Positions 1-64,000 of a stretch of DNA of 64,000 bases are shown piece by piece (position 1 is the first letter of the stretch; each line of letters begins with the position of its first letter). This DNA comes from Nymphaea colorata (lineage: Eukaryota > Streptophyta > Magnoliopsida > Nymphaeales > Nymphaeaceae): assembly GCF_008831285.2 (NCBI RefSeq), contig NC_045149.1, positions 5,757,500 to 5,821,499 of the forward strand, read 5' to 3'. The notes beneath the pieces were generated by a model that worked only from the letters and a program-made list of their open reading frames with translations, was not told where the DNA came from and made no database searches. The translations under genes were made by a program, and so were the position numbers.

Positions 1-2422
1 ATATTATGGGTTTGGTTGATTTGCAGCTAGGGGAACGTATTCTTCCCCTCATAACAGCGACTAGGTGGTGTTGGTGGTGGAGTCTTGGCACGATTTTTGC
101 CGTTTGGGGATCGATTGAGCGCTTGGGGTGGCTGTCGGAGACGTTACAACAGTTCGGATTCTTGTTTTGGGGTGAGCAAGATCTAATCAAGCCCAAATTA
201 TTGAATATCATCGATTAGAGCATGTATAATTACTGTTTGAGCATGTTAGAGTTTAGAATTGATGATTTGGGACGCATGTTAGAGATTTTGTTTTTGGAGA
301 AAGTTTAGGATTATGTTGGAAAAACAATAATTCATGTATTTAATGACCATTTAAGCATGATGGGTTAATTTTCGAAGCAATAGGGAAGCATGGTAGAGTT
401 TGTGATGTTGTGAGGAAAATTTAGGACCGTTTTAGTGAGTATGTAGCGCGCGTTTTTGTGAACGGGTGCATCTTGGAGTTAAATAGGGATAACGTACATA
501 AGTTGGATGTGCCTTTGGGGATTGATGCCTGGATTAAAGAAAGTTTTGAGAAAGGTGTTAGTGGAGGATGGATTGATGGCTTTGGGTTTTGATGTTAGGT
601 GGCAACGTCGAGATGTAAGGAGGAGGCTTTTTGGAGAGCTTGTAGGTCGACACTACGTGTCGACACTCTCTTGAGGCGATGACACGTGCCTCAACGATTT
701 TGTTTAGTATTTGTTTGAATTGTTGGGTATCTAGTAGGAATCTTATATTTTGTTTATGTCTGCAGGTACACCGGGCATGTCCCGTCGACCTTGAGCTACC
801 AGATTCGAAGCTCGAGGCATTTTGAAGAGTCTTGTGAACGCGCCACAGGTATGGCGACATTCCAGGCAAATACCTGCATGGGCAAGTGTGTGAATGTGTG
901 TTCCTAAGATCATGAGATCCTAGGATTTGTGATGTGAATTGATTGATTGTTCCGTGAATGAATGTGTGTATGCATGTACATGAATTGATTTATGATATGA
1001 ATTGTTTTGAAAGGCTTATTGTAATTGTTTTGAAAATGTTACGCATTTGCATGTGCATGCTAGAATTTGATAACTGTTTAGGACAGATGAGGCGGGGTAT
1101 CGAGTCGAGTGTCTCCTCCACCCCAATTGTGCATTAGAAAACATCCTAGAATGATAATTGCATAGGACAACTACGAGCCCACCACAGATCGAGACTACTC
1201 TCTATGGTTTGGCTAAGTTTTCAAAGATGTGATTGTTATGTTGATGAATGTGAATGTTGTGTTTATTGAATACACATTGCCGTGGGCAATGATGCAAATG
1301 ATTGCACAGAGGGTAGTTGTACCCATATTGTTATGACGGCTAGCCAAAACTGTTGTTGTTATGTGTAACCCTCGTGTGGAGGCAATTGGAGGTGTGGGTT
1401 CACTCGTGAAGTGAACCAACCCCATGAGCTAGCCAGTTAATTGTGTTTGTGCAAGTATAAATATAAGAATGAAAGAATAAGAGATGAGAGGCCGGTGGGA
1501 TATGACTATGTGTTTAGGAGTTGTCCCGCTTTCGCCACTGGTCTCGCCTGTTCGGAACGCAGGCGGTGCAAGGCTCCAGGGTACTGTTGTGTGATGTGCT
1601 TGGAGCATAGGCTCCCGCCTTCCCAACCTGGGTGTCCTAGCGAAGGCTGAGTATATCTCCTTGGAATTCACACATCCATGGATGAGTGCTCTACCGCTGC
1701 AACGGATAGATGGATCCATACTGTTCTGGGCCACCACGGGGGTTGTCTCTCGGCTCTAGGCCACCCGCGGTGTGCACGTGCATGTGTTTGCACCCACAGG
1801 AACTGTAAATTCACTGATAGTAATGAAACTGAAATGTATGTGATTGAAATGTACATGATTGATGTGCATGTGACTGTTGTAGTTATGAATGCAAGTGACA
1901 TGTTTGAGGATGCCTTGCATGTGATTGAAATTATGTTATTGTAGTCATTGAGTGACCTCTGCATGTCGTGTCCTGACACGACATAATGATAGATTGTTCT
2001 GATGTTTGCTTGTATATTTGAGCCCTACCTAAGAGAGTTTGGACTTTTCCTGGCTTGTTGCCATACTGCGAAGGCTAAGCCTTTGGTTGTTTCTTTTTCA
2101 GGTTTTGGCGGACCCGGGGCAGCAGGCTGAGCAGATGGCTACACTCACGTCCTACTGGGGAGGTTTTGGGTTTGGTTTTTGTAGTGCCGGTGCGTCTGGT
2201 TTTGGTGTTACTGATGCCTTGTTTTTTATTAGGCATCGATGTTGTGATTTTGGGGCATTTGTGTCAAATGTACAGTTGAACTGAAATGCTATATAATGGA
2301 AAACTTGCCCCATTGTTTTGAATTGCTTGGCTCATTTCTTTTTGAACTGTTGTGTAGTCACACCTCGATGTTGGATGTTTGAAAAAAAAAATGTTTGAGT
2401 GTCAAAAGGTCAGGGTGTGACA
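1..2422 (+). mobile_element. 3' part of an LTR-like retroelement repeat (family A)
   Basis: No open reading frame here resembles a known protein. The stretch ends at 2357-2422 in a block reading GTCACACCTCGATG ... GTCAGGGTGTGACA. Terminal TGACA after a GGGTG-type block is what plant Ty3/Gypsy LTRs often look like. The same order of short blocks recurs, diverged, at about 20030-20815 (for example 1563-1600 with 20058-20095, and 2010-2160 with 20380-20530), so this is a dispersed repeat. The left boundary is outside the window or not visible. I infer an LTR or LTR fragment; no reverse transcriptase is attached on either side, so the family is not proven. Confidence 0.5.
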
Positions 2423-3074
2423 AATTTGGTCATCCAATCTTCCATTCTGTGGAAGAGCTGTATGCATGGAAAATGGGCCTTGAACTGAGATGGATCATGT
2501 ATAGTCAATGAAATCCTTCCCAAACATTCTTAGCATTTGATCAAAACTAATCGGGTTGAGCTACCCAACTCTATTAATGCCCTGCATTTGGAAACGTTTT
2601 ATGTATAATTCTTCTTTGATTATTGAAGGAAAGATTATTTTTGGTGGCTAGTCTTCTCTTTTGTTTCATTCACTCTTCTCTTGCACATATAGTACTCATC
2701 TTTAGTGCCCTAAATTGGGGCCTCTTTTCAATTGGAGCAATGATCCTAGGATGAGAGGTGACAAGAATTTCAAGAGAAACTTCATATCAATTTCAAAGCA
2801 TACTTTTTGAAAAGACAAGTCAATCTTTCAAAGTTTCTTTTTGAGAAACATGTTATGTTGCTGAATGGATCTCTTAAATGAGCTAATGATCTTGAGTTTT
2901 TATAACTTGAACCCTTAAATGATCCAATTTTGCAAAATTTTAAAAACTCTTGCAACCCATTGAACTCTTAGAAAATTGGAGCTTTTGGAACTTAGAGCTT
3001 TTCGAACTCTTTAACTTTTGAACACTTGAACTCTTGGAATGGAAGGAATATTGAGCTTTTGAATTTTCGCTTTG
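2423..3074. other. Intergenic, AT-rich, nothing recognised
   Basis: No long open frame, no RNA gene and no repeat boundary was recognised. The end of this stretch already shows scattered TTTTGAACT-like words and grades into the minisatellite that follows. Confidence 0.5.
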
Positions 3075-3680
3075 ACAAACTAATCTTTTGAACTCTCATG
3101 CTAGCAAACCATTATTTTGAACTTCTGCTTTAGTGAATCGATCTTTCAGACTCCTACTATGGCAGACTGATGTTTTGAACTTCCACTTCAGTGGATTGAT
3201 CTTTTGAGCCTCCACTTCAATGGACCGATCTTTTGAACTTCCAATTTGGCAGACCGATTTTTTAAACCTCCGCTCTAGTAGACTGATCTTTTGAACTTTC
3301 ACTTTGGCAGACTGATTTCTTAAACGTCCGCTATAGTTTACCAATCTTTCGAACTTTTACTTTAGTAGACTGATCTTTTGAATTCTCGCTTTAGCATACT
3401 GATCTTTCAAACTTCAGCTTCTATAGACCAATATTTTCAGCTTTTGCCTTTGTGGGTCAAACTTTTAAGCTTCCATCTTGGCAGATCAAACTTTTGAACA
3501 ACCGCCTCATGGATCAAACTCTTTTCAACTTTTATTTTTGCAAACCAAACCTTTGAACTTCCTCTTTGATAGGTCAAACTTTTGAACTCCCACATAATTG
3601 GATCAAACTCTTTTGAACTTCCATTCTTGCATATTGAAATTTTGAACTCATGCTTCAACAAATGAACTTTCAAAATTTTG
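3075..3680. repeat. 29-bp tandem repeat (minisatellite), about 20 degenerate copies
   Basis: A unit close to GATCTTTTGAACTTCCACTT + TGGCAGACC repeats head to tail. Unit starts at 3198, 3227, 3256 and 3285 are exactly 29 bp apart; outer copies drift and carry small indels. Because 29 is not a multiple of three, each reading frame cycles through three unit registers. This produces pseudo-repetitive open frames on the minus strand (3096-3344 and 3437-3673) rich in Lys, Ser and Phe. I regard those frames as by-products and not as genes. Confidence 0.85.
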
Positions 3681-6600
3681 AACTGAATCCATCATCTAAT
3701 TGCAGAAGCAGTGCAAAAGTTTCAAATTTTGAATCTTGGCATGAGAAATTGCCTTCATAACTTTATTATCTTTTCAAGAATAGAGCGATTCCTATTTATT
3801 ATTGATGGAAGTTGAAGGTGAAAGCTTCAAGAGGATATTGTTATGAGCTATTAGGAAAGTTGAATAAAGTCAAGGGAACCTAAGTGTAGGAAATGTCATT
3901 GATTTTGATAATCAAGTAGATGCAGATATAGTAGAAAAATGTTTGAGAATGATGATATGATCATGTTCAAGAAAATTAGATAGCACACTACAAACTGACC
4001 ATTGAGAGATGGGCTCAAGATAGGTGTAATTTTTCTAATAGGTCACTACTCAAAAGTACCAAATGGGCATAAGCTTGATTTGCATATATTCTCATTGATT
4101 TTGATAATCAAGTAGATGTAGAGATGTAATAGGAAATTGTTTGGGAATAATGATCTAAGCAACTTTAAGAAAATAAGGTTTACTACTGCAAAAAGGGTGT
4201 TGTAAGATGTGTTTAGGGCATGTATATTTCTTCTACTAGGTTAGCACTTAAAATATTAGATAGATGTAAAACTTCAATTACATTCATTCTATGAAGCTAT
4301 CTGACCTTTGAACTTTATCTAGTCATGCTAAAGAAGTATTTGAAACTCAAACAAGTAAGTTCAAAAGGTCTGCCATATTTAGTACCATAAGGCCAACTAG
4401 ACTGTGAGATACTAACACAATGCTTACTACATTAGTTTAGTAGAAAGCCAATACAGTGATATTGTACATGACAAAACTACACCAAACCACCAAAGGTGTA
4501 AAGCTTCGTAATAGCCTTTGAGGTGGTAAGGTATTTCTAAGGTAGGTTTGACAAAGGAAAATGATGAGCCAAAAAGCAAAAATTAAAAGAAAAATTCAAA
4601 AAAAAAAAAAATTCAAAGCAGCCTAAGAAAGAAAAGGAAAAGTAGGCAAAAGAAAAAAAATACCTACAAGAGAGTGCTGGCCTAGAGAATTGAAGACTAC
4701 CCGGACCAAAGTTCTCTCACATTGATAGAATTTTCTGCATCTATGAGATACTCCATCAATGATTGCTTTTCTACAAGATTCTTGTGAGATGACGAACAAT
4801 TCCTTTAAGTGCATGTCTTAAAAATGGAAGGAAATTCCCTTAGAAAGCTTGATAACCTCAATGAGAGGAAGTTCTACTTCTTGGAAAATAATAACTAACC
4901 AAGACATGTCACTATTAGATACAAACTTCACAGTATGTGTGGAGCTTTGACTTTCATGATAAACTTTTTTAAATAGGTTCCAACAAACTCATCCCCATAC
5001 TAGGGCATATTTTATTTTAAACAACTTTTTGATAAAATTTTGTAAAAAACTCTTTAAATTCACAACTAGTATTCCAAAGTGGGGCATCTTTTTATTTTCT
5101 GACTGTCGGAAGCCTTGAGCTTGTGTTTCACTAACGTTTGGATCTTCAAGAACTTTGTTTAAGAAAAAATGACAAAAAGTGTTTCCTCACATTAAGGCCA
5201 TTATTTTATTTTCAAAAATTTGGTGTGCTCTCATATCCACTAAGCTTGGCTTTCATTGGCTTAGTAGTATGAGGATATCTGTAAATACTCCAAATTTCGA
5301 CTTGATCGACTTAGCATTTTACCCCTTACCTTGACAATGTTTTCTACTGTTTTAAATTGAATTTAGACATAGTGTCCTTTTACTTGGAACTGATCAGATC
5401 TATCCCACTTAGGTGGAAGACATCAATGGTCTATGACAAGTAGATTGTTGCCACCTTGCCACATGACATTTTTTCCCCTACTCTTTAGAAAGCCTTCAGA
5501 ACCATGAGAACTATCTAAAACAAGTCAAATTAGGATAATTCCTAGCACTGCAAGTCTTATGAGCAGTTGAGCTCAGCTCACCAGCTGTTTAGCTCACTCC
5601 AAATAGCTTAAAGTCATATCACTAAACCAAGTCATTGCCATTTTTATCCAAGTTGACACCCTCAGCTCAGGCCATAGTGTTACAAATACCAAAATGCTAG
5701 TTCTAGCTTAGTGCATTTGATCACTATGCCACACTCTCTCCTGCTTAGGCTAAGTCCAAACACAATCTACATTCAACCAGGTTGTGCTAGCCCAGACCGA
5801 GCTATGAATGAATGCATCAGCATTAGTCTATCTATCTTTTAGTTCAGATCTAACTCATTCCTTTGACAATCAATTGAACTCGATTCCAGTTGGATTACAG
5901 AGTAGATCTCCAATCTGAACTAAAATTGAACTCCATTGAAATGAAGAAAACTATGCTCCAACTACAGATACATCAAGCATGTTTTAATCGACTTTCCTTT
6001 AGTGGGATCTCAGCACATATGCTTCAGAACCAGTTCATTTGTAGTTCGAACTATTTTGAGAACTGATTTGAACTCAAGTTCTTAAAAATTAAACTTCGTT
6101 TTTTTGTCAATTCATATTCATATTGGACTTGATCCTATGATTACAAGGTTAAATCATGCAAATCTCATATTTGATTGATCTTTCCAATTTTTCCCTACAC
6201 ACAAAGGCTTTTAGCAGGGGTAAAACAATCAGCTTCTGGCAGGGGTAAAACAACCATTTCACTTTAATCACATTCTTCTATACAAACTTAGGTTGTGCAT
6301 CATATACACCTAAGTTTAACATTTTCATATCTCGAGAGTATCATTTAGGATATCTTTATCGCATTTTCAGTTTCATGATATGCCTTCATCGGATTCCAAA
6401 TCCCTGATTTGCATCTCTAATCCAAATTCTCTATCACGTGTCTAGAACTTTTTCAGATCTAGATCCTCTCATGGATCCCTGATCTTGACCCAAATCTGTG
6501 ATCTAGATACATTGAACCTGGACAGATCCTTTTGGCACCAGCTTTTGAATTTTGTGGATGAAATATATTTCTCACGTACCTAAGTTCTAGTGCCACATAT

Positions 6601-8599
6601 TTGCATTGATTTCTCTTTGAGTCCACATAAGAGCTAGACACCTTTTTTGAGAATGTCTCATTGGTAGTTGGCATGCCACAACCGATCTTTCATAGTCTTT
6701 TTTTTTTTTGGAGAAACACACATGAAATTTAAAAACAATGATTAAAATGTACCTTATTTTCCTCAGTTTTATAGTTTTAACCTAAATTTTGGAGTGGGGC
6801 AAATATAAAGTGGGGTGGACCACGTTCTCTTATGCCACAAAAATTCCGCCGCTTGACATTAGAATTGGAAGAAAACTCCAAATAAGTGCCTATAAAGCTT
6901 GGTTTTGGTGAAAACTTTAAATTTTCTTTTGGTTTTAAGAGTGTGGGTCGAGTTATTGGCTCAAGGCACGGCAGTAATAAGCCAAATTCAGGCTTAGACC
7001 TCTCTAAGCCTACTCTTAGTCCAGGTTAGGCGCAGGTCTCCAGGAGTTAGCATGTCAGGCATATCTTTTTTTCCTCTCTTTACTTTTTGCTTCTTGTTTT
7101 CTTAAGTATTTATGCTTTCTTTCATGCTTAGCATAGTTTTTCTTTCCTTTTGCCTAGGATAGTTCGCCTTTTGGTTATTCTTCTTGTTTTATGTTTTCTT
7201 AGGTAGAATTTCAGTTCCATGTCTTTAGGGTAGGGAATGGAATCAGGCATGACTCCCTCTCTTTTCACGTCGGTACTTTATTTTTTAAATACAATTAATC
7301 TTTTCTTTTTGTATGCATATAGTTTCCTTTCTTTCATCAATTATTTATATATAGATATGTATACACACTACATCTTGAATAAACACTATGGTCTACATCA
7401 ATGCTGCACACAAGATAGCTTAATTAGAAAATAAGTTAGTTGGGATTAGTACTGAGTCTTTGGACCCAAGAAATCCCTAATTTGACTTATTTTCAATTAA
7501 ATACACATTAGAAACCGTATTTTTCAAAATGATTTCCAAAACCAATATTTTTTCAAAACCTTGATTTTTTAAAAACCCTAGGTTCATCCATGATCAATAT
7601 GAAAACATATTACAAATCCTAGAACTAAACCTAGGCCGACCTCCACCTAGAACCCTGATTTCAATGTCCAAGATGACCAGATTTTGAAACCTTGAATCAA
7701 CAAAACCATAGCTGTAGCCAATCCAAGCCATAGAACATCCTAAACTATGAGAATTTTGAATTTCATATCAATCAATAACTCTAGATCTCAATATTGGATC
7801 TCTTCAATTTGAATCTTGATAATAGTAGATGATAATAGTAGTGGATTTCTTGAGTCTGGATCATGATCATATCTCAATCATATACGTTCTGGACTATGAT
7901 TGGATCTCCATGACATTGGATTTGAAAACTTAGACTATAAGTAGATTGAGATAATATTTAGGAAACCCAAATCAAATTCCTTTGGATCTTGTAAGTTTTG
8001 GATCATCAGAGCTGTAGTTGGTACTTGGAGTATGATACTTAAAACTCTGCTCAAACTCAATTTGGAATGTGAACTCATGATACTGGACCTTGCACTGAGC
8101 GTTTGATCAATGGATTTGAACCCAAGGGCCATGTCCCAAATATGTGAACTCCATTGCAACTTTAACCTGAAACCCCAACTTTAGAAGCCAAGTCTTGATC
8201 ATGTATGTTCCACATATGCATGGATCTATAATGAGCAAGGGTCAACAATGTCTCCCTCTTGATGAGCTCATTTGTTCACAGACCCGGATACTTTGATGAT
8301 CCACATAGATTTTAAATTGATATGTTCAAAAATCCAAAGCATATTTGCTTTCATTGCACTTAAGATCATGATGACATTCAATCACTTGGATGATATAGAG
8401 TCCAGTTTAGTCTTTGATTTTATTACCCCAGGTACAGGTGCTAAGAATGGTTAGAGTCTCATCTCTCTGGGTGACACAATGATTTAACCGTAGGCGAATA
8501 TCAAATTTTCCTCTATTCACAATCTATATGTGAAACCCAAAAAGTTTTACATGTAAAACATTTATGCCTAGTTCAGATTTTCAAAAAAATAATTTGTAA
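3681..8599. other. Intergenic, AT-rich, no gene recognised
   Basis: About 4.9 kb without a recognisable coding region on either strand; the open frames are short and have low-complexity composition. Two partial repeats of one phrase occur, at about 3893-3920 and 4090-4118 (CATTGATTTTGATAATCAAG), each followed by similar text, which suggests a local duplication of roughly 0.2 kb. No tRNA, transposase or reverse transcriptase motif was seen. Confidence 0.45.
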
Positions 8600-9095
8600 C
8601 ATTCCACGTATAGAAGAGGGACTTTAAAATAATTATAAATTGAAAATTTTTGAATATCTTGAAGGGCTTATATATTGCATCCTCGTCCCATAGCTTTTAT
8701 TGGATATAAATCAAGCTTGCTACAGGCCAAATTGAGATTTACAGTACTGCTTTCAAGCCAGCTTCCGGATGTTCAAGTGAGCTTTGTTGCGCTGTCAGTG
8801 TTAGTACCAGGGCGAACATATCACCCAACCTAGGTTCAATATTCAATACAAGAAAGAATGTGTATACTCCATGCAGGAGGACTTGAAAATTTTGAAACGA
8901 GGCTGATCCAGGGAGGCATGATACAAGTTGGCTTGGCTGCAAATTTGGCCTTATTATATACATGCCATATTCTTGTGGTTGCAATAACCACCACATACAG
9001 AATTCACTTCCTCACCGAAACAGTAACCACAACTGCAAGACATTTCTTCCTTGAGTGTCCAGTAAGTCTGATCAAGTTACAATGAGTCAGCAATT
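8600..9095 (-). other. Probable 3' UTR and downstream flank of the RopGEF gene
   Basis: This lies immediately downstream of the RopGEF stop codon on the minus strand. It holds no domain-like frame. A transcript end is expected within a few hundred bases of 9096, but no polyadenylation site could be chosen with confidence. Confidence 0.35.
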
Positions 9096-12000
9096 TTAAG
9101 CCAAGGAGTCTTGTGGTGAATTACCCAAGCGGACTTCAAAAATCCTGGGAGACTCAGAGGGTATTGTCTTGAAGAGCTTTGTTGCCGTAGATTCCTTAGC
9201 CACTTCATCTGCACGAAGTACATCATCAATCAAAGAAACAACGTTATATGCCAAACCCTCCAGGACCCTCGAATAGCTCTCAAGAACTGCTTGCCCAACA
9301 TCCTGCAAGTAGGATTACAGCAAAATCACAAACGGATTCAGAAACATGTCAATGTGCATCTCTAAAGTCCTCATTATGATGAAGTGTACGACTACAGAAG
9401 CATGGGTTTGCGCACTTGAACATATTCTTTCGCTTGCCTGAATGAGGTAAATTCTGAAACTTAATTGACCATAACTATTTGGAGGCTCGAGAAGTATTAA
9501 CATTCACAACATAACATCTGAGTTAAAATAATGTATGTAGTTTGGTGCAAGGGAATGGCACATATGCAACAGATGTGCTGTTTGGCACGATGAGCAAATA
9601 CATTGCTTGCATAAAGTAGTCATGAACCTAGAAGCATCATGCTACTATGGAGCAACATAAGTAAAAGCTAAATATATGTAGTGTCTAATACCTTATTGTA
9701 TTGGATTTTAGCTGTATCTAAACTTGTCTGAGACAAACCAGGACATCTCTGTTTCAAGCACAAAAGCAAGCTCTTAGCTCTATCCGTGAGCATATCCATT
9801 TTACCTCCATCAGCTGTAACCAAATCCCATGAAGATTTTGAGTGAGCTAAAACACCCTTACGTGTCCACACATATATTGAAGCCTCAACTTTGTCAGCTA
9901 TGTCGAGTGCATTGTACTCTGTTGATAGGTCAAGGCAATCAAGGACATCCTCAGGATAGAAATGTTCTGGGCTTGTAATGTGCTTGTAAAGTGTTTCCCC
10001 TAATGTGGCCTTGCCAGTCTGCAATGTGAGATGTAAACAGTAAGTCAGAAAAAAAAAAAAAAAGAATCTGTATCTATATGCTTTCTGGTTATTCAGTTCA
10101 ACGAATACATGTACATTTTTTGAGAGCCTACTTTTGTATAGAACAAGTTGCAAGCTAACCTTTGGTAGAGTTTCCATGTATGACTCAGGGACTTCCATCT
10201 CTGCAAGAATGCTACTGTTGTTGGCCACAGCAGCTTTCAGAATTTGGCTTGCAGAGTCACGTTTTTGGAGCAAATGTTTCCTTGATTTATCTGAGAGGCC
10301 ACGAGGAGGAACCCTAGGAGTCGGCAGCCACCACTTCTCATCTTGTCTAGGAGTCATTTGGCCAAAGTTATCAGCGTCTGATGGGAGGCTTCCCTGATCT
10401 ACATACCAGAACTCTGTATTCCCAAAACTGTCCAAGATGCCCTGCTTAAATAGATGAGAACCAGATCCTTTGGTCAACCAGGCATAAGTTGCAAATATGT
10501 GCATCCAAATATATAAAAAGGTCAAGGCATTTAGTCAACCTCAAAAGCGAGAAGGAAGGATTTGCAAAATAATCTATAGGACTAAGTGATAGATGACAGA
10601 TTTTAACCCTTTGAAATATGTAGATGTGATAAGAGTAAGAGCAAAGATAAAAATATTGCTACTATTTATTTATTCCCATATGTCACTTACAAGAAGCATG
10701 TTGTCCAGCTTCTGAAGTGCAGGAAGATTCATTCGAACATCTGACCTGAGATGGCTAGTCATCACCTTTAAAAGAAGTATATTGCACAATAAGATTCAGT
10801 TGCACATACATTGACCACAAAAAAAGAACTTTTCTTTGAAGCTTCTTACCTCTTGTTTCCTGCCATCTGGAAGTTCTTGCCAAGAAGGAACAAAGTCGAC
10901 AATGTAATCACAGACAGAAAGAAGACATTCCATCTCTCTTTTCCACATCAACCTTTTCCCAAATTTTAAAGGTTCCAACCGGTAGAGCTGCCCAAATGCA
11001 GTAGCTGGCGGGAAAAGATTACATGGTGAGGAGCATTAAACAAAATTGCCCACGAAGGATGGGTCATCCTTGAGGAGGTCAGATCAAGATATATCCTTAT
11101 GTATAAGCAAGCACTTATCACATATCTTTAAATGTAATATCCACACCTGCATATCATTGGTGGCATGGCAACACAAAAGCTCAACTTGAGAGCTGAGTGA
11201 CAGCTGATATTTTCCATCTCATTGTTCAAATAATTGAGTAGGTGAGCCCGAGAGCATAAAAAACATTTATTCATTCATTGAAGCAGATTTGGAACTATGG
11301 TTAAAGATTTAGGTTTCACATTTACATGTATATAGAAACTGAACGATACTACTTTAATGTGGTTTTCTCTTTGCTGGGCTGGTAAAAGAATGTCCCATGT
11401 TCAAGTGAAGCCAATGAAAAGAGTCAGACTACTGCTCACAGCTCCATTTGAAAAAATGCTAGAACCTTGACTTGTTCTCAGGTTTACCACTACTTTTAAA
11501 GACTAGACTGAAGCTAAAGTGACAAGATAAAACAAGTTGAAGCCCAAAATGCATTATATAGAAATAACATCCATGTTGCTACTTGAAATAGCAGTAAAGA
11601 TTGCATGGGGCAAACCATAGAGATTGGTGATGGCATTTGAAATGGCCACGGCTGTGCAGACTCCTTTCCCACTACCAGACATGTCCTCACCCAATAGCAG
11701 CTTTGCAAACTTCTCCTTCATCATTTCAAGTTTCTGTAGTTCTGAAAGCATCAGTTTAACATCTTCAGGTTGTGTAGGAAGCAAAATCTGTGAAGTCATA
11801 GAAATGGCAAACACAACTAAAGCCTCATTTGTCAGAAGCTTTTGTTCCATGCTTGCGTGGGACCATTTGCAATTTGACTTTGTTCTAGTACCAACTTGAA
11901 ATTTGTCACATAAAACAGGACAACTTAATTAAGTTGTGTTTGTGAAGTTATTTCAACAGGAAATATCGAAGCAGTTGTAATACAGAACAGAAAAACAAAC

Positions 12001-12812
12001 AATAAACTTGTACAACCTAGTCTTTGATTGAGAAATTCAAAAAGATGTGCATTATGTAGGTATTAGGCTGACAATCCACTAAACAGTCTATAGACATATT
12101 TAGAGGAATAATAGCTTTAAATATGGCACAAATAGCATGTCAAAGTCCGGGCTTACAGAAAATATTCATGCCAGGATATAGATGCAAAAACAAAAACAGG
12201 ATTGCCCAGAAAAAGAAAAATCTTAAAATAACTTTCTTAACAAATCAATAAACGGTTCACAGTTCCATGACTGTTATTGGAGAGGTTGAACGTTGAGCTC
12301 CGCTCAGTGGATTCTTCAGAGAAGTTTAGTATAGGACTAGAGAAAGGAGCAACGATTTGGATTAGAAAAAAAAAATCCATTTAACATTATGAACCAACTT
12401 TGGTGGAATTCCTACCTTGACTTTCTACCCTTACTGGACCCATGAGTCATGAAAGCAAAAGCAAATAAATGGAACTCCCACGTTAACACTTTTTACCTAG
12501 GCTGTCTGCCTCCGGATCATCATATCTGTCATCCAAGTTCCCCGACCTCAGTCTCATTGACATTTTTCTGGACAGGCTAGCTCTCCCTTTGCTTGCAGAA
12601 CTTTGAATTGGATGACCTAACAGTGGCGATCCATCTGCACTAGCACTATCTTCATTTGTTGCGGTCGAAGTTGAAGTCAGTGAGTTTGTTCTGCTATACC
12701 CGCATGTTCCTGCACTCACGGCAGAAGCGTCTCTGTTGGTATTGAATTGATCAACCTTTTCCTCGTAATAAATGTGATAATCTTGTCGATAGTTATCTTC
12801 CACGGGTGCCAT
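9096..12812 (-). CDS. Rop guanine nucleotide exchange factor (PRONE domain protein)
   Basis: Seven coding exons fit one frame: 12812-12497, 11816-11616, 11004-10850, 10765-10691, 10441-10160, 10018-9692 and 9302-9096 (stop TAA). All junctions are GT-AG, and the total of 1563 nt encodes 520 residues. RopGEFs activate plant ROP/RAC small GTPases at the plasma membrane through the PRONE domain, often downstream of receptor-like kinases, in polar growth and signalling. Residues 1-129 are a Ser/Thr-rich variable N-terminus. PRONE runs from about 130 to 485: [20 protein letters not shown] at 137-156, then [10 protein letters not shown] across the exon 2/3 junction, [10 protein letters not shown] at 257-266, [10 protein letters not shown] at 285-294, and [20 protein letters not shown] across the last junction. 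The C-terminal tail is short (about 35 residues). The exon 2 acceptor is the one uncertain junction: ttcacag at 11788-11790 looks stronger but breaks the frame, whereas ctttag before 11816 keeps it. The ATG at 12812 is the first in-frame start and is followed by typical acidic and Ser-rich sequence. The paralogue number within the family cannot be assigned by eye. Confidence 0.93.
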
Positions 12813-14345
12813 ATTGGATCCCTGGGCTTGATCAATTCACTGTGGTTTACCAAAAGACTTCAGTCCAATTATTTCCAACCAGTTAAATATAGTGTGTTAG
12901 TGATTGGATACACGGAATCTAAAACTTGAAGAAACAGAGAATAGAAGTCCTACCATCAAATTCATCGATCAAGTGAAAAGATTAAACTTACCGGAATTTC
13001 AACGAATAAGGAGCTGATCAATCACAAAGCAACATATATTTATTTAGTTGAAAAGAAATGGGGTCAAACACGGCCAACGTGGAGACGAGGTGAACCAGAA
13101 TCTGTGTTTAGCAACAAGTATTGTAAAGTATGTGTTGCATCAAATAATCGGAGTTTTTAAAAAATGCTTTCTTGTATGTGAACCACAAAGATTTGTCCGA
13201 ATGGTAATCAAATAAAACATCTTCCAGCTATAGATATTCTTATCCAGCAGGACTCTTATGTTACATGTAATTTGTTTTCAACAGAAAAATCTATAGTATT
13301 ATATTGTTAGATCTCTTTCCCACAATGCTTTTGGTTCAGCCAGAAAAAATAGGCAAGGAGAACCTGTCATCGTAACATTCATAATTCGCTTACTATAAGT
13401 GAATCAAGAACCAATGAGGAGAGCACGGAAAGATGGAAATAAATTAGCTTAATGAATCACAGAGACAAAGTTTGACTTGTTCGTCTAAAATTGAAGGAAT
13501 TACCAGGGAGCAAATCAAGAATGCCAGATGTGGTGCAACCTTTTCGCAACCAAATATAAACTAAAAAATGGAACAAGGCTTTCACTGTCATTCTTCGGAG
13601 GGAACAGGAACCCAGAGAGAGAGAGAGAGAGAGAGAGAAATTCTGAAAATTGCTTAATAAGGTATGAGGCTATTGAATAGCATTAATTTACAGAAGAACG
13701 AGGTACCAAATATCATCAACTCGAACATTCAAAAGAAAAAATTGGGAAGAAATGGAGAAAAATAGAAAAGGCCCTGCAAGAAAGAAGAGATAACATAAAA
13801 AAACATATAAGGAAGATTTACAGCTATATATATTTTTAGTCCTTACATATTATACATAGTTTGAGTTTGAAACCTGATTCAAAATCATTGCCACCTTTCG
13901 TTATCTCGAAACATCCCTTTCTTCTTCTTCTTCCCACCAAAAGCAGAGATCCTTAGGAAGTAGGCGCCAATGTATTTAAAATGCACTTCTCCCCTTCCGT
14001 TCCTCCACCACCTTTATCTTTTTCTGATTTCAACGAACCGAAAGGCGTAAAAATGTAGAAAACCTAACGCTCACAGAATGGTCAAATTCTAGAAACAGAA
14101 TCAGAGGCAGCCACTTCTTTGCATGCTGAAACTCGACGAGGCTCGATTTCTGGAACAAGAGAGCCCGCGAACAGTCGAAAAGGACAAAGTGAGCCGTTGA
14201 GCCGAGGAGAAGCTAAATGCACCCTTTCCTCATTGTGTAATCCGCCATTGAAGCTGCAGAGAGAGAGAGAGAGAGAGCCAAGAGAGAGGGACTGAGGGAG
14301 AGGGAGGCGGGTGGTGGAATGAGGACATTTGTGCTAAAGTGGGAC
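12813..14345 (-). promoter_or_regulatory. 5' flank and probable 5' UTR of the RopGEF gene
   Basis: The ATG at 12812 is preceded, on the minus strand, by an acceptor-like accacag ending at 12840, so the start exon may begin there with a 5' UTR intron upstream. Further upstream are (GA)n on the plus strand, i.e. (CT)n on the gene strand, at 13615-13638 and 14258-14278. CT-rich tracts are common in plant 5' leaders. Next to the second tract a short open frame of 11 codons starts at 14248 and ends at 14213; it would be an upstream ORF if transcription starts beyond it. No clear TATA box was fixed. Transcript data would decide where the leader begins. Confidence 0.4.
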
Positions 14346-17300
14346 CAACATCTTTAAATCCGGGCTTGCATCATTTTCGTTTGAAGTACAGTATTTAGAA
14401 ACAATTCTCAAGAACGACTATGTTTAAGGATCCGAAACGAAACGAAACGAAACGAATGTGTCCACAGCTAATAAGGATTTAAAGCTGAAGGAAAGGATTT
14501 GAAGTTAAAGCGAGAAAAAAAAGTAATAGATTGTACTTTTATATCACATTTTTTATTGGAAACTGGAAAGTAGTGATTCGCCCTCGTACAAAAACAGGAA
14601 AAAAGTTAGTACTCTGTTTATGGAAACATTCCTAATTAGCTATTGTTCAACAAAAATTGAGGTTGTCTAAAAGAATTGTTTGAAAACGAGAGTGTTATTA
14701 AATTATGATAAAAACCACTCCGCTGAAATTTCGTTTTCCCCTTCGGCTTCTTCTTGACTTTGAGAACGTGCAAATTCGGCAACAAGACAAGAGCACTGTG
14801 ACGTAGAGGGGTAGGCTGTCCTTTGCAAAATTCCGTGAGTACCCCTCGACGTGACGGGCACTGATAATCTAAATAGGGGCATATTGGTCACTTCTTCTTT
14901 GGCAGTCGGCCCTGGTCGATCTGGTGGAAGCGCATAACTAGTAACTACCTTCTTGTTAACGCTACGGAATCACCTTTCCACCTCACTTAAACAGCAGGAA
15001 GCAAAAATTTTATTTTGCTTCCGTTTTGGCATTGGGAATAATTTATTAATATGCCTTCATTCACAAAATACTATTTTATGCAATAAAAATATCATATTGG
15101 TGTGTTTGATTTGATGTAGAAATATAAAACACTTAAACCGAGATTCATGATACATTTACTAGGTGTTCCTAATGCCAAACAAGCCAATAAATAGCGTTTG
15201 TAACGTTTGCGTGTTTTGGAATACAGTGTTCCATTACACATATCTCAGATTTGAATCACATGTCTATCTTCTTTGATGTTTGCATGTTTGGATTGGAATT
15301 CAGATGAAGAAAATTTTGTGTTATATCTGAAATCCTAACTTGAGTCTGATCTGAACCCAACTTTAAATTACCATCCCATGCACAATATTTATTGAAAACC
15401 ATATTGAATGTGAATCCGATCAATATTTACTTGAATTTGAATCCAAATATGACAGAATGTCATTTCTTATCTGAATTCTTAATGGAATATTAATTTTTCT
15501 CATGTAATTCGGTCTAATATCGAATCTATCACATCTACTGACATCCTTAAATTCATTCAGCCAAAAGCACCATTCTACAACCTCTGATTCGAGGGGCACA
15601 CTCAGATTTTCACCAGTGATTTACTGAGCAACGAAATGAAGTTCATCCATTCAAATGTCTATATGTAGTGGAATTTAGACTTTTTTTTATGTTATATATA
15701 TATAATCTAAATAGCGGGCAGCATTTGTAGATGAATATTTTTTTTATGTTGTTTTGCTAAACTCTTTTGGGATCTATCTCTTCATGTGTCTGGTGCAATG
15801 AATGAAGGTTGAGACAATTGAGCTTAATGGCACGACAATGACGAGGAAGAGCGAAGTGGAGCCTGATAGTAGTCAAAGGGAGATATTGAGTTTAAAGACA
15901 AAGGGTGCAGACTGCTGCCCGGAAAAAGGTCGAAACCCCGCTTCAATCCCCTTCCTTCCCTAGTTGACAGATGTAGAAGAAAATGTATTGAAATGAAAGA
16001 AAAAATTCCTATTGAAAAATAAATATACAATGGGCCAGAAAATGTTTCTTCGTTATTGTTAGCGGTGGGCATATCTAACTTATTAATGATTTTGGCCTAT
16101 CCATGGTTAGAAAATAGATCACACGACTATGTCCATATCGCTGGAACGAGGAAAAGAGGAGTTCACGAGTCTCTTTCTGCCTTCATTAGACAGTGACAAG
16201 TCGAGCATCCACTCGGTTGGGAAACAATGGTTGTTGCATTTGTTTGCGAAAATTTTAATTTGATTTAGTTCTTGTTATAAGTAGCACGGTGCTCAATATT
16301 TTAACCGATTCAAAGTAACAACCCAAGAATGGACTCTTCTACAAACAGCCCTAAGTTAATTTCCAAAGTTTTTTTTAGTGGCAATTCGAATTCGATGAGT
16401 GGTCGAAATCTTCCGCCCTCCCTTTACTTTCAAGGTTTAGGGTCGTTTGGTGATATGGGTGGAAAGCAGAACACCCATCATACACACACTACTATTTGTT
16501 TGAAGTACGAAAGAGTAGTGTTTACGAGAATCAAACAAACAATGACGGGACGGGATATTCAGGTGCTGCCGGCCCAATCAGTATGGAAGCTTTGTTGGCT
16601 GATATATTATTGATCTATATACGGTGCCTTACTGTTTAGGCGTTTATATGTTAATGAAAATGAAGCTAAGTTTAACTCATTTCCTCGAAGAAGTACAAAT
16701 TTAGTTTACGTGCATGTTTTTTTAATACAAATTTACGCGTCTTCCAACTATTGACAACATGTGATGTTGACTTTATAACTAAGCGCAAAGCACGAGTCAC
16801 GTGAATAAGTTGCAAAGAAGTTTTATGTTTCAAGTACATGAAAACTAAAGAGTTGGTCCGCGCTTTTAGGAATGGGGGGGTATTTAGTAGGAATGTCTGG
16901 GCTCAAGCTCGACTCCTTTTAGGTCATGTAATGTAACTTTATATATATATATATATATATAATAATGAAAACCATAAAAAGGAGTCAATATTCATAAATA
17001 ATTACCGTCAGCCCTTGAAAGTTAACAAACAGGGAAGACAAAGCAGAGCGAGTTTTTGTAATTCAAACTCGACTCGTTTGTAAGTAGAGTTTACAGTTCA
17101 CGTTTGATGGTCTAACCCCGTGCCTTCACATATTTCTTAAGGACATGGCGCCCACGTTTCTTAAAAGCATGACCTCCAGTACTAAAAAATTTGGGTAGCT
17201 TGCACTTCAAATTATATGAAAACCTTCTTTTCAATTTTCCAGAATACTTTTGGATTTGATCGTAAATGTCATCTAAGAAGTTCTTTAAGTTTTGGTGACA

Positions 17301-17550
17301 AATTTTAAATATTTAAGTATAGATTTTAGTCTTTCAATTATATTGCATGTCTAGGATCTCAAAAGACTAAAATGCCCTCACCCTTCAAAATGTTGAGTGT
17401 TGAACGCGTGGGTTCCAACACCCACCCGCGAGGCATGGCATTTTATGGCTAATAATTTGGTAGTTTTCTATAGACCTGGGTAGCTAGAAAAAATGGCACC
17501 GTGGCGCTTTAAATTGTCGGTAGTTAAGAAGTTGAAAAGAGAGGTTTTCC
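14346..17550. other. Intergenic, AT-rich; short microsatellites only
   Basis: No gene recognised. A (CGAAA)n run lies at about 14433-14455 and a (TA)n run at 16942-16961. A block at 15330-15550 is rich in GAATCT/GAATTT words like those in the 46-kb MITE, but has no visible ends. Confidence 0.45.
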
Positions 17551-17726
17551 AGCGAGAGTGTGGGTAGGCGTTTTAAGAAACCGGAATCCAAATTCGAATC
17601 CAATCAAATGTCATTTTTTAAATTCGGTCCGATTTCTTAATCGGATATTAATTTTTTTTGCATATTCATTTTTTTTGAATCGGTTCAATAAAATATCCAA
17701 TTTAAATCGGAGATATTCACATCCCA
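17551..17726. mobile_element. Partial copy of the GGGATGTCAAT-type MITE family
   Basis: The text of 17580-17720 (ATTCGGTCCGATTTCTTAAT, a following GGATATTAATTTTTTT, then GATATTCACATCCC) matches the right-hand part of the elements at 46242-46676 and 55197-55556. The terminal TCACATCCC corresponds to their TIR. The left half is missing or diverged. Confidence 0.55.
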
Positions 17727-18863
17727 GACTGACATTGAGCTGAGGGTTGATTAAAAAATTTTTATTATTAATATTTTAATATACTTTTCTTACATTTTAG
17801 ATATGACAGAAAAATATTTTAATTTTTTTATTAAAATTGGAGCCTGAGCTGAACCCGATCCATGATGGTCGGGTTCTGGCCGGCGAAGCTCGATGCCCAG
17901 CCCTAGAACTATAAGAACTATGGCTTCTCACTACTTTCTGGAAACTTTTTATCACTGCTTGGTCAATATTAATGGACCGCTAATGAGTATAACGATCGAA
18001 GAATAACTACTTTGATCAACATGTGAACGATTTTGTTCAATGTAAAAAAGTCTACTGCTTTTGTTCAGTAGAAGATTTATTGAGATTATAAACCGCAAAT
18101 TTCTCCTTTTCTTTAGATATATAGTGCAACAATTATCAAGGCAATTATCTTAAATAAAGCTGGACAAAATTGTGATTAAGGGGAAGGCATGCTTGACCAT
18201 GGTATTGGAGGCATTGTTTTCCGTAATGTTAAATACATAATGGTGATTGAGAAAAATCGATTATAAAGGTAGATAAGATTAGACTATGATAAGGGGCTAT
18301 TTGGCAACAGTAAACATTTGTTATTGTTTTATGAACCTGCTCGAAAGATTAGACAAGTTCATGAAATACTGTGAAAAAATGTTCCATGATTTCGTTTCAA
18401 TTTTTAAGGCAGATTCATATAGCAGTAAGCAACTCTTCTCCCCCTTAAGGAGCCGTTTGAGAACCATAACAATGTGTTATTGTTTCATGTAACAGATTTA
18501 TGAAACACTTTTAAATTATCCAATAAATATAACCAATTTTTAGGTTAGATACATGAAATAGTAACATAATGTTACTGTCATCAAACTACCACTAAAAAAA
18601 GTATTTGGTAACAAGAACACTGCATTCTTTAAAACAGTGTTTTATGAATGTGTCCGAGTATCCCACGTTCGTCATCCTTTACTCAAATGTCTTTAAACTC
18701 TTTTCTTAACCAAGGGGAAGAAATTTTCACTGGTATACACTGATTATAAGGAACTTCTTTTAACTTCCTTACAAATTCACATATATTTTCAACCAAGTCA
18801 TCTTCCAATTACATAGTTTTGGTCGTCGTTTTGGTTTTTGTTCTTCAATTCCACAACTAAATC

Positions 18864-18918
<55 letters not shown>

Positions 18919-19980
18919 AGCACGCGTATGCACAACTCTAGTGTTTCTGCATACCATCATATATAAGTTCGTATCTCTTAAAAAGGAAAACCCACAGAGG
19001 ATATGCAGGAGAAATACGTGGGTCCCTGAACTTGTAACTTCATTGAAGATTCACTTTATGGAAAGTTCGAATCCCATGCGTAATAAATTTTGGAATCTAG
19101 CATATCCAGAATTTCTAAACACTGATGGCAGTGGTGTCTTGTGGTACCCAAGAAGAAAGAGAAGATTCTCACAACTATGAGACGAAGTAATGCTTCGTTG
19201 AAGAAGAGTGGGCATGGGGCAAGTTCGTAGATAGCTAGCAGAGAAAAAGAGAGAGAGAGAGCGACAGGAGAGTGGGAGAAACAGAGAAGGCTTGTTCCAT
19301 TGTGGCACTCTGAACAAACAAACATTAATTGATCTGGCTATTCATCATGGGCACAACTGTACAACATTATTTATTGTTCAGATTTTGATTGCTTGATCTA
19401 GAAATTGGTCTCGCTATTCATCATGAGAGGTTGAAAAATAAAACAAAGTACAAGAGATTTAAATGTCTCTCTCTCTCTCTCGTTAAAGCGGGAGATGTTG
19501 GACGTTAACTTCTGGGCCAAAGTGCATGGGAACAGCCAAGAAAAGACATGATGCAAGGTATTACCCAACAAGAGAAGGAAAAAAAAAACTAGGGCATTGT
19601 GTTTAGAAGTCAAATTTCATATTTTTATTTTAACTGAACTCTTTATATAGCCTGGTCAGGTTAGGTTAGGGATATGTCAAGAAACAAAGAACTTATTACT
19701 TAAGTTGAAGAGTTCATCACTACCATGGGTGCTCACGTAACTCAGTAACTTAGGACCCCAGAAGGGAAAGGGGTGGGGGGAGATTTCAGGCCTTTTTTCT
19801 AAACTCGAGTTGTTAACCTCTTGCTAACTTATGCATGTGTATATGAGCCGTCGCCTCCCCTTTGTGACACCAGTGACCCCCACCAGAGCCTTGCCGGCAG
19901 ACCAGGACTGCCGGTGTCATTCCAGGTCCGCCAGCACCATGAAGGGGAGGCAGCGGCCTCCCCTCATGGTAAAAAAGTGT
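17727..19980. other. Intergenic; CT/CA microsatellite
   Basis: No gene recognised. A compound (CT)n(CA)n microsatellite lies at 18869-18918. Two blocks share the words AACA(T)TGTTATTGTTTCATG (18310-18335 and 18470-18490), suggesting a small degenerate local repeat. The overlapping frames at 19051-19325 are shadows of one another with no recognisable domain. Confidence 0.45.
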
Positions 19981-20815
19981 GTCAAAGGCAATTTTTTTTA
20001 CCCAACGCCCAACATTGATGGCCACCCTTTCCATTGGTCTTGCCTACTTGGAGTGTAGGTGGTGCAGGGCCCCAGATACTGTTATGTATTGTGCTTGAAA
20101 CGTTGGATTTTCACCTTGCCAACCGTATAGATGTGTATTGTTTCGGACTAAGGGTTGTCTCCCGACTGAAGGTCGCCTATAGTATGTACGCAGTTGTGTT
20201 TTGCACCCATAGAAGCTGCCAATGAACTGAATCGAATGTGAATAAATCGAATATAACTAACATATATATATTGATTGTGATTATTGAGTAATCCCTACCT
20301 ATTGTGCAATATGAAGGGGATTACCATGATTGTTTATGAGAATGCACATATGCATTATATTTCTTCTGCATGATTGGTTATCATATTTGAGTCCTTACCT
20401 TAGAGGTTAGAGAACTATCAAGATTGTTGTCATACTATGAAGGCTTAACTTTCTGTTGTATCTTTTTTTTTATGTTTTGGAAGATCTGAGGTAGTAGGTT
20501 GATCAAATGACTCTACTCACATCTTACTGAGGAGATTTTTGCATATAGTCGTCCTGACACGTCATCTCTTTTGTTTCGTTAATGTCTTATTTTTATTTAG
20601 ATATCAATGTTTGATTTCGGGGGTATTTTGTAATGAAGGTTTTCGATAATAATGTAAAGTCATTTTTATATGAACTATTTTAGGTGCACAAATGAATTAT
20701 TCGCCACATTGTTATTTTGATTTGCATAGCTCGATTTTGATTTTTATGTCGCCACACCTTGATGTATTATGTTGAAAGAAAAAGAAATTGGGAGTAAAAA
20801 GTCCAGGTGTGAACA
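19981..20815 (+). mobile_element. Second, diverged copy of LTR-like family A
   Basis: Blocks run parallel to 1490-2422: GTGGTGCAGGGCCCCAGATA, GTTTTGCACCCATAGAAGCT, TCATACTATGAAGGCTTAAC, ACTCTACTCACATCTTACTG. The copy ends in GTCCAGGTGTGAACA where family A ends GTCAGGGTGTGACA. C-to-T and G-to-A changes dominate, as expected of an old methylated repeat. No internal retroelement domain adjoins, so a solo LTR or truncated copy is likely; the left end is not defined. Confidence 0.6.
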
Positions 20816-20946
20816 TAGTGGGAACACGCTTGTGTGATAGGGTTTTCCGCAACATAGTGGGAACACTCTTGATGTAGAGGGTTTCTCTTTGCGTTGAGGG
20901 TTTGAATCAGAGTTAAACATTGCGATGGTGAGTGTGTGTGTGTGTT

Positions 20947-20979
<33 letters not shown>

Positions 20980-21372
20980 CTGACTATGGTGGTCACTATG
21001 AAATGTTGAAGTGTAGAGTCTAATCTATACTTGATAGCATTTCTTAATTTTGTAAGGGCATTTATGACACTTTTGCTTTGTGGATTTTGCCCTAATATCA
21101 TGTTTATGAGGCACGGTTTTGTCTGTACTATGTATTTGAATATGATAATGAAAACTACTTTATGTGATGGTCGTGGATGTAGAAGAACATTGTTTCTGAA
21201 CCACGTAAATCTTTGTGTTTTTTATTTTTCTCTTCTTCTGATTTATATTCTCTTGCTACATTAAGAGAGTGCGAGAGAGCCTTGTTCTTAACACAGAAGG
21301 CCGATGGTTTTCAACATCAAAAAATTTAAAACAAAAACAATATAGAAATAGGAAAAGCATATCAGCTCCCGC
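20816..21372. other. Short intergenic stretch with (GA)n
   Basis: Contains a (GA)n run at 20950-20978 preceded by (TG)n. GTGGGAACAC occurs twice (near 20817 and 20855). No gene recognised. Confidence 0.4.
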
Positions 21373-21917
21373 TAGGGCTGCACACGAGCCGAGCTCGAGC
21401 TTGGCTCAAACTTGAGTCAAGCACGAGCTTGGCTCAAACTTGAGTCGAGCTCCTGACAACAAACTCCAGTTCAACTCGACTACACAAAATTGAGCTTGAA
21501 TTCGACTTGTTTAACCTATTTAACTTGTTTAGGCATTAACTCGTGTAAGCATTAACTCATTTAACGCATGTAAGCATCAACTCGTATAACTCGTTTAACT
21601 CATATAAGCATTTAACTTGTGTAAGCATTAACTAACTCGTGTAACTTGTGGAAATTTATTTTTATCCTAAAAGTTAAACCCGATGATTCAATGAACCAGT
21701 TTTAGTAATATTATATAGAGTACTACCGGTTTGCAAGTCCAGTCGAATTGAGTATAAATGAGTCGAATTCCTAAAACTCGAACTCGACTCATTTATCATT
21801 TCAAGCATCTTTGTAAGCTCGATCTCTGCTCGTTTATAAATGAGTCAAGCACGAGCCAAGTTTTTTCGAGTGAGTTTGAGTCGAGCCCAAGTTGACTCGG
21901 TTCATTGTGCAGCCCTA
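21373..21917. mobile_element. hAT-like non-autonomous element, copy 1
   Basis: Begins TAGGGCTGCACACGAGCCGA and ends GGTTCATTGTGCAGCCCTA, giving inverted termini TAGGGCTGCACA/TGTGCAGCCCTA. The interior is dominated by CGAGCTCGAGCTTGGCTC-type and ACTCGTTTAACTCG-type words, many self-complementary. No transposase is encoded. The TIR sequence suits hAT-type MITEs. Flanking 8-bp target duplications are not convincing, so the insertion is old or the ends are off by a few bases. Confidence 0.7.
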
Positions 21918-22428
21918 TCTCCTCCATTGGGTTTTCTTTGCATTGGGTTTTCTCTTACGATATGTTGGCATCACTTGGAACTGATATACACCATGCTCAA
22001 CACCTCAATGAAACTGCATCACAGTGAAAAGAGTGTGTTTGAGAGAACGGTAGAGAGGTGAAAGAAAATAAAGGAGAAAGTGAAAAAAAAACGTTGATAT
22101 GCACCATGCTCAACACCTCATTGGAACCGCATCACCGTGAAAGAGGGTTTGAGAGAACCTTGGAGATAAGAAAAGAAACTGAAAAGGAAAAACATCAAAC
22201 TACTTTAATAGTCGTTCATTCGTTTTTTCAAGTGTGTCCCACACTTCTTCTAAATTTTCAAAATGGTGCGACAACTTTCTTCAAAAATTACTTCCACGTT
22301 CCACTACTTTTTAGAATTTTTAGGAATATTGTCATCCCTTATAAAATTTTACACCAATAGCCTTTGGCTTGTAATAAAATTTAAAAACAATGTTTTAATT
22401 CCAACCCTTCGACTTTTAATCTGTCAAT

Positions 22429-22814
22429 TAGGGCTGTACATGAGTTGAGTCGAACTTGAGTTGTGTGTTTGAACTTGAGTCGAGCTCAATAGAACAAGCT
22501 CGAGCTCGACTCAACAATACAACGTCGAGCTGAAACTCAACTTGTTTAACTCGTTTATGTATATAAACATGTCTCTCTTTTTTTTTTTTAACTCGTTTAA
22601 TTGCTACTCATTTAATTATTTTCACATTACAATTCAACATTTATTGTGTAGTATAGCCGAGTCAAGTTTAAACGAGTCGAATTCTTATAACTCGAACTCA
22701 ACTCGTTTAACATTTTGAGCATACAGTTGAGCTCGAGCTTTACTTGTTTATAAACGAGTTGAGTTTAGACGAGTTAGAGTTGAGCTCAAACTGGCTTGAC
22801 ATTGTGCAGCCCTA
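22429..22814. mobile_element. hAT-like non-autonomous element, copy 2
   Basis: Starts TAGGGCTGTACATGAGTTGA and ends ACATTGTGCAGCCCTA. It shares termini and the internal GAGTCGAGCTCGAG/ACTCGTTTAA vocabulary with the element at 21373-21917 but is shorter. No coding capacity is visible. Confidence 0.7.
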
Positions 22815-23165
22815 CCATCATTGCCCATCAACATAGAGATGGACTTCCAAGAAACCCAGTTCTGCTTGAGCAAGCACAGAGAGTGTTTGAATCAGGTATT
22901 GTGATTCCCATTCCTTCAAATCAAGCATTAAGTTTCTAAAATTGTTGTTCCAGAAACAAGATCCAGGGGCAGTAAACACTATCTTAAGGTGGAAGGAAAG
23001 CAATAAGAGAAAGAAAACTCTGCAAATCTGCAAATGAAGCACGAACAGAGAAATTGCCCACCCACCTTGCTCCTGTGTTTCCCACCCCAATGAAGCTTGG
23101 ATCCTCTATTGTCCCAAAATCATAGCCCTAGTAGAGAGAAAGAGAGCCCCAATGATTCTTTGGAT

Positions 23166-23248
<83 letters not shown>

Positions 23249-24250
23249 GTGAGAGAGAGGCTTTTACGTGTGAGAGTCACCAAAAACTTACATAAAAAAA
23301 GAGAGGTGAAAACATCAGAACAACAGGGAAGTATCCTCTTTCAATTCCAATTAGGTTTCCGCACTTTAGAGAGTACATAAAGGCATTTTAGTACACTTGC
23401 TTGTCCTCGTTAACTTTTTCCATCAAGAATTGCCATAGCATCCGTGGTTTGTGAATTATTTTGATAACTAAGCATCTATTTGTTATTTCACAAAGGTTCA
23501 GCGGTGTCCTAACTTGCTCAAACCTCGAGAGATAGTTTGTAACCTTGTCCAAAATTGAAAAGACAAAGTGAGACTATCTTTTGTGGATTGCTAGTGCCCA
23601 ATCAGATTACAGTTACAAGAGATCTTTTTTTGTGGCAAGTCTAAGGAAAAATGGAGTTGCACGGCAAGAAATCCACAAGCATGAAAGCCTTGGTGGAATT
23701 TTGTCTGCCTTTTGTCTGCGCTCTTTCAGTGAAATGCATTCTGTATCCGGTCCTCAGAAAGAGTTCCTCCACTTGTCCAGGGATGCATGCTCTACCCTTT
23801 AACCTACATATCCACGTTATCATTATGCAGACCCTGAAGCGAATCTAGAATTACAAAGATTAAATATTGTTTCTTCTCACATTTTTAGGACAGCAGAACT
23901 AAAATATCAAGTAGCTAAGGATAAGGAAAGCTAGAAAAGTAGCTTTTATTCACCACAGTCATGTTCAAATTGTTAGAAGCAATAAACGATGATAGAACTG
24001 TTGAAGTTTCCAGTGCCTTGACCACAGCTTTAGGGCCAAGGAACCATAAAATGGCATTAACTGCAACAAAATCGAACTAAGATACATTTCTTCTCATAAA
24101 GTTTCATCGTTTGAAAGAGGGAGTTTGCATATTATTATTTTTCAGTAAACCCTTTCATACTTCAAATCCCAACTTTAGCATGACGAATCCAAGACTAGAA
24201 ATAGAGACTAAATGGTATTGAAGGCACCAAAGTTACGTCAGGCTTCTCCA
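22815..24250. other. Downstream flank of the CHCH gene; CT/TA microsatellite
   Basis: A compound (CT)n(TA)n tract fills 23167-23247. An open frame on the minus strand at 22818-23090 has a hydrophobic stretch but no recognisable family. The last few hundred bases before 24250 are presumably the 3' UTR of the minus-strand CHCH gene. Confidence 0.4.
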
Positions 24251-24438
24251 TCATGATGGCTTTGGAGAAGCTTGAGAAGCGGAAGTCTGCTTTTGTGCAG
24301 AGCAGGCGCTTTTGAAATCTTCAACCAGTGACTGGCATTTTGTGCGGTCTCCCTTGTTTTCTTCCAAGCATTTCTTTAGAGCTGCAACATCGCACGGGGA
24401 CATATTTTTCATGGCACTACCAGTCATTTCACCCATAT
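24251..24438 (-). CDS. Small CHCH-like cysteine-paired protein (last coding exon)
   Basis: The exon encodes a 61-residue frame from the ATG at 24436 to a TGA at 24253-24251. Its core is SPCDVAALKKC (13-23), then a hydrophilic turn ENKGDRTKC (26-34), then QSLVEDFKSAC (35-45). Two Cys pairs on two predicted helices are the layout of CHCH proteins, which enter the mitochondrial intermembrane space and form disulfides through Mia40. The spacing here is CX7C and CX10C, not the canonical twin CX9C. The tail (46-61) is Ser/Gln-rich. An acceptor (gatgcag) ends at 24439, so the exon begins two bases before the ATG. Either this ATG is the true start after a 5' UTR intron, or coding continues into an upstream exon that I could not identify between 24.5 and 26.0 kb. 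It resembles short plant proteins described as Cox19-like/CHCH; exact orthology is not claimed. Confidence 0.7.
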
Positions 24439-26100
24439 CTGCATCAGCAAAATGGAAATAAAAAATTTAGAATTTCTACCTCAACGAGAACAAGATTTTG
24501 ACAGAACTGGAGAAAAAATGTTTACGCAGCTAGCGTTGTCACTGACCCTCTGTTGAAACGTCTGATCAGTTTTAACCATTAAGCACTTGATTATTTGCCA
24601 GTGATTAGCCAACTAGAGGGACATATGCTGCTTGCAATGGGTAAAGACAGAAAATGAAAAAAATCTGCCAATCTTCAGACAGACTGCACATAGATCATAC
24701 ACTGAAATTAGTGTGCTTAACGCTACTTGAGTAAGGTGGATTTCATCAAAAGTTAGTTCAACAACCATAAAAGAACTTCGAAGCATATATGAGCTTAGTA
24801 TCAGGTAAAACTTCATGAAATTATCAGACTCAAATACAGGCCAACAGCACTGTGTGTAAATGCTCGACAGGGAAGAATGATGCTTCCAACTGAAAGGTTC
24901 ACTTCATGCAGAAAACCCTTGTATGAAAGAATGGGTGCGTGGGGAAAATAGTGCAGGCTAGTGAAACGAACAAAGCTGTTGATACAAGCATAGTTATACT
25001 GATGATATCCTGGACATATTGCACTGGTGAAGGTACAAACATATGTAGATGAAGGTACAAGTCAAAATTTGAACAAAAATACGTGGAGATGTCAGTCTTC
25101 CAAAGAAGCCAGTAATAGACAGATAAGCTTGATCGCTTATTCCATTTTTCTTCAATTTCCCACTGTATTTATATATGTGTGTCTGTGCGTGTGCACGCGT
25201 GCGGGCTGCCCAAACAGAAATGGTGGGAGTCGTAGAAGCAGCGGGCTGCCCAAACAGAAATGGTGGAGAAAAACGAACATATTTTTGGCAGAAGCAACAG
25301 GTTCATGAATCAACTGGTCCAGAATTTGTATTCTATCACGCATCTTCCAAAGAATTAGACCGAAACTATGAGTTTCTTGAGGGGCAACAAGTCAAAGACG
25401 TTTCGGGACAAGAAGAAATTGAACAAAACAATGGTTCAAACAATAAGAGATAAATTCAAACCAGCGATCTTCATCTCCTCCAAACCACAAAAGAAACAAA
25501 CCCCAATGCCTAAATAGCCCCACAGCAACGAGTTCCCACTGAGATGAGCGCTTAAAACCATCAAATTCACGAAACCACAAAAGAAAACGAATTACCACAA
25601 TCCACCAAGGCAAACAAAGAAAGGAACAAGTTCATCTGCCTAACTGAGAGAACCCCCTGAACTGAATTTCCTACATCAAGTGAAAGTGAAGCTCGGAAAG
25701 GAAAATGATCAACCACCAAACAGCTAAACGATGGAAAATCGAAGAAAAGAACAAAAAAAGAAGAAGAAGAAGCAGAAAACAGAAGCCCCAAGACACGCTA
25801 CATACTGCTTAATCGTATGGTTATCCGCTGAGAGCGTAACACCGCGGCCTGCCAGACACCTGAGGCCTGAACCCCACCCTTTTGATGCACAAAGCTCTCA
25901 GGGAAACACGGCCTCCTCTGGATGCTCGAACCGGTTCGTCTTCTCTCTGATCTAATTTCGTGTTGGAATTGGAGGCGAAACCTTCTTCAAATAATAATAT
26001 CAAAACGGATCCGTATTAGCCAGTTTGTTCAGTTGGTTTTGTTTTCTCGTTATTTTTAACATTCCAAGTTGAATTAAAACAATAAAATTCACAAGATACA
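24439..26100 (-). other. Upstream introns/5' region of the CHCH gene (inferred) and a small tandem duplication
   Basis: No domain-bearing frame was found on either strand. A tandem duplication with a 40-bp period starts at 25201 and 25241 (GCGGGCTGCCCAAACAGAAA). If the CHCH gene has a 5' exon it should lie here; a GC-richer stretch at 25810-25960 is the best place to look for its promoter or first exon. Confidence 0.3.
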
Positions 26101-26145
26101 AGAAATCTCGGCCTTTTGGCTAAGATCAAGTATACTTGTTCGTGT
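26101..26145 (+). ncRNA. U2 snRNA 5'-end look-alike (probable pseudogene fragment)
   Basis: The run TCTCGGCCTTTTGGCTAAGA followed by TCAAGT is the first stem-loop region of U2 snRNA, which is highly conserved in eukaryotes. The next conserved part, holding the GUAGUA branch-point recognition motif, is absent: the sequence goes straight to ATACTTGTTCGTGTTAAT. No plant upstream sequence element plus TATA box at the usual spacing is evident. This is best read as a truncated or chimeric U2-derived sequence and not a functional U2 gene. Confidence 0.5.
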
Positions 26146-26306
26146 TAATTTACTTGGGTGGCGGATACCATACGTATCCATCGGTTTAGCCCATTGTTTG
26201 CAATTCATAGTTGTAATGTGCCCAAGCTGCTTCGAGACTTGGATGGAGCATCACATATCTACAATTCAGAGTAGTGCTTACAAAAATTAAACTGATGACT
26301 TGTATA

Positions 26307-26468
26307 TCACCACTCTCCACTCTGCCAGTGTGACCAATTTGAAAAAATTATCAATATAATGAGAAGGGGGGTGGTGAAAAGAAGAATCTTGAAGAAGCTG
26401 AAGCCCTCCCCCTTTGCCGTTACCCTCGGTCCAAGGCTATTGTAGCATCTAAGACTCATCGCAGCCAT
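26307..26468 (-). CDS. Possible small ORF, 53 residues, unknown
   Basis: The ATG at 26468 sits in a favourable plant start context (ATATGGCTGCG), and CATATAAGGA about 80 bp upstream could act as a TATA element. The frame has a soluble N-terminus and a hydrophobic segment (about residues 24-41, LLFTTPLLIILIIF) that could span a membrane, and ends SHWQSGEW. No family is recognised, and a chance frame is equally possible. Confidence 0.15.
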   Translation of the reverse strand: MAAMSLRCYNSLGPRVTAKGEGFSFFKILLFTTPLLIILIIFSNWSHWQSGEW

Positions 26469-26519
26469 ATCTTTATATTTTTGAGTTGCTTGTCTTAAGT
26501 TGCTAATTTTAGTGGTCAA

Positions 26520-27600
26520 CTTTCTCGTGGGCTGTTGTCCTTATATGAGACTGCTACGAGCTCACAATCAACTTTTCAATGGTACTAACGATGTTGAAGT
26601 TGAATTATGTGTAGTAAAAAACCGGTCTGTGCAAGTTTGAGTTTTTTTAGAAAATTAGGAAAAAAGTAAATGCATTTTTTAAGAATTGGTGAGCTGCTTA
26701 TTTTCAAATGCCGATACTCTTAAGGAATTTAACTATAAGATAGTGGAGGATTAGTAAATTGGTTAATAAGGGGATTAGTGATCTTAAACAAGATTAATAT
26801 GTGATAAATTATCAGTTAAGTGTAGACTAACCTTAACTAATCTATATTTAATGTAAACTAAAGCATAATTGAAAGTCACTAAAACTTTGAGTTAAAATGT
26901 AAAAAGCTACAAATTATATACAATAATTGAAAAAAGTTAAAGAATCCCACCCCCTAGGAAGAGGGAGAGAAAGGGAGGATAGAAAGGGAAGAGAAGGGAG
27001 AGAGAAAGAAACAGAGAGAACCTTAGAAGCAGTCATCTAATAGTTTTTAGGCGGCTAAATGGTTAAAAATCAGAGTTTATTTTAGGTATGATACCCTAGG
27101 GTTTCCCCATTTGTTTTTAGAATTGATTTTGATTCGTTTAATGTGTAATTTCATGTTATATTTTAAGAATCATGCCTTTTTATATTGTTCTACATATTGG
27201 CATCTTTTGTTTTATGAAAAACATCGTAGATTGATATATTTTACAAAACCACAATGAAACAGTTTGTGAAATGACCTTTTTGGGGCTTGTTTTTCGAGAA
27301 ATTGACCTCACAGACTTGTTGTGTGAGTTGAATGATGATATATAGCTTGGACAAATTTTCTAGTCCAAACAATTTTGCCAATGGCTGGTGGCTAGTGGCT
27401 GCAAGCGGTCGCTGATCGGCCATGACCTAGCTAGACCATAGCCGGCGTGTGGCCAGGCACCGCCATTGGTCGTAAGCTCAACATATTTTGACTGCCTGAG
27501 GTGCACCCACAGACCTTGTCTCATTTGGAGTTTGTTTTGTGCATCAGAATAATTATCTTGCCATTTTGCCCTCATTTGTGTGACTGTAGGACTAGTGGTT
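26520..27600. other. Intergenic, no gene recognised
   Basis: AT-rich with a purine-rich patch at 26950-27030. Overlapping minus-strand frames at 27241-27575 show no recognisable domain. Confidence 0.4.
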
Positions 27601-29106
27601 GTCGTTTGACTGCTGAAGTGTATGACAATGAAATATTTTAATGATTCTCCCCAAAGAATGTAGGAATTGAAATTTTATCTGTTGTCTAACCTGTTTTGAA
27701 TATTGTTACGTGCTATTTACACATGCATACTATGAATTAGTATGTGAGTATACTTTAGACATCTGATAGGTGGAGATTGGAGTCACGGCTGGCGCCATTG
27801 TGATATACAGATTAGTTGGACCTCTATAAGAGGCTTGATAGGTGGTACATCTGCAAATAAACAGACTTAGCTTGTGGCTGCCTGATTATGATTTCAAGTA
27901 TATGAGTCTAACTGTGATATATGTATGTGTGTGTGTGTCGAATATGTGTTGTCTTGATGCAATCTTCTGTTTTTTAGTTTATAATTAATGATCAGATATT
28001 GAGGGCTTGAGCATGAGCTCGAATAGCCTAGGGCCGGATTTACTATGAATGGACTATACTGAATGTATTATGTATATCTATCCCACTATAAAAGGGGTTA
28101 GGTGGGCAGCATATGGGCCAAGGTTCCAAGAACAGACTTACCAAGAACAAACTATATTCTGGGGTACTCCTCACCGGGCTACTAGCCAAGAACCCATTCT
28201 CAGATAGAGTACGAGACCGCTTCTGCACCAGTTATAGTTAATCTCAACCTTGTTGTGAGGGTTACCCCATGTTTTACTATTTTCCAGTGACTCATTTGTT
28301 CTGTGTGATGACCGTAAGCTGTGCAAAAGTATTGTGGAGCCCTACATTCTATTCAGAAGTTACGTCATTGTTCAATGATCAGAGTTATATATTTGAATGT
28401 GCACCCTATGCCGTGTTGACCATTTATTGCTTAGATAGAGTACATGGCACGTTCAAGTATTTATTGTTCTACCTAAGTTTTTTATACATGAATGGATAAT
28501 GTATGTTTAGTGCCTCAGGGATAGGCCATACTCACAAATATCTCTGATGCTTATTGTTATTTGGTTTCAAGTACTCAACTTGAGAAGGGCAGCTCCTTGT
28601 GATTATAAAGCTGTCGGAATAGAGGATGATCCTTGGGCAGTGCGACTGACACTAATCCTTGGCCATTTTGGTCGTGGGCATGTTTTTTGTACATATAGCC
28701 TTATAGTTTGATGCCCTTCTGCTTAGTTACTATGCTATGATTTATCATGTGGTTAGGGGCTATTATTGTACATGCTATGTATGTTTTACATAGTACACCC
28801 ACTTCTTCCTCACTCTGATAGAGTAGAGCACATATTTGCCTAGCCTCGATCGAGCCATGTGCCAATTATGCTAACCAATTTGTTCCATATGACAGGCATG
28901 GTTCTGTAGTCAAAGCACCTTCATTACTTTTGTGTACCCATCACACATTAAACAAAACCCTTTCATGCGAGCTTTTATATTGTGATGTAGATCATGTCTT
29001 GCTCTTTGCCAATTATGAAAGAAAATCTGATAGGCTATGCATGCGTCACACGTGTTGCACCATGTTTGTATGAAATGTATGGTGATTGGCAGCGTCCTTA
29101 TAAAAG
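27601..29106 (+). mobile_element. LTR-like stretch ending at a tRNA-Met-type primer site
   Basis: The composition and phrases such as GGGATAGGCCATACTCACAA resemble plant Gypsy LTRs, and no gene frame is present. Its right end is set by the motif at 29107-29122, which looks like a primer-binding site. The left end cannot be seen; CTATAAAAGGGGTTAGGTGG at about 28084-28103 could be the LTR promoter TATA box. Confidence 0.45.
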
Positions 29107-29122
29107 TTAGTATTAGAGCACC
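29107..29122 (+). other. Primer-binding-site-like motif (initiator tRNA-Met type)
   Basis: TTAGTATTAGAGCACC differs at two positions from the usual plant LTR-retroelement primer site TTGGTATCAGAGC plus trailing bases. It marks the LTR/internal boundary of a plus-strand retroelement whose coding part has mostly been lost. Confidence 0.5.
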
Positions 29123-29504
29123 CCTCTATCCCTGAGACTGGCAAACGATCCCGAGCACCGCCAGCCAAGTGAGATTAGTAGTGCTAATTTAATTCAATAT
29201 TGTTGTTGTTGTTACTCTATGTTGTCTTGACTCGTAAGTATTATTCACAATGTTGTACTATAACCGAGCACATATTTGCCTGGCAACACTATTTTGGCCA
29301 TGTTTTGGAACCGCAAAGGGAAAGAGTCCAAACTGGTGAAGGTTCTACATGGAGTACCTATTCCCCGGGAAAATTATCATTGGCCTTTAGTTCTTCGGCT
29401 AATGGGAAATCAACCAACTGATCTACCAATGCTCGTCTTTTAATGAATTTCTAAGATGTGTACTCTAAATCGTGCTATATATGAGGAATACTTTCCACTT
29501 AGCA
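29123..29504 (+). other. Short internal remnant downstream of the primer site
   Basis: Frames are broken; no gag or pol motif can be named. It stops at the direct repeat beginning at 29505. Confidence 0.3.
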
Positions 29505-29823
29505 ATTCTCTCATTGATAAACTGCACCAAGATACACTTGGGGATTTAATATAGGATTTCTTAACCTAACATAGACCAGCATGTAGTGTCTAAGATTTTA
29601 ACACATCTATACGATGCCAAACATGTTTCTCCATCAAAGTATCTATTCTTATGTTGTGCAAAGGTTTTGTTGTTATTGTAAATTGCATGTTAGTTTTGCA
29701 GCCTTTTTCATATTATGCCAGCAATCTGCCACAAGCTAAATTATTTACAAAGATGTATAATAGTAAGGGTGTGCCAAAACTGATGGTTGAACAACTGGTG
29801 GTTGGAGTAAGTGTTGTTTGATC
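29505..29823. repeat. Direct repeat, left copy (0.32 kb)
   Basis: Nearly identical to 32423-32745 in the same orientation, with scattered substitutions and small indels. Both copies end TGTTGTTTGATC. Read on the minus strand, the part near 29800 encodes QHLLQPPVVQPSV, which resembles the Pro/Gln-rich linker between Copia integrase and reverse transcriptase. Confidence 0.85.
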
Positions 29824-31390
29824 AGTGTTGGGCCCTACAAATCACAGTGAATTCTTTCAAAAGACACTTGAGAATGTTCTTCAATATCAAGAAAAGGAAG
29901 TCGACTCATTTTTCCTAATTGACAACTCTCACAAACATGCATGATAACATTCTTAGAGGACACATGAATCATATTTTATTTCTGTAAGAAACTTATTACT
30001 TGAGAATGAGTATGGTCAAGTCTCTCATGCCACATACTTCTATTTGCAGACTTGAATCGGTTGGAGAAGAGAGCTAGATGTCCTTCACGCTGGAGTCCAT
30101 AGAGATCACCAACTCTAGTTTCCGTTGCCATCGTTTTGTTGCTCACTTGATCCTTTATCACAAAGCCGCTAGCATCAAACATAACAAAGTATGGGATACC
30201 ATATGTCAATTGACTAACGGAAAGAAGATTCTTTTTGATTTCTAGAATGACCAAGACGTTATTTAGAGTAAGCGTTTGACGACTAGTAGAAATCTTGGCC
30301 ATTCCAGTATGAGTAGTATACAGTTTTTCACCATTGCCAACCATCACTTTTTCATTTCCATAATATTTTTGTATGGAATAAAGATTACGTGGATTATCTG
30401 TGATATGATTGGATGCACCCGTGTCTGCAAACCAAGTTTGATCTTGTCCATCAGAAATCTTTAAGGCAGCAAGGGCCTTTGGAATATCTTCAGCTTGGAA
30501 AGCTTGATTAAATCTGTGCCAGTAATTTAATGCCACATGATTTGGTTTATTGCAAATCTGACACAATATTCCTTTATAGGGATTTGCAGGTTGTTTCTCC
30601 TTCTTTGGATCACTTTGTTTGAGAATTTCTGCTCATATTATTGCTAGCTTGAGAGAAGCCTCTTCCTGCTGAATTGAAATTACGCCTATTGGGTTTATTG
30701 TATGTGTGTGGCTGTTGATGTTGTTGTGCAACAAATGCTGAGTGATGATTTATTCCAGCCTTTTCAGCATGAAGAGCTCACATGGTCTCATGTGCCTACA
30801 ATAGAGCAACAACTTCTGTGTATTGCATGGTAGGAGGCCGTGTGAGCATGGAGGTGACAAAAGCCTCATAGCCACTAAGCCATTTAATAACCAGAACACC
30901 TTGTATTAATCAGAAATAGGGTTGCCTATGGCAGCCAACTCATGGCAAATAGCCTTAAACTCTCTTATATTCTGAGCAACAGATAAATCCTTTTTTCAAT
31001 GAAGCTGTAATCGTTGGGTTAACATGAATTCACACTCTCTTGATTCATGAGCAAAGGTAGTAATAAGGGCATCCCAAACTTCTTTTGTTGTCTCCAAGAC
31101 AACAACTAAACCAAGGACCTCTTTTGAGAGTGTTCCATTGATCCATCTCCTTAGGAGACAGTCTGATTTTTTTCATTCAAGAAAATAACATTCTCAACAA
31201 ACTCATTATTCCTAATTATAAATTCAGCAGGTTTGGGATGATTTCCATTAATAAAACCACACATATTCTGACTTTCAATAAGACCAAGGAGCTGAGTCTT
31301 CCATAGTAGGAAGTTCGATTAAGTCAGCTTCAAAGAAACAAAGTTTGCGACGTTGAGATTATAGAGATAAGGGTACTTAGCTGCTTCCAT
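29824..31390 (-). pseudogene. Copia-type gag-protease-integrase remnant
   Basis: Read on the minus strand from 31390 down. A gag region (about 31390-30600) shows NVANFVSLKL, WKTQLLGLIESQ and FINGNHPKPAEF in shifting frames. A zinc knuckle follows, CQICNKPNHVALNYWHRF, whose last Cys is Tyr. An aspartic protease signature lies in WFADTGASNHIT (near 30420). The GAG-pre-integrase motif SMWHERLDH is at about 30000, followed by the integrase zinc-finger part CESCQLGKMSRLPF near 29920. The next motif, FERIHCDLWGP, has a stop in place of Trp, and then the reading jumps directly into linker-type sequence at the left direct repeat. The integrase core, reverse transcriptase and RNase H are missing. With these frameshifts, stops and deletion the element is dead. 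Confidence 0.9.
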
Positions 31391-32058
31391 GTTCTGCTGA
31401 TTGATTGTGGTGTTTCAATAAAATTGCACGTCTGTCCTTGACACCAATATTTAGTTCCTGTGGAGAAGAAAGTTGCAGCACGACAGGCGGTTGGAACTCA
31501 AATGATTTTTTTCGACTCTGATCACCAAATAGGTCGAGTTTAGAGGTGTTGGAATCGCAACAGAGAGCTTGTCCTTCTTGTAAAATCTCGGCTTGTGGAG
31601 ATAATGCCGGTTGATAGAACAGGGACAAAAATCAGTGATGCCCTGTTTTGCAGCAGGAGAGGCAGTCAGAAATTTGATGATTCCAGCCGGCTCCGGTCAC
31701 CAATCTGGTCAAGCTAAGAGCCGTTGGATCTGCAACAGATAGGCGGTCCTTCCTGTAAAATCTCAGACTGGGAGATTGCCTGTGGAGATAACGCCGGTCG
31801 ATGGAATGAAAGGGTGACAAGCACGTTGCCCTATTCTTCCTTTTCCTCAACCGGCGATGCTCAAAAATTCGAGCAGTCTCTCCTTGATGCTCCAAAAATT
31901 TTGCAAATGCTCTGGAGAGATCTACAGACAATCAGGAGTCATTTGAACTCCTGCTCGACTGCTAGAAGGATCAAATTTGGCAACGCTAGCAGAAGTCGTT
32001 GCCGTGAATAGATGGAACTTTCTTTGTTCTTCCTCTATTTCACGACTGCTTCAAAGGA
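31391..32058 (-). mobile_element. Copia 5' leader with an internal duplication
   Basis: This lies between the gag remnant and the primer site. Phrases recur at about 31571-31660 and 31745-31840 (TGTAAAATCTC, TGTGGAGATAA, GCCGGT) and in the reverse complement of other leader parts, so the leader has been tandemly expanded. The frames here (31377-31628 and 31632-31931 on the minus strand) are leader sequence and not gag. Confidence 0.6.
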
Positions 32059-32070
32059 GCTCTCATACCA
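32059..32070 (-). other. Copia primer-binding site
   Basis: The minus strand reads TGGTATGAGAGC, one base from the usual TGGTATCAGAGC complementary to initiator tRNA-Met. It fixes the orientation (minus) of the Copia element and places its 5' LTR to the right, from 32071 onward. Confidence 0.75.
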
Positions 32071-32422
32071 TAAGAACAAAAGAGAGAAACTCATATATAA
32101 CGTGGTTCGTTACTCTGTACCTACGTCCACGGTAGCTCTCAAAAGTATGAGAGACACACTATGTGCATCGTTTAAATAATATAGGATGTATGACAAGGAG
32201 ATTTACATTTAATGTTTATCCCATCATTCTCCTTGATTTCAGCCTTGGAGGTTACAGTCACAATCTCCTTGATTTTAGCCTTGGAGGTTACAGTATTATG
32301 AGAGATTTTAGCAACAGCAGTTTCATCTATAACATTAGCTAAGCCAGCCTGCTTGGTGGTGATTTTGGCAACTTCATTATTGTCAACACTATCATCACAT
32401 TGTTTCTTTTCTTATCGTTAAG
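32071..32422 (-). mobile_element. Copia 5' LTR (R/U5 part)
   Basis: On the minus strand this ends ...CGTGGACGTAGG, ...AACGAACCACGTTATATATG, ...TTTTGTTC just before the primer site. That arrangement is typical of plant Copia LTRs, and similar wording occurs in the LTR at 37150-37190. A roughly 45-bp phrase ending GCCTTGGAGGTTACAGT is present twice (32232-32260 and 32268-32294). The outer LTR end and the matching 3' LTR were not found. Confidence 0.6.
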
Positions 32423-32745
32423 ATTCTCTCATTGAGAAACTGCACCAAGATATACTTGAGGGGATTTAATATAGAAATCACCTTAACCTAACATAGCCCA
32501 ACATGTAGTGTCTAAGATTTTAACACATCTATACGATGCCAAACATGTTTCTCCATCAAAGTATCTGTTCTTATGTTGTGCAAAGTTTTGTTGTCATTGT
32601 AAATTGCATGTTAGTTTTGCAGCCTTTTTCATATTATGCCAGCAATCTGCCACAAGCTAACTTATTTACAAAGATGTATGACAGTAAGGGTTGTGCAAAA
32701 ACTGATGGTTGAACAACTGGTGGTTGGAGTAAGTGTTGTTTGATC
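32423..32745. repeat. Direct repeat, right copy (0.32 kb)
   Basis: Pairs with 29505-29823. Here the linker-type reading on the minus strand is continuous with 32746-33010, so this copy preserves more of the parent sequence than the left one. Confidence 0.85.
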
Positions 32746-33010
32746 TGGTCTAGATACTGTTTAGTTTGTGTAGATTGAAAATGAATATCTTGATTGCATG
32801 GATCATCTCTTGTAGACTGCATAGCTCCTTTAATTTCATTGGGGCTGACATGTCAATAATGGCATTTGGTTTTGCTGAATCTACATAGGTGCCCTTGTTA
32901 CTTGCAGGTGCCCTTGTTACTTGCGTGACTCGACACCAAACACACATTTCTGTAGATTGTGCCTCACCTTGTACAATCACTTCAAGATTGATCATATTCA
33001 ATGGAACTAG
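32746..33010 (-). pseudogene. Copia pol linker remnant
   Basis: A minus-strand frame covering 33016-32750 is followed, after a frame change, by DDPCNQDIHFQSTQTKQYLD and the PVVQPSV stretch. This has the character of the variable region between Copia integrase and reverse transcriptase. No catalytic motif is present. A short tandem duplication (GGTGCCCTTGTTACTTGC) lies at about 32889-32924. Confidence 0.45.
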
Positions 33011-33899
33011 GAACATGAAGTGTTGTTGAAGGGTGCCTTACTATGACATTGGCAACAAGATGTTAGACAAAATATTTTTATATGGCGTTTGGATAGCCAA
33101 TGGCTTTATAAGGCAATGAAACATTCTAAACACAATGGAAGAAAAAAAGGGATTAGGGCACAATCCATATGCCACTAAAAATGGGAAATTTTCCCTCCGT
33201 CTTCCTCTCTCTTCACAAGCTTCGATTTTTTTTATCACTCTTCATACTCTTCATTTGGAACACAGCGATATCGATTTCTTCTCAACTGTGATTTCTGACT
33301 TCATCCCTCAATCTTATGATTCAAATGATCAACGCCTTACCCCTCAGCTAGTTGATTGCCACCAAAGGAGCGTCAAAGATGCACATGTAGGTCGGTCTTC
33401 GCTTTTGCCTTTTGAGTTTTTTCTTCTAAAAGCCATGTGTCCATGATTTGATGGAAAGCATGCATGCACAGGGGTGGAGCCAAGATTTTTTTCAGGGGCA
33501 GCCAAATGGTCTGCAGGTTGGGCCAAACGGTTCGTGGGTAGGGCCAAGAGGAGCAACGAGTCGAGTCAAACTAAAAAATTTGATTTTTTCAATATATAAA
33601 AAAAAAATTCTGCGCTCACTCGGGCCACGACCCAGGCAGGCCCCCCCTCATGCATCATCCAAAGGTTCATTCATTTGTTTTATATTCAGAAATTCCTCTC
33701 AAGTTTTGATGCTTTTTTTAGAATAGATTATTTATCATTCTTTCTGGTCATTATAGCTTTTGAACAGGAAACTTTCTTCGACCATATGAGCTAGGGTTAT
33801 TGTTAGTTGTCCGGTTGCTTGTGTACAAACATACAAAACGATTTTGCTTTTTCAGAGATCAAGAATTTTGTTTTATCTTATTTTCGGTTCTAATAAGTT
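33011..33899. other. Repeat-derived intergenic stretch
   Basis: From 33474 the text GGGGTGGAGCCAAGATTTTT ... ends near 33650 in GGCAGGCCCCCCC. This is a widespread kind of short plant repeat with GGGGCGGAGCC-like ends. Frames elsewhere in the stretch show no recognised domain. Confidence 0.45.
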
Positions 33900-34565
33900 A
33901 AGTTGTCATTAGAAAATGGGAATATACATGCCTCTTGTTTCTCTAAGGTATTGAATGAAGATTTGGCCATCCTTCTTAAACTTGAGCGTCCCGAGTCGAT
34001 GGAGCTCTTCTTGGCAAATGTATTGGCTAATTGTTTTTCTCTTTACAGCTGGAAAGTGATCTGCTTTAAAACCTTCTGTTTTATCCATTTTTGAAAAAAA
34101 AATGTTGTAGCCTTTTGCTTGCATCTTTTGCCACATTTCAATAGCCATAGCAAAAAAGGGCTCACCCTCGTGCAAACCAAAGCGCATGACCACATTCCAT
34201 GATGAAGAAATGGTCAATAGATATTGCGGTTAAATGATCAGCAACAAGTGCCATAATGCCTGATCTGTTTATAAAAAATTAGTAGGCCATCCTTTACTTG
34301 AAGGTTCCACCACTTGTCCTCACCATGCATGAAACTGTCATCTTAATACAGAAAAAGGATGTCTTAAATAATGTTACTTTAATTCCTTTACCTTATATTT
34401 TGTAACGCGAATGAGTAGTGAGTAGAGAAACAATTGCCATTGAACTTGCAGCTTTAAACCAGGATACCAAGGGACTAGCAGTTTTTACACCAAGTTCTTC
34501 AGCCAACCTCAAACAGAGTAGGTTCTGTGTTGCATCAGTTAAGGAGAGAGCACGAGAATTTTCAT
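33900..34565 (-). pseudogene. Gene fragment of unknown family
   Basis: The minus strand shows coding-like text in pieces. About 34565-34395 reads LHENSRALSLTDATQNLLCL, continuing RLAEELGVKTASPLVSWFKA. After a probable intron, 34270-34180 reads GIMALVADHLTAISIDHFFI and then MECGHALWFARG before a stop. A frame shift then leads to further text with FAMAIEMWQKMQAKGYN. The codon texture looks like conserved host exons and not a transposon. I do not recognise the family, and the in-frame stops suggest a pseudogene or a captured fragment. Confidence 0.4.
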
Positions 34566-36261
34566 GTAACTGTAAAGCATGAAAAAGTAATTAACCAAAA
34601 GATTAACACCTGAACTAACATGCAGATTGTAGTTTACATGAATAAAAACCAAATAGAAGCCAATGACATTTCTGACATGTTATTACCATTGACCATATTA
34701 TTAGTCACTCATCTTAACAGAAAAATTGAAATATGGGTATTTAGTAAGAAATATCTCATATTCCAATTCACATATGTTTGATCTTTGCGTTGAAGATCCA
34801 CACTCTAAACACTTTATTTATTAGTTTCTTTTTAAACAAATTAAAGAGAAGAAGGGTACGATATGCAATGTTAACAAAGGAGTAACAGGTAGAAATGCCT
34901 ATACCATATCATTATATCAACTGCCTACACAGTATCAAACCTTGAAATGATTTTCCGAACGTAAAACGACTGCCTATTTTGGCTATATAGTCGTGGTTTT
35001 TGGCTTTTCTTTAACAGTTTAATAGTGATGATTGTTTCTTCTGACAGGTCATGAACTACTATTGCACCTTTGGAGCGTTTGAAGATTTTGCTCCAGGTTG
35101 TTTTATGGGTATTGATTTGTTTGGCCTTTTAAACATTTTGTTGGTAGCATCCTTAAAGTGCTCGTTATATGTTTTGTTCGTAGTTTTAAATCTGAGCAAA
35201 GAACTTTTGGAAATTCTGTTCATGGTCAATGTGTTTCTCTTCTTATACTGATCAATACTAGCAATACTTGGCCAGAGCTTGTCACTGAAATCCTTTGAGA
35301 GCTAAGTGATTCACGGCTGCTATCTCTGCAGTAAATACCTTTGCTACTTCTCTTGAGCTCTTCGCAGATTTGAATCACACCAACTTCCACTTAAGTACTG
35401 GAATTCCGTCCACCCTGCTTTCTACTCTATTTTTTGTTGTCGCATATAGTTAATTACTGCCCACTATTCTGTTGTAAAAATGCTGACTCCTTAATTTACT
35501 TTTCCTCTTTTCCAGTTGTGAGTATAGGAGCCAGGATTTATGTCTTTCAATCCCCTCATGTGATCAATCAACTTGGCATATCTATGAATTAATTAGCAAT
35601 TACTTCCTTGACAAAATGGAAAAGAGATTTAGAAAGTGACTGATCAACAAATATCTTGTTTTCTTGTATTCTCATTTTTCACATTCAAACTTACGTATGT
35701 TTTGTATCTTTTCATTCTTTAATTCTCTCAATATTTTTTCCTCCTAAAAATGAAATTTGGGGCTCAACCCCCGACATGGTTGCATCCCAAAAAAGAGACT
35801 CTGAGTGTGTTTTCTTTCACCATGGTTGCTTCCCCTGTGAAACTGTTTCTTGTTGTTCAGTTTATAAGTAGGAGAAGGGTGCCTCATGGCCTTCTACCGA
35901 CCATATTGGTAGGTTTATAACCACCCGCACCCAAACCTAAAAGCAAACTCCCCCTTTTGCTTACGTACTCTCCTACTCTTCTTGGCTCACTTCTGGTGTG
36001 CTATCATCCTTTTGAGATAATTATCTCTCTCTCATTTGTATGCTTCGCAAGTTTTTGAGGCTTGAATGCGTGAAGTTGCGTGGGGTCTGAGTCTTATTTG
36101 GTGCCAAAATGTCTAAAAGAAAAAATTATTATATGATAGTTTTAAATTAAAAATAATATTTATGATAACAATTAAAATATTATTTTTAATATATTAGTTG
36201 ATTAATATTTCTTAATAGTAAAAATTGTTTTCTCATCTGAGTTCTAACCTAAGCCTGACCA
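34566..36261. other. Intergenic, no gene recognised
   Basis: AT-rich sequence with short frames only. It forms the left flank of the CACTA element that starts at 36262. Confidence 0.4.
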
Positions 36262-37059
36262 CACTACAAAAAGTGACATGTTACTAATCGTAAGAAAAGC
36301 AGCGGTCAGTAATAAAGAAATTCTACCCGCAGAAGGTGTCAGTAAATGGGCCTTTTCATCGATGGAAGAAAATCTCTTCATAAATATTATGTTTTTACTG
36401 ACGTCAAGGAAGTATCCATTAGTACAGAGAAAAACTATGGTATATATTAAGTATCACAGACGTTTTCAGATACCATCAGTGTTGATGGCATTATTACTAA
36501 CGGCTTTCGTCGGCTGTCAGTGTGATCTAACCAATAGTAACGGTATGGTAAGCCCATCAGTGTTACTTTATGAGATATTGACGGTAAGGGAAGACCGTCA
36601 GTGTTATGCCACCATGTAGCAACGGCCTGTGATCCCGTCAGTGCCAAGTAAAGATACACCGATGGTTTTTACATCTCGTTAGTAAACGTTAACCCTTATT
36701 TCCCCACACTGGTCCTCTTTTCTCCCCTTTCTGCTCGTTCTTCTTCCCTTTTACCCTTTTACCACTGGTACTGACGATGACTAAGCTGCCCACCGGTGAC
36801 TGACCTGCTCACCTAATCACTTCTATTGACTTGCTATCGGATGAAAGCATCTCAAAAGCTCTGCAGAAGTTCCCTACTCCAAAGATTGCAACGTCCTTCT
36901 TAGAGATAAGATTGCCAATCTTGCAAGGTAAATCAAATTTTGAATTTCAAGCCAAATATAGAAGAAATGCTTGAAGATGCCAAAATCTATTCCAAAAGGA
37001 AAGAAATTCAAATTTGTAATCAAGATCCAATTTTTTTGGATCTTGATAAACCAGCTTGA

Positions 37060-37244
37060 AATTTCTATTTAGCATTCTTTCCTCTCTAAAATTTTCTGTC
37101 GTTGTAAGAGAGAATTTCGTTTCAGAATTGAGAAGAAAGGAAAGACTTTGTGGACGTAGGTCGAGTATAATGGAACCACGTAATTTCTTGTGTGTTCTCT
37201 CTCTCTCTTGCTCCCTTTTTATCCCTCTCCTTTCATTCTTTTAC
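37060..37244 (+). mobile_element. Copia LTR 3' portion nested in the CACTA element
   Basis: Contains TTTGTGGACGTAGGTCGAGT and GGAACCACGTAATTTCTTGT followed by a CT-rich stretch, the usual end of a plant Copia LTR, and is directly followed by a primer site. The LTR start was not located; it may lie between 36840 and 37060. Confidence 0.55.
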
Positions 37245-37258
37245 AAGGTATCAGAGCC
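37245..37258 (+). other. Primer-binding site, Copia type
   Basis: AAGGTATCAGAGCC matches the plant TTGGTATCAGAGCC primer site except for the first two bases. Its position just after the LTR-like end confirms the plus orientation of this fragment. Confidence 0.7.
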
Positions 37259-37259
37259 A

Positions 37260-38150
37260 CAAAGGCTGTCATGAGGGCGTGAGGAACAGAAGAAGAACAG
37301 AGGTATCTATCGCCTGGCTTGTGGCTGCCGCTAGAAAAACCTATCGCGATTTCAGCCGGCGTTGTCAGCTCCGGCGACGGCAAAGGTCAAGTAAGGGATC
37401 TTTGGCATCATCTACATCTGAAGAATCTTCCTGCCAAATTTCAGAATTTTTGGAGCAGACATTGAGGAGATATGAATTTTTGAAGTGTCGCCTGTCCTGT
37501 AAAGCAGACAGAGAGTCACAGAACAGAGCTGAACCTGCCTGGAACCTGTCGCGAAATTGGACGGCGTTGTCAGCTCAGCAACATGAGGGGTCGAGCAAGG
37601 CCTTGTTGGAATAGTCTATATCTGATGATCGCTCCTACTAATTTTTAGACTTTTTGGAGTATCCGTTGCTGAGATATCATTTTTACGAGATTGACTGTTG
37701 CCATGGTAGATTGTGAAAACCCACGACACTTGTAAAAATGATATCTCAACAACGGATACTCCAAAAATTCTAAAAATTCGTACGAGTGATCCTCAGATAT
37801 AGAGGATTCCAAGAGCCCTTGCTTGACCCCTGACGTCACAGGAGCTGACAACGCTGGCCAATTTCGTGACAGGTTCCAGTCGGGTTGGGCTCTGTTCTGC
37901 GACTCTCTGTCTCTTTACAGGACAGGCAACACTTCAAAAATTCATATCTCTTCAACGTCTACTCCAAAAATTCTGAAATTTTGCAGGGAAATTACTCAGA
38001 TGTAGACGATTCAAATGAGCCCTTACTCGATCTCTGCCGTGGCCGGAGCTGACAATGCCGGCTGAATCGGTTTTTCTGATGGCAGCCACAAGCCAGGCGA
38101 TAGATACCTCTGTTCTTCCTCTGTTCCTCACGCCCCCACGACAGCCTTTG
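37260..38150. repeat. Large inverted repeat (palindrome), arms about 420 bp, 45-nt spacer
   Basis: The left arm 37260-37686 is the imperfect reverse complement of the right arm 37732-38150. Matching anchors are CAAAGGCTGTC (37260) with GACAGCCTTTG (ending 38150), GGTATCTATCGCCTGGCTTG (37302) with its complement near 38090, and ATATCATTTTTAC (37674-37686) with GTAAAAATGATAT (37732-37744). The arm sequence is retroelement leader, since it begins right after the primer site. Transcription across it would give a long hairpin RNA. Open frames at 37192-37614 and 37645-38180 are by-products of this structure. Confidence 0.9.
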
Positions 38151-39180
38151 AACGTTGGTTAGGAGGGCAGACGCCTGCACTGGCGCATTTGCGCTTCTAC
38201 TTGGAGGAGGTAGAGGGGTCCTTCCTCGACAAATCCAAACTCATTTTCAGAATATTGATGCTTCCAAGGTACCAACTTCCCCAATTCATTTTCAGTATCT
38301 CAACATGCTGATAATGACTTGAAAAAATCTCATTTTCTATGTAATTTTGGTCTGCATGTTCATTAATGTAGTTTACTTGATGATTTGTATTATCCTTGAG
38401 AAAGAGTCTTAAAGAAACAATCTTTCTTTTAGTTGACGAATCTATCAGCCTATTTCTTGTATCTATCGTGTAAAGAACCTGAAACTATATTATGGCTACC
38501 TTTCTTGTTATTGTCAGATTGTTAAATTTAATAGTTTTGGTGTCGTCTTCATGCACATGTAATCTGTAATTCAGTCAAGGAAGGGCAAGTTTTTTTGTAA
38601 ATCAAATCCAGTTAATATCTTATTTCTGTGTTTGTTGCACATGGAAGCCGAAAGATGTCAAATTTGAATGTCTAAATGGCAGAAAGCCATTGAAACAGGT
38701 TCTCTTCTGAAGTCCATTGAAGATGATTTCTTACAAAAGAGAATGTTCTCTGAAAATTCATTTGAGGTCTTGGGGTGTTACAAGGCTGTCTCAGTAGGTT
38801 TTCTATTCATGAGGAACATCAGTCCATGAAAATGCAGTTGGAGGATATGATAGCTCTAGAGTTCAATTTGGTTTCACAATCCTACCACCTTGAGTGAACT
38901 TAACAAATAAGTTAGATTTTCTAGTAAATGTTATAGATGTTCGATATAGTTTATCTATGCATACTTAGTGTTCTTCAGATTGGTAAGTGGAATGATTAAT
39001 TCTGAGACACTGTCACTTTATGGGGCCATAGCCTCCTGTCAGCTTGACTGCAATCAGAGATTTGAACGTGACTGCAATCAGAGATTTCAAGTGTTTTTAT
39101 TGCTTTCCACTGATTTTCCTCTCGAGCATGCTTCGCTCTTGACCCTTTCAAGTTCCGATTCTGCAGAAAGAGAACCTGCG
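38151..39180. other. Interior of the CACTA element, unrecognised
   Basis: A short block repeats at 39050-39090 (GACTGCAATCAGAGATTT twice). Fragments of coding texture occur around 38200-38290 but no domain can be named. Confidence 0.35.
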
Positions 39181-39856
39181 TAGTCATAATTTATTCATGA
39201 ACTTAGGTCTCTCAACATGATATGGACTTGGGCAAGCTCCAAATCCCAAAAGCGAAAGAGCATTTTCCCCATGTTCTACATTTTGTAATTTTATCTCTTC
39301 TCTAACAAAGACATCCACAGTGGAATCTTGAGCATCAAGCTGAACCCAATCTCCTTTACGATGGATGCCACTATTATATATATCCATTGATGAAGAATTT
39401 GTTTCATTTCCTTTCTTGATAGAGAAACAGCTAGAAACTTTTTCTTCATTTTTTGAGGAATCAGGATGGTCTTGTGTGATTGCTGCAGTGCCATATCAAA
39501 AATAAGTTCCTTCAGTTCATCCAATTTTTCTAATTTAAAAATCAGAATGTTGTGCAACGCTTAGGTCCAAATCATCATTTGAATGCAGACTGGTGTCATT
39601 TACAATGATCAATTCATACGTGCATCAGCTTTACAATAAGAATCTTGCTTAAGGAAATAACTCCAGATGTCTGACCCAATATTGAGAAAGACAAAACAAC
39701 AGAAACCCAAGGAATGAGAAAGAAAAAGGTAGTCTTTGATTTGCATATAGGATCAAATTCTCCCATCATATTGACATTTTTTTTATAACCTGATTCAACT
39801 GCTAGTGGCCTTAGTGGATACGCCTGAAAATCACACAAATCAAATCGTGACTTCAA
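39181..39856 (-). pseudogene. Exon-like sequence captured inside the CACTA element
   Basis: On the minus strand an acceptor-like gtgattttcag near 39823 precedes a frame reading AYPLRPLAVESGYKKNVNMM and then GEFDPICKSKT. Further down, 39600-39540 reads NDTSLHSNDDLDLSVAQHSD and 39480-39184 reads SSKNEEKVSSCFSIKKGN ... GDWVQLDAQDSTVDVFVREE. The hydrophilic, Asp/Ser-rich text interrupted by intron-like gaps is typical of host gene exons carried by a transposon. A frame break near 39540 shows it is no longer intact. The parent family is not recognised. Confidence 0.4.
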
Positions 39857-40599
39857 TTTTAGGATCGTTCAGTTAAGTTTGAAAATGTATTATATATATG
39901 CTTAACTGTTTTTTTCATTTCTCATAACATATTTTACTTATTTTATGCAGGTTTGCCAGCACATCCTAACTTTCCTCATTGATGCGTGTCAACCTAAGTT
40001 AGAGGCTAAATTATTGTACTTATTTTATGTATTCAATGTCATGTACGTGTACCATCTTAATATAAAATATGGACTAAAATTATAGGAAACAATGTCCATT
40101 TTATTTTGGTTTAAATGATGACATCAATTGTGCTTTGCGTTTGTTATATTTATTATAGGGTTTTGAATTGTTTATTTATTATGTTGTTATGTCAAATACA
40201 TGTATACCCATTATTTGGGTTGTACAAACATAATGGAATGGTAAAAAAAAATTTACAGCATTTTACTGATGGTGCATGCCCGTTAGGAACATGTGCCCTT
40301 TTACTGACAGATAGGGACAATGTCAGTATATAGCCTACAGCGATGGTTGTTTTTCCATCCGTAAACTTGCTGCATTTATTGATGGCATGGGAAACCATAA
40401 AGTTCATCTATTTTACTGTCCACTTTTTTCCCATCATTGTAGTTGAGTTATACTGATGGTAGAAAAAGCCATGTAAAAGTTTTATTGACAAACTCTACAT
40501 TGACAAAGTTCCATATCCTTTAGTGATATTTATACCAACGGCTTTTCACCCACTATTGACGTGTTCTGCTCGTCAGTAGAACTTATCTTTTTTGTAGTG

Positions 40600-41640
40600 T
40601 CACGTTCTTGTAGTGCACATACTAAAAATATGTGAATTTGAAGATTAATCTAAAAAAAATATATGTATTTATCTTGCCTAGTTTCACATAGATCTTGTGT
40701 AGGCAAAGTCACCATAGGCATTCTAGCTATGGGCAGACGAACTAGCTTTAATTACCGATTCAATTTCAATATAGAGACTATGTGCATTCTAGCTGGAAAC
40801 ATGTTTTGTATGCAATGGCATTGTACAATATTTACATGTTTTGTAACTAACATTTGATTTGTACGGGCACTCCATGAATGGAATATTCACTGTAAACAAA
40901 ACTTTGGGTTTCTTTTCATCATATGTGCATCCGGAGGACCTCAAATGAAATACTTGCAAAATTGAAGGTCAGATTATTACCTTCTAAGAGAGTTTTACAT
41001 TTTACTGTTACCATCATTTGTTCCAAGTTCCTCTTGTGGTTTTGGTTGCCTCCTGTTTACCTAGATGTCATGTCCAAAATCACATTGAGGTGCATGTTAC
41101 TGTAGTTTGTATTATAGGTTGTCTCTATGGTTGCTACTACAATTGTCAAAATTTTTGTATTCAACTAACTTCTACCTGTATAGCCTTCTTCATGGAAGTA
41201 CAAGATAGTGTAAAGCTCCTAAATTAGATCCTTCATTTCAAAGGTTAGATTTATTTATATGTTTGGAAATGTTAACTTGGCATTTACCTGGTTGTTCTAT
41301 TCTGCTAGATTCTGCAGGATATTTTTTTGCTCACTGTTCAAACACATGAACTCTTCCATTTGAGCCAATTGTAAAGGCTGAAGATTCTCTTCAACTTCTA
41401 CCATTGTCTAAGGCACAATGATGTGCAAATTGTTTAGGTGCTGAAAATGATTGGACAGCGAGACTGTTGGTGAAATGGAAAAACTTCTCTCAGGTCAGCA
41501 TTGCTCCAATTGAGCAATGAAAGCATGCATTAATAGGGATTCATCTGGTGTTTATGTTTATATGATTAGTGGCTGAGACAGTATGAATTTGTATATGTCT
41601 ATATGTTTTTGTATTATATTACACACTTGGATGTATAAAA
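40600..41640. other. Right flank of the CACTA element, no gene recognised
   Basis: Short frames only (for example 41018-41227 on the plus strand) with no recognisable domain. Confidence 0.4.
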
Positions 41641-42215
41641 ATTTTATCTTAATGGCAATGATCTATATATTTATAGGAAATACTGTCATTTTTTTTGTTT
41701 TTAACTTTGTAATAACAATGACTACTGCTAAAGATCTTTAATGACATTGTTAACTTACCATAGAGGCCTTTAGTGGCATTCTTAAATTGCCATAAAGGTT
41801 GACACTCATATCTGAAGCAAATGTCACTAACATTCAATAAAGGTGTTTTAACTTTGCCATATAAAGAACTTTAGTGATGCTTTCATAAAGTCATATAAGA
41901 TGTTTAGTGACACTTATTCTATACCATATTAAACTAATAGTAGTGTTTAAAGAATGCCATTAACAACCTTTCATAGGCATTGTTCAAGTGGCATGAAAAG
42001 ATCAACTATGGCATACACAATGTGTCATTAAAAACCTCTTAGTGGCATTATTCATGTGCCATAAAAGATTCTCATTTATGGCATTCCAAAGTTTTGCCAC
42101 TAAAGGGAATCACCATCCGGACATTCTCTACTGCTTTCAGTGGCACTGTTTGTTTTCACCAAAAGCCTTCAATGGTACATTTGAAATGCCACTGAAGGTC
42201 ATATGCCTTGTCGTA
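41641..42215. repeat. Subterminal-type repeat array (TTAGTGGCATT / TGCCACTAAAG)
   Basis: The word TTTAGTGGCAT or its complement ATGCCACTAAA, with variants, recurs roughly every 35-60 bp in both orientations (for example near 41770, 41870, 41900, 42040, 42100, 42140 and 42190). Alternating short motifs like this are found at the ends of CACTA and Mutator-like elements. No terminal CACTA signature was found next to it, so it may be the eroded end of a second DNA transposon. Confidence 0.5.
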
Positions 42216-42900
42216 AATAGTAACCTGTCAAATACTTGTGTGAACACCCCAATATGATATTCTTGGCTTTTGGATTTGACCAGTATATCATTCATATAAG
42301 TATCAATAAATTTGTGCATATGATCATGAAAAATATTTGTCATTGCTCTTTGGTAGGTAGTTCATGCATTCTTGAGCCCAAATGACATCGATGTATAGCA
42401 AAATGTCCCCTATGCAGTAGGAAAGGACAACTTGGGTTGATTCTTAGTTGCCAACTTGATACGATTAAAACACATCCATGAAAGAAAACATTGCATGGTC
42501 TGCCGTACTGTCGACAAGTAAATAGAGGTTCAGCAGTGGATTATCATCCTTAGGTGTAGGCTTATTAAGATCTCAGAAATATTGCAGATCGTGACACTTC
42601 CATGCTTCTTGGGCACCACAACTATGTTTGTAAGCTAATCCGGATAATCAATGGTGTGTATAAACTTAGCTCTTAGGAGGTCCTCCAATCCTACCTTGTT
42701 TTTGTCATTGACTTGAAATATAGTTTTCACAGTCCATACAAATACTTGTAACTCTTGAGAAAATATCACCAACTTGTTCTCAACTCCAACACTGAAATGT
42801 GCACAAAAATCTTGGCGACTTTGGGATATTCTGCAGTCCCAATATTAACATCTTTGGTGTGATTATTTGACATAGTTGGAGGCTTGTTGTGCATATTTTT
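42216..42900 (-). pseudogene. Ty3/Gypsy reverse transcriptase remnant
   Basis: Minus-strand reading from about 42720 down, with frame changes. DLLRAKFIHTIDYPD, a stop, then LTNIVVVPKKHG correspond to the RT start (LTNIVVVPKK matches the usual SNVVVVPKK). MQCFLSWM follows, where intact elements have a MFSFMDG motif. Then come MSFGLKNA with a stop, TTYQRAMTNIFHDHMHKFID, and TYMNDILVKSKSQEYH. The catalytic Y-x-D-D box reads YMND, so one essential Asp is lost. With this and the several stops, the element is inactive. Sequence upstream (42720-42900) is too degraded to assign. Confidence 0.85.
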
Positions 42901-45690
42901 AGGACTTTTCATTTTCAGATTTTTAAATATCTTGTTTTATTTGATTTTGCTAGATTAGAATGTCATTTTAGTATTAGAAAAGTAATTAGGACTAATATAT
43001 TATTTTTCATGGTTTTGTAGCACTAGTGTAGCGTTGGGAGCTAGAAAAGGAATGAGATCTCTCTTGTTGGCGATAGCAGCTATTGTTGGATGTTTATGAA
43101 GCTTTCATTTAGTATTAATAGTATTTAGATCATAGGGTGATTTTAATGTTTAATTTAATTGTTTTTTAGATTAGTTAGAGTAAATAGCATTTAGTTTTCA
43201 TCTAGTTTAAATTAGGCACTAACATTTATTCACCAACTTAAATTTGATATAATATATAGTAGTTAGTTAGGATAGCAGTACTATTAATTTAGTTACCGTT
43301 AATTGTTAAATTGATCAGGATAAACATAAGTCTATCTGCCTATGGTTTTTTTATGGATCAGATAATTTATTTAGTGTTACTTTAGGTGTCAGATTATGTA
43401 ATGCTCCAATGTTATACACAAGTAAACGTCAAATGGAAAAAGATCTAGGGTGTAACTTAATCTACTTATTTATTTTTTTGGTAGCGGAAGATGAACAATC
43501 ACACACCTAAGTAGTTGGCGTAGCCCCTATTTGTCTATTACGTATAAATAACTTGCATAAGTAGCACACAACACAATATGTCCTACCAGCTATTGTTGCT
43601 AATGAAAACACCTATTAATAAAAAACATTACTTTATACGTATGTAGGAGAGCCACAACTCTTAAATCTTGGTGTCAACAACTAAAAAGATGTACAAGTAT
43701 GCACAAACAAAAGTACATAGGGTGTATATGACATTGTCGCATTTCTTCCCAGTAATCCACCATCCTTTCAGCCATCTGATCAACGAGCATCATCCATTAC
43801 ATAGTGAAAACCTATGAAAGCAGCGAATCATAGCATCAACACAACCACTGAGTACAATGAAAATCATAACAAGATCTCTGATATATCATTTGAGTGTAAA
43901 GTTTATGTACTGTATTGATTGTTAAATAACAATGACTAAGTATCATCGCTGAAAGCAAGCTCACTCCTACACTGGTGAGTTGTAGTTCAAAATGTCCACT
44001 GTGTTTGGTTTGTCAATTTCTTCAGTGTTCCTATGAAGAAGACTCAATCTAAATCACATAAAAAACCAATCGTATTGGTGACAATAGAGAAAACATATAA
44101 ATGAATGAATGAATAAATAAAAGGCAATTCAAAATCTCATGAATTTTTACAATGCATACACACACACCCACTTGAGTAAATAGAGAACAGAGAAAACATA
44201 TAAATGAATAAATAAATAAATAAAAGGCAATTCAGAATCTCATGAATTTTTACAATGCATACACATGCACCCACTTGAGTAAGATCATATGATACCACCC
44301 ATTTCGTCAGAGTACTTAAGGGAGACCGTTGCGTATCTTATGGTCCCAAACATTGAGACACCGAGACTATTGGTATAATTTGAGGTAATCATTGCCGTGA
44401 CTCCATATTTGTTGAGCTCAACTGCATTACAGCAGTAACTGCATCCTACTCTCACTGTGTCACGATAGGGATGGCACCTCTAGGTCATTCGAGGAAGGAG
44501 CACTTTATCAATAATCCTTGCATTCAGGAAGGTTCCGCTCAAAGGTCCCCAGACACCTACGCCACCCAACCTAACCCCTTTTATGTTTTATAGTTGGGTT
44601 CGACTCTTTACAGTCGCAACATGTGCCGATCTCATACTTTTCATTTCTTGTATACTATGACGCTCGCGGACTTTGTCCATATACCATCAACCCAGAAACA
44701 TAAACAAGCCTTAGGCCGTTGCCCACATCCAAATGATATCTTAAGCCATGAGCAAACATTGCGTAAAATAAATAAACAGCAATCATACTCAATCAATTCA
44801 ATGTATGAGCATACTTTCACATCCATCATCACCACCAACTTACATTCTCAAGTATGCTCATCTCAGAGTTAGAGCATAGGTTTATCATTAAACAACTCAC
44901 TTTTGAAACTCAATTATGAGTCTGCATCATCAACACAACTTGAGTTCCCTTCGTTAGTATGACACGTAATTCCAAAATCAGATAGAACTAAATAACATGC
45001 ATGTACGCATGAACGTGCATTCAAATAATCAAACAAAACTTAATAAGTTATTTGCTAAACTTGCAAATTAGTTCAAGCCGCTAAATCTCAACTTTGATAG
45101 TCTAAGAATCTATAAATCATGTGATTAGTTTAATTATGTATTATGATTAATGAATCTTAACTAAAGCTCTGTGTAGTCAATTGTCTGCCCGACTGCGTTT
45201 CGACTCTAGGTATGGCCAAGGTGATCTAACCAAAGTCGGACCAAGATCTACTATTAATCATGGCCAATTAAGGCTAGCTGGATTCCACAGCCTTGCCTAG
45301 CCAACTGTCTAGTTTCATGATACAACTAACAAGTATGCGGTTCGACACGAATTTTATGCAGTCTAGACGATTAGGCCATGTGAACATTGTTGGCGTAGTA
45401 CATTCGTTGCTCGTATGCGCTACACTACACGTAAAACAAGGGGTTCAAAGTTTCTAATAAAAATTCGGTAGCATCTCGTCTACCACTCTAATTTTCTGGA
45501 TTTCGATCCATTGGAATAATAGAAAATAACTGCAAAGTGCAACCTAAGAGAAGCAATTAAAGTTTCTACCATAAACAGTCTAAAATTTTACATATAATCA
45601 GAAAAATTGCAATAACTTTTATTATACTTGATATTTTAGCAAGGTCTTTGCTTCAAGTAAATACAATGCATGAGATGAAGGATTCGGCAA
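42901..45690. mobile_element. Probable Gypsy LTR/non-coding debris with a tandem duplication
   Basis: No host gene recognised. The stretch 44290-44580 has phrases (CCCAAACATTGAGACACCGA, GGTCATTCGAGGAAGGAGCA) reminiscent of Gypsy LTRs on the minus strand. A 103-bp tandem duplication occupies 44087-44189 and 44190-44283, with units sharing AATCTCATGAATTTTTACAA. The extent of the element is not defined. Confidence 0.35.
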
Positions 45691-45892
45691 AGTTTTGTTG
45701 CTAACGGACACTTTCTCCCTCCTCAATTTTCACTGTCTTCTTTTTCTCTCCCCTCTCTTACTCTCTCCTTTGTTTCTTTTTCTCATCTTCTCTTTTTCTC
45801 CTTGTCTCTCTCTTTCTCCTCTTCTCACTTTTTCTCCTCTTCACCCTATTTCTCTTCTTCTATTTCTTCTTCCTCTCCTCTCTTAGCCAAAA
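45691..45892. repeat. Pyrimidine-rich (TCTC/TTCT) low-complexity tract
   Basis: About 200 bp almost wholly C and T on the plus strand. The open frame here (Leu/Phe/Ser only) reflects composition. Confidence 0.8.
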
Positions 45893-45919
45893 TTTTATTA
45901 TTTTTTTAATTATTTAGAA

Positions 45920-45981
45920 GAGGTTTAGAAAAACAATAATATATGTTGAGGAGGTTTAGAAAAACAATGATATATGTTGAG
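45920..45981. repeat. 31-bp tandem duplication
   Basis: Units starting at 45920 and 45951 share GAGGTTTAGAAAAACAAT, A/G, ATATATGTTGAG, nearly identical, indicating a recent duplication. Confidence 0.8.
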
Positions 45982-46241
45982 GAGGTTTCTTCTCAGTTTT
46001 GGTTTAGCTTAGTGTCTAATCCTGGTTTAAGAGTTTTAATCTGTCATTAATTGGGTGCTTAAGCTCTTAAATTGTCATTAGCTAAACTTAATCTTGATTA
46101 GCATAATTCAATCTCGATTAGTTAATTACTAATTTACTCCTATTTATGGCTGAAAATCACAATTTTTCTTCTAACCAATGACCATAATACCCCAATCTCA
46201 CTGGTTCTTGGACTATTTTAGTCTCTTAGTTTGACTGTGAA

Positions 46242-46676
46242 TAGGGATGTCAATGGATCGGATATATCATTAATCATATCCACTTTTTTGGATATTCACA
46301 TGTTCAGATTCAAATTTGGATAGTGGAATACGAATAAAGAAAAGTCATATCCAAATCCGAAATCCGATTTTACAATCCGAATCTGAATTTTACATTCAAA
46401 TCTAAATCTAAATCTGAATTTTGAACCGGATTTTGCCAATTTTCAAAATGTAATATCATTAAATATATGATCATTATCTAAAAAAGAAATCCGATCCGAA
46501 TCTGATCGGATATTTATGTATAACTGAATCTGATTCCAATCCGATTGGATGCCATTTATTAAATCCGAATCCGATCTGATTTCTTAATCATATATTAATT
46601 TTGTTTTTCCATATCCGATTTTTGCAGATCGGTTCGGTTGGATATCCGATTCAAATCGGATATACTGACGTCCCTA
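46242..46676. mobile_element. MITE with TAGGGATGTCAAT termini
   Basis: Starts TAGGGATGTCAATGGATCGG and ends ATACTGACGTCCCTA, giving inverted ends TAGGGAYGTCA. The interior is dense in ATCCGAATCTGAAT and GGATAT words. Related copies lie at 55197-55556 and, truncated, 17551-17726. No transposase; hAT-like by terminus, but the family is not proven. Confidence 0.7.
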
Positions 46677-47140
46677 ACTACGAATTCCGTATCAAACACG
46701 AGCAAGACTAGGTTATACACTTTTTATTATATGTATTATTAGTTTCAAATTTTGATGTAAAGTCGTAGTAATACTTACACAGAAACACAGTTCTTTTCAA
46801 GGACTTCTAGGGTTAAAACTGTAATTCCTAAACTATTTTTTATGCCAAGAAGCAAATATGTTATAGATTAAATAGTCAAGGATAATTAAAGTTAACTGCT
46901 CATTTTTAGGAAGACATTTCATTTGAGATGGGATTCATCTGAGGAGAATTTAAGAATTACTCCTATTTCATTTGAATTTTATTTTACCATTATTTGGTTT
47001 AGGGTGTACTATATAGTGTATTTTCCTAGTGAGAGTTAGTAAACTCTAGTTTATATTGAAGTAGATACAGATTTTTAACTTTTTATTAGTTCATTTGGAA
47101 GGACAGCACTAGGAGGACCCCCCCGGATTAGTGTCCTTAT
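46677..47140. other. Intergenic, no gene recognised
   Basis: AT-rich spacer between the MITE at 46242-46676 and the inverted pair starting at 47141. Confidence 0.4.
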
Positions 47141-47354
47141 GGGCGATGGTTTGGAATTTTACTTCAAGAATGAAAATTCCAAAATCATAATTCCTCTCAA
47201 ACTGAATTGAAATGAAAATTCCAGGTTCTAGTATCTTAATCTCGAAAACAAAATACCATGTTTCTTTAATAATTTTAATTTTTTGAAAAATGAACATTTT
47301 AATTATAAAATTCCATGATTCCGGATATGTATATATATATTTCAAACGCCCCCT
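47141..47354 (+). mobile_element. MITE-like repeat, left member of an inverted pair
   Basis: Starts GCGATGGTTTGGAATTTTAC and ends TATATTTCAAACGCCC. Its full length is the imperfect inverse of 48370-48569. Each member ends in (C)GTTTGA-type words, so each may be a separate MITE whose two copies lie head to head. Confidence 0.75.
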
Positions 47355-48369
47355 TGCGAACTCGGATTAGGACTCGACCATAGGTTAGACCATTCAAGTT
47401 CCGGAAAGTCCTAAAAACGGATCAAAGCCAAAACGTGCAAGGCTTATTACTAAGCCCCAACTACAGAGAGTGCGCAGCAGAAGCGCAGTGGCCTGTCCCA
47501 GTGAGCAGCAACATTTGGCAATCGCGGAACTGTCTTTTTCTTGGACGGATCCACTTAGCTGGTAAGGATTTTTTTCCGTTGAAAGCGAGTTGCCCAAACA
47601 AATCATTTACTGATGAAAGAAAGAAAGAATAAATAATGTACGTATAAAAAGAAAAAAAAAACACAAGACTAATCATCTCCCGATTTCAAAGAAGAGAAAG
47701 AATAGCATACGAAAGAGCCCCACCATCAATCCTCTTATGCCTTTAGTCAGTTCTTGGAATCTGCAATCCAACCACTAGAGGTTGTAATCGCAGCTTAGAA
47801 ACGAGAAGTGTTGCTTGTCCCGCCCATCCAGCAGCCATCAGCCTGAATATTAGATTCAAAGTCCACAAATCTGTTCCATATTACGTTTTCTTCCACCCAC
47901 CCTGCATTTGCTAGTTTATCTTTGTTGTCCATCTTCTTGGAACTTACTTCCTCCACCTTCTCTTTCCCCCTATTTGGACCAGGAGGGATCTCTCTGAGCA
48001 GCTTCCGGATTTGCTGCCGGACGAGTACTTTCAATCTCCATTAATACCTCTTTGACACCCCCCTTAGGGCAGAGCTAAGGTAGTCCCACCTCAACTTTTT
48101 TTTAAAAAATTTGCATCTAAATGTTAAAAAATTTCACTTCACTTGTTTTATACAAAAATTTTAAAAAATGATATTTAGGCCTTAGTTAAAATTTAGAAAC
48201 TTTAATTCAACCCTCCTCATGAAAAATTTATGCTGACCATCGCCTGGTTCGACCAATTTATCTTCCTGGACCACCATTCTACCACCTTGGTTAGAACCAA
48301 GGTTCCTCACGATTGGCTCATTCAACTTTCCTTGAGCAATGTGAATTGCCATAATTAGAACAAAATTAA
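47355..48369. other. Segment enclosed by the inverted pair
   Basis: A minus-strand frame at 47795-48034 (for example LLREIPPGPNRGKEKVEE and NRFVDFESNIQADGCWMG) has coding-like composition but no recognised domain; it could be a captured exon. From about 48050 to 48225 the AAAATTT-rich text is one copy of a dispersed AT-rich repeat also seen at 49545, 49925 and 53070. Confidence 0.4.
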
Positions 48370-48569
48370 GGATACGTTTGATATACCCAAAATCATGGAC
48401 TTTTATAATCAAAATGCTCAATTTTTAAAAACTTGGAATTATTAAGCAAACAAGATGCTTTGTTTCCTGGAAACTGAAACTTTGAACTTTAATTCCATTC
48501 TAGTTTAAGGAGAAATCATGACTTTGAAATTTTCATTCTTTAATCAAAATTCCAAACCATCAAACGCGT
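48370..48569 (-). mobile_element. MITE-like repeat, right member of an inverted pair
   Basis: Reads GGATACGTTTGATATACCC at its left end and TTCCAAACCATCAAACGCG at its right end. Reverse-complemented it follows 47141-47354 nearly base for base, including GAATGAAAATT and AATTCCA blocks. Confidence 0.75.
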
Positions 48570-51067
48570 GAAGGAACCAATTACTTAGTTGTATTTTGGT
48601 TTTCACCTTAATTGTATTTTGTCAATACAGTCAATTGTAGATTTTATCCTAATTATAAAGAGGGAAATTTGGATTCGTTTCATTTACCCTGACTAGTCCA
48701 ATTACTTCTGCGTTCGATAATTTAGGATTTAGTTTAGGCAATTAACAAAGTTAATGAAGTTTTAATTTTAACTTAAGTTAAGTTGTTTTTAACTAGGGTT
48801 AGTTTAGATTAACTCGGGTGGAATCTAGAATTTACTTAATTACAGTTTTACCATTGTAACTTTATATAATTTTAGGATTGGGATTTATCTTTGTTTTTTT
48901 AACTTTTTACGTACCTAGAGTAACTAATTTTTTAGGATTAGGTTAAATTAGTTTGTCACTAGGTTAAAACTCTCGTAAGCCCCCACTGACGATGTGTGGG
49001 TTACTTGTGTTTGTTTCTCTTTCTAGTTTTAGTTTAATTTCAAATCAGCTTTAGTGTAGCTTAAATTACTCTTATTTTCCAGCATTCTATTAGTTGTAGA
49101 TTTGACTAATTTCAATATAGAAGCAATCTAGCTTCAGCGTTAGATGATAGAATGGGTCGTAGCTTAATTAGCGTTAGGTCAGTTGTTCTTTTTGTAATCC
49201 AAGTGGTTCCTTAGCTAGAAATATACTAATTAAATACATTTCATCGGTTTACTTTAAATTCACATTGCTTATTGTGTTTGATAGTTTAGATAGAATAGGT
49301 TGCAAAGCTGCTTTCTTTTCTTGCTTTCTTACGATGGTTTGCATCGGGTAGAGTTCGATTTCAGTAGTCAATTTTTGTGCTTCCATCACATGGGCTGGAA
49401 TTTTCAACAATTGTGGGCTGTAATGGACGGCAACTGTAGAGAGAGAGAGAGAGAGAGAGGTATGGCCGTCAAGGTCATTACGCGGAGCTGCCTGAAAAAT
49501 AAATTCAACCCGTCATTACAAGCACACTCGGGGGTGACAGCCCACTTTTTTTACTTTTTTTTTTAGTTTACATGTAAATGTTTAAAGAATTCATTTATTT
49601 AATATCAAAATTTTTAAAATTTTGAAACTTTAATTTGGCTCCACTCATGAAAAATTCTTAATTTTGACCCAGTGCACACTGATTTAGATTGAGAGAAATC
49701 CATTGTTAAGGCACACTGATTTAGACTAAGAGAAATGATAGACGAGTGAGCAGCCACTTAGGACAAGCACAAATGATATATGATAACAGCTAGTGGGGTA
49801 CTGGTTTGGCCCACTCCAACTCAGCAGCCCATATCCTTGATGAGCAGCCACGGTGACTTTGTAATTATTGTGTGCTGCTTGAGAAAATGATTGATAATCA
49901 AGTCACACACAGCTTTTATATTCAGGCGTGGAGATACGAATTTTTTATATAGTTTTAAAATTTTCACAAAGGTCAAAATAGAAAATTTTAAATTATACAT
50001 ACAAATATATATATATATATATAACTAAAATTCGTTAGATTTACATATAACTTTTTAAAGTTTTTAAAATGTAAGGGAGAGTCAAGGCCCCTGCCGGCGC
50101 CCCCTTTCCTCTGCCTTATATTGCTTGAGAAATGGTAAGAGGGCTAACTTTGAGGTTTTGAAAATAGGCTTGGTATTTTGAAAGAAATGTGAGAATTTAA
50201 AACTCTTGTTTGAGGAGTATGATGAAATACTAATAGATGGTACATACAATAAGCACAAATAATAGATGGTACATACAATAAGCACAAATGAAGGACTTCC
50301 CATTACTGCTCATCATCCAAATAGCAACATCAGATTGCAAGCTAACTGCATATTTAGAGATCATACACTTGCTAACCAGTGGCTATTATGGTGACTGGTG
50401 TGGGCAGTTGCCCACCCAGTTTCTTAAAAGTTCTTTACTTGTAAATGAGAATCTTAAATATTTATTCTTATTTGTGTATTTTTAAGCAAGTGCCCCTTAA
50501 GCAATTTTTTATGGCTCCAGCTAACAAATAATAAAGAATGGACTGCACCCTACATCCGAAGTTGCGTGCCAAAATTACTTAATTTCCATCTTGGAAGGGT
50601 CAGTCTCGATTACTGAAATTCCATGCCTTGTTCGATTGTAGGCGTGCAGCAGCATTCATAGGCTTTCCAATATTTCTTGAATTTATAGTTTTCGTATTTT
50701 GATGGGATATGTTTTCTACATGTAACTATTCCGTTGTTTATAAGGACAACGAAGAGTACACAGGAAAAACTACTGGTTTTTCCTTCTTGTGCGTGTCCAA
50801 CGAGGGAGAGGTGGTGCATGCACCAGTATGCACTGGAAAAGAAAAAAAAAAAACAAAACAAAAGAAAGCTCGTTTTTCCTTCTTGTGGGTGTGCAACGAG
50901 GGAGAGCTGCGTGTATTAAAGGTGATGCATGCGCCAGATACGCACTGAGAAAAGAGAAAGGGGAAATCGCATTATTTTGGGTATTTGTCCACAAAATGTT
51001 TTTCTAAGAATTTTTAACTTTTTTTCACTATATTTTTTAATCCCTCCAAGTGGGCTCTAATTTTGAA

Positions 51068-51104
<37 letters not shown>

Positions 51105-52200
51105 TGGATAACAGAGTGTGCACCTAACCGATTAATTGTGTGGGGGCACCCTCGTGTCCTTTGTCAAAGGATGAGTGATTCATTTCACCTTCCTCCTAAA
51201 CTTTTTAGGAGTTTAATAGTAAAACACAGAGACATGACAATGACTATTCCAAGGATAATGCTAATAGTAATTAGAAATGACTGTCAGTGAAACACTTGAA
51301 ATTGTAGAAATTAGATATTTGCAACTTGTAAAAGAAGGAGAACCGATGAAAGGATGAGGATGTGGTGTTTTTGTGGAGGGGACCACCGTTGTCTTCTCAC
51401 GCGCCAAACCAACCCAAACACGAACACTGGCGTCATAATATCGACAAGAATGGGGACAAACGAGTCCACCTCTTGACAGCAATCGGCAAGAGATCCACCG
51501 TAAAAGGGCATTTGGCAGTTTGTTGGAAATTCTCAAGCACTGTTTGGGGAAACGGAAGGCTGGGGAGTAGCAGTTTCCACACTTGTCTAGAAATCCTTTC
51601 AACGAAAAGCCACCACCGACGATTCCCCTCCAAAAAAGGGAAAGGAAAAAAGAAAAGAAAGCATAGGAAAGTCGATGATGCGTTTGAGAGAAAACAAGTC
51701 AAGTAAGTTAAGAAGTTGTTTTTACCTTGGCCTTGAGAACATGGTTAGTTACCCGACCCCATTCACTTTTATGGATAACGAAGTGTGCACCTAACCATTC
51801 CGGCTCGTGGCAGAGGCACAATAATTCTCTTACACCAGTCCTACATAACCTCTTTATGTGTATATTAATGCCTCATAATCTTATTTATTACTCTATGCTC
51901 CTCAAAAGTTAAAGGTTACATTTCTGACTTAGTCAGGTCAGGCCACCTACTCTGTGATCTTTCTGAAATTTTGAAACGCATAGACCTGATATGCCCAATA
52001 CCCGTCGAGTACTCTACTCTACACTCATAGTTAATTTTGAAATGCAATTCGGCAGTGTGCTGAACCGGTCAACTATTCGATCGCGTTTCGTGTGGGATAA
52101 TCGACTAAAGGCATCTTACCAGCTTCGTGCCCACCTTCGTGCTTTATGGACTTTTCTTCGCGACGGCTTCCACGGGTCAATAACTAGACTTTCTTAGGTC
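48570..52200. other. Intergenic upstream of the PLAC8-domain gene; several small repeats
   Basis: No gene recognised. It contains (GA)n at 49440-49458 and AT-rich dispersed repeat copies at about 49545-49655 and 49925-50100. A 29-bp tandem duplication starts at 50232 and 50261 (AATAGATGGTACATACAATA). A roughly 98-bp duplication lies at about 50774-50960 (TTTTTCCTTCTTGTG twice), and a 33-base T run at 51071-51103. The phrase GAGTGTGCACCTAACC/GAAGTGTGCACCTAACC occurs near 51112 and 51780. Complementary frames at 51261-51706 are mutual shadows. Confidence 0.45.
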
Positions 52201-52302
52201 TATACATATATGTGCGCGAAAGCGAAAACATAAACAAAGAGAGAGAGAGAGCGAGGGAAAGCAAAAACAAGATATAGAGAGAAAGAAAGAAAGAGAGAGA
52301 GA
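52201..52302 (+). promoter_or_regulatory. Core promoter and 5' UTR of the PLAC8-domain gene
   Basis: TATACATATATG at 52201-52212 lies about 100 bp before the ATG and is the best TATA candidate. The leader that follows is GA-rich (52240-52300), as is common in plant 5' UTRs. The ATG sits in AGAGAATGGCC, a good plant context. Confidence 0.55.
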
Positions 52303-54118
52303 ATGGCCCAAGAATGGAAACAGTCTGGCTATTCTACTGGAGTGCCGGTGGGTTCCGGCTCTGCTCCCATGTACGTACAAGCTCAGTATCCGGCGGTGCC
52401 GCAGCCTCCCGGCCACCAGCTGCCGCCAGGGCCCTGGACTACTGGCCTCTGTGATTGCTTTGACGATTGCGAAAATTGTGAGTCACATGACCTCCCTCCT
52501 TCTCTGCCTCTGTCTCTCTTTCTCTCTCTCTCCCTCCTCTCTCTAACAGTTGGCCTTGATCAGGTTGCGTCACCTGTTGGTGCCCTTGCATCACCTTTGG
52601 CAGAATCGCTGAGATTGTGGATCGTGGATCTACCTGTGAGCTCTCTCTCTCAGAGTATTATAGATGCGAATGTCTGGGAGGAGTTCAATTTGATGATAAA
52701 ATTGTGATGTGCGTTCACTAATTGTGTTGTGTGCGCAGCTTGCGGAGTGAGCAGTTCACTGTATTTCTTGATATCGTACCTGACGGGGTGCGCCTGCTTG
52801 CTGTCCTGCTCCTACCGCAGCAGGCTCAGGTCTCAATACGGGCTGCACGAGAAACCCTGCAATGACTGCTGTGTTCACTTCTGGTGTGAAGCCTGTGCTC
52901 TCTGCCAGGAGTACAGAGAGCTCAAGAACCGCGGATTCGACATGCCCCTCGGTATGTATTCTCTTTCTCTCTCTTTGTGAAAGCTTTTGCAATCTTAGCT
53001 TCAACTTCTTAATCACTTGCAGTTGCAATTCTTATCCTTCAAACATGTCATCAAATGAAATTAAATAAAAGGTGAAGTCAGAATTTTTTTGGTCAAATTA
53101 AAGTTATTAAATTTTGACAAGAACCTGAAATATCATTTTTCAAAACCTTTTACATCAAAACAAGTAAATTTTTTAAAATTTACATATAAATTTAAAAAAA
53201 AAAATTGATGGGGACCAGGGCACCTGCAGCTCAAGTTTATCCTTTATTTTAAAAAGCAAGGGGAGAAATTAGTATTTATGACATTGGAACACTGAAGATA
53301 GTAAAACCATAGTTTTTGCGTTTGAGAACACTGTAAGAATGTATGTTTTATGCAGCTACCCAAAATATTAAGCAAAATTATGAATCATTTACACAAGTAT
53401 TATATGAGTTATTCTCAATATTTGTAGTAAATTCATGAAACCAAAAGTCTTCTCACATGGTTCAAAAATTAATAGTTGACAACCATGTGATGTGTGGGAT
53501 GGTACAAGCCTCACATCACCACGATCGCTTGTAGAAGCGTGAAGCAGTTGGTCTCCCATAGCTTCCACTTAGCTCTGCGGTGCGGCCCACTTTGGTCTCC
53601 CATGGCTACGGGCAAACTTGCCGCCGTTTTGGATAAAATAACCAAGGGGCATATCCACAACAACAGAAAATAAATGAAATGATCGAGAACTTTGTATCTC
53701 ATTCGCTTAAGAAAAACAATTTCAATAACTTTTCCGGATAATCTTAAATATCTTATCTATATTTCCTATATTTTCCTGAACATGCATGCTTTTCTCTCTC
53801 ATAGAAACAAGTCTCTTTCGCCCATTGGTCGTTTTATATAACCTTTTGAAAACGGAAAAGACACAAAATGGTGCCTAACATCAAATAGGCCCTCAAGTTT
53901 TGCAGCTAATTGACTCAGAAAAAGAAGAACATTCCAAAGCATTTTTTTTTAGAGGTTAAGAGCATACGGATTCAAGCATGTGCAGTCATATGCATGGATT
54001 ACTTCATCTTTTTTTAATTCTTTTTGGCTGTATATGTGAAGGTTGGCAAGGAAATCTTGAGAAACAAGCTCAGGCAACTACAACACCTCCAAGCATGAGC
54101 AGTGGCATGAGTCGTTAG
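52303..54118 (+). CDS. PLAC8-domain protein, plant cadmium resistance / FW2.2-like family
   Basis: Exons 52303-52477, 52564-52635, 52739-52951 and 54042-54118 (TAG) join with GT-AG introns into 537 nt, 178 residues; all three introns are phase 1. The N-terminus (1-45) is rich in Pro, Gly and Gln. PLAC8 begins at [12 protein letters not shown] (45-56). The family signature CC-x4-CPC is complete: CCVTCWCPC at 59-67, followed by [18 protein letters not shown] (68-85). A hydrophobic segment (86-105, [15 protein letters not shown]) is the expected membrane region. A second cluster, [20 protein letters not shown], spans 123-142, then [16 protein letters not shown]. Members are small plasma-membrane proteins linked to cadmium/zinc efflux or to organ and cell-number control (FW2.2/CNR); which role applies cannot be told from sequence. 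The length equals the family norm and nothing looks broken. Intron 3 is long (1090 bp) and carries an AT-rich repeat copy. Confidence 0.95.
53070..53240. mobile_element. AT-rich dispersed repeat copy inside intron 3
   Basis: GAAGTCAGAATTTTTTTGGT ... AAAATTTACATATAAATTT ... ATGGGGACCAGGGCACCTGC resembles the stretches at about 48060-48225, 49545-49655 and 49925-50100. These look like members of one short non-autonomous plant repeat with GGGGC-rich ends. The copy lies wholly within the intron and does not touch its splice sites. Confidence 0.45.
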
Positions 54119-54428
54119 GACGTCACTTGATACATGAAGTGTCCAAGAGTGCAATTGCTTCCCTGGTTCTTCATGCGTATTTGAAACTCCAGTTCCATCT
54201 GTTTGTTGTGCATGAATTAATAATGTTTATTGGGTATAAGAACAATAATGTTGATGTGTCATGTTTGGTTTATTTCGTGGAATTTGTGAAACAGAATATC
54301 CTTAATTTGTAAACAGTTCACTTGTTTTTTTTTTTTTCTTTATATATTTTATATACTTATGTGAGATCCTCCCCATAAAGGGCAATGGTATACTAGTTTT
54401 GCTGGATGCTAGGCCTCCGTTCACTTTA
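54119..54428 (+). other. 3' UTR and flank of the PLAC8-domain gene
   Basis: AT-rich sequence after the stop codon. AATAAT words at 54218 and 54243 could serve as plant polyadenylation signals; none is decisive. Confidence 0.4.
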
Positions 54429-56300
54429 TTAGCATAAAAGATAGAATCTACAACAACAAAAATTAAGAAAAGAAAGAATCAAAACTACAGTAAATAAGCC
54501 AAACGAGAAAGCCACCTCAGTGGCAGGAGCATCTTTAGCAATCCTAATCTTTATAACCAATAACCTGGGAATCCAAGCAAACCTAGTTGGGATTTCCTTC
54601 CCACAAGCCTCCAATTGTTCTTTCAGGCATCGCAACCACCCTGTTTGGTTTGAAACCGGAAAAAAGCACGCTGAAGCAACACGGAAATTCTTCCCCAAAC
54701 TTCCAAAGTGTCATTTTCAAGCTGATGCAATTGAGGAAACCAATCTTTATACCAATATTGCACCACATCAGAGGTTATGAAAATCTCCATCCAAGGGCAT
54801 GAGTCAAGAGTTTTTCATCGCAAGGGCCGAACTATAGTTTTTCATATATGAAGACACACTCATATATACACAGTTGAAGAAGTTAATGTGAAAATAAAGA
54901 AATATTGAGAGAATTTTTTTTTCAGGAGCAGCACTCATTCATAGACTTTCATATCTAAAGGTGCACTCATATATATATATATATATAACAGTCAAAGATG
55001 TTAATGTGAAAATAAAGAAACATCCAGAGACTAGTGTAGGCAACTGCCAATACCATCGTATATGTAACTTCCCCACTAGCATTGAAACAGCTCAGGCACA
55101 TTTATATAGATGCCTCACCTTGCCACCAAGCAAGGCCAAGTCCGGTATTTCCAAATGTACCAATTCACCAAGCGTACCATGGAATGGCGCTGAAACTAGG
55201 GATGTGAACTGATCGGATATATCCTTAATCATATTTGTTTTTTCGGATATTCACATATTCAGATTCAAATAAATAAAAGTCATATCCGAATCAGAATCCG
55301 AATTTCGATTTTACAATCCGAATCTTATTCGAATCTGAATCCGAATTTTGAACTGGATTGCCAGTTTTCAAAACATAATAGCATTAGATACTAGATATTT
55401 GTCTAAAAATGAATCTGAATCTGATCAAATGCCATTTATTAAATCCGCATTCAATCCGATTTCTTAATATGATATTAACTTTTTTTCCATATCTGATTTT
55501 TTTTTTGATAGAATCGATCAGATATCCGATTCAAATAGGATATATTGACATGGCTAGCTGAAACCTTAGAGACAGAGCTTGCATCATAGCCCCTCCCATA
55601 CAACAGTTCATTTTAAACTGGACTTTCACGTAAGGCCAAACCTTCTCAACAAAGAAGAGGTGAGAAAAGATAGGGCATCGATTCATCTTCTCTACACAGA
55701 AGGCAGATATTTGCCAGAGCCACACCACCACAAACAAAAACCACTGTGTTCTTTGGTCGCTCTTTACTCCACCAAACCCATCTTCGCCAAGGTTTGATCA
55801 CCGCTTTGTGCCTGCAAATCTCCCGAACAACACATAGGCGGACCTTATCTACATCTGACCCCCTGTGCAGCATCTATATCCTTGTATTCTTCAAGATAAG
55901 GTCGTTCAATCCCGAGCCTGTTGAGTAAAATGAACAATAAGTACTGGATCAAGAATGATATGATCCTCAGCGATCACTGTAAATCTGATGCTAAAGCCGA
56001 GAAAGGCCCTTTGCTCTGCCGTCATATAAGACTAATTAAAGTGTAGCCGCCCCATCTGTCCTACGAAAAACTCACTTCTCCTTTGCCAATTTCCTACTTC
56101 CCCTCAGATGTCATCTTCCTCCATCTCTCTATTATTCCTTTGAAGAACCAAGTCCCATTTTGCACTCCAATAAGTGAAGTGAAGGTAGTTCTTTCTCACA
56201 AACACAGCCCAAAGCTTTTCATTGCAAGGAGCTTATGAGAGCCAGTTTACTTAACATACTTATACCAAGTTCCTAGGGCATGGAGAAGCCTATTCCACCT
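54429..56300 (-). pseudogene. Probable LINE (non-LTR retrotransposon) ORF2 tail, degenerate
   Basis: On the minus strand 56230-55560 gives, in shifting frames, GVQNGTWFFKGIIERWRKM, then GKGEVSFS, a stop, and DRWGGYTL. This corresponds to the W-x-G-x-G...F-W-x-D-x-W block near the end of plant L1-type ORF2. It is followed by NICLLCREDESMPYLFSPLL, resembling the C-x2-C...H-L-F-x2-C zinc-binding tail. The minus-strand text at 54698-54429 (GKEIPTRFAWIPRLLV) may be its continuation. The MITE at 55197-55556 interrupts it. Stops and frameshifts are numerous. The identification rests on short motifs. Confidence 0.5.
55197..55556. mobile_element. MITE of the TAGGGATGT family, nested in LINE-like sequence
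   Basis: Starts TAGGGATGTGAACTGATCGG and ends GATATATTGACATGGCTA. It shares most internal phrases with 46242-46676 (CATATCCGAATC, GATATCCGATTCAAAT). The right TIR has degenerated (GACATGGCTA instead of GACGTCCCTA). Confidence 0.65.
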
Positions 56301-57300
56301 CCTAAAACCGACCGACATCAGTGAATTCAAATTTGAATCAGATGTGCCTTTTTACTATATCCGACTACTTTTCAGATACTTATATATTCTAATTCGAATT
56401 CAACCGGATTGATTTTTAAATAGGAAATCTGACTCTGGTCTTAATCTTTTTTTTTTGACATATGAATCCAATATGAATCTGATCTTTTGTACTCGAAATA
56501 TAAACATGTTCAGTGCCCGAATTTTAAATTCACTCCAAACCCAATTTAGATCCAATTTTAAATCAAAATTTTAAACATATAAATTAGCATTCCAAATCTT
56601 AATTAAATTTACCATAAAATCCAAAAGACTAGATATCAAAAACCTTGTCAATGATATAGGATTTTTTTTTTTTTTAAAAAAAAACATATCAATTTCAAAC
56701 AGATTCTTTATATATATGTGCTACTTATAAAACTCATGGAAGTGCATAAATAAAATACAAATCCCTTCTCCTTTTGCATCCAAGTTGAGACGACAGTGGT
56801 AGAGTTAAAATTGTATTATAATATATAGTCTATTGTATAATATTATTATTTGAAATAAATGAAAAATTGAAAATTAGTAGAGAGTTGATAATAACAATAG
56901 TCACTACATTAGATAAGACTAAACAACAATAAAAAAAATGACCACAAAAATTCTTCACAAAATTTTGGAATATACTTTCATCATATTGGCACTATATCAA
57001 GACATATGATTAAGTATGCATGTGTTGTGTAAGAAATAAAATTTACTTAAATAAACATATTGGGCACAAGCAAATGTAAGTTTTTAATGTTATAAAGAAT
57101 CAATATGATCATACAAAAGAAATATACCTCTAGCTTATCAATCAGCTTCAATGTACATCAATGTAATTGATGCAACCACTTCAAGCAAAGGTATGGAAAA
57201 ATCAGAATAATCTAATAAAAAATATAAAAAATCATAAAAATTTATGTTTAATAACTTTGAAATGTGAATACAACTTGTTACCTTTAGTTTGATGCCACAA
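56301..57300. other. AT-rich intergenic stretch, no gene recognised
   Basis: Very AT-rich, with GAATCTGAT-like words at 56320-56560 similar to the MITE interiors but no termini. Confidence 0.4.
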
Positions 57301-57977
57301 CCAATTGCATGTACCAAAGGTTCAATCGACTTCTATATTAATAAAAAATATCCCCTTCTATAGTGAATGTTGACTCTCAAGAAAGAGTTGATACAAAAAT
57401 AGCTAAAATATCACATCCCATTTTAAGTAATACATGATATTTAGTTACATTGGCTTCTCTCAATGTCAAAATATCAATAGATTGTTCTTTGGATAAATAG
57501 GTTTATCTAAATATAACTTTAAATCTGATTTTGTACAATGACATTGTGAAGGCTCCTCAAGAAAATCTTCTAATGACTGGCTTTGGACTTCTTATGAGAA
57601 GAAAACTCGATTGGGAAATAATATTAAATACATCATTATTTTTACCAACATTGACAATATAGTTGGCAGAAGGTGCCTTTGATGCATAAATAGCCTTGTA
57701 CTCATCATAACAATCACAAAGATAGTTTTTTATTGTAGACATATATTTTTGTTCTTCACCATCATAAAATTGCTTATAATAAAATTCAATTATCTTTATC
57801 TTATAATGCGAATTAAAAACCACTGCAGTTGCTCAAATTAGATTGTACATATCACAAATCACAATACTTATGGAATTTTTCCTTCATGTTTTTTGCTATA
57901 CTTGAAAGACAAACATATGAACTTGAACACATTCTATCAATTTTCATCTTCATTTAACAAAACTTTAGGAAGAAGAT
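57301..57977 (-). pseudogene. hAT transposase C-terminal remnant
   Basis: The minus strand from about 57910 reads MAKNMKEKFHKYW, then AVVFNSHYKIKIIEFYYKQF, YDGEEQKYMSTIKN, YLCDCYDEYKA. This matches the conserved hAT block of the form M-x2-K-F-x-K-Y-W ... V-L-D-P-R-Y-K-L-K-x2-E-F. After a gap with frame changes, 57530-57360 gives KSDLKLYLDKPIYPK, then NVTKYHVLLKMGCDILAIFV and ESTFTIEG, the counterpart of the hAT dimerisation domain (LYL-x-E-P-x-P, LS-x-M-A-R-D-I-L-A-I, ESAFS-x-G). Frameshifts and stops make it non-functional. Its 5' side is cut off by the LTR that starts at 57978. Confidence 0.8.
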
Positions 57978-59276
57978 GTTGGAAGTTGAATTTTTACAGT
58001 AAAAATGACTCCAGCATGAAGGAGCATTTTGCCAAGGGACGCTAACTCCAGCCCCAGCCAAGAACGCCAAAGGCTGCCCAGCCCTTACGCATAGCCAAAG
58101 GAAGACTCGGCCAGGACCAGGTAGGAGAACAGGACTTGGTTAACTGATTCCAGAGCGGGACATGTCCAGCAGTGAAGTGGGACACGCCGACAGTGGGAGG
58201 ACACAAAGGCAGGACACGCCTGGGGTTTCTCCAGACATGGGTCCGGGTTTTGAAGAGCGGGTTGAAACGGTAGTTTTGTAAATTCCGATCAGTAATTTGA
58301 TAATGCAGGTCAGGTAGCGGATGTTTTTAGTGGATCTGGGACGGGACCCAAATCCAGCCTTTTTGTCGGCCCTTGGCTTGGGTCAGCGTCAAGACCTGTG
58401 CCGATTCTAGTGGCCGTCCCGGTTCGACAACTGAGACTCGGTTATCGGATCGGGTCGCAAAGGCGGACAGCTCGGGCGTGCGAGGCCGCCCGTGCCTCCG
58501 TCCTCCTCTACTACTTCAAAAGCAGAGGGCGATGGCATTGTTTCTTGCTTTTTGATTATTCTTGTTTTACCAGTTTTGAAAATACTTCAGTATGGTTTTT
58601 CGGCGACCATAACACCGGCGAGCTAAATTAAACAGTCAAATCCTGGCTTAATCTCTCATACCTCCAAATTCTCTCAAACCAACGTCGAGAGTGCAAGGCA
58701 TGGTTCTTCTTCCATTTCCCTTCAACTGACGAACAGAAACAGGCTTCTCCAGTGTACGACCCCTACGATACAGGGGTAAGTGTCTCTCTGGTTCTGAGAA
58801 CTTGTCGGCGACGGATAAACATCGACCCCAAGCTCGTTGGTTTTTGTTAACAGTAGAGACAAAGCTTCCTCCTTCTAGCACACTGTTTCATTGGATTTCA
58901 AGAGCTTCCTCCGTCTAGCACACTGTTTTATTGGATTTCAAGAGCTTCCTCCGTCTAGCACACTGTTTTATTGGATTTCCTCCTTCTAGCACACTGTTTC
59001 ATTGGATTTCAAGCATTTCTATTGTGAAATCTCTACCCAAACCTCCACATTCCCTCTGCCTGAGTCGCACACAATCCCCCTTCATTCACCTCCAGCCACC
59101 CACTCCGTTCTACCTCTCTACCCCTATGCTAGACATCTGTGTTCCCCTCCAAATGAAGGAGAACCGACAATAGGATCCGATTCAACAGCTCCTCGCGCCC
59201 CTTTCAAAGTGTGATCCTCGGGCAGTGGCAGTGCTTGGACCACCCCTCGGCAGCCATCGGCAGGACCAGCTGCTCC
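57978..59276 (+). mobile_element. Long terminal repeat of an LTR retroelement (5' LTR)
   Basis: Begins TGTTGGAAGTTGAATT, a common plant LTR start, exactly where the hAT remnant stops, and runs to a primer-site-like motif at 59281. GC-rich relative to the flanks. Near 58862-59011 it contains a 40-bp tandem repeat. No gene frame is recognisable (58373-58631 is compositional). The matching 3' LTR must lie beyond the window. Confidence 0.55.
58862..59011. repeat. 40-bp tandem repeat, about 3.8 copies
   Basis: Units starting at 58862, 58902 and 58942 read AGCTTCCTCCKTCTAGCACA + CTGTTTYATTGGATTTCAAG. The third unit is shortened by about 5 bp before the fourth. Near-identity of the copies points to recent expansion. 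Confidence 0.9.
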
Positions 59277-59280
59277 AACT

Positions 59281-59292
59281 TGGTATTAGACC
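59281..59292 (+). other. Primer-binding-site-like motif
   Basis: TGGTATTAGACC compared with the usual TGGTATCAGAGC: two mismatches. It follows the LTR-like stretch and fixes plus-strand orientation. Confidence 0.5.
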
Positions 59293-62018
59293 CACACTCT
59301 GCATCGGCAGCGACTCCATGAGGTCTGTTGCGTTACAACAACATTGAGAAGCAGAAAAACAGAGGAAGCCGACAAAGAGCTGTGTGGGAAACCATTGGTG
59401 CTGTTTCTCTAGGAGTTTGCATTCATTGAGCCAAAGGTCTCTGGAATCGTCTACGCCTTAAGGATCTTCGAGCCATTTTTAAAGATTTTTGAGATTATCG
59501 TTGCAAAGAAACGGATTTTTGAAGCCCAGCTATTTCTTAGGCGAGTGTCGTCTCTAACTCTTCTCTTCAAGACGAACTCCAATCGATTTGGGGGCTATCC
59601 TGTTGTTTTTCACTCACTGATCAATCCTGCAAGTTTGATTCATGGACGGTGAGTGCTCCTACCCAATCATCCCCATCTTTTCAGTGATACCCGAGTGTTT
59701 CTGGCACAAAATCATTGTTGAATTGGTGCCAAATCATGTGGCAATCCTATTGGAAGATGGATGATGAAATTCCGAACAAATCAAGGAGTAGAACGCCAGA
59801 TTTGGTTTAGAAACGAGGTTTGAATCATCTTTATAAGGTTGGGGGACAAATTTCTACACTTTCCAATGGCAGAAACAAAATTTCGAGGAAATCAAAATTT
59901 TCAGCAAAATATTTCGCCGGGATTCCAATGGAGTTCGTCGGTCATAGATGAGTCCTGTGTATCAGTGTAAAAAGTAGTAGCGCGTCACCAAGATTTAGGA
60001 CTCCATATGATTTTAACGCAATAGTGTCCGGCCTTCTCGTCGAATCCTACCACGTGTCGAGCTCCGCAGTGTCCTCATCCGACGTCGAATCCCGCTCCGC
60101 ACGAGTCACGCGCTTCTCAATGGTTGCGAGGGTGTGTCGACGTCCCCTACCTTTGAAGCACGTGTCCAAACCCGACTCTTCCTGATCTTAACTTTCTCAA
60201 TCGACGAAAAAACCATAATCTGCCTTGACTTCAAAACGCCGGTGTTGATTACTCCGGCCACCGTTTTGGTCGATCAAAAATCCATCAAAATCGTCTTCAT
60301 CTTGCCTACCTCCTCACCAAATTGCAGAATTTTTAGAGTTACACTAGGGCGCTACAAATTTTTGAGTACCCACTGTTTTGAGGAGTTCTCTACAACTGAG
60401 TTTGAGCTGAGGCTCGATAGAACAACTGGGCTGAGGTGTGATTTCAACCTAGGCACAATTTTTCTAGGAGACGAATCTGCAAACAAGCTTTGTGGCGTTG
60501 GATTTTGAAGGGAGTCTATCATTTTTTTCAAGATTTTAGGACCACTCTGAAGGGAGTTAGAAAATTTTCAAGATGCAGAGGTCCATGGAGCTGCTGACCG
60601 AGTATCGTACTCACTGCACCAGATCTTTAGCAGGAGGACACGCGTTCGCCAATGCTTTTGGCAATTGCCACACCCCGTTACAACATCTCCTGGGATTCAC
60701 TCGAGCATCTGGTGACTTCCTCATCACTCCTTAAGCTTGCCTCTTATTGTTTTGTTTAGAATTTAACTATTGTGGTGCTGGGAGCTGAATCGCAGCATAA
60801 GGCGAACCTACTAAGGTGCCGCTGAGACTCGTGCAACCACACTTCCAAGGTTGCAGTTGAGTGCCATTGCTGAGGAGAGGCAATTGCTGAATACCAAGGA
60901 CTGGGCCTTATTCCTTGGCTAACTCACCGGACTAGATCCGACAGGTGAGCTTTCCCCCATCACTCTATATCTGCGAGGGAAATGGTGCAATTCTCTACTA
61001 TAACCCTTTGTTGGTACCCTTGTTTTGGGCTCCTCCTCTAGCACCGGGACACAGCTCGGTAGCAGGAAGACCTACCTGTGATATTTGGGGCATGGATTGT
61101 TGCACAACTAGGTATGTATGGATCTCTAGAGTGAGATGGGAGTGATTTATGTCATGTATCGTTGTGCCATTGTAAGGATTGAAGACTATATCTGCTAAAA
61201 ACTTTTGAGAGCTTGTAGTGAGGTCTGAGATTGGTACCGATTTCATCTCTTGTGGGCATAGCTAAAGCTGTTTGTTCAGTTGAGGGACCTATATATAAAC
61301 CAAACCTGAGAGTTAGTCACTTTACCAGTAAGAGGGCAGCACAGCGATAAGTTTCAGTCAGTGTGTCAGAAGTTTCAGTAGGAGAAAGACACTCAGCCGA
61401 CTATCAGTTACGTTCCTTGGACAGAAGTTTACAGGCTTAGGTTACTGAATGTTAATGAGTCTGCCATAGGAATAGCCCTTCGTGATTAGTAAGAAAATCC
61501 TAGCTAACTGAAACCACTTTGTTCTCAGTCTGGCGAATGGTGTTTGACCCTTGGGCTAGTTGCCTAGGCGCTAGGAGTAGCGCATCAATTAAGATTCAGT
61601 TTGAATCTGGCTTCGGGCGAGGAACAACCGCTGAGGGGCCAGAAGGGCACGTTGGTAGGTAACTCGGGTTACCTTCGTAGAAATCTCCAACTAGCAAATC
61701 AGCCGTTAGCGCTAAACCCGAATGGCGAATGGTGCGAAGGATAAAATGACAGCCTCAATTATAGAGTTTGATCCTCCTCCCTACCATTGTTCAGCACCGA
61801 TGATAACTACCGGTGTGCATGAAGCGATGGCCTCCTTACATCGCTTAAGAGAAAGACAAGCTGAACATGACTATATCTTGATGAGTTTGCTTGTGTCTTA
61901 GCCGTGTGAGAAGGAGTCCAACCATGCGCAACACAAGAAATGGGACCAGGTGGTTGGGCCAAATCAGAATTACCTTTCACCCAAATTGAAGCATGACCAA
62001 ACCCAAGCATGAGGCAAG
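59293..62018 (+). mobile_element. Retroelement leader/internal non-coding region
   Basis: No domain recognised. The plus-strand frame at 60134-60508 (124 codons) lacks family features; its text GAATTTTTAGAGTTACAC... resembles the leader of the Copia fragment at 37430-37480 in style. A short frame from the ATG at 61745 (MTASIIEFDPPPYHCSAPM...) ends after about 50 codons. Confidence 0.4.
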
Positions 62019-62435
62019 ATGATTCCAGTTTTCCTCGAATCCAAGAATGGAATTTGTTTGAAGGAATTTGACCTTCTTATACACCCAGGGACAGGTGCAT
62101 ATCGTAGCCAAACCTACACATTTATTGTGGGGCTACATCTAAACTGCAATATTGTAGTAGAACACCCCAGCATCAGTTGGAATCATTTCAAAATACAGAT
62201 TGATGAGACTAATGAGGAGATTTGGGTGAAGGACCTAGCGTCTGAAAAGGCACCATGCTCTCGGGTCAAAGAGTGACGTCTTATATGTACATGCAAGTTA
62301 AGGATGGGGACATTTTGAGAAAAGAAAAAAGGATAGTAGATTATGAGTTGAAATGGGAATTGACTGGTTCCAACCAAGGGAATGATCAAAGGAACATCCC
62401 AGCACCCACTACCCGAGGTTGGGAAAACCGTTAGA
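62019..62435 (+). pseudogene. FHA-domain gene fragment captured in the retroelement
   Basis: The frame from 62019 reads IPVFLESKNGICLKEFDLLI, then after a short linker TFIVGLHLNCNIVVEHPSIS, WNHFKIQIDETNEEIWVKDL, ASEKAP. This is the FHA fold in order: the glycine turn (here VGLH where FHA domains have GRH), the PSIS-R-x-H motif (here PSISWNHF) and the DL-x-S-x-HGT motif (here DLASEKAP). After a frame break, 62290-62370 gives MQVKDGDILRKEK and YELKWELTGSN, matching the last FHA strands (V-x-E-G-D-x-L-R-x-G ... Y-x-L-x-W). It resembles the FHA domain of plant PARALLEL SPINDLE 1-like proteins most, by eye. Key phosphopeptide-binding residues (the Arg of GR and the Ser-Arg/His-Gly-Thr) are altered, so binding is probably lost. 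Confidence 0.75.
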
Positions 62436-63110
62436 AAGGCCCTTTTTGTTGTAATAACCATATAGCTCACTTACCATCAAGAACCCCACTAAAACCAAGT
62501 GGTATGCTTGAGACAGAAAGCAATGGAACAAGACTAGCTTGCAACCACCGCTCACCCCAATCTGAATATGTTCAGACCCAACGTTATTCACGAGAATGTG
62601 ATGAGGGTCAAAGTGGCATTGGCCATTCGAGGAAATACTAGCCGAAATGGGAGCCCACGGTCTTGGACCAAAGGGAAAAGGCAGACCATATAATGCAATC
62701 TGATTGTCAAGCTCAAGAGAACAGAGGCAACGGGCAACTGCCTGTGATAGATATCCACAAGCCGCAGCGGATGGAACCTTCCTTTGGAGGACCCTTATCG
62801 ATTCTAGAAGCACAGATCGATAAGCTGCTAACATTATCGTCACTTAGGTTGAACGAGAAAATGCGAGAAGTCCGGAACACCTTTGATTCGCTACAACAGG
62901 GGCTGCAATGGTTGGTGAAGCAAGTTGAGAGGTATGAGATGGCGGATGGGCCAGCAAAACCCTTTGCGAAAACATCAAGTGAAGGAGTTACAACAGTGAT
63001 TTCGAAAGGGTTATACCGGGCCAAAATGGAAGAAAGAGCCAAGATAGACTTTCCATTGGAGGATTGGCATATCCAGCTAGCTGCTTGAGCCGAGACCAGT
63101 GACTACTCCC
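62436..63110 (+). pseudogene. Coding-like region, possibly gag N-terminal part or continuation of captured gene
   Basis: The frame 62663-63088 (141 codons) contains a probable coiled-coil segment, LNEKMREVRNTFDSLQQGLQ then WLVKQVERYE, of the sort seen at the start of Gypsy gag proteins. Upstream text (62470-62660) is hydrophilic and broken by a stop. Assignment to gag or to the captured gene is open. Confidence 0.4.
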
Positions 63111-64000
63111 CGCCAAATAAGTGTGACCCTCAACTATCATCTCCCAAGATTGATCCCATTCCACCAAACCCAGGAATAACGCACCAAGAAAAACAGAAAC
63201 GTTTTAAAACGGGTCAGTATTTTAGGTGTAAGGCGACTTGGAAGTGGGGGCATAGGTGTGAATAGAATGGCATTGAGGTTGAGGAGTCAAGTAGCATGTG
63301 CCGCACGGGTAATGAGCAAACGACGGCTGAACTCACAACATGTTCGGACCAAGCCAATGGAAGAGGAGAGGTGATCAGCCAAGAATGTAAACCTCGGCTG
63401 CCCCTACCTGGCACTGACCGGTCAAAACCCACGGGAGAGTTGGCTGCAGATAGCCAGGTTTACCTTGGGCCGGAATGGCTAAATATAGTCAAGCGAGGAA
63501 GGGCGAAAGCAACTGAGTTCGTGAGGGACGGGGGCAGCACCTATCCCATCAATTATACAGCAAGTCCAAGATAGCCTCCCCACACAAGGGGCAAGGAGCT
63601 GAAGAAATGAGAAGAAACCCCCCCCCCCGCCAGCCGCACGGAGACCTCTCCAATTAAGAATGAGTACTTTGGCATATTGGTCGAAGGACCGATCGGCGTG
63701 GTCCACCCAGCTAGTGGAAATGCAGCGCCTGGGTCCTCAATGAACCTCAAGCAAGCAAAGATTACAAATAGAGTGAGAACTTTCTTTTGGGCTACTTGGG
63801 GAGACGGGAGTGATCTTTCTACCACAATATATTACAATCGACGAGGGTGGACTGAATACAATAGGTTGGAAATCCTCTACCAACAGCCACGAAAAATGGG
63901 GTCCAATCAAATACGCCATTCACAATGTAGTGGTATTCAGTTGAATTATTCCAAAATGCCCAATCCTGCTGAGTATAGCCCAAACACCCCATTGCAAGAT
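63111..64000 (+). pseudogene. Gag-like end with degenerate zinc knuckle; element continues beyond the window
   Basis: At about 63180-63255 the plus strand reads KRFKTGQYFRCKATWKWGHR then C. The spacing R-C-x(n)-G-H-R-C is that of a Gypsy-type gag CCHC knuckle (CFRCG...GHRC) with the first Cys replaced by Tyr. A hydrophilic frame follows (63296-63574), then broken frames up to the edge. Protease and reverse transcriptase would be expected to the right of 64000. Confidence 0.4.

Follow-up and report, generated by a model that had tools for sequence, protein, structure and literature searches.

The 64-kb window of the Nymphaea colorata genome analysed here (C12:5757500-5821499) contains a palindrome at 37260-38150, which we confirm as real. 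As judged from alignment with its relatives, its two arms are copies of the untranslated leader of a Copia retrotransposon family, placed behind a single LTR and primer-binding site inside a CACTA-type DNA transposon. We consider it about as likely as not that this palindrome forms the distal end of a one-LTR Copia reverse transcript, an aberrant product inserted into the CACTA element as a unit. The features on which this reading is based are as follows, numbered from the first base of the window.

36262..40599, + strand, non-autonomous CACTA-type DNA transposon carrying the insert, from its CACTACAAAAA ends and its relatives
36898..38150, + strand, the whole insert, 1,253 bp
36898..37245, + strand, single Copia LTR and possible promoter, from alignment with family LTRs
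37246..37258, + strand, primer-binding site, from GGTATCAGAGCC at 37247-37258 and from alignment
37260..37689, + strand, left arm, sense Copia leader ending 24 nt short of where gag would start
37690..38150, - strand, right copy, leader in inverted orientation with the first five gag codons (37690-37704)
37729-38150, the portion of the right copy that pairs with the left arm

The initial annotation had described the arms as extended reverse complements, and this description held. Alignment of the left arm with the inverted right arm covers 431 columns, of which 371 are identical, 50 mismatched and 10 gapped. This corresponds to 88.1% identity over the 421 compared columns, and the local score of 557 far exceeds the best of 500 single-base shuffles (31). 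A search of the 64 kb for inverted pairs 60 nt or longer lying at most 5 kb apart (seed 14) returned five, four of which are the palindrome itself, the fifth being a 64-nt pair of 70% identity at 18883/20915. The RNA of 37240-38170 is predicted to fold into a hairpin of -665 kcal/mol, compared with -276 +/- 8 for 20 shuffles (z -47.9), and the longest perfect runs in the stem are 38 and 22. With the LTR, the primer site and the hairpin in that order, the locus agrees with the earlier proposal that transcription from the adjacent LTR would yield a long hairpin RNA. A small unpaired centre was likewise found as claimed, but it measures 39 nt by sequence alignment (37690-37728) instead of 45. This centre is no spacer; it consists of leader and gag-start sequence belonging to the right-hand copy only, which outreaches the left arm by 39 nt (41 nt in the relative L001) into gag. 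The earlier attribution of the arms to retroelement leader was thus correct for a Copia leader but incomplete, as the right copy adds the first five gag codons. At the other extremity, the left arm follows the Copia primer site directly, also as annotated, and the last base of the right copy corresponds to 37260, 1 nt short of the edge of the primer site, which itself ends at 37258. Each arm additionally comprises two units of ~204 nt that are 75-82% alike over the matched stretches (37338-37576, 37726-38062), and a relative at C8:15008945-15009652 shows at least three matches to these units at a spacing of ~190 nt. TRF returned no tandem repeats between 36000 and 41000.

The insert extends from the first base of the LTR to the last base of the right copy, and CACTA host sequence directly adjoins both ends. 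Its order is one LTR, primer-binding site, leader, and an inverted leader beginning in gag codon 5. The LTR has lost some of its integrity: its terminal TG reads TC, and internal stretches found in most aligned relatives are missing. The primer-binding site, taken to be of the initiator Met tRNA type, begins with A where most relatives have T. Among the hallmarks of a Ty1/Copia element, the tRNA primer-binding site behind a 5' LTR is present, and no 3' LTR was found at the insert to complete the pair. Nor is it bordered by a clean 5-bp target duplication, the flanks being GTCCT and AACGT; among the LTR pairs of the family, such a duplication is readable by eye in 6 of 10, with no match readable in the other four. 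The pentanucleotide AACGT occurs on both sides, at 36890-36894 (with three bases between it and the LTR) and at 38151-38155, and could conceivably be what is left of a damaged target duplication.

The claim that the palindrome is nested in a CACTA element was borne out by the ends at 36262 and 40599, which form terminal inverted repeats, and by copies elsewhere in this genome, on C4 and C9, that are related in their termini as well as their interior. The trinucleotides flanking the element, CCA and TCA, differ by one mismatch and so do not form an exact 3-bp target duplication. The relative on C4 (L007) has two bases (CC) in place of the 1,253 bp of the window. Aligned to the host flanks joined at 36897/38151, it scores 282 against a maximum of 50 in 200 shuffles, with BLAST identities of only 69-74% in the two stretches next to the insertion site. 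In the relative on C9 (L035), ~230 nt correspond to ~1,400 of the window (36814-38212), and its sequence does not align at the exact insertion junction. Because L007, and also L035, lack the sequence, the insert can be taken to span from the start of the LTR to the end of the right copy, and 36898-38150 probably entered the CACTA element as one unit, as an aberrant cDNA.

Elsewhere in the carrier, the pieces 38515-38828, 38854-39021 and 39065-39810 are 81-85% identical to three other genomic places (C6:5404190, C8:6829290 and C11:3612440), the last match overlapping an open frame of 484 codons, and most of 38515-39810 has no match in L007. These pieces are possibly captured host sequence. Three open frames at two of the donor-like places (L036, L037) matched no Pfam family. 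The window as a whole is uneven in composition, with a G+C content of 0.47-0.48 at 58001-64000 and 0.29-0.43 in the other 2-kb intervals.

The genome search that the initial annotation had suggested, covering 407,766,735 bases in 783 contigs, recovered leader-bearing members of the Copia family. Each of the six best relatives fetched carries the same leader once and in one orientation, and in four of them (L001, L002, L003, L005) the family LTR aligns directly before it. One relative on C4 (L010, L034) codes for both gag and reverse transcriptase (Retrotran_gag_2, 1.1e-27; RVT_2, 1.2e-36), as expected for Ty1/Copia. Leader length ranges from ~28 to 474 nt over 15 dated copies of the family. 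Such variation within one family resembles grapevine Tvv1, a Copia element with a hypervariable leader, for which we know of no inverted leader. In the search for the central junction, all 12 candidates were scored and the window alone spans it, which is not proof of uniqueness because words that are very common are passed over in such a search. Of the other places matching on the right copy's strand, ten do so from query position 35 (window 37689) and one from 62. No other palindrome was seen by eye among the matches of the 40 candidates scored out of 186. A MITE or fold-back transposon would be represented by many copies that all carry these inverted arms, whereas this junction was found in the window only.

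How closely the two arms are related bears directly on their origin. Their divergence (K 0.130) exceeds that of each of 16 dated LTR pairs (0.036-0.115). The arms are 87.4% identical to each other, and the nearest relative, L002, is 88.1% and 86.9% identical to them. After removal of two partial leaders (L009, L010), the arms have only two derived sites exclusively in common, out of 374 complete columns across eight sequences, compared with three for the left arm and L001 and six for the best pair. The maximum-likelihood tree contains the arms as sisters with a support of 38% for these eight sequences and 15% for ten, and the AU test keeps all seven trees compared (six constrained, one free). 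Taken together, the K of 0.130 and the few exclusive shared sites would fit two RNAs that already differed from each other.

We therefore propose an error of reverse transcription for the origin of the palindrome. In the replication of LTR elements, a reverse transcriptase copying genomic RNA would stop at the tRNA primer if this were still in place. Plus-strand synthesis would have proceeded through part of the leader and broken off 24 nt short of the gag start. The strand would then have switched to a sense template, entering it at gag codon 5, and been extended back along it as far as a tRNA that still sat on the primer site. The simplest candidate for this template is the second co-packaged genomic RNA, in which case the arms need not be sisters. 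The product could then have been joined into a break or inserted by its one good LTR end. The position of the right-copy end speaks for the tRNA block, for few random breakpoints in the ~470-nt stretch would fall as near the primer site. At the junction, microhomology by eye amounts to at most one base, so the jump left little trace. That the strand jumped specifically to an RNA blocked by its tRNA has, in our estimate, just short of an even chance. Among titles and abstract openings of mainly open-licence literature, we found no report of an insertion composed of an LTR and an inverted leader.

Two other routes to the same structure appear unlikely, to a similar degree. In the first, two Copia copies would have inserted head to head in the CACTA element, with deletions leaving one LTR, the primer site and two leaders. 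Opposed insertions of one family are common in plants, and the arms are indeed about as far from each other as from L002, but the deletions would have had to end at three telling places: at most 39 nt apart in the centre, one base away from the primer site, and precisely where the CACTA sequence resumes, at a cost of no more than two host bases. In the second, a truncated Copia would have inserted first, and template switching during later chromosomal repair, whether break-induced or microhomology-mediated, would have copied its leader backwards. A junction found only here with at most one base of microhomology suits this route, and both the maximum-likelihood tree and the AU test allow sister arms. 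However, the extra 39 nt of the right copy into gag would require another, longer source copy, the stop beside the primer site would be a coincidence, and the arms have just two exclusive changes in common over 374 columns.

It is very improbable that the locus is a functional trans-silencer kept by selection against the Copia family, comparable to maize Muk. The hairpin energy and the upstream LTR would suit such a role, as would the exact 21-mers that the hairpin shares with 13 of 21 leader-bearing loci (24-mers with 9 of 21), a fraction biased upward because these loci were mostly fetched as hairpin hits; within the leader, a 21-mer occurs in 7 of the 22 copies with a readable leader (23 copies, one unreadable). 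Against it, the LTR has suffered losses, the longest perfect runs reach 38 and 22, and of 30 transitions between the arms 13 leave a G-U pair in place (p = 0.58), so we detected no selection for pairing. A stem diverged by 12% without such a bias is evidence against a present role. Furthermore, a 21-mer is shared by 5 of the 15 dated copies with a readable leader, yet not by any of the youngest five (K 0.036, 0.037, 0.044, 0.048, 0.052), which could mean either that the hairpin was irrelevant to recent jumps or that the recent jumpers lacked its targets. No clear sign of escape from the hairpin emerged either. Among the first ten dated copies, 21-mers tended to rise with LTR age, a trend that was unsupported when extended (rho 0.50, p = 0.06, n = 15; 16 dated copies, with C2:2211 dropped as its gag start was not found). 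Leader length shows no correlation with age (rho -0.03, p = 0.91), the oldest dated copy having a leader of ~36 nt, and we therefore claim no escape. As a mark of methylation, excess CpG loss gave no signal (arms 0.81 and 0.77; six relatives 0.50-0.89). The weakest alternative, an assembly artefact from a palindromic long read with a missed adaptor, is hardly credible: such artefacts give near-identical arms, whereas 50 substitutions and 10 gap columns separate these and the asymmetric centre of the right copy holds sequence missing from the left, even though PacBio RSII reads probably underlie the assembly (described as a PacBio assembly of 409 Mb with 804 scaffolds and 14 pseudo-chromosomes; PMC7015852).

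With less certainty than the steps proposed above, read-through RNA made while the LTR was active would fold into a hairpin of ~420 bp, which Dicer-like enzymes could cut into siRNAs against relatives bearing the leader. Muk-like silencing by the locus is possible from its structure, and that it ever made siRNAs is a tentative proposition to which we give somewhat less than even weight; that it mattered for the control of the Copia family is very doubtful. Any silencing role has probably been lost, and the locus, an old hairpin, is today a decaying relic. Among the first 10 of 1,206 papers matched by a small-RNA search of mainly open-licence literature, none dealt with Nymphaea.

The Muk transcript of maize is described as a perfect 2.4-kb hairpin that is processed into siRNAs and causes heritable silencing (PMC2563033). 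The initial annotation compared the present locus with Muk, and the comparison holds in its logic: part of a transposon is duplicated in inverted orientation, and a long hairpin transcript, here a predicted one, matches the family. It does not hold for the stem, which here is ~420 bp long, derives from a retrotransposon and is 12% diverged, with its longest perfect runs at 38 and 22. Since the near-perfect stem is missing and siRNA production and silencing in trans are only potential features here, we do not file the locus as a Muk-type silencer. In Arabidopsis, inverted insertions of the Copia element ONSEN have been proposed as a source of double-stranded RNA and a trigger of silencing (PMC5501947). 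The inverted duplication here is likewise Copia-derived; in contrast to the ONSEN case, which was offered as a possible mechanism, it is a sequenced locus. The maize study of Teosinte Pollen Drive links genomic hairpins to siRNAs and implicates one of them in pollen drive (PMC11390486); our locus is a genomic hairpin as well, and a candidate source of siRNAs at most. For maize Copia elements, hairpin-like structures are described as frequent, concentrated in LTRs and accompanied by more small RNAs (PMC10760457).

Inverted copies have been proposed as one trigger for the silencing of new transposon families, a process whose onset is still an open question. The locus described here suggests a plausible one-step route, in which a retrotransposon makes its own inverted copy with the promoter attached. 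The exact breakpoints, at gag codon 5 and at the edge of the primer site, can be searched for in other genomes; recurrence of such products would make the idea testable at scale, and otherwise the locus would stand as a curious relic. The general proposal, that errors of Copia reverse transcription make ready-made hairpin loci in one step, by such a jump to the second genomic RNA that halts at its tRNA primer, is a long shot on the present evidence. If it were true, an LTR promoter with an inverted leader would land as a self-contained silencer of its own family, and Muk-like silencers would come as an inherent by-product of retrotransposition, not from rare accidents to chromosomes.
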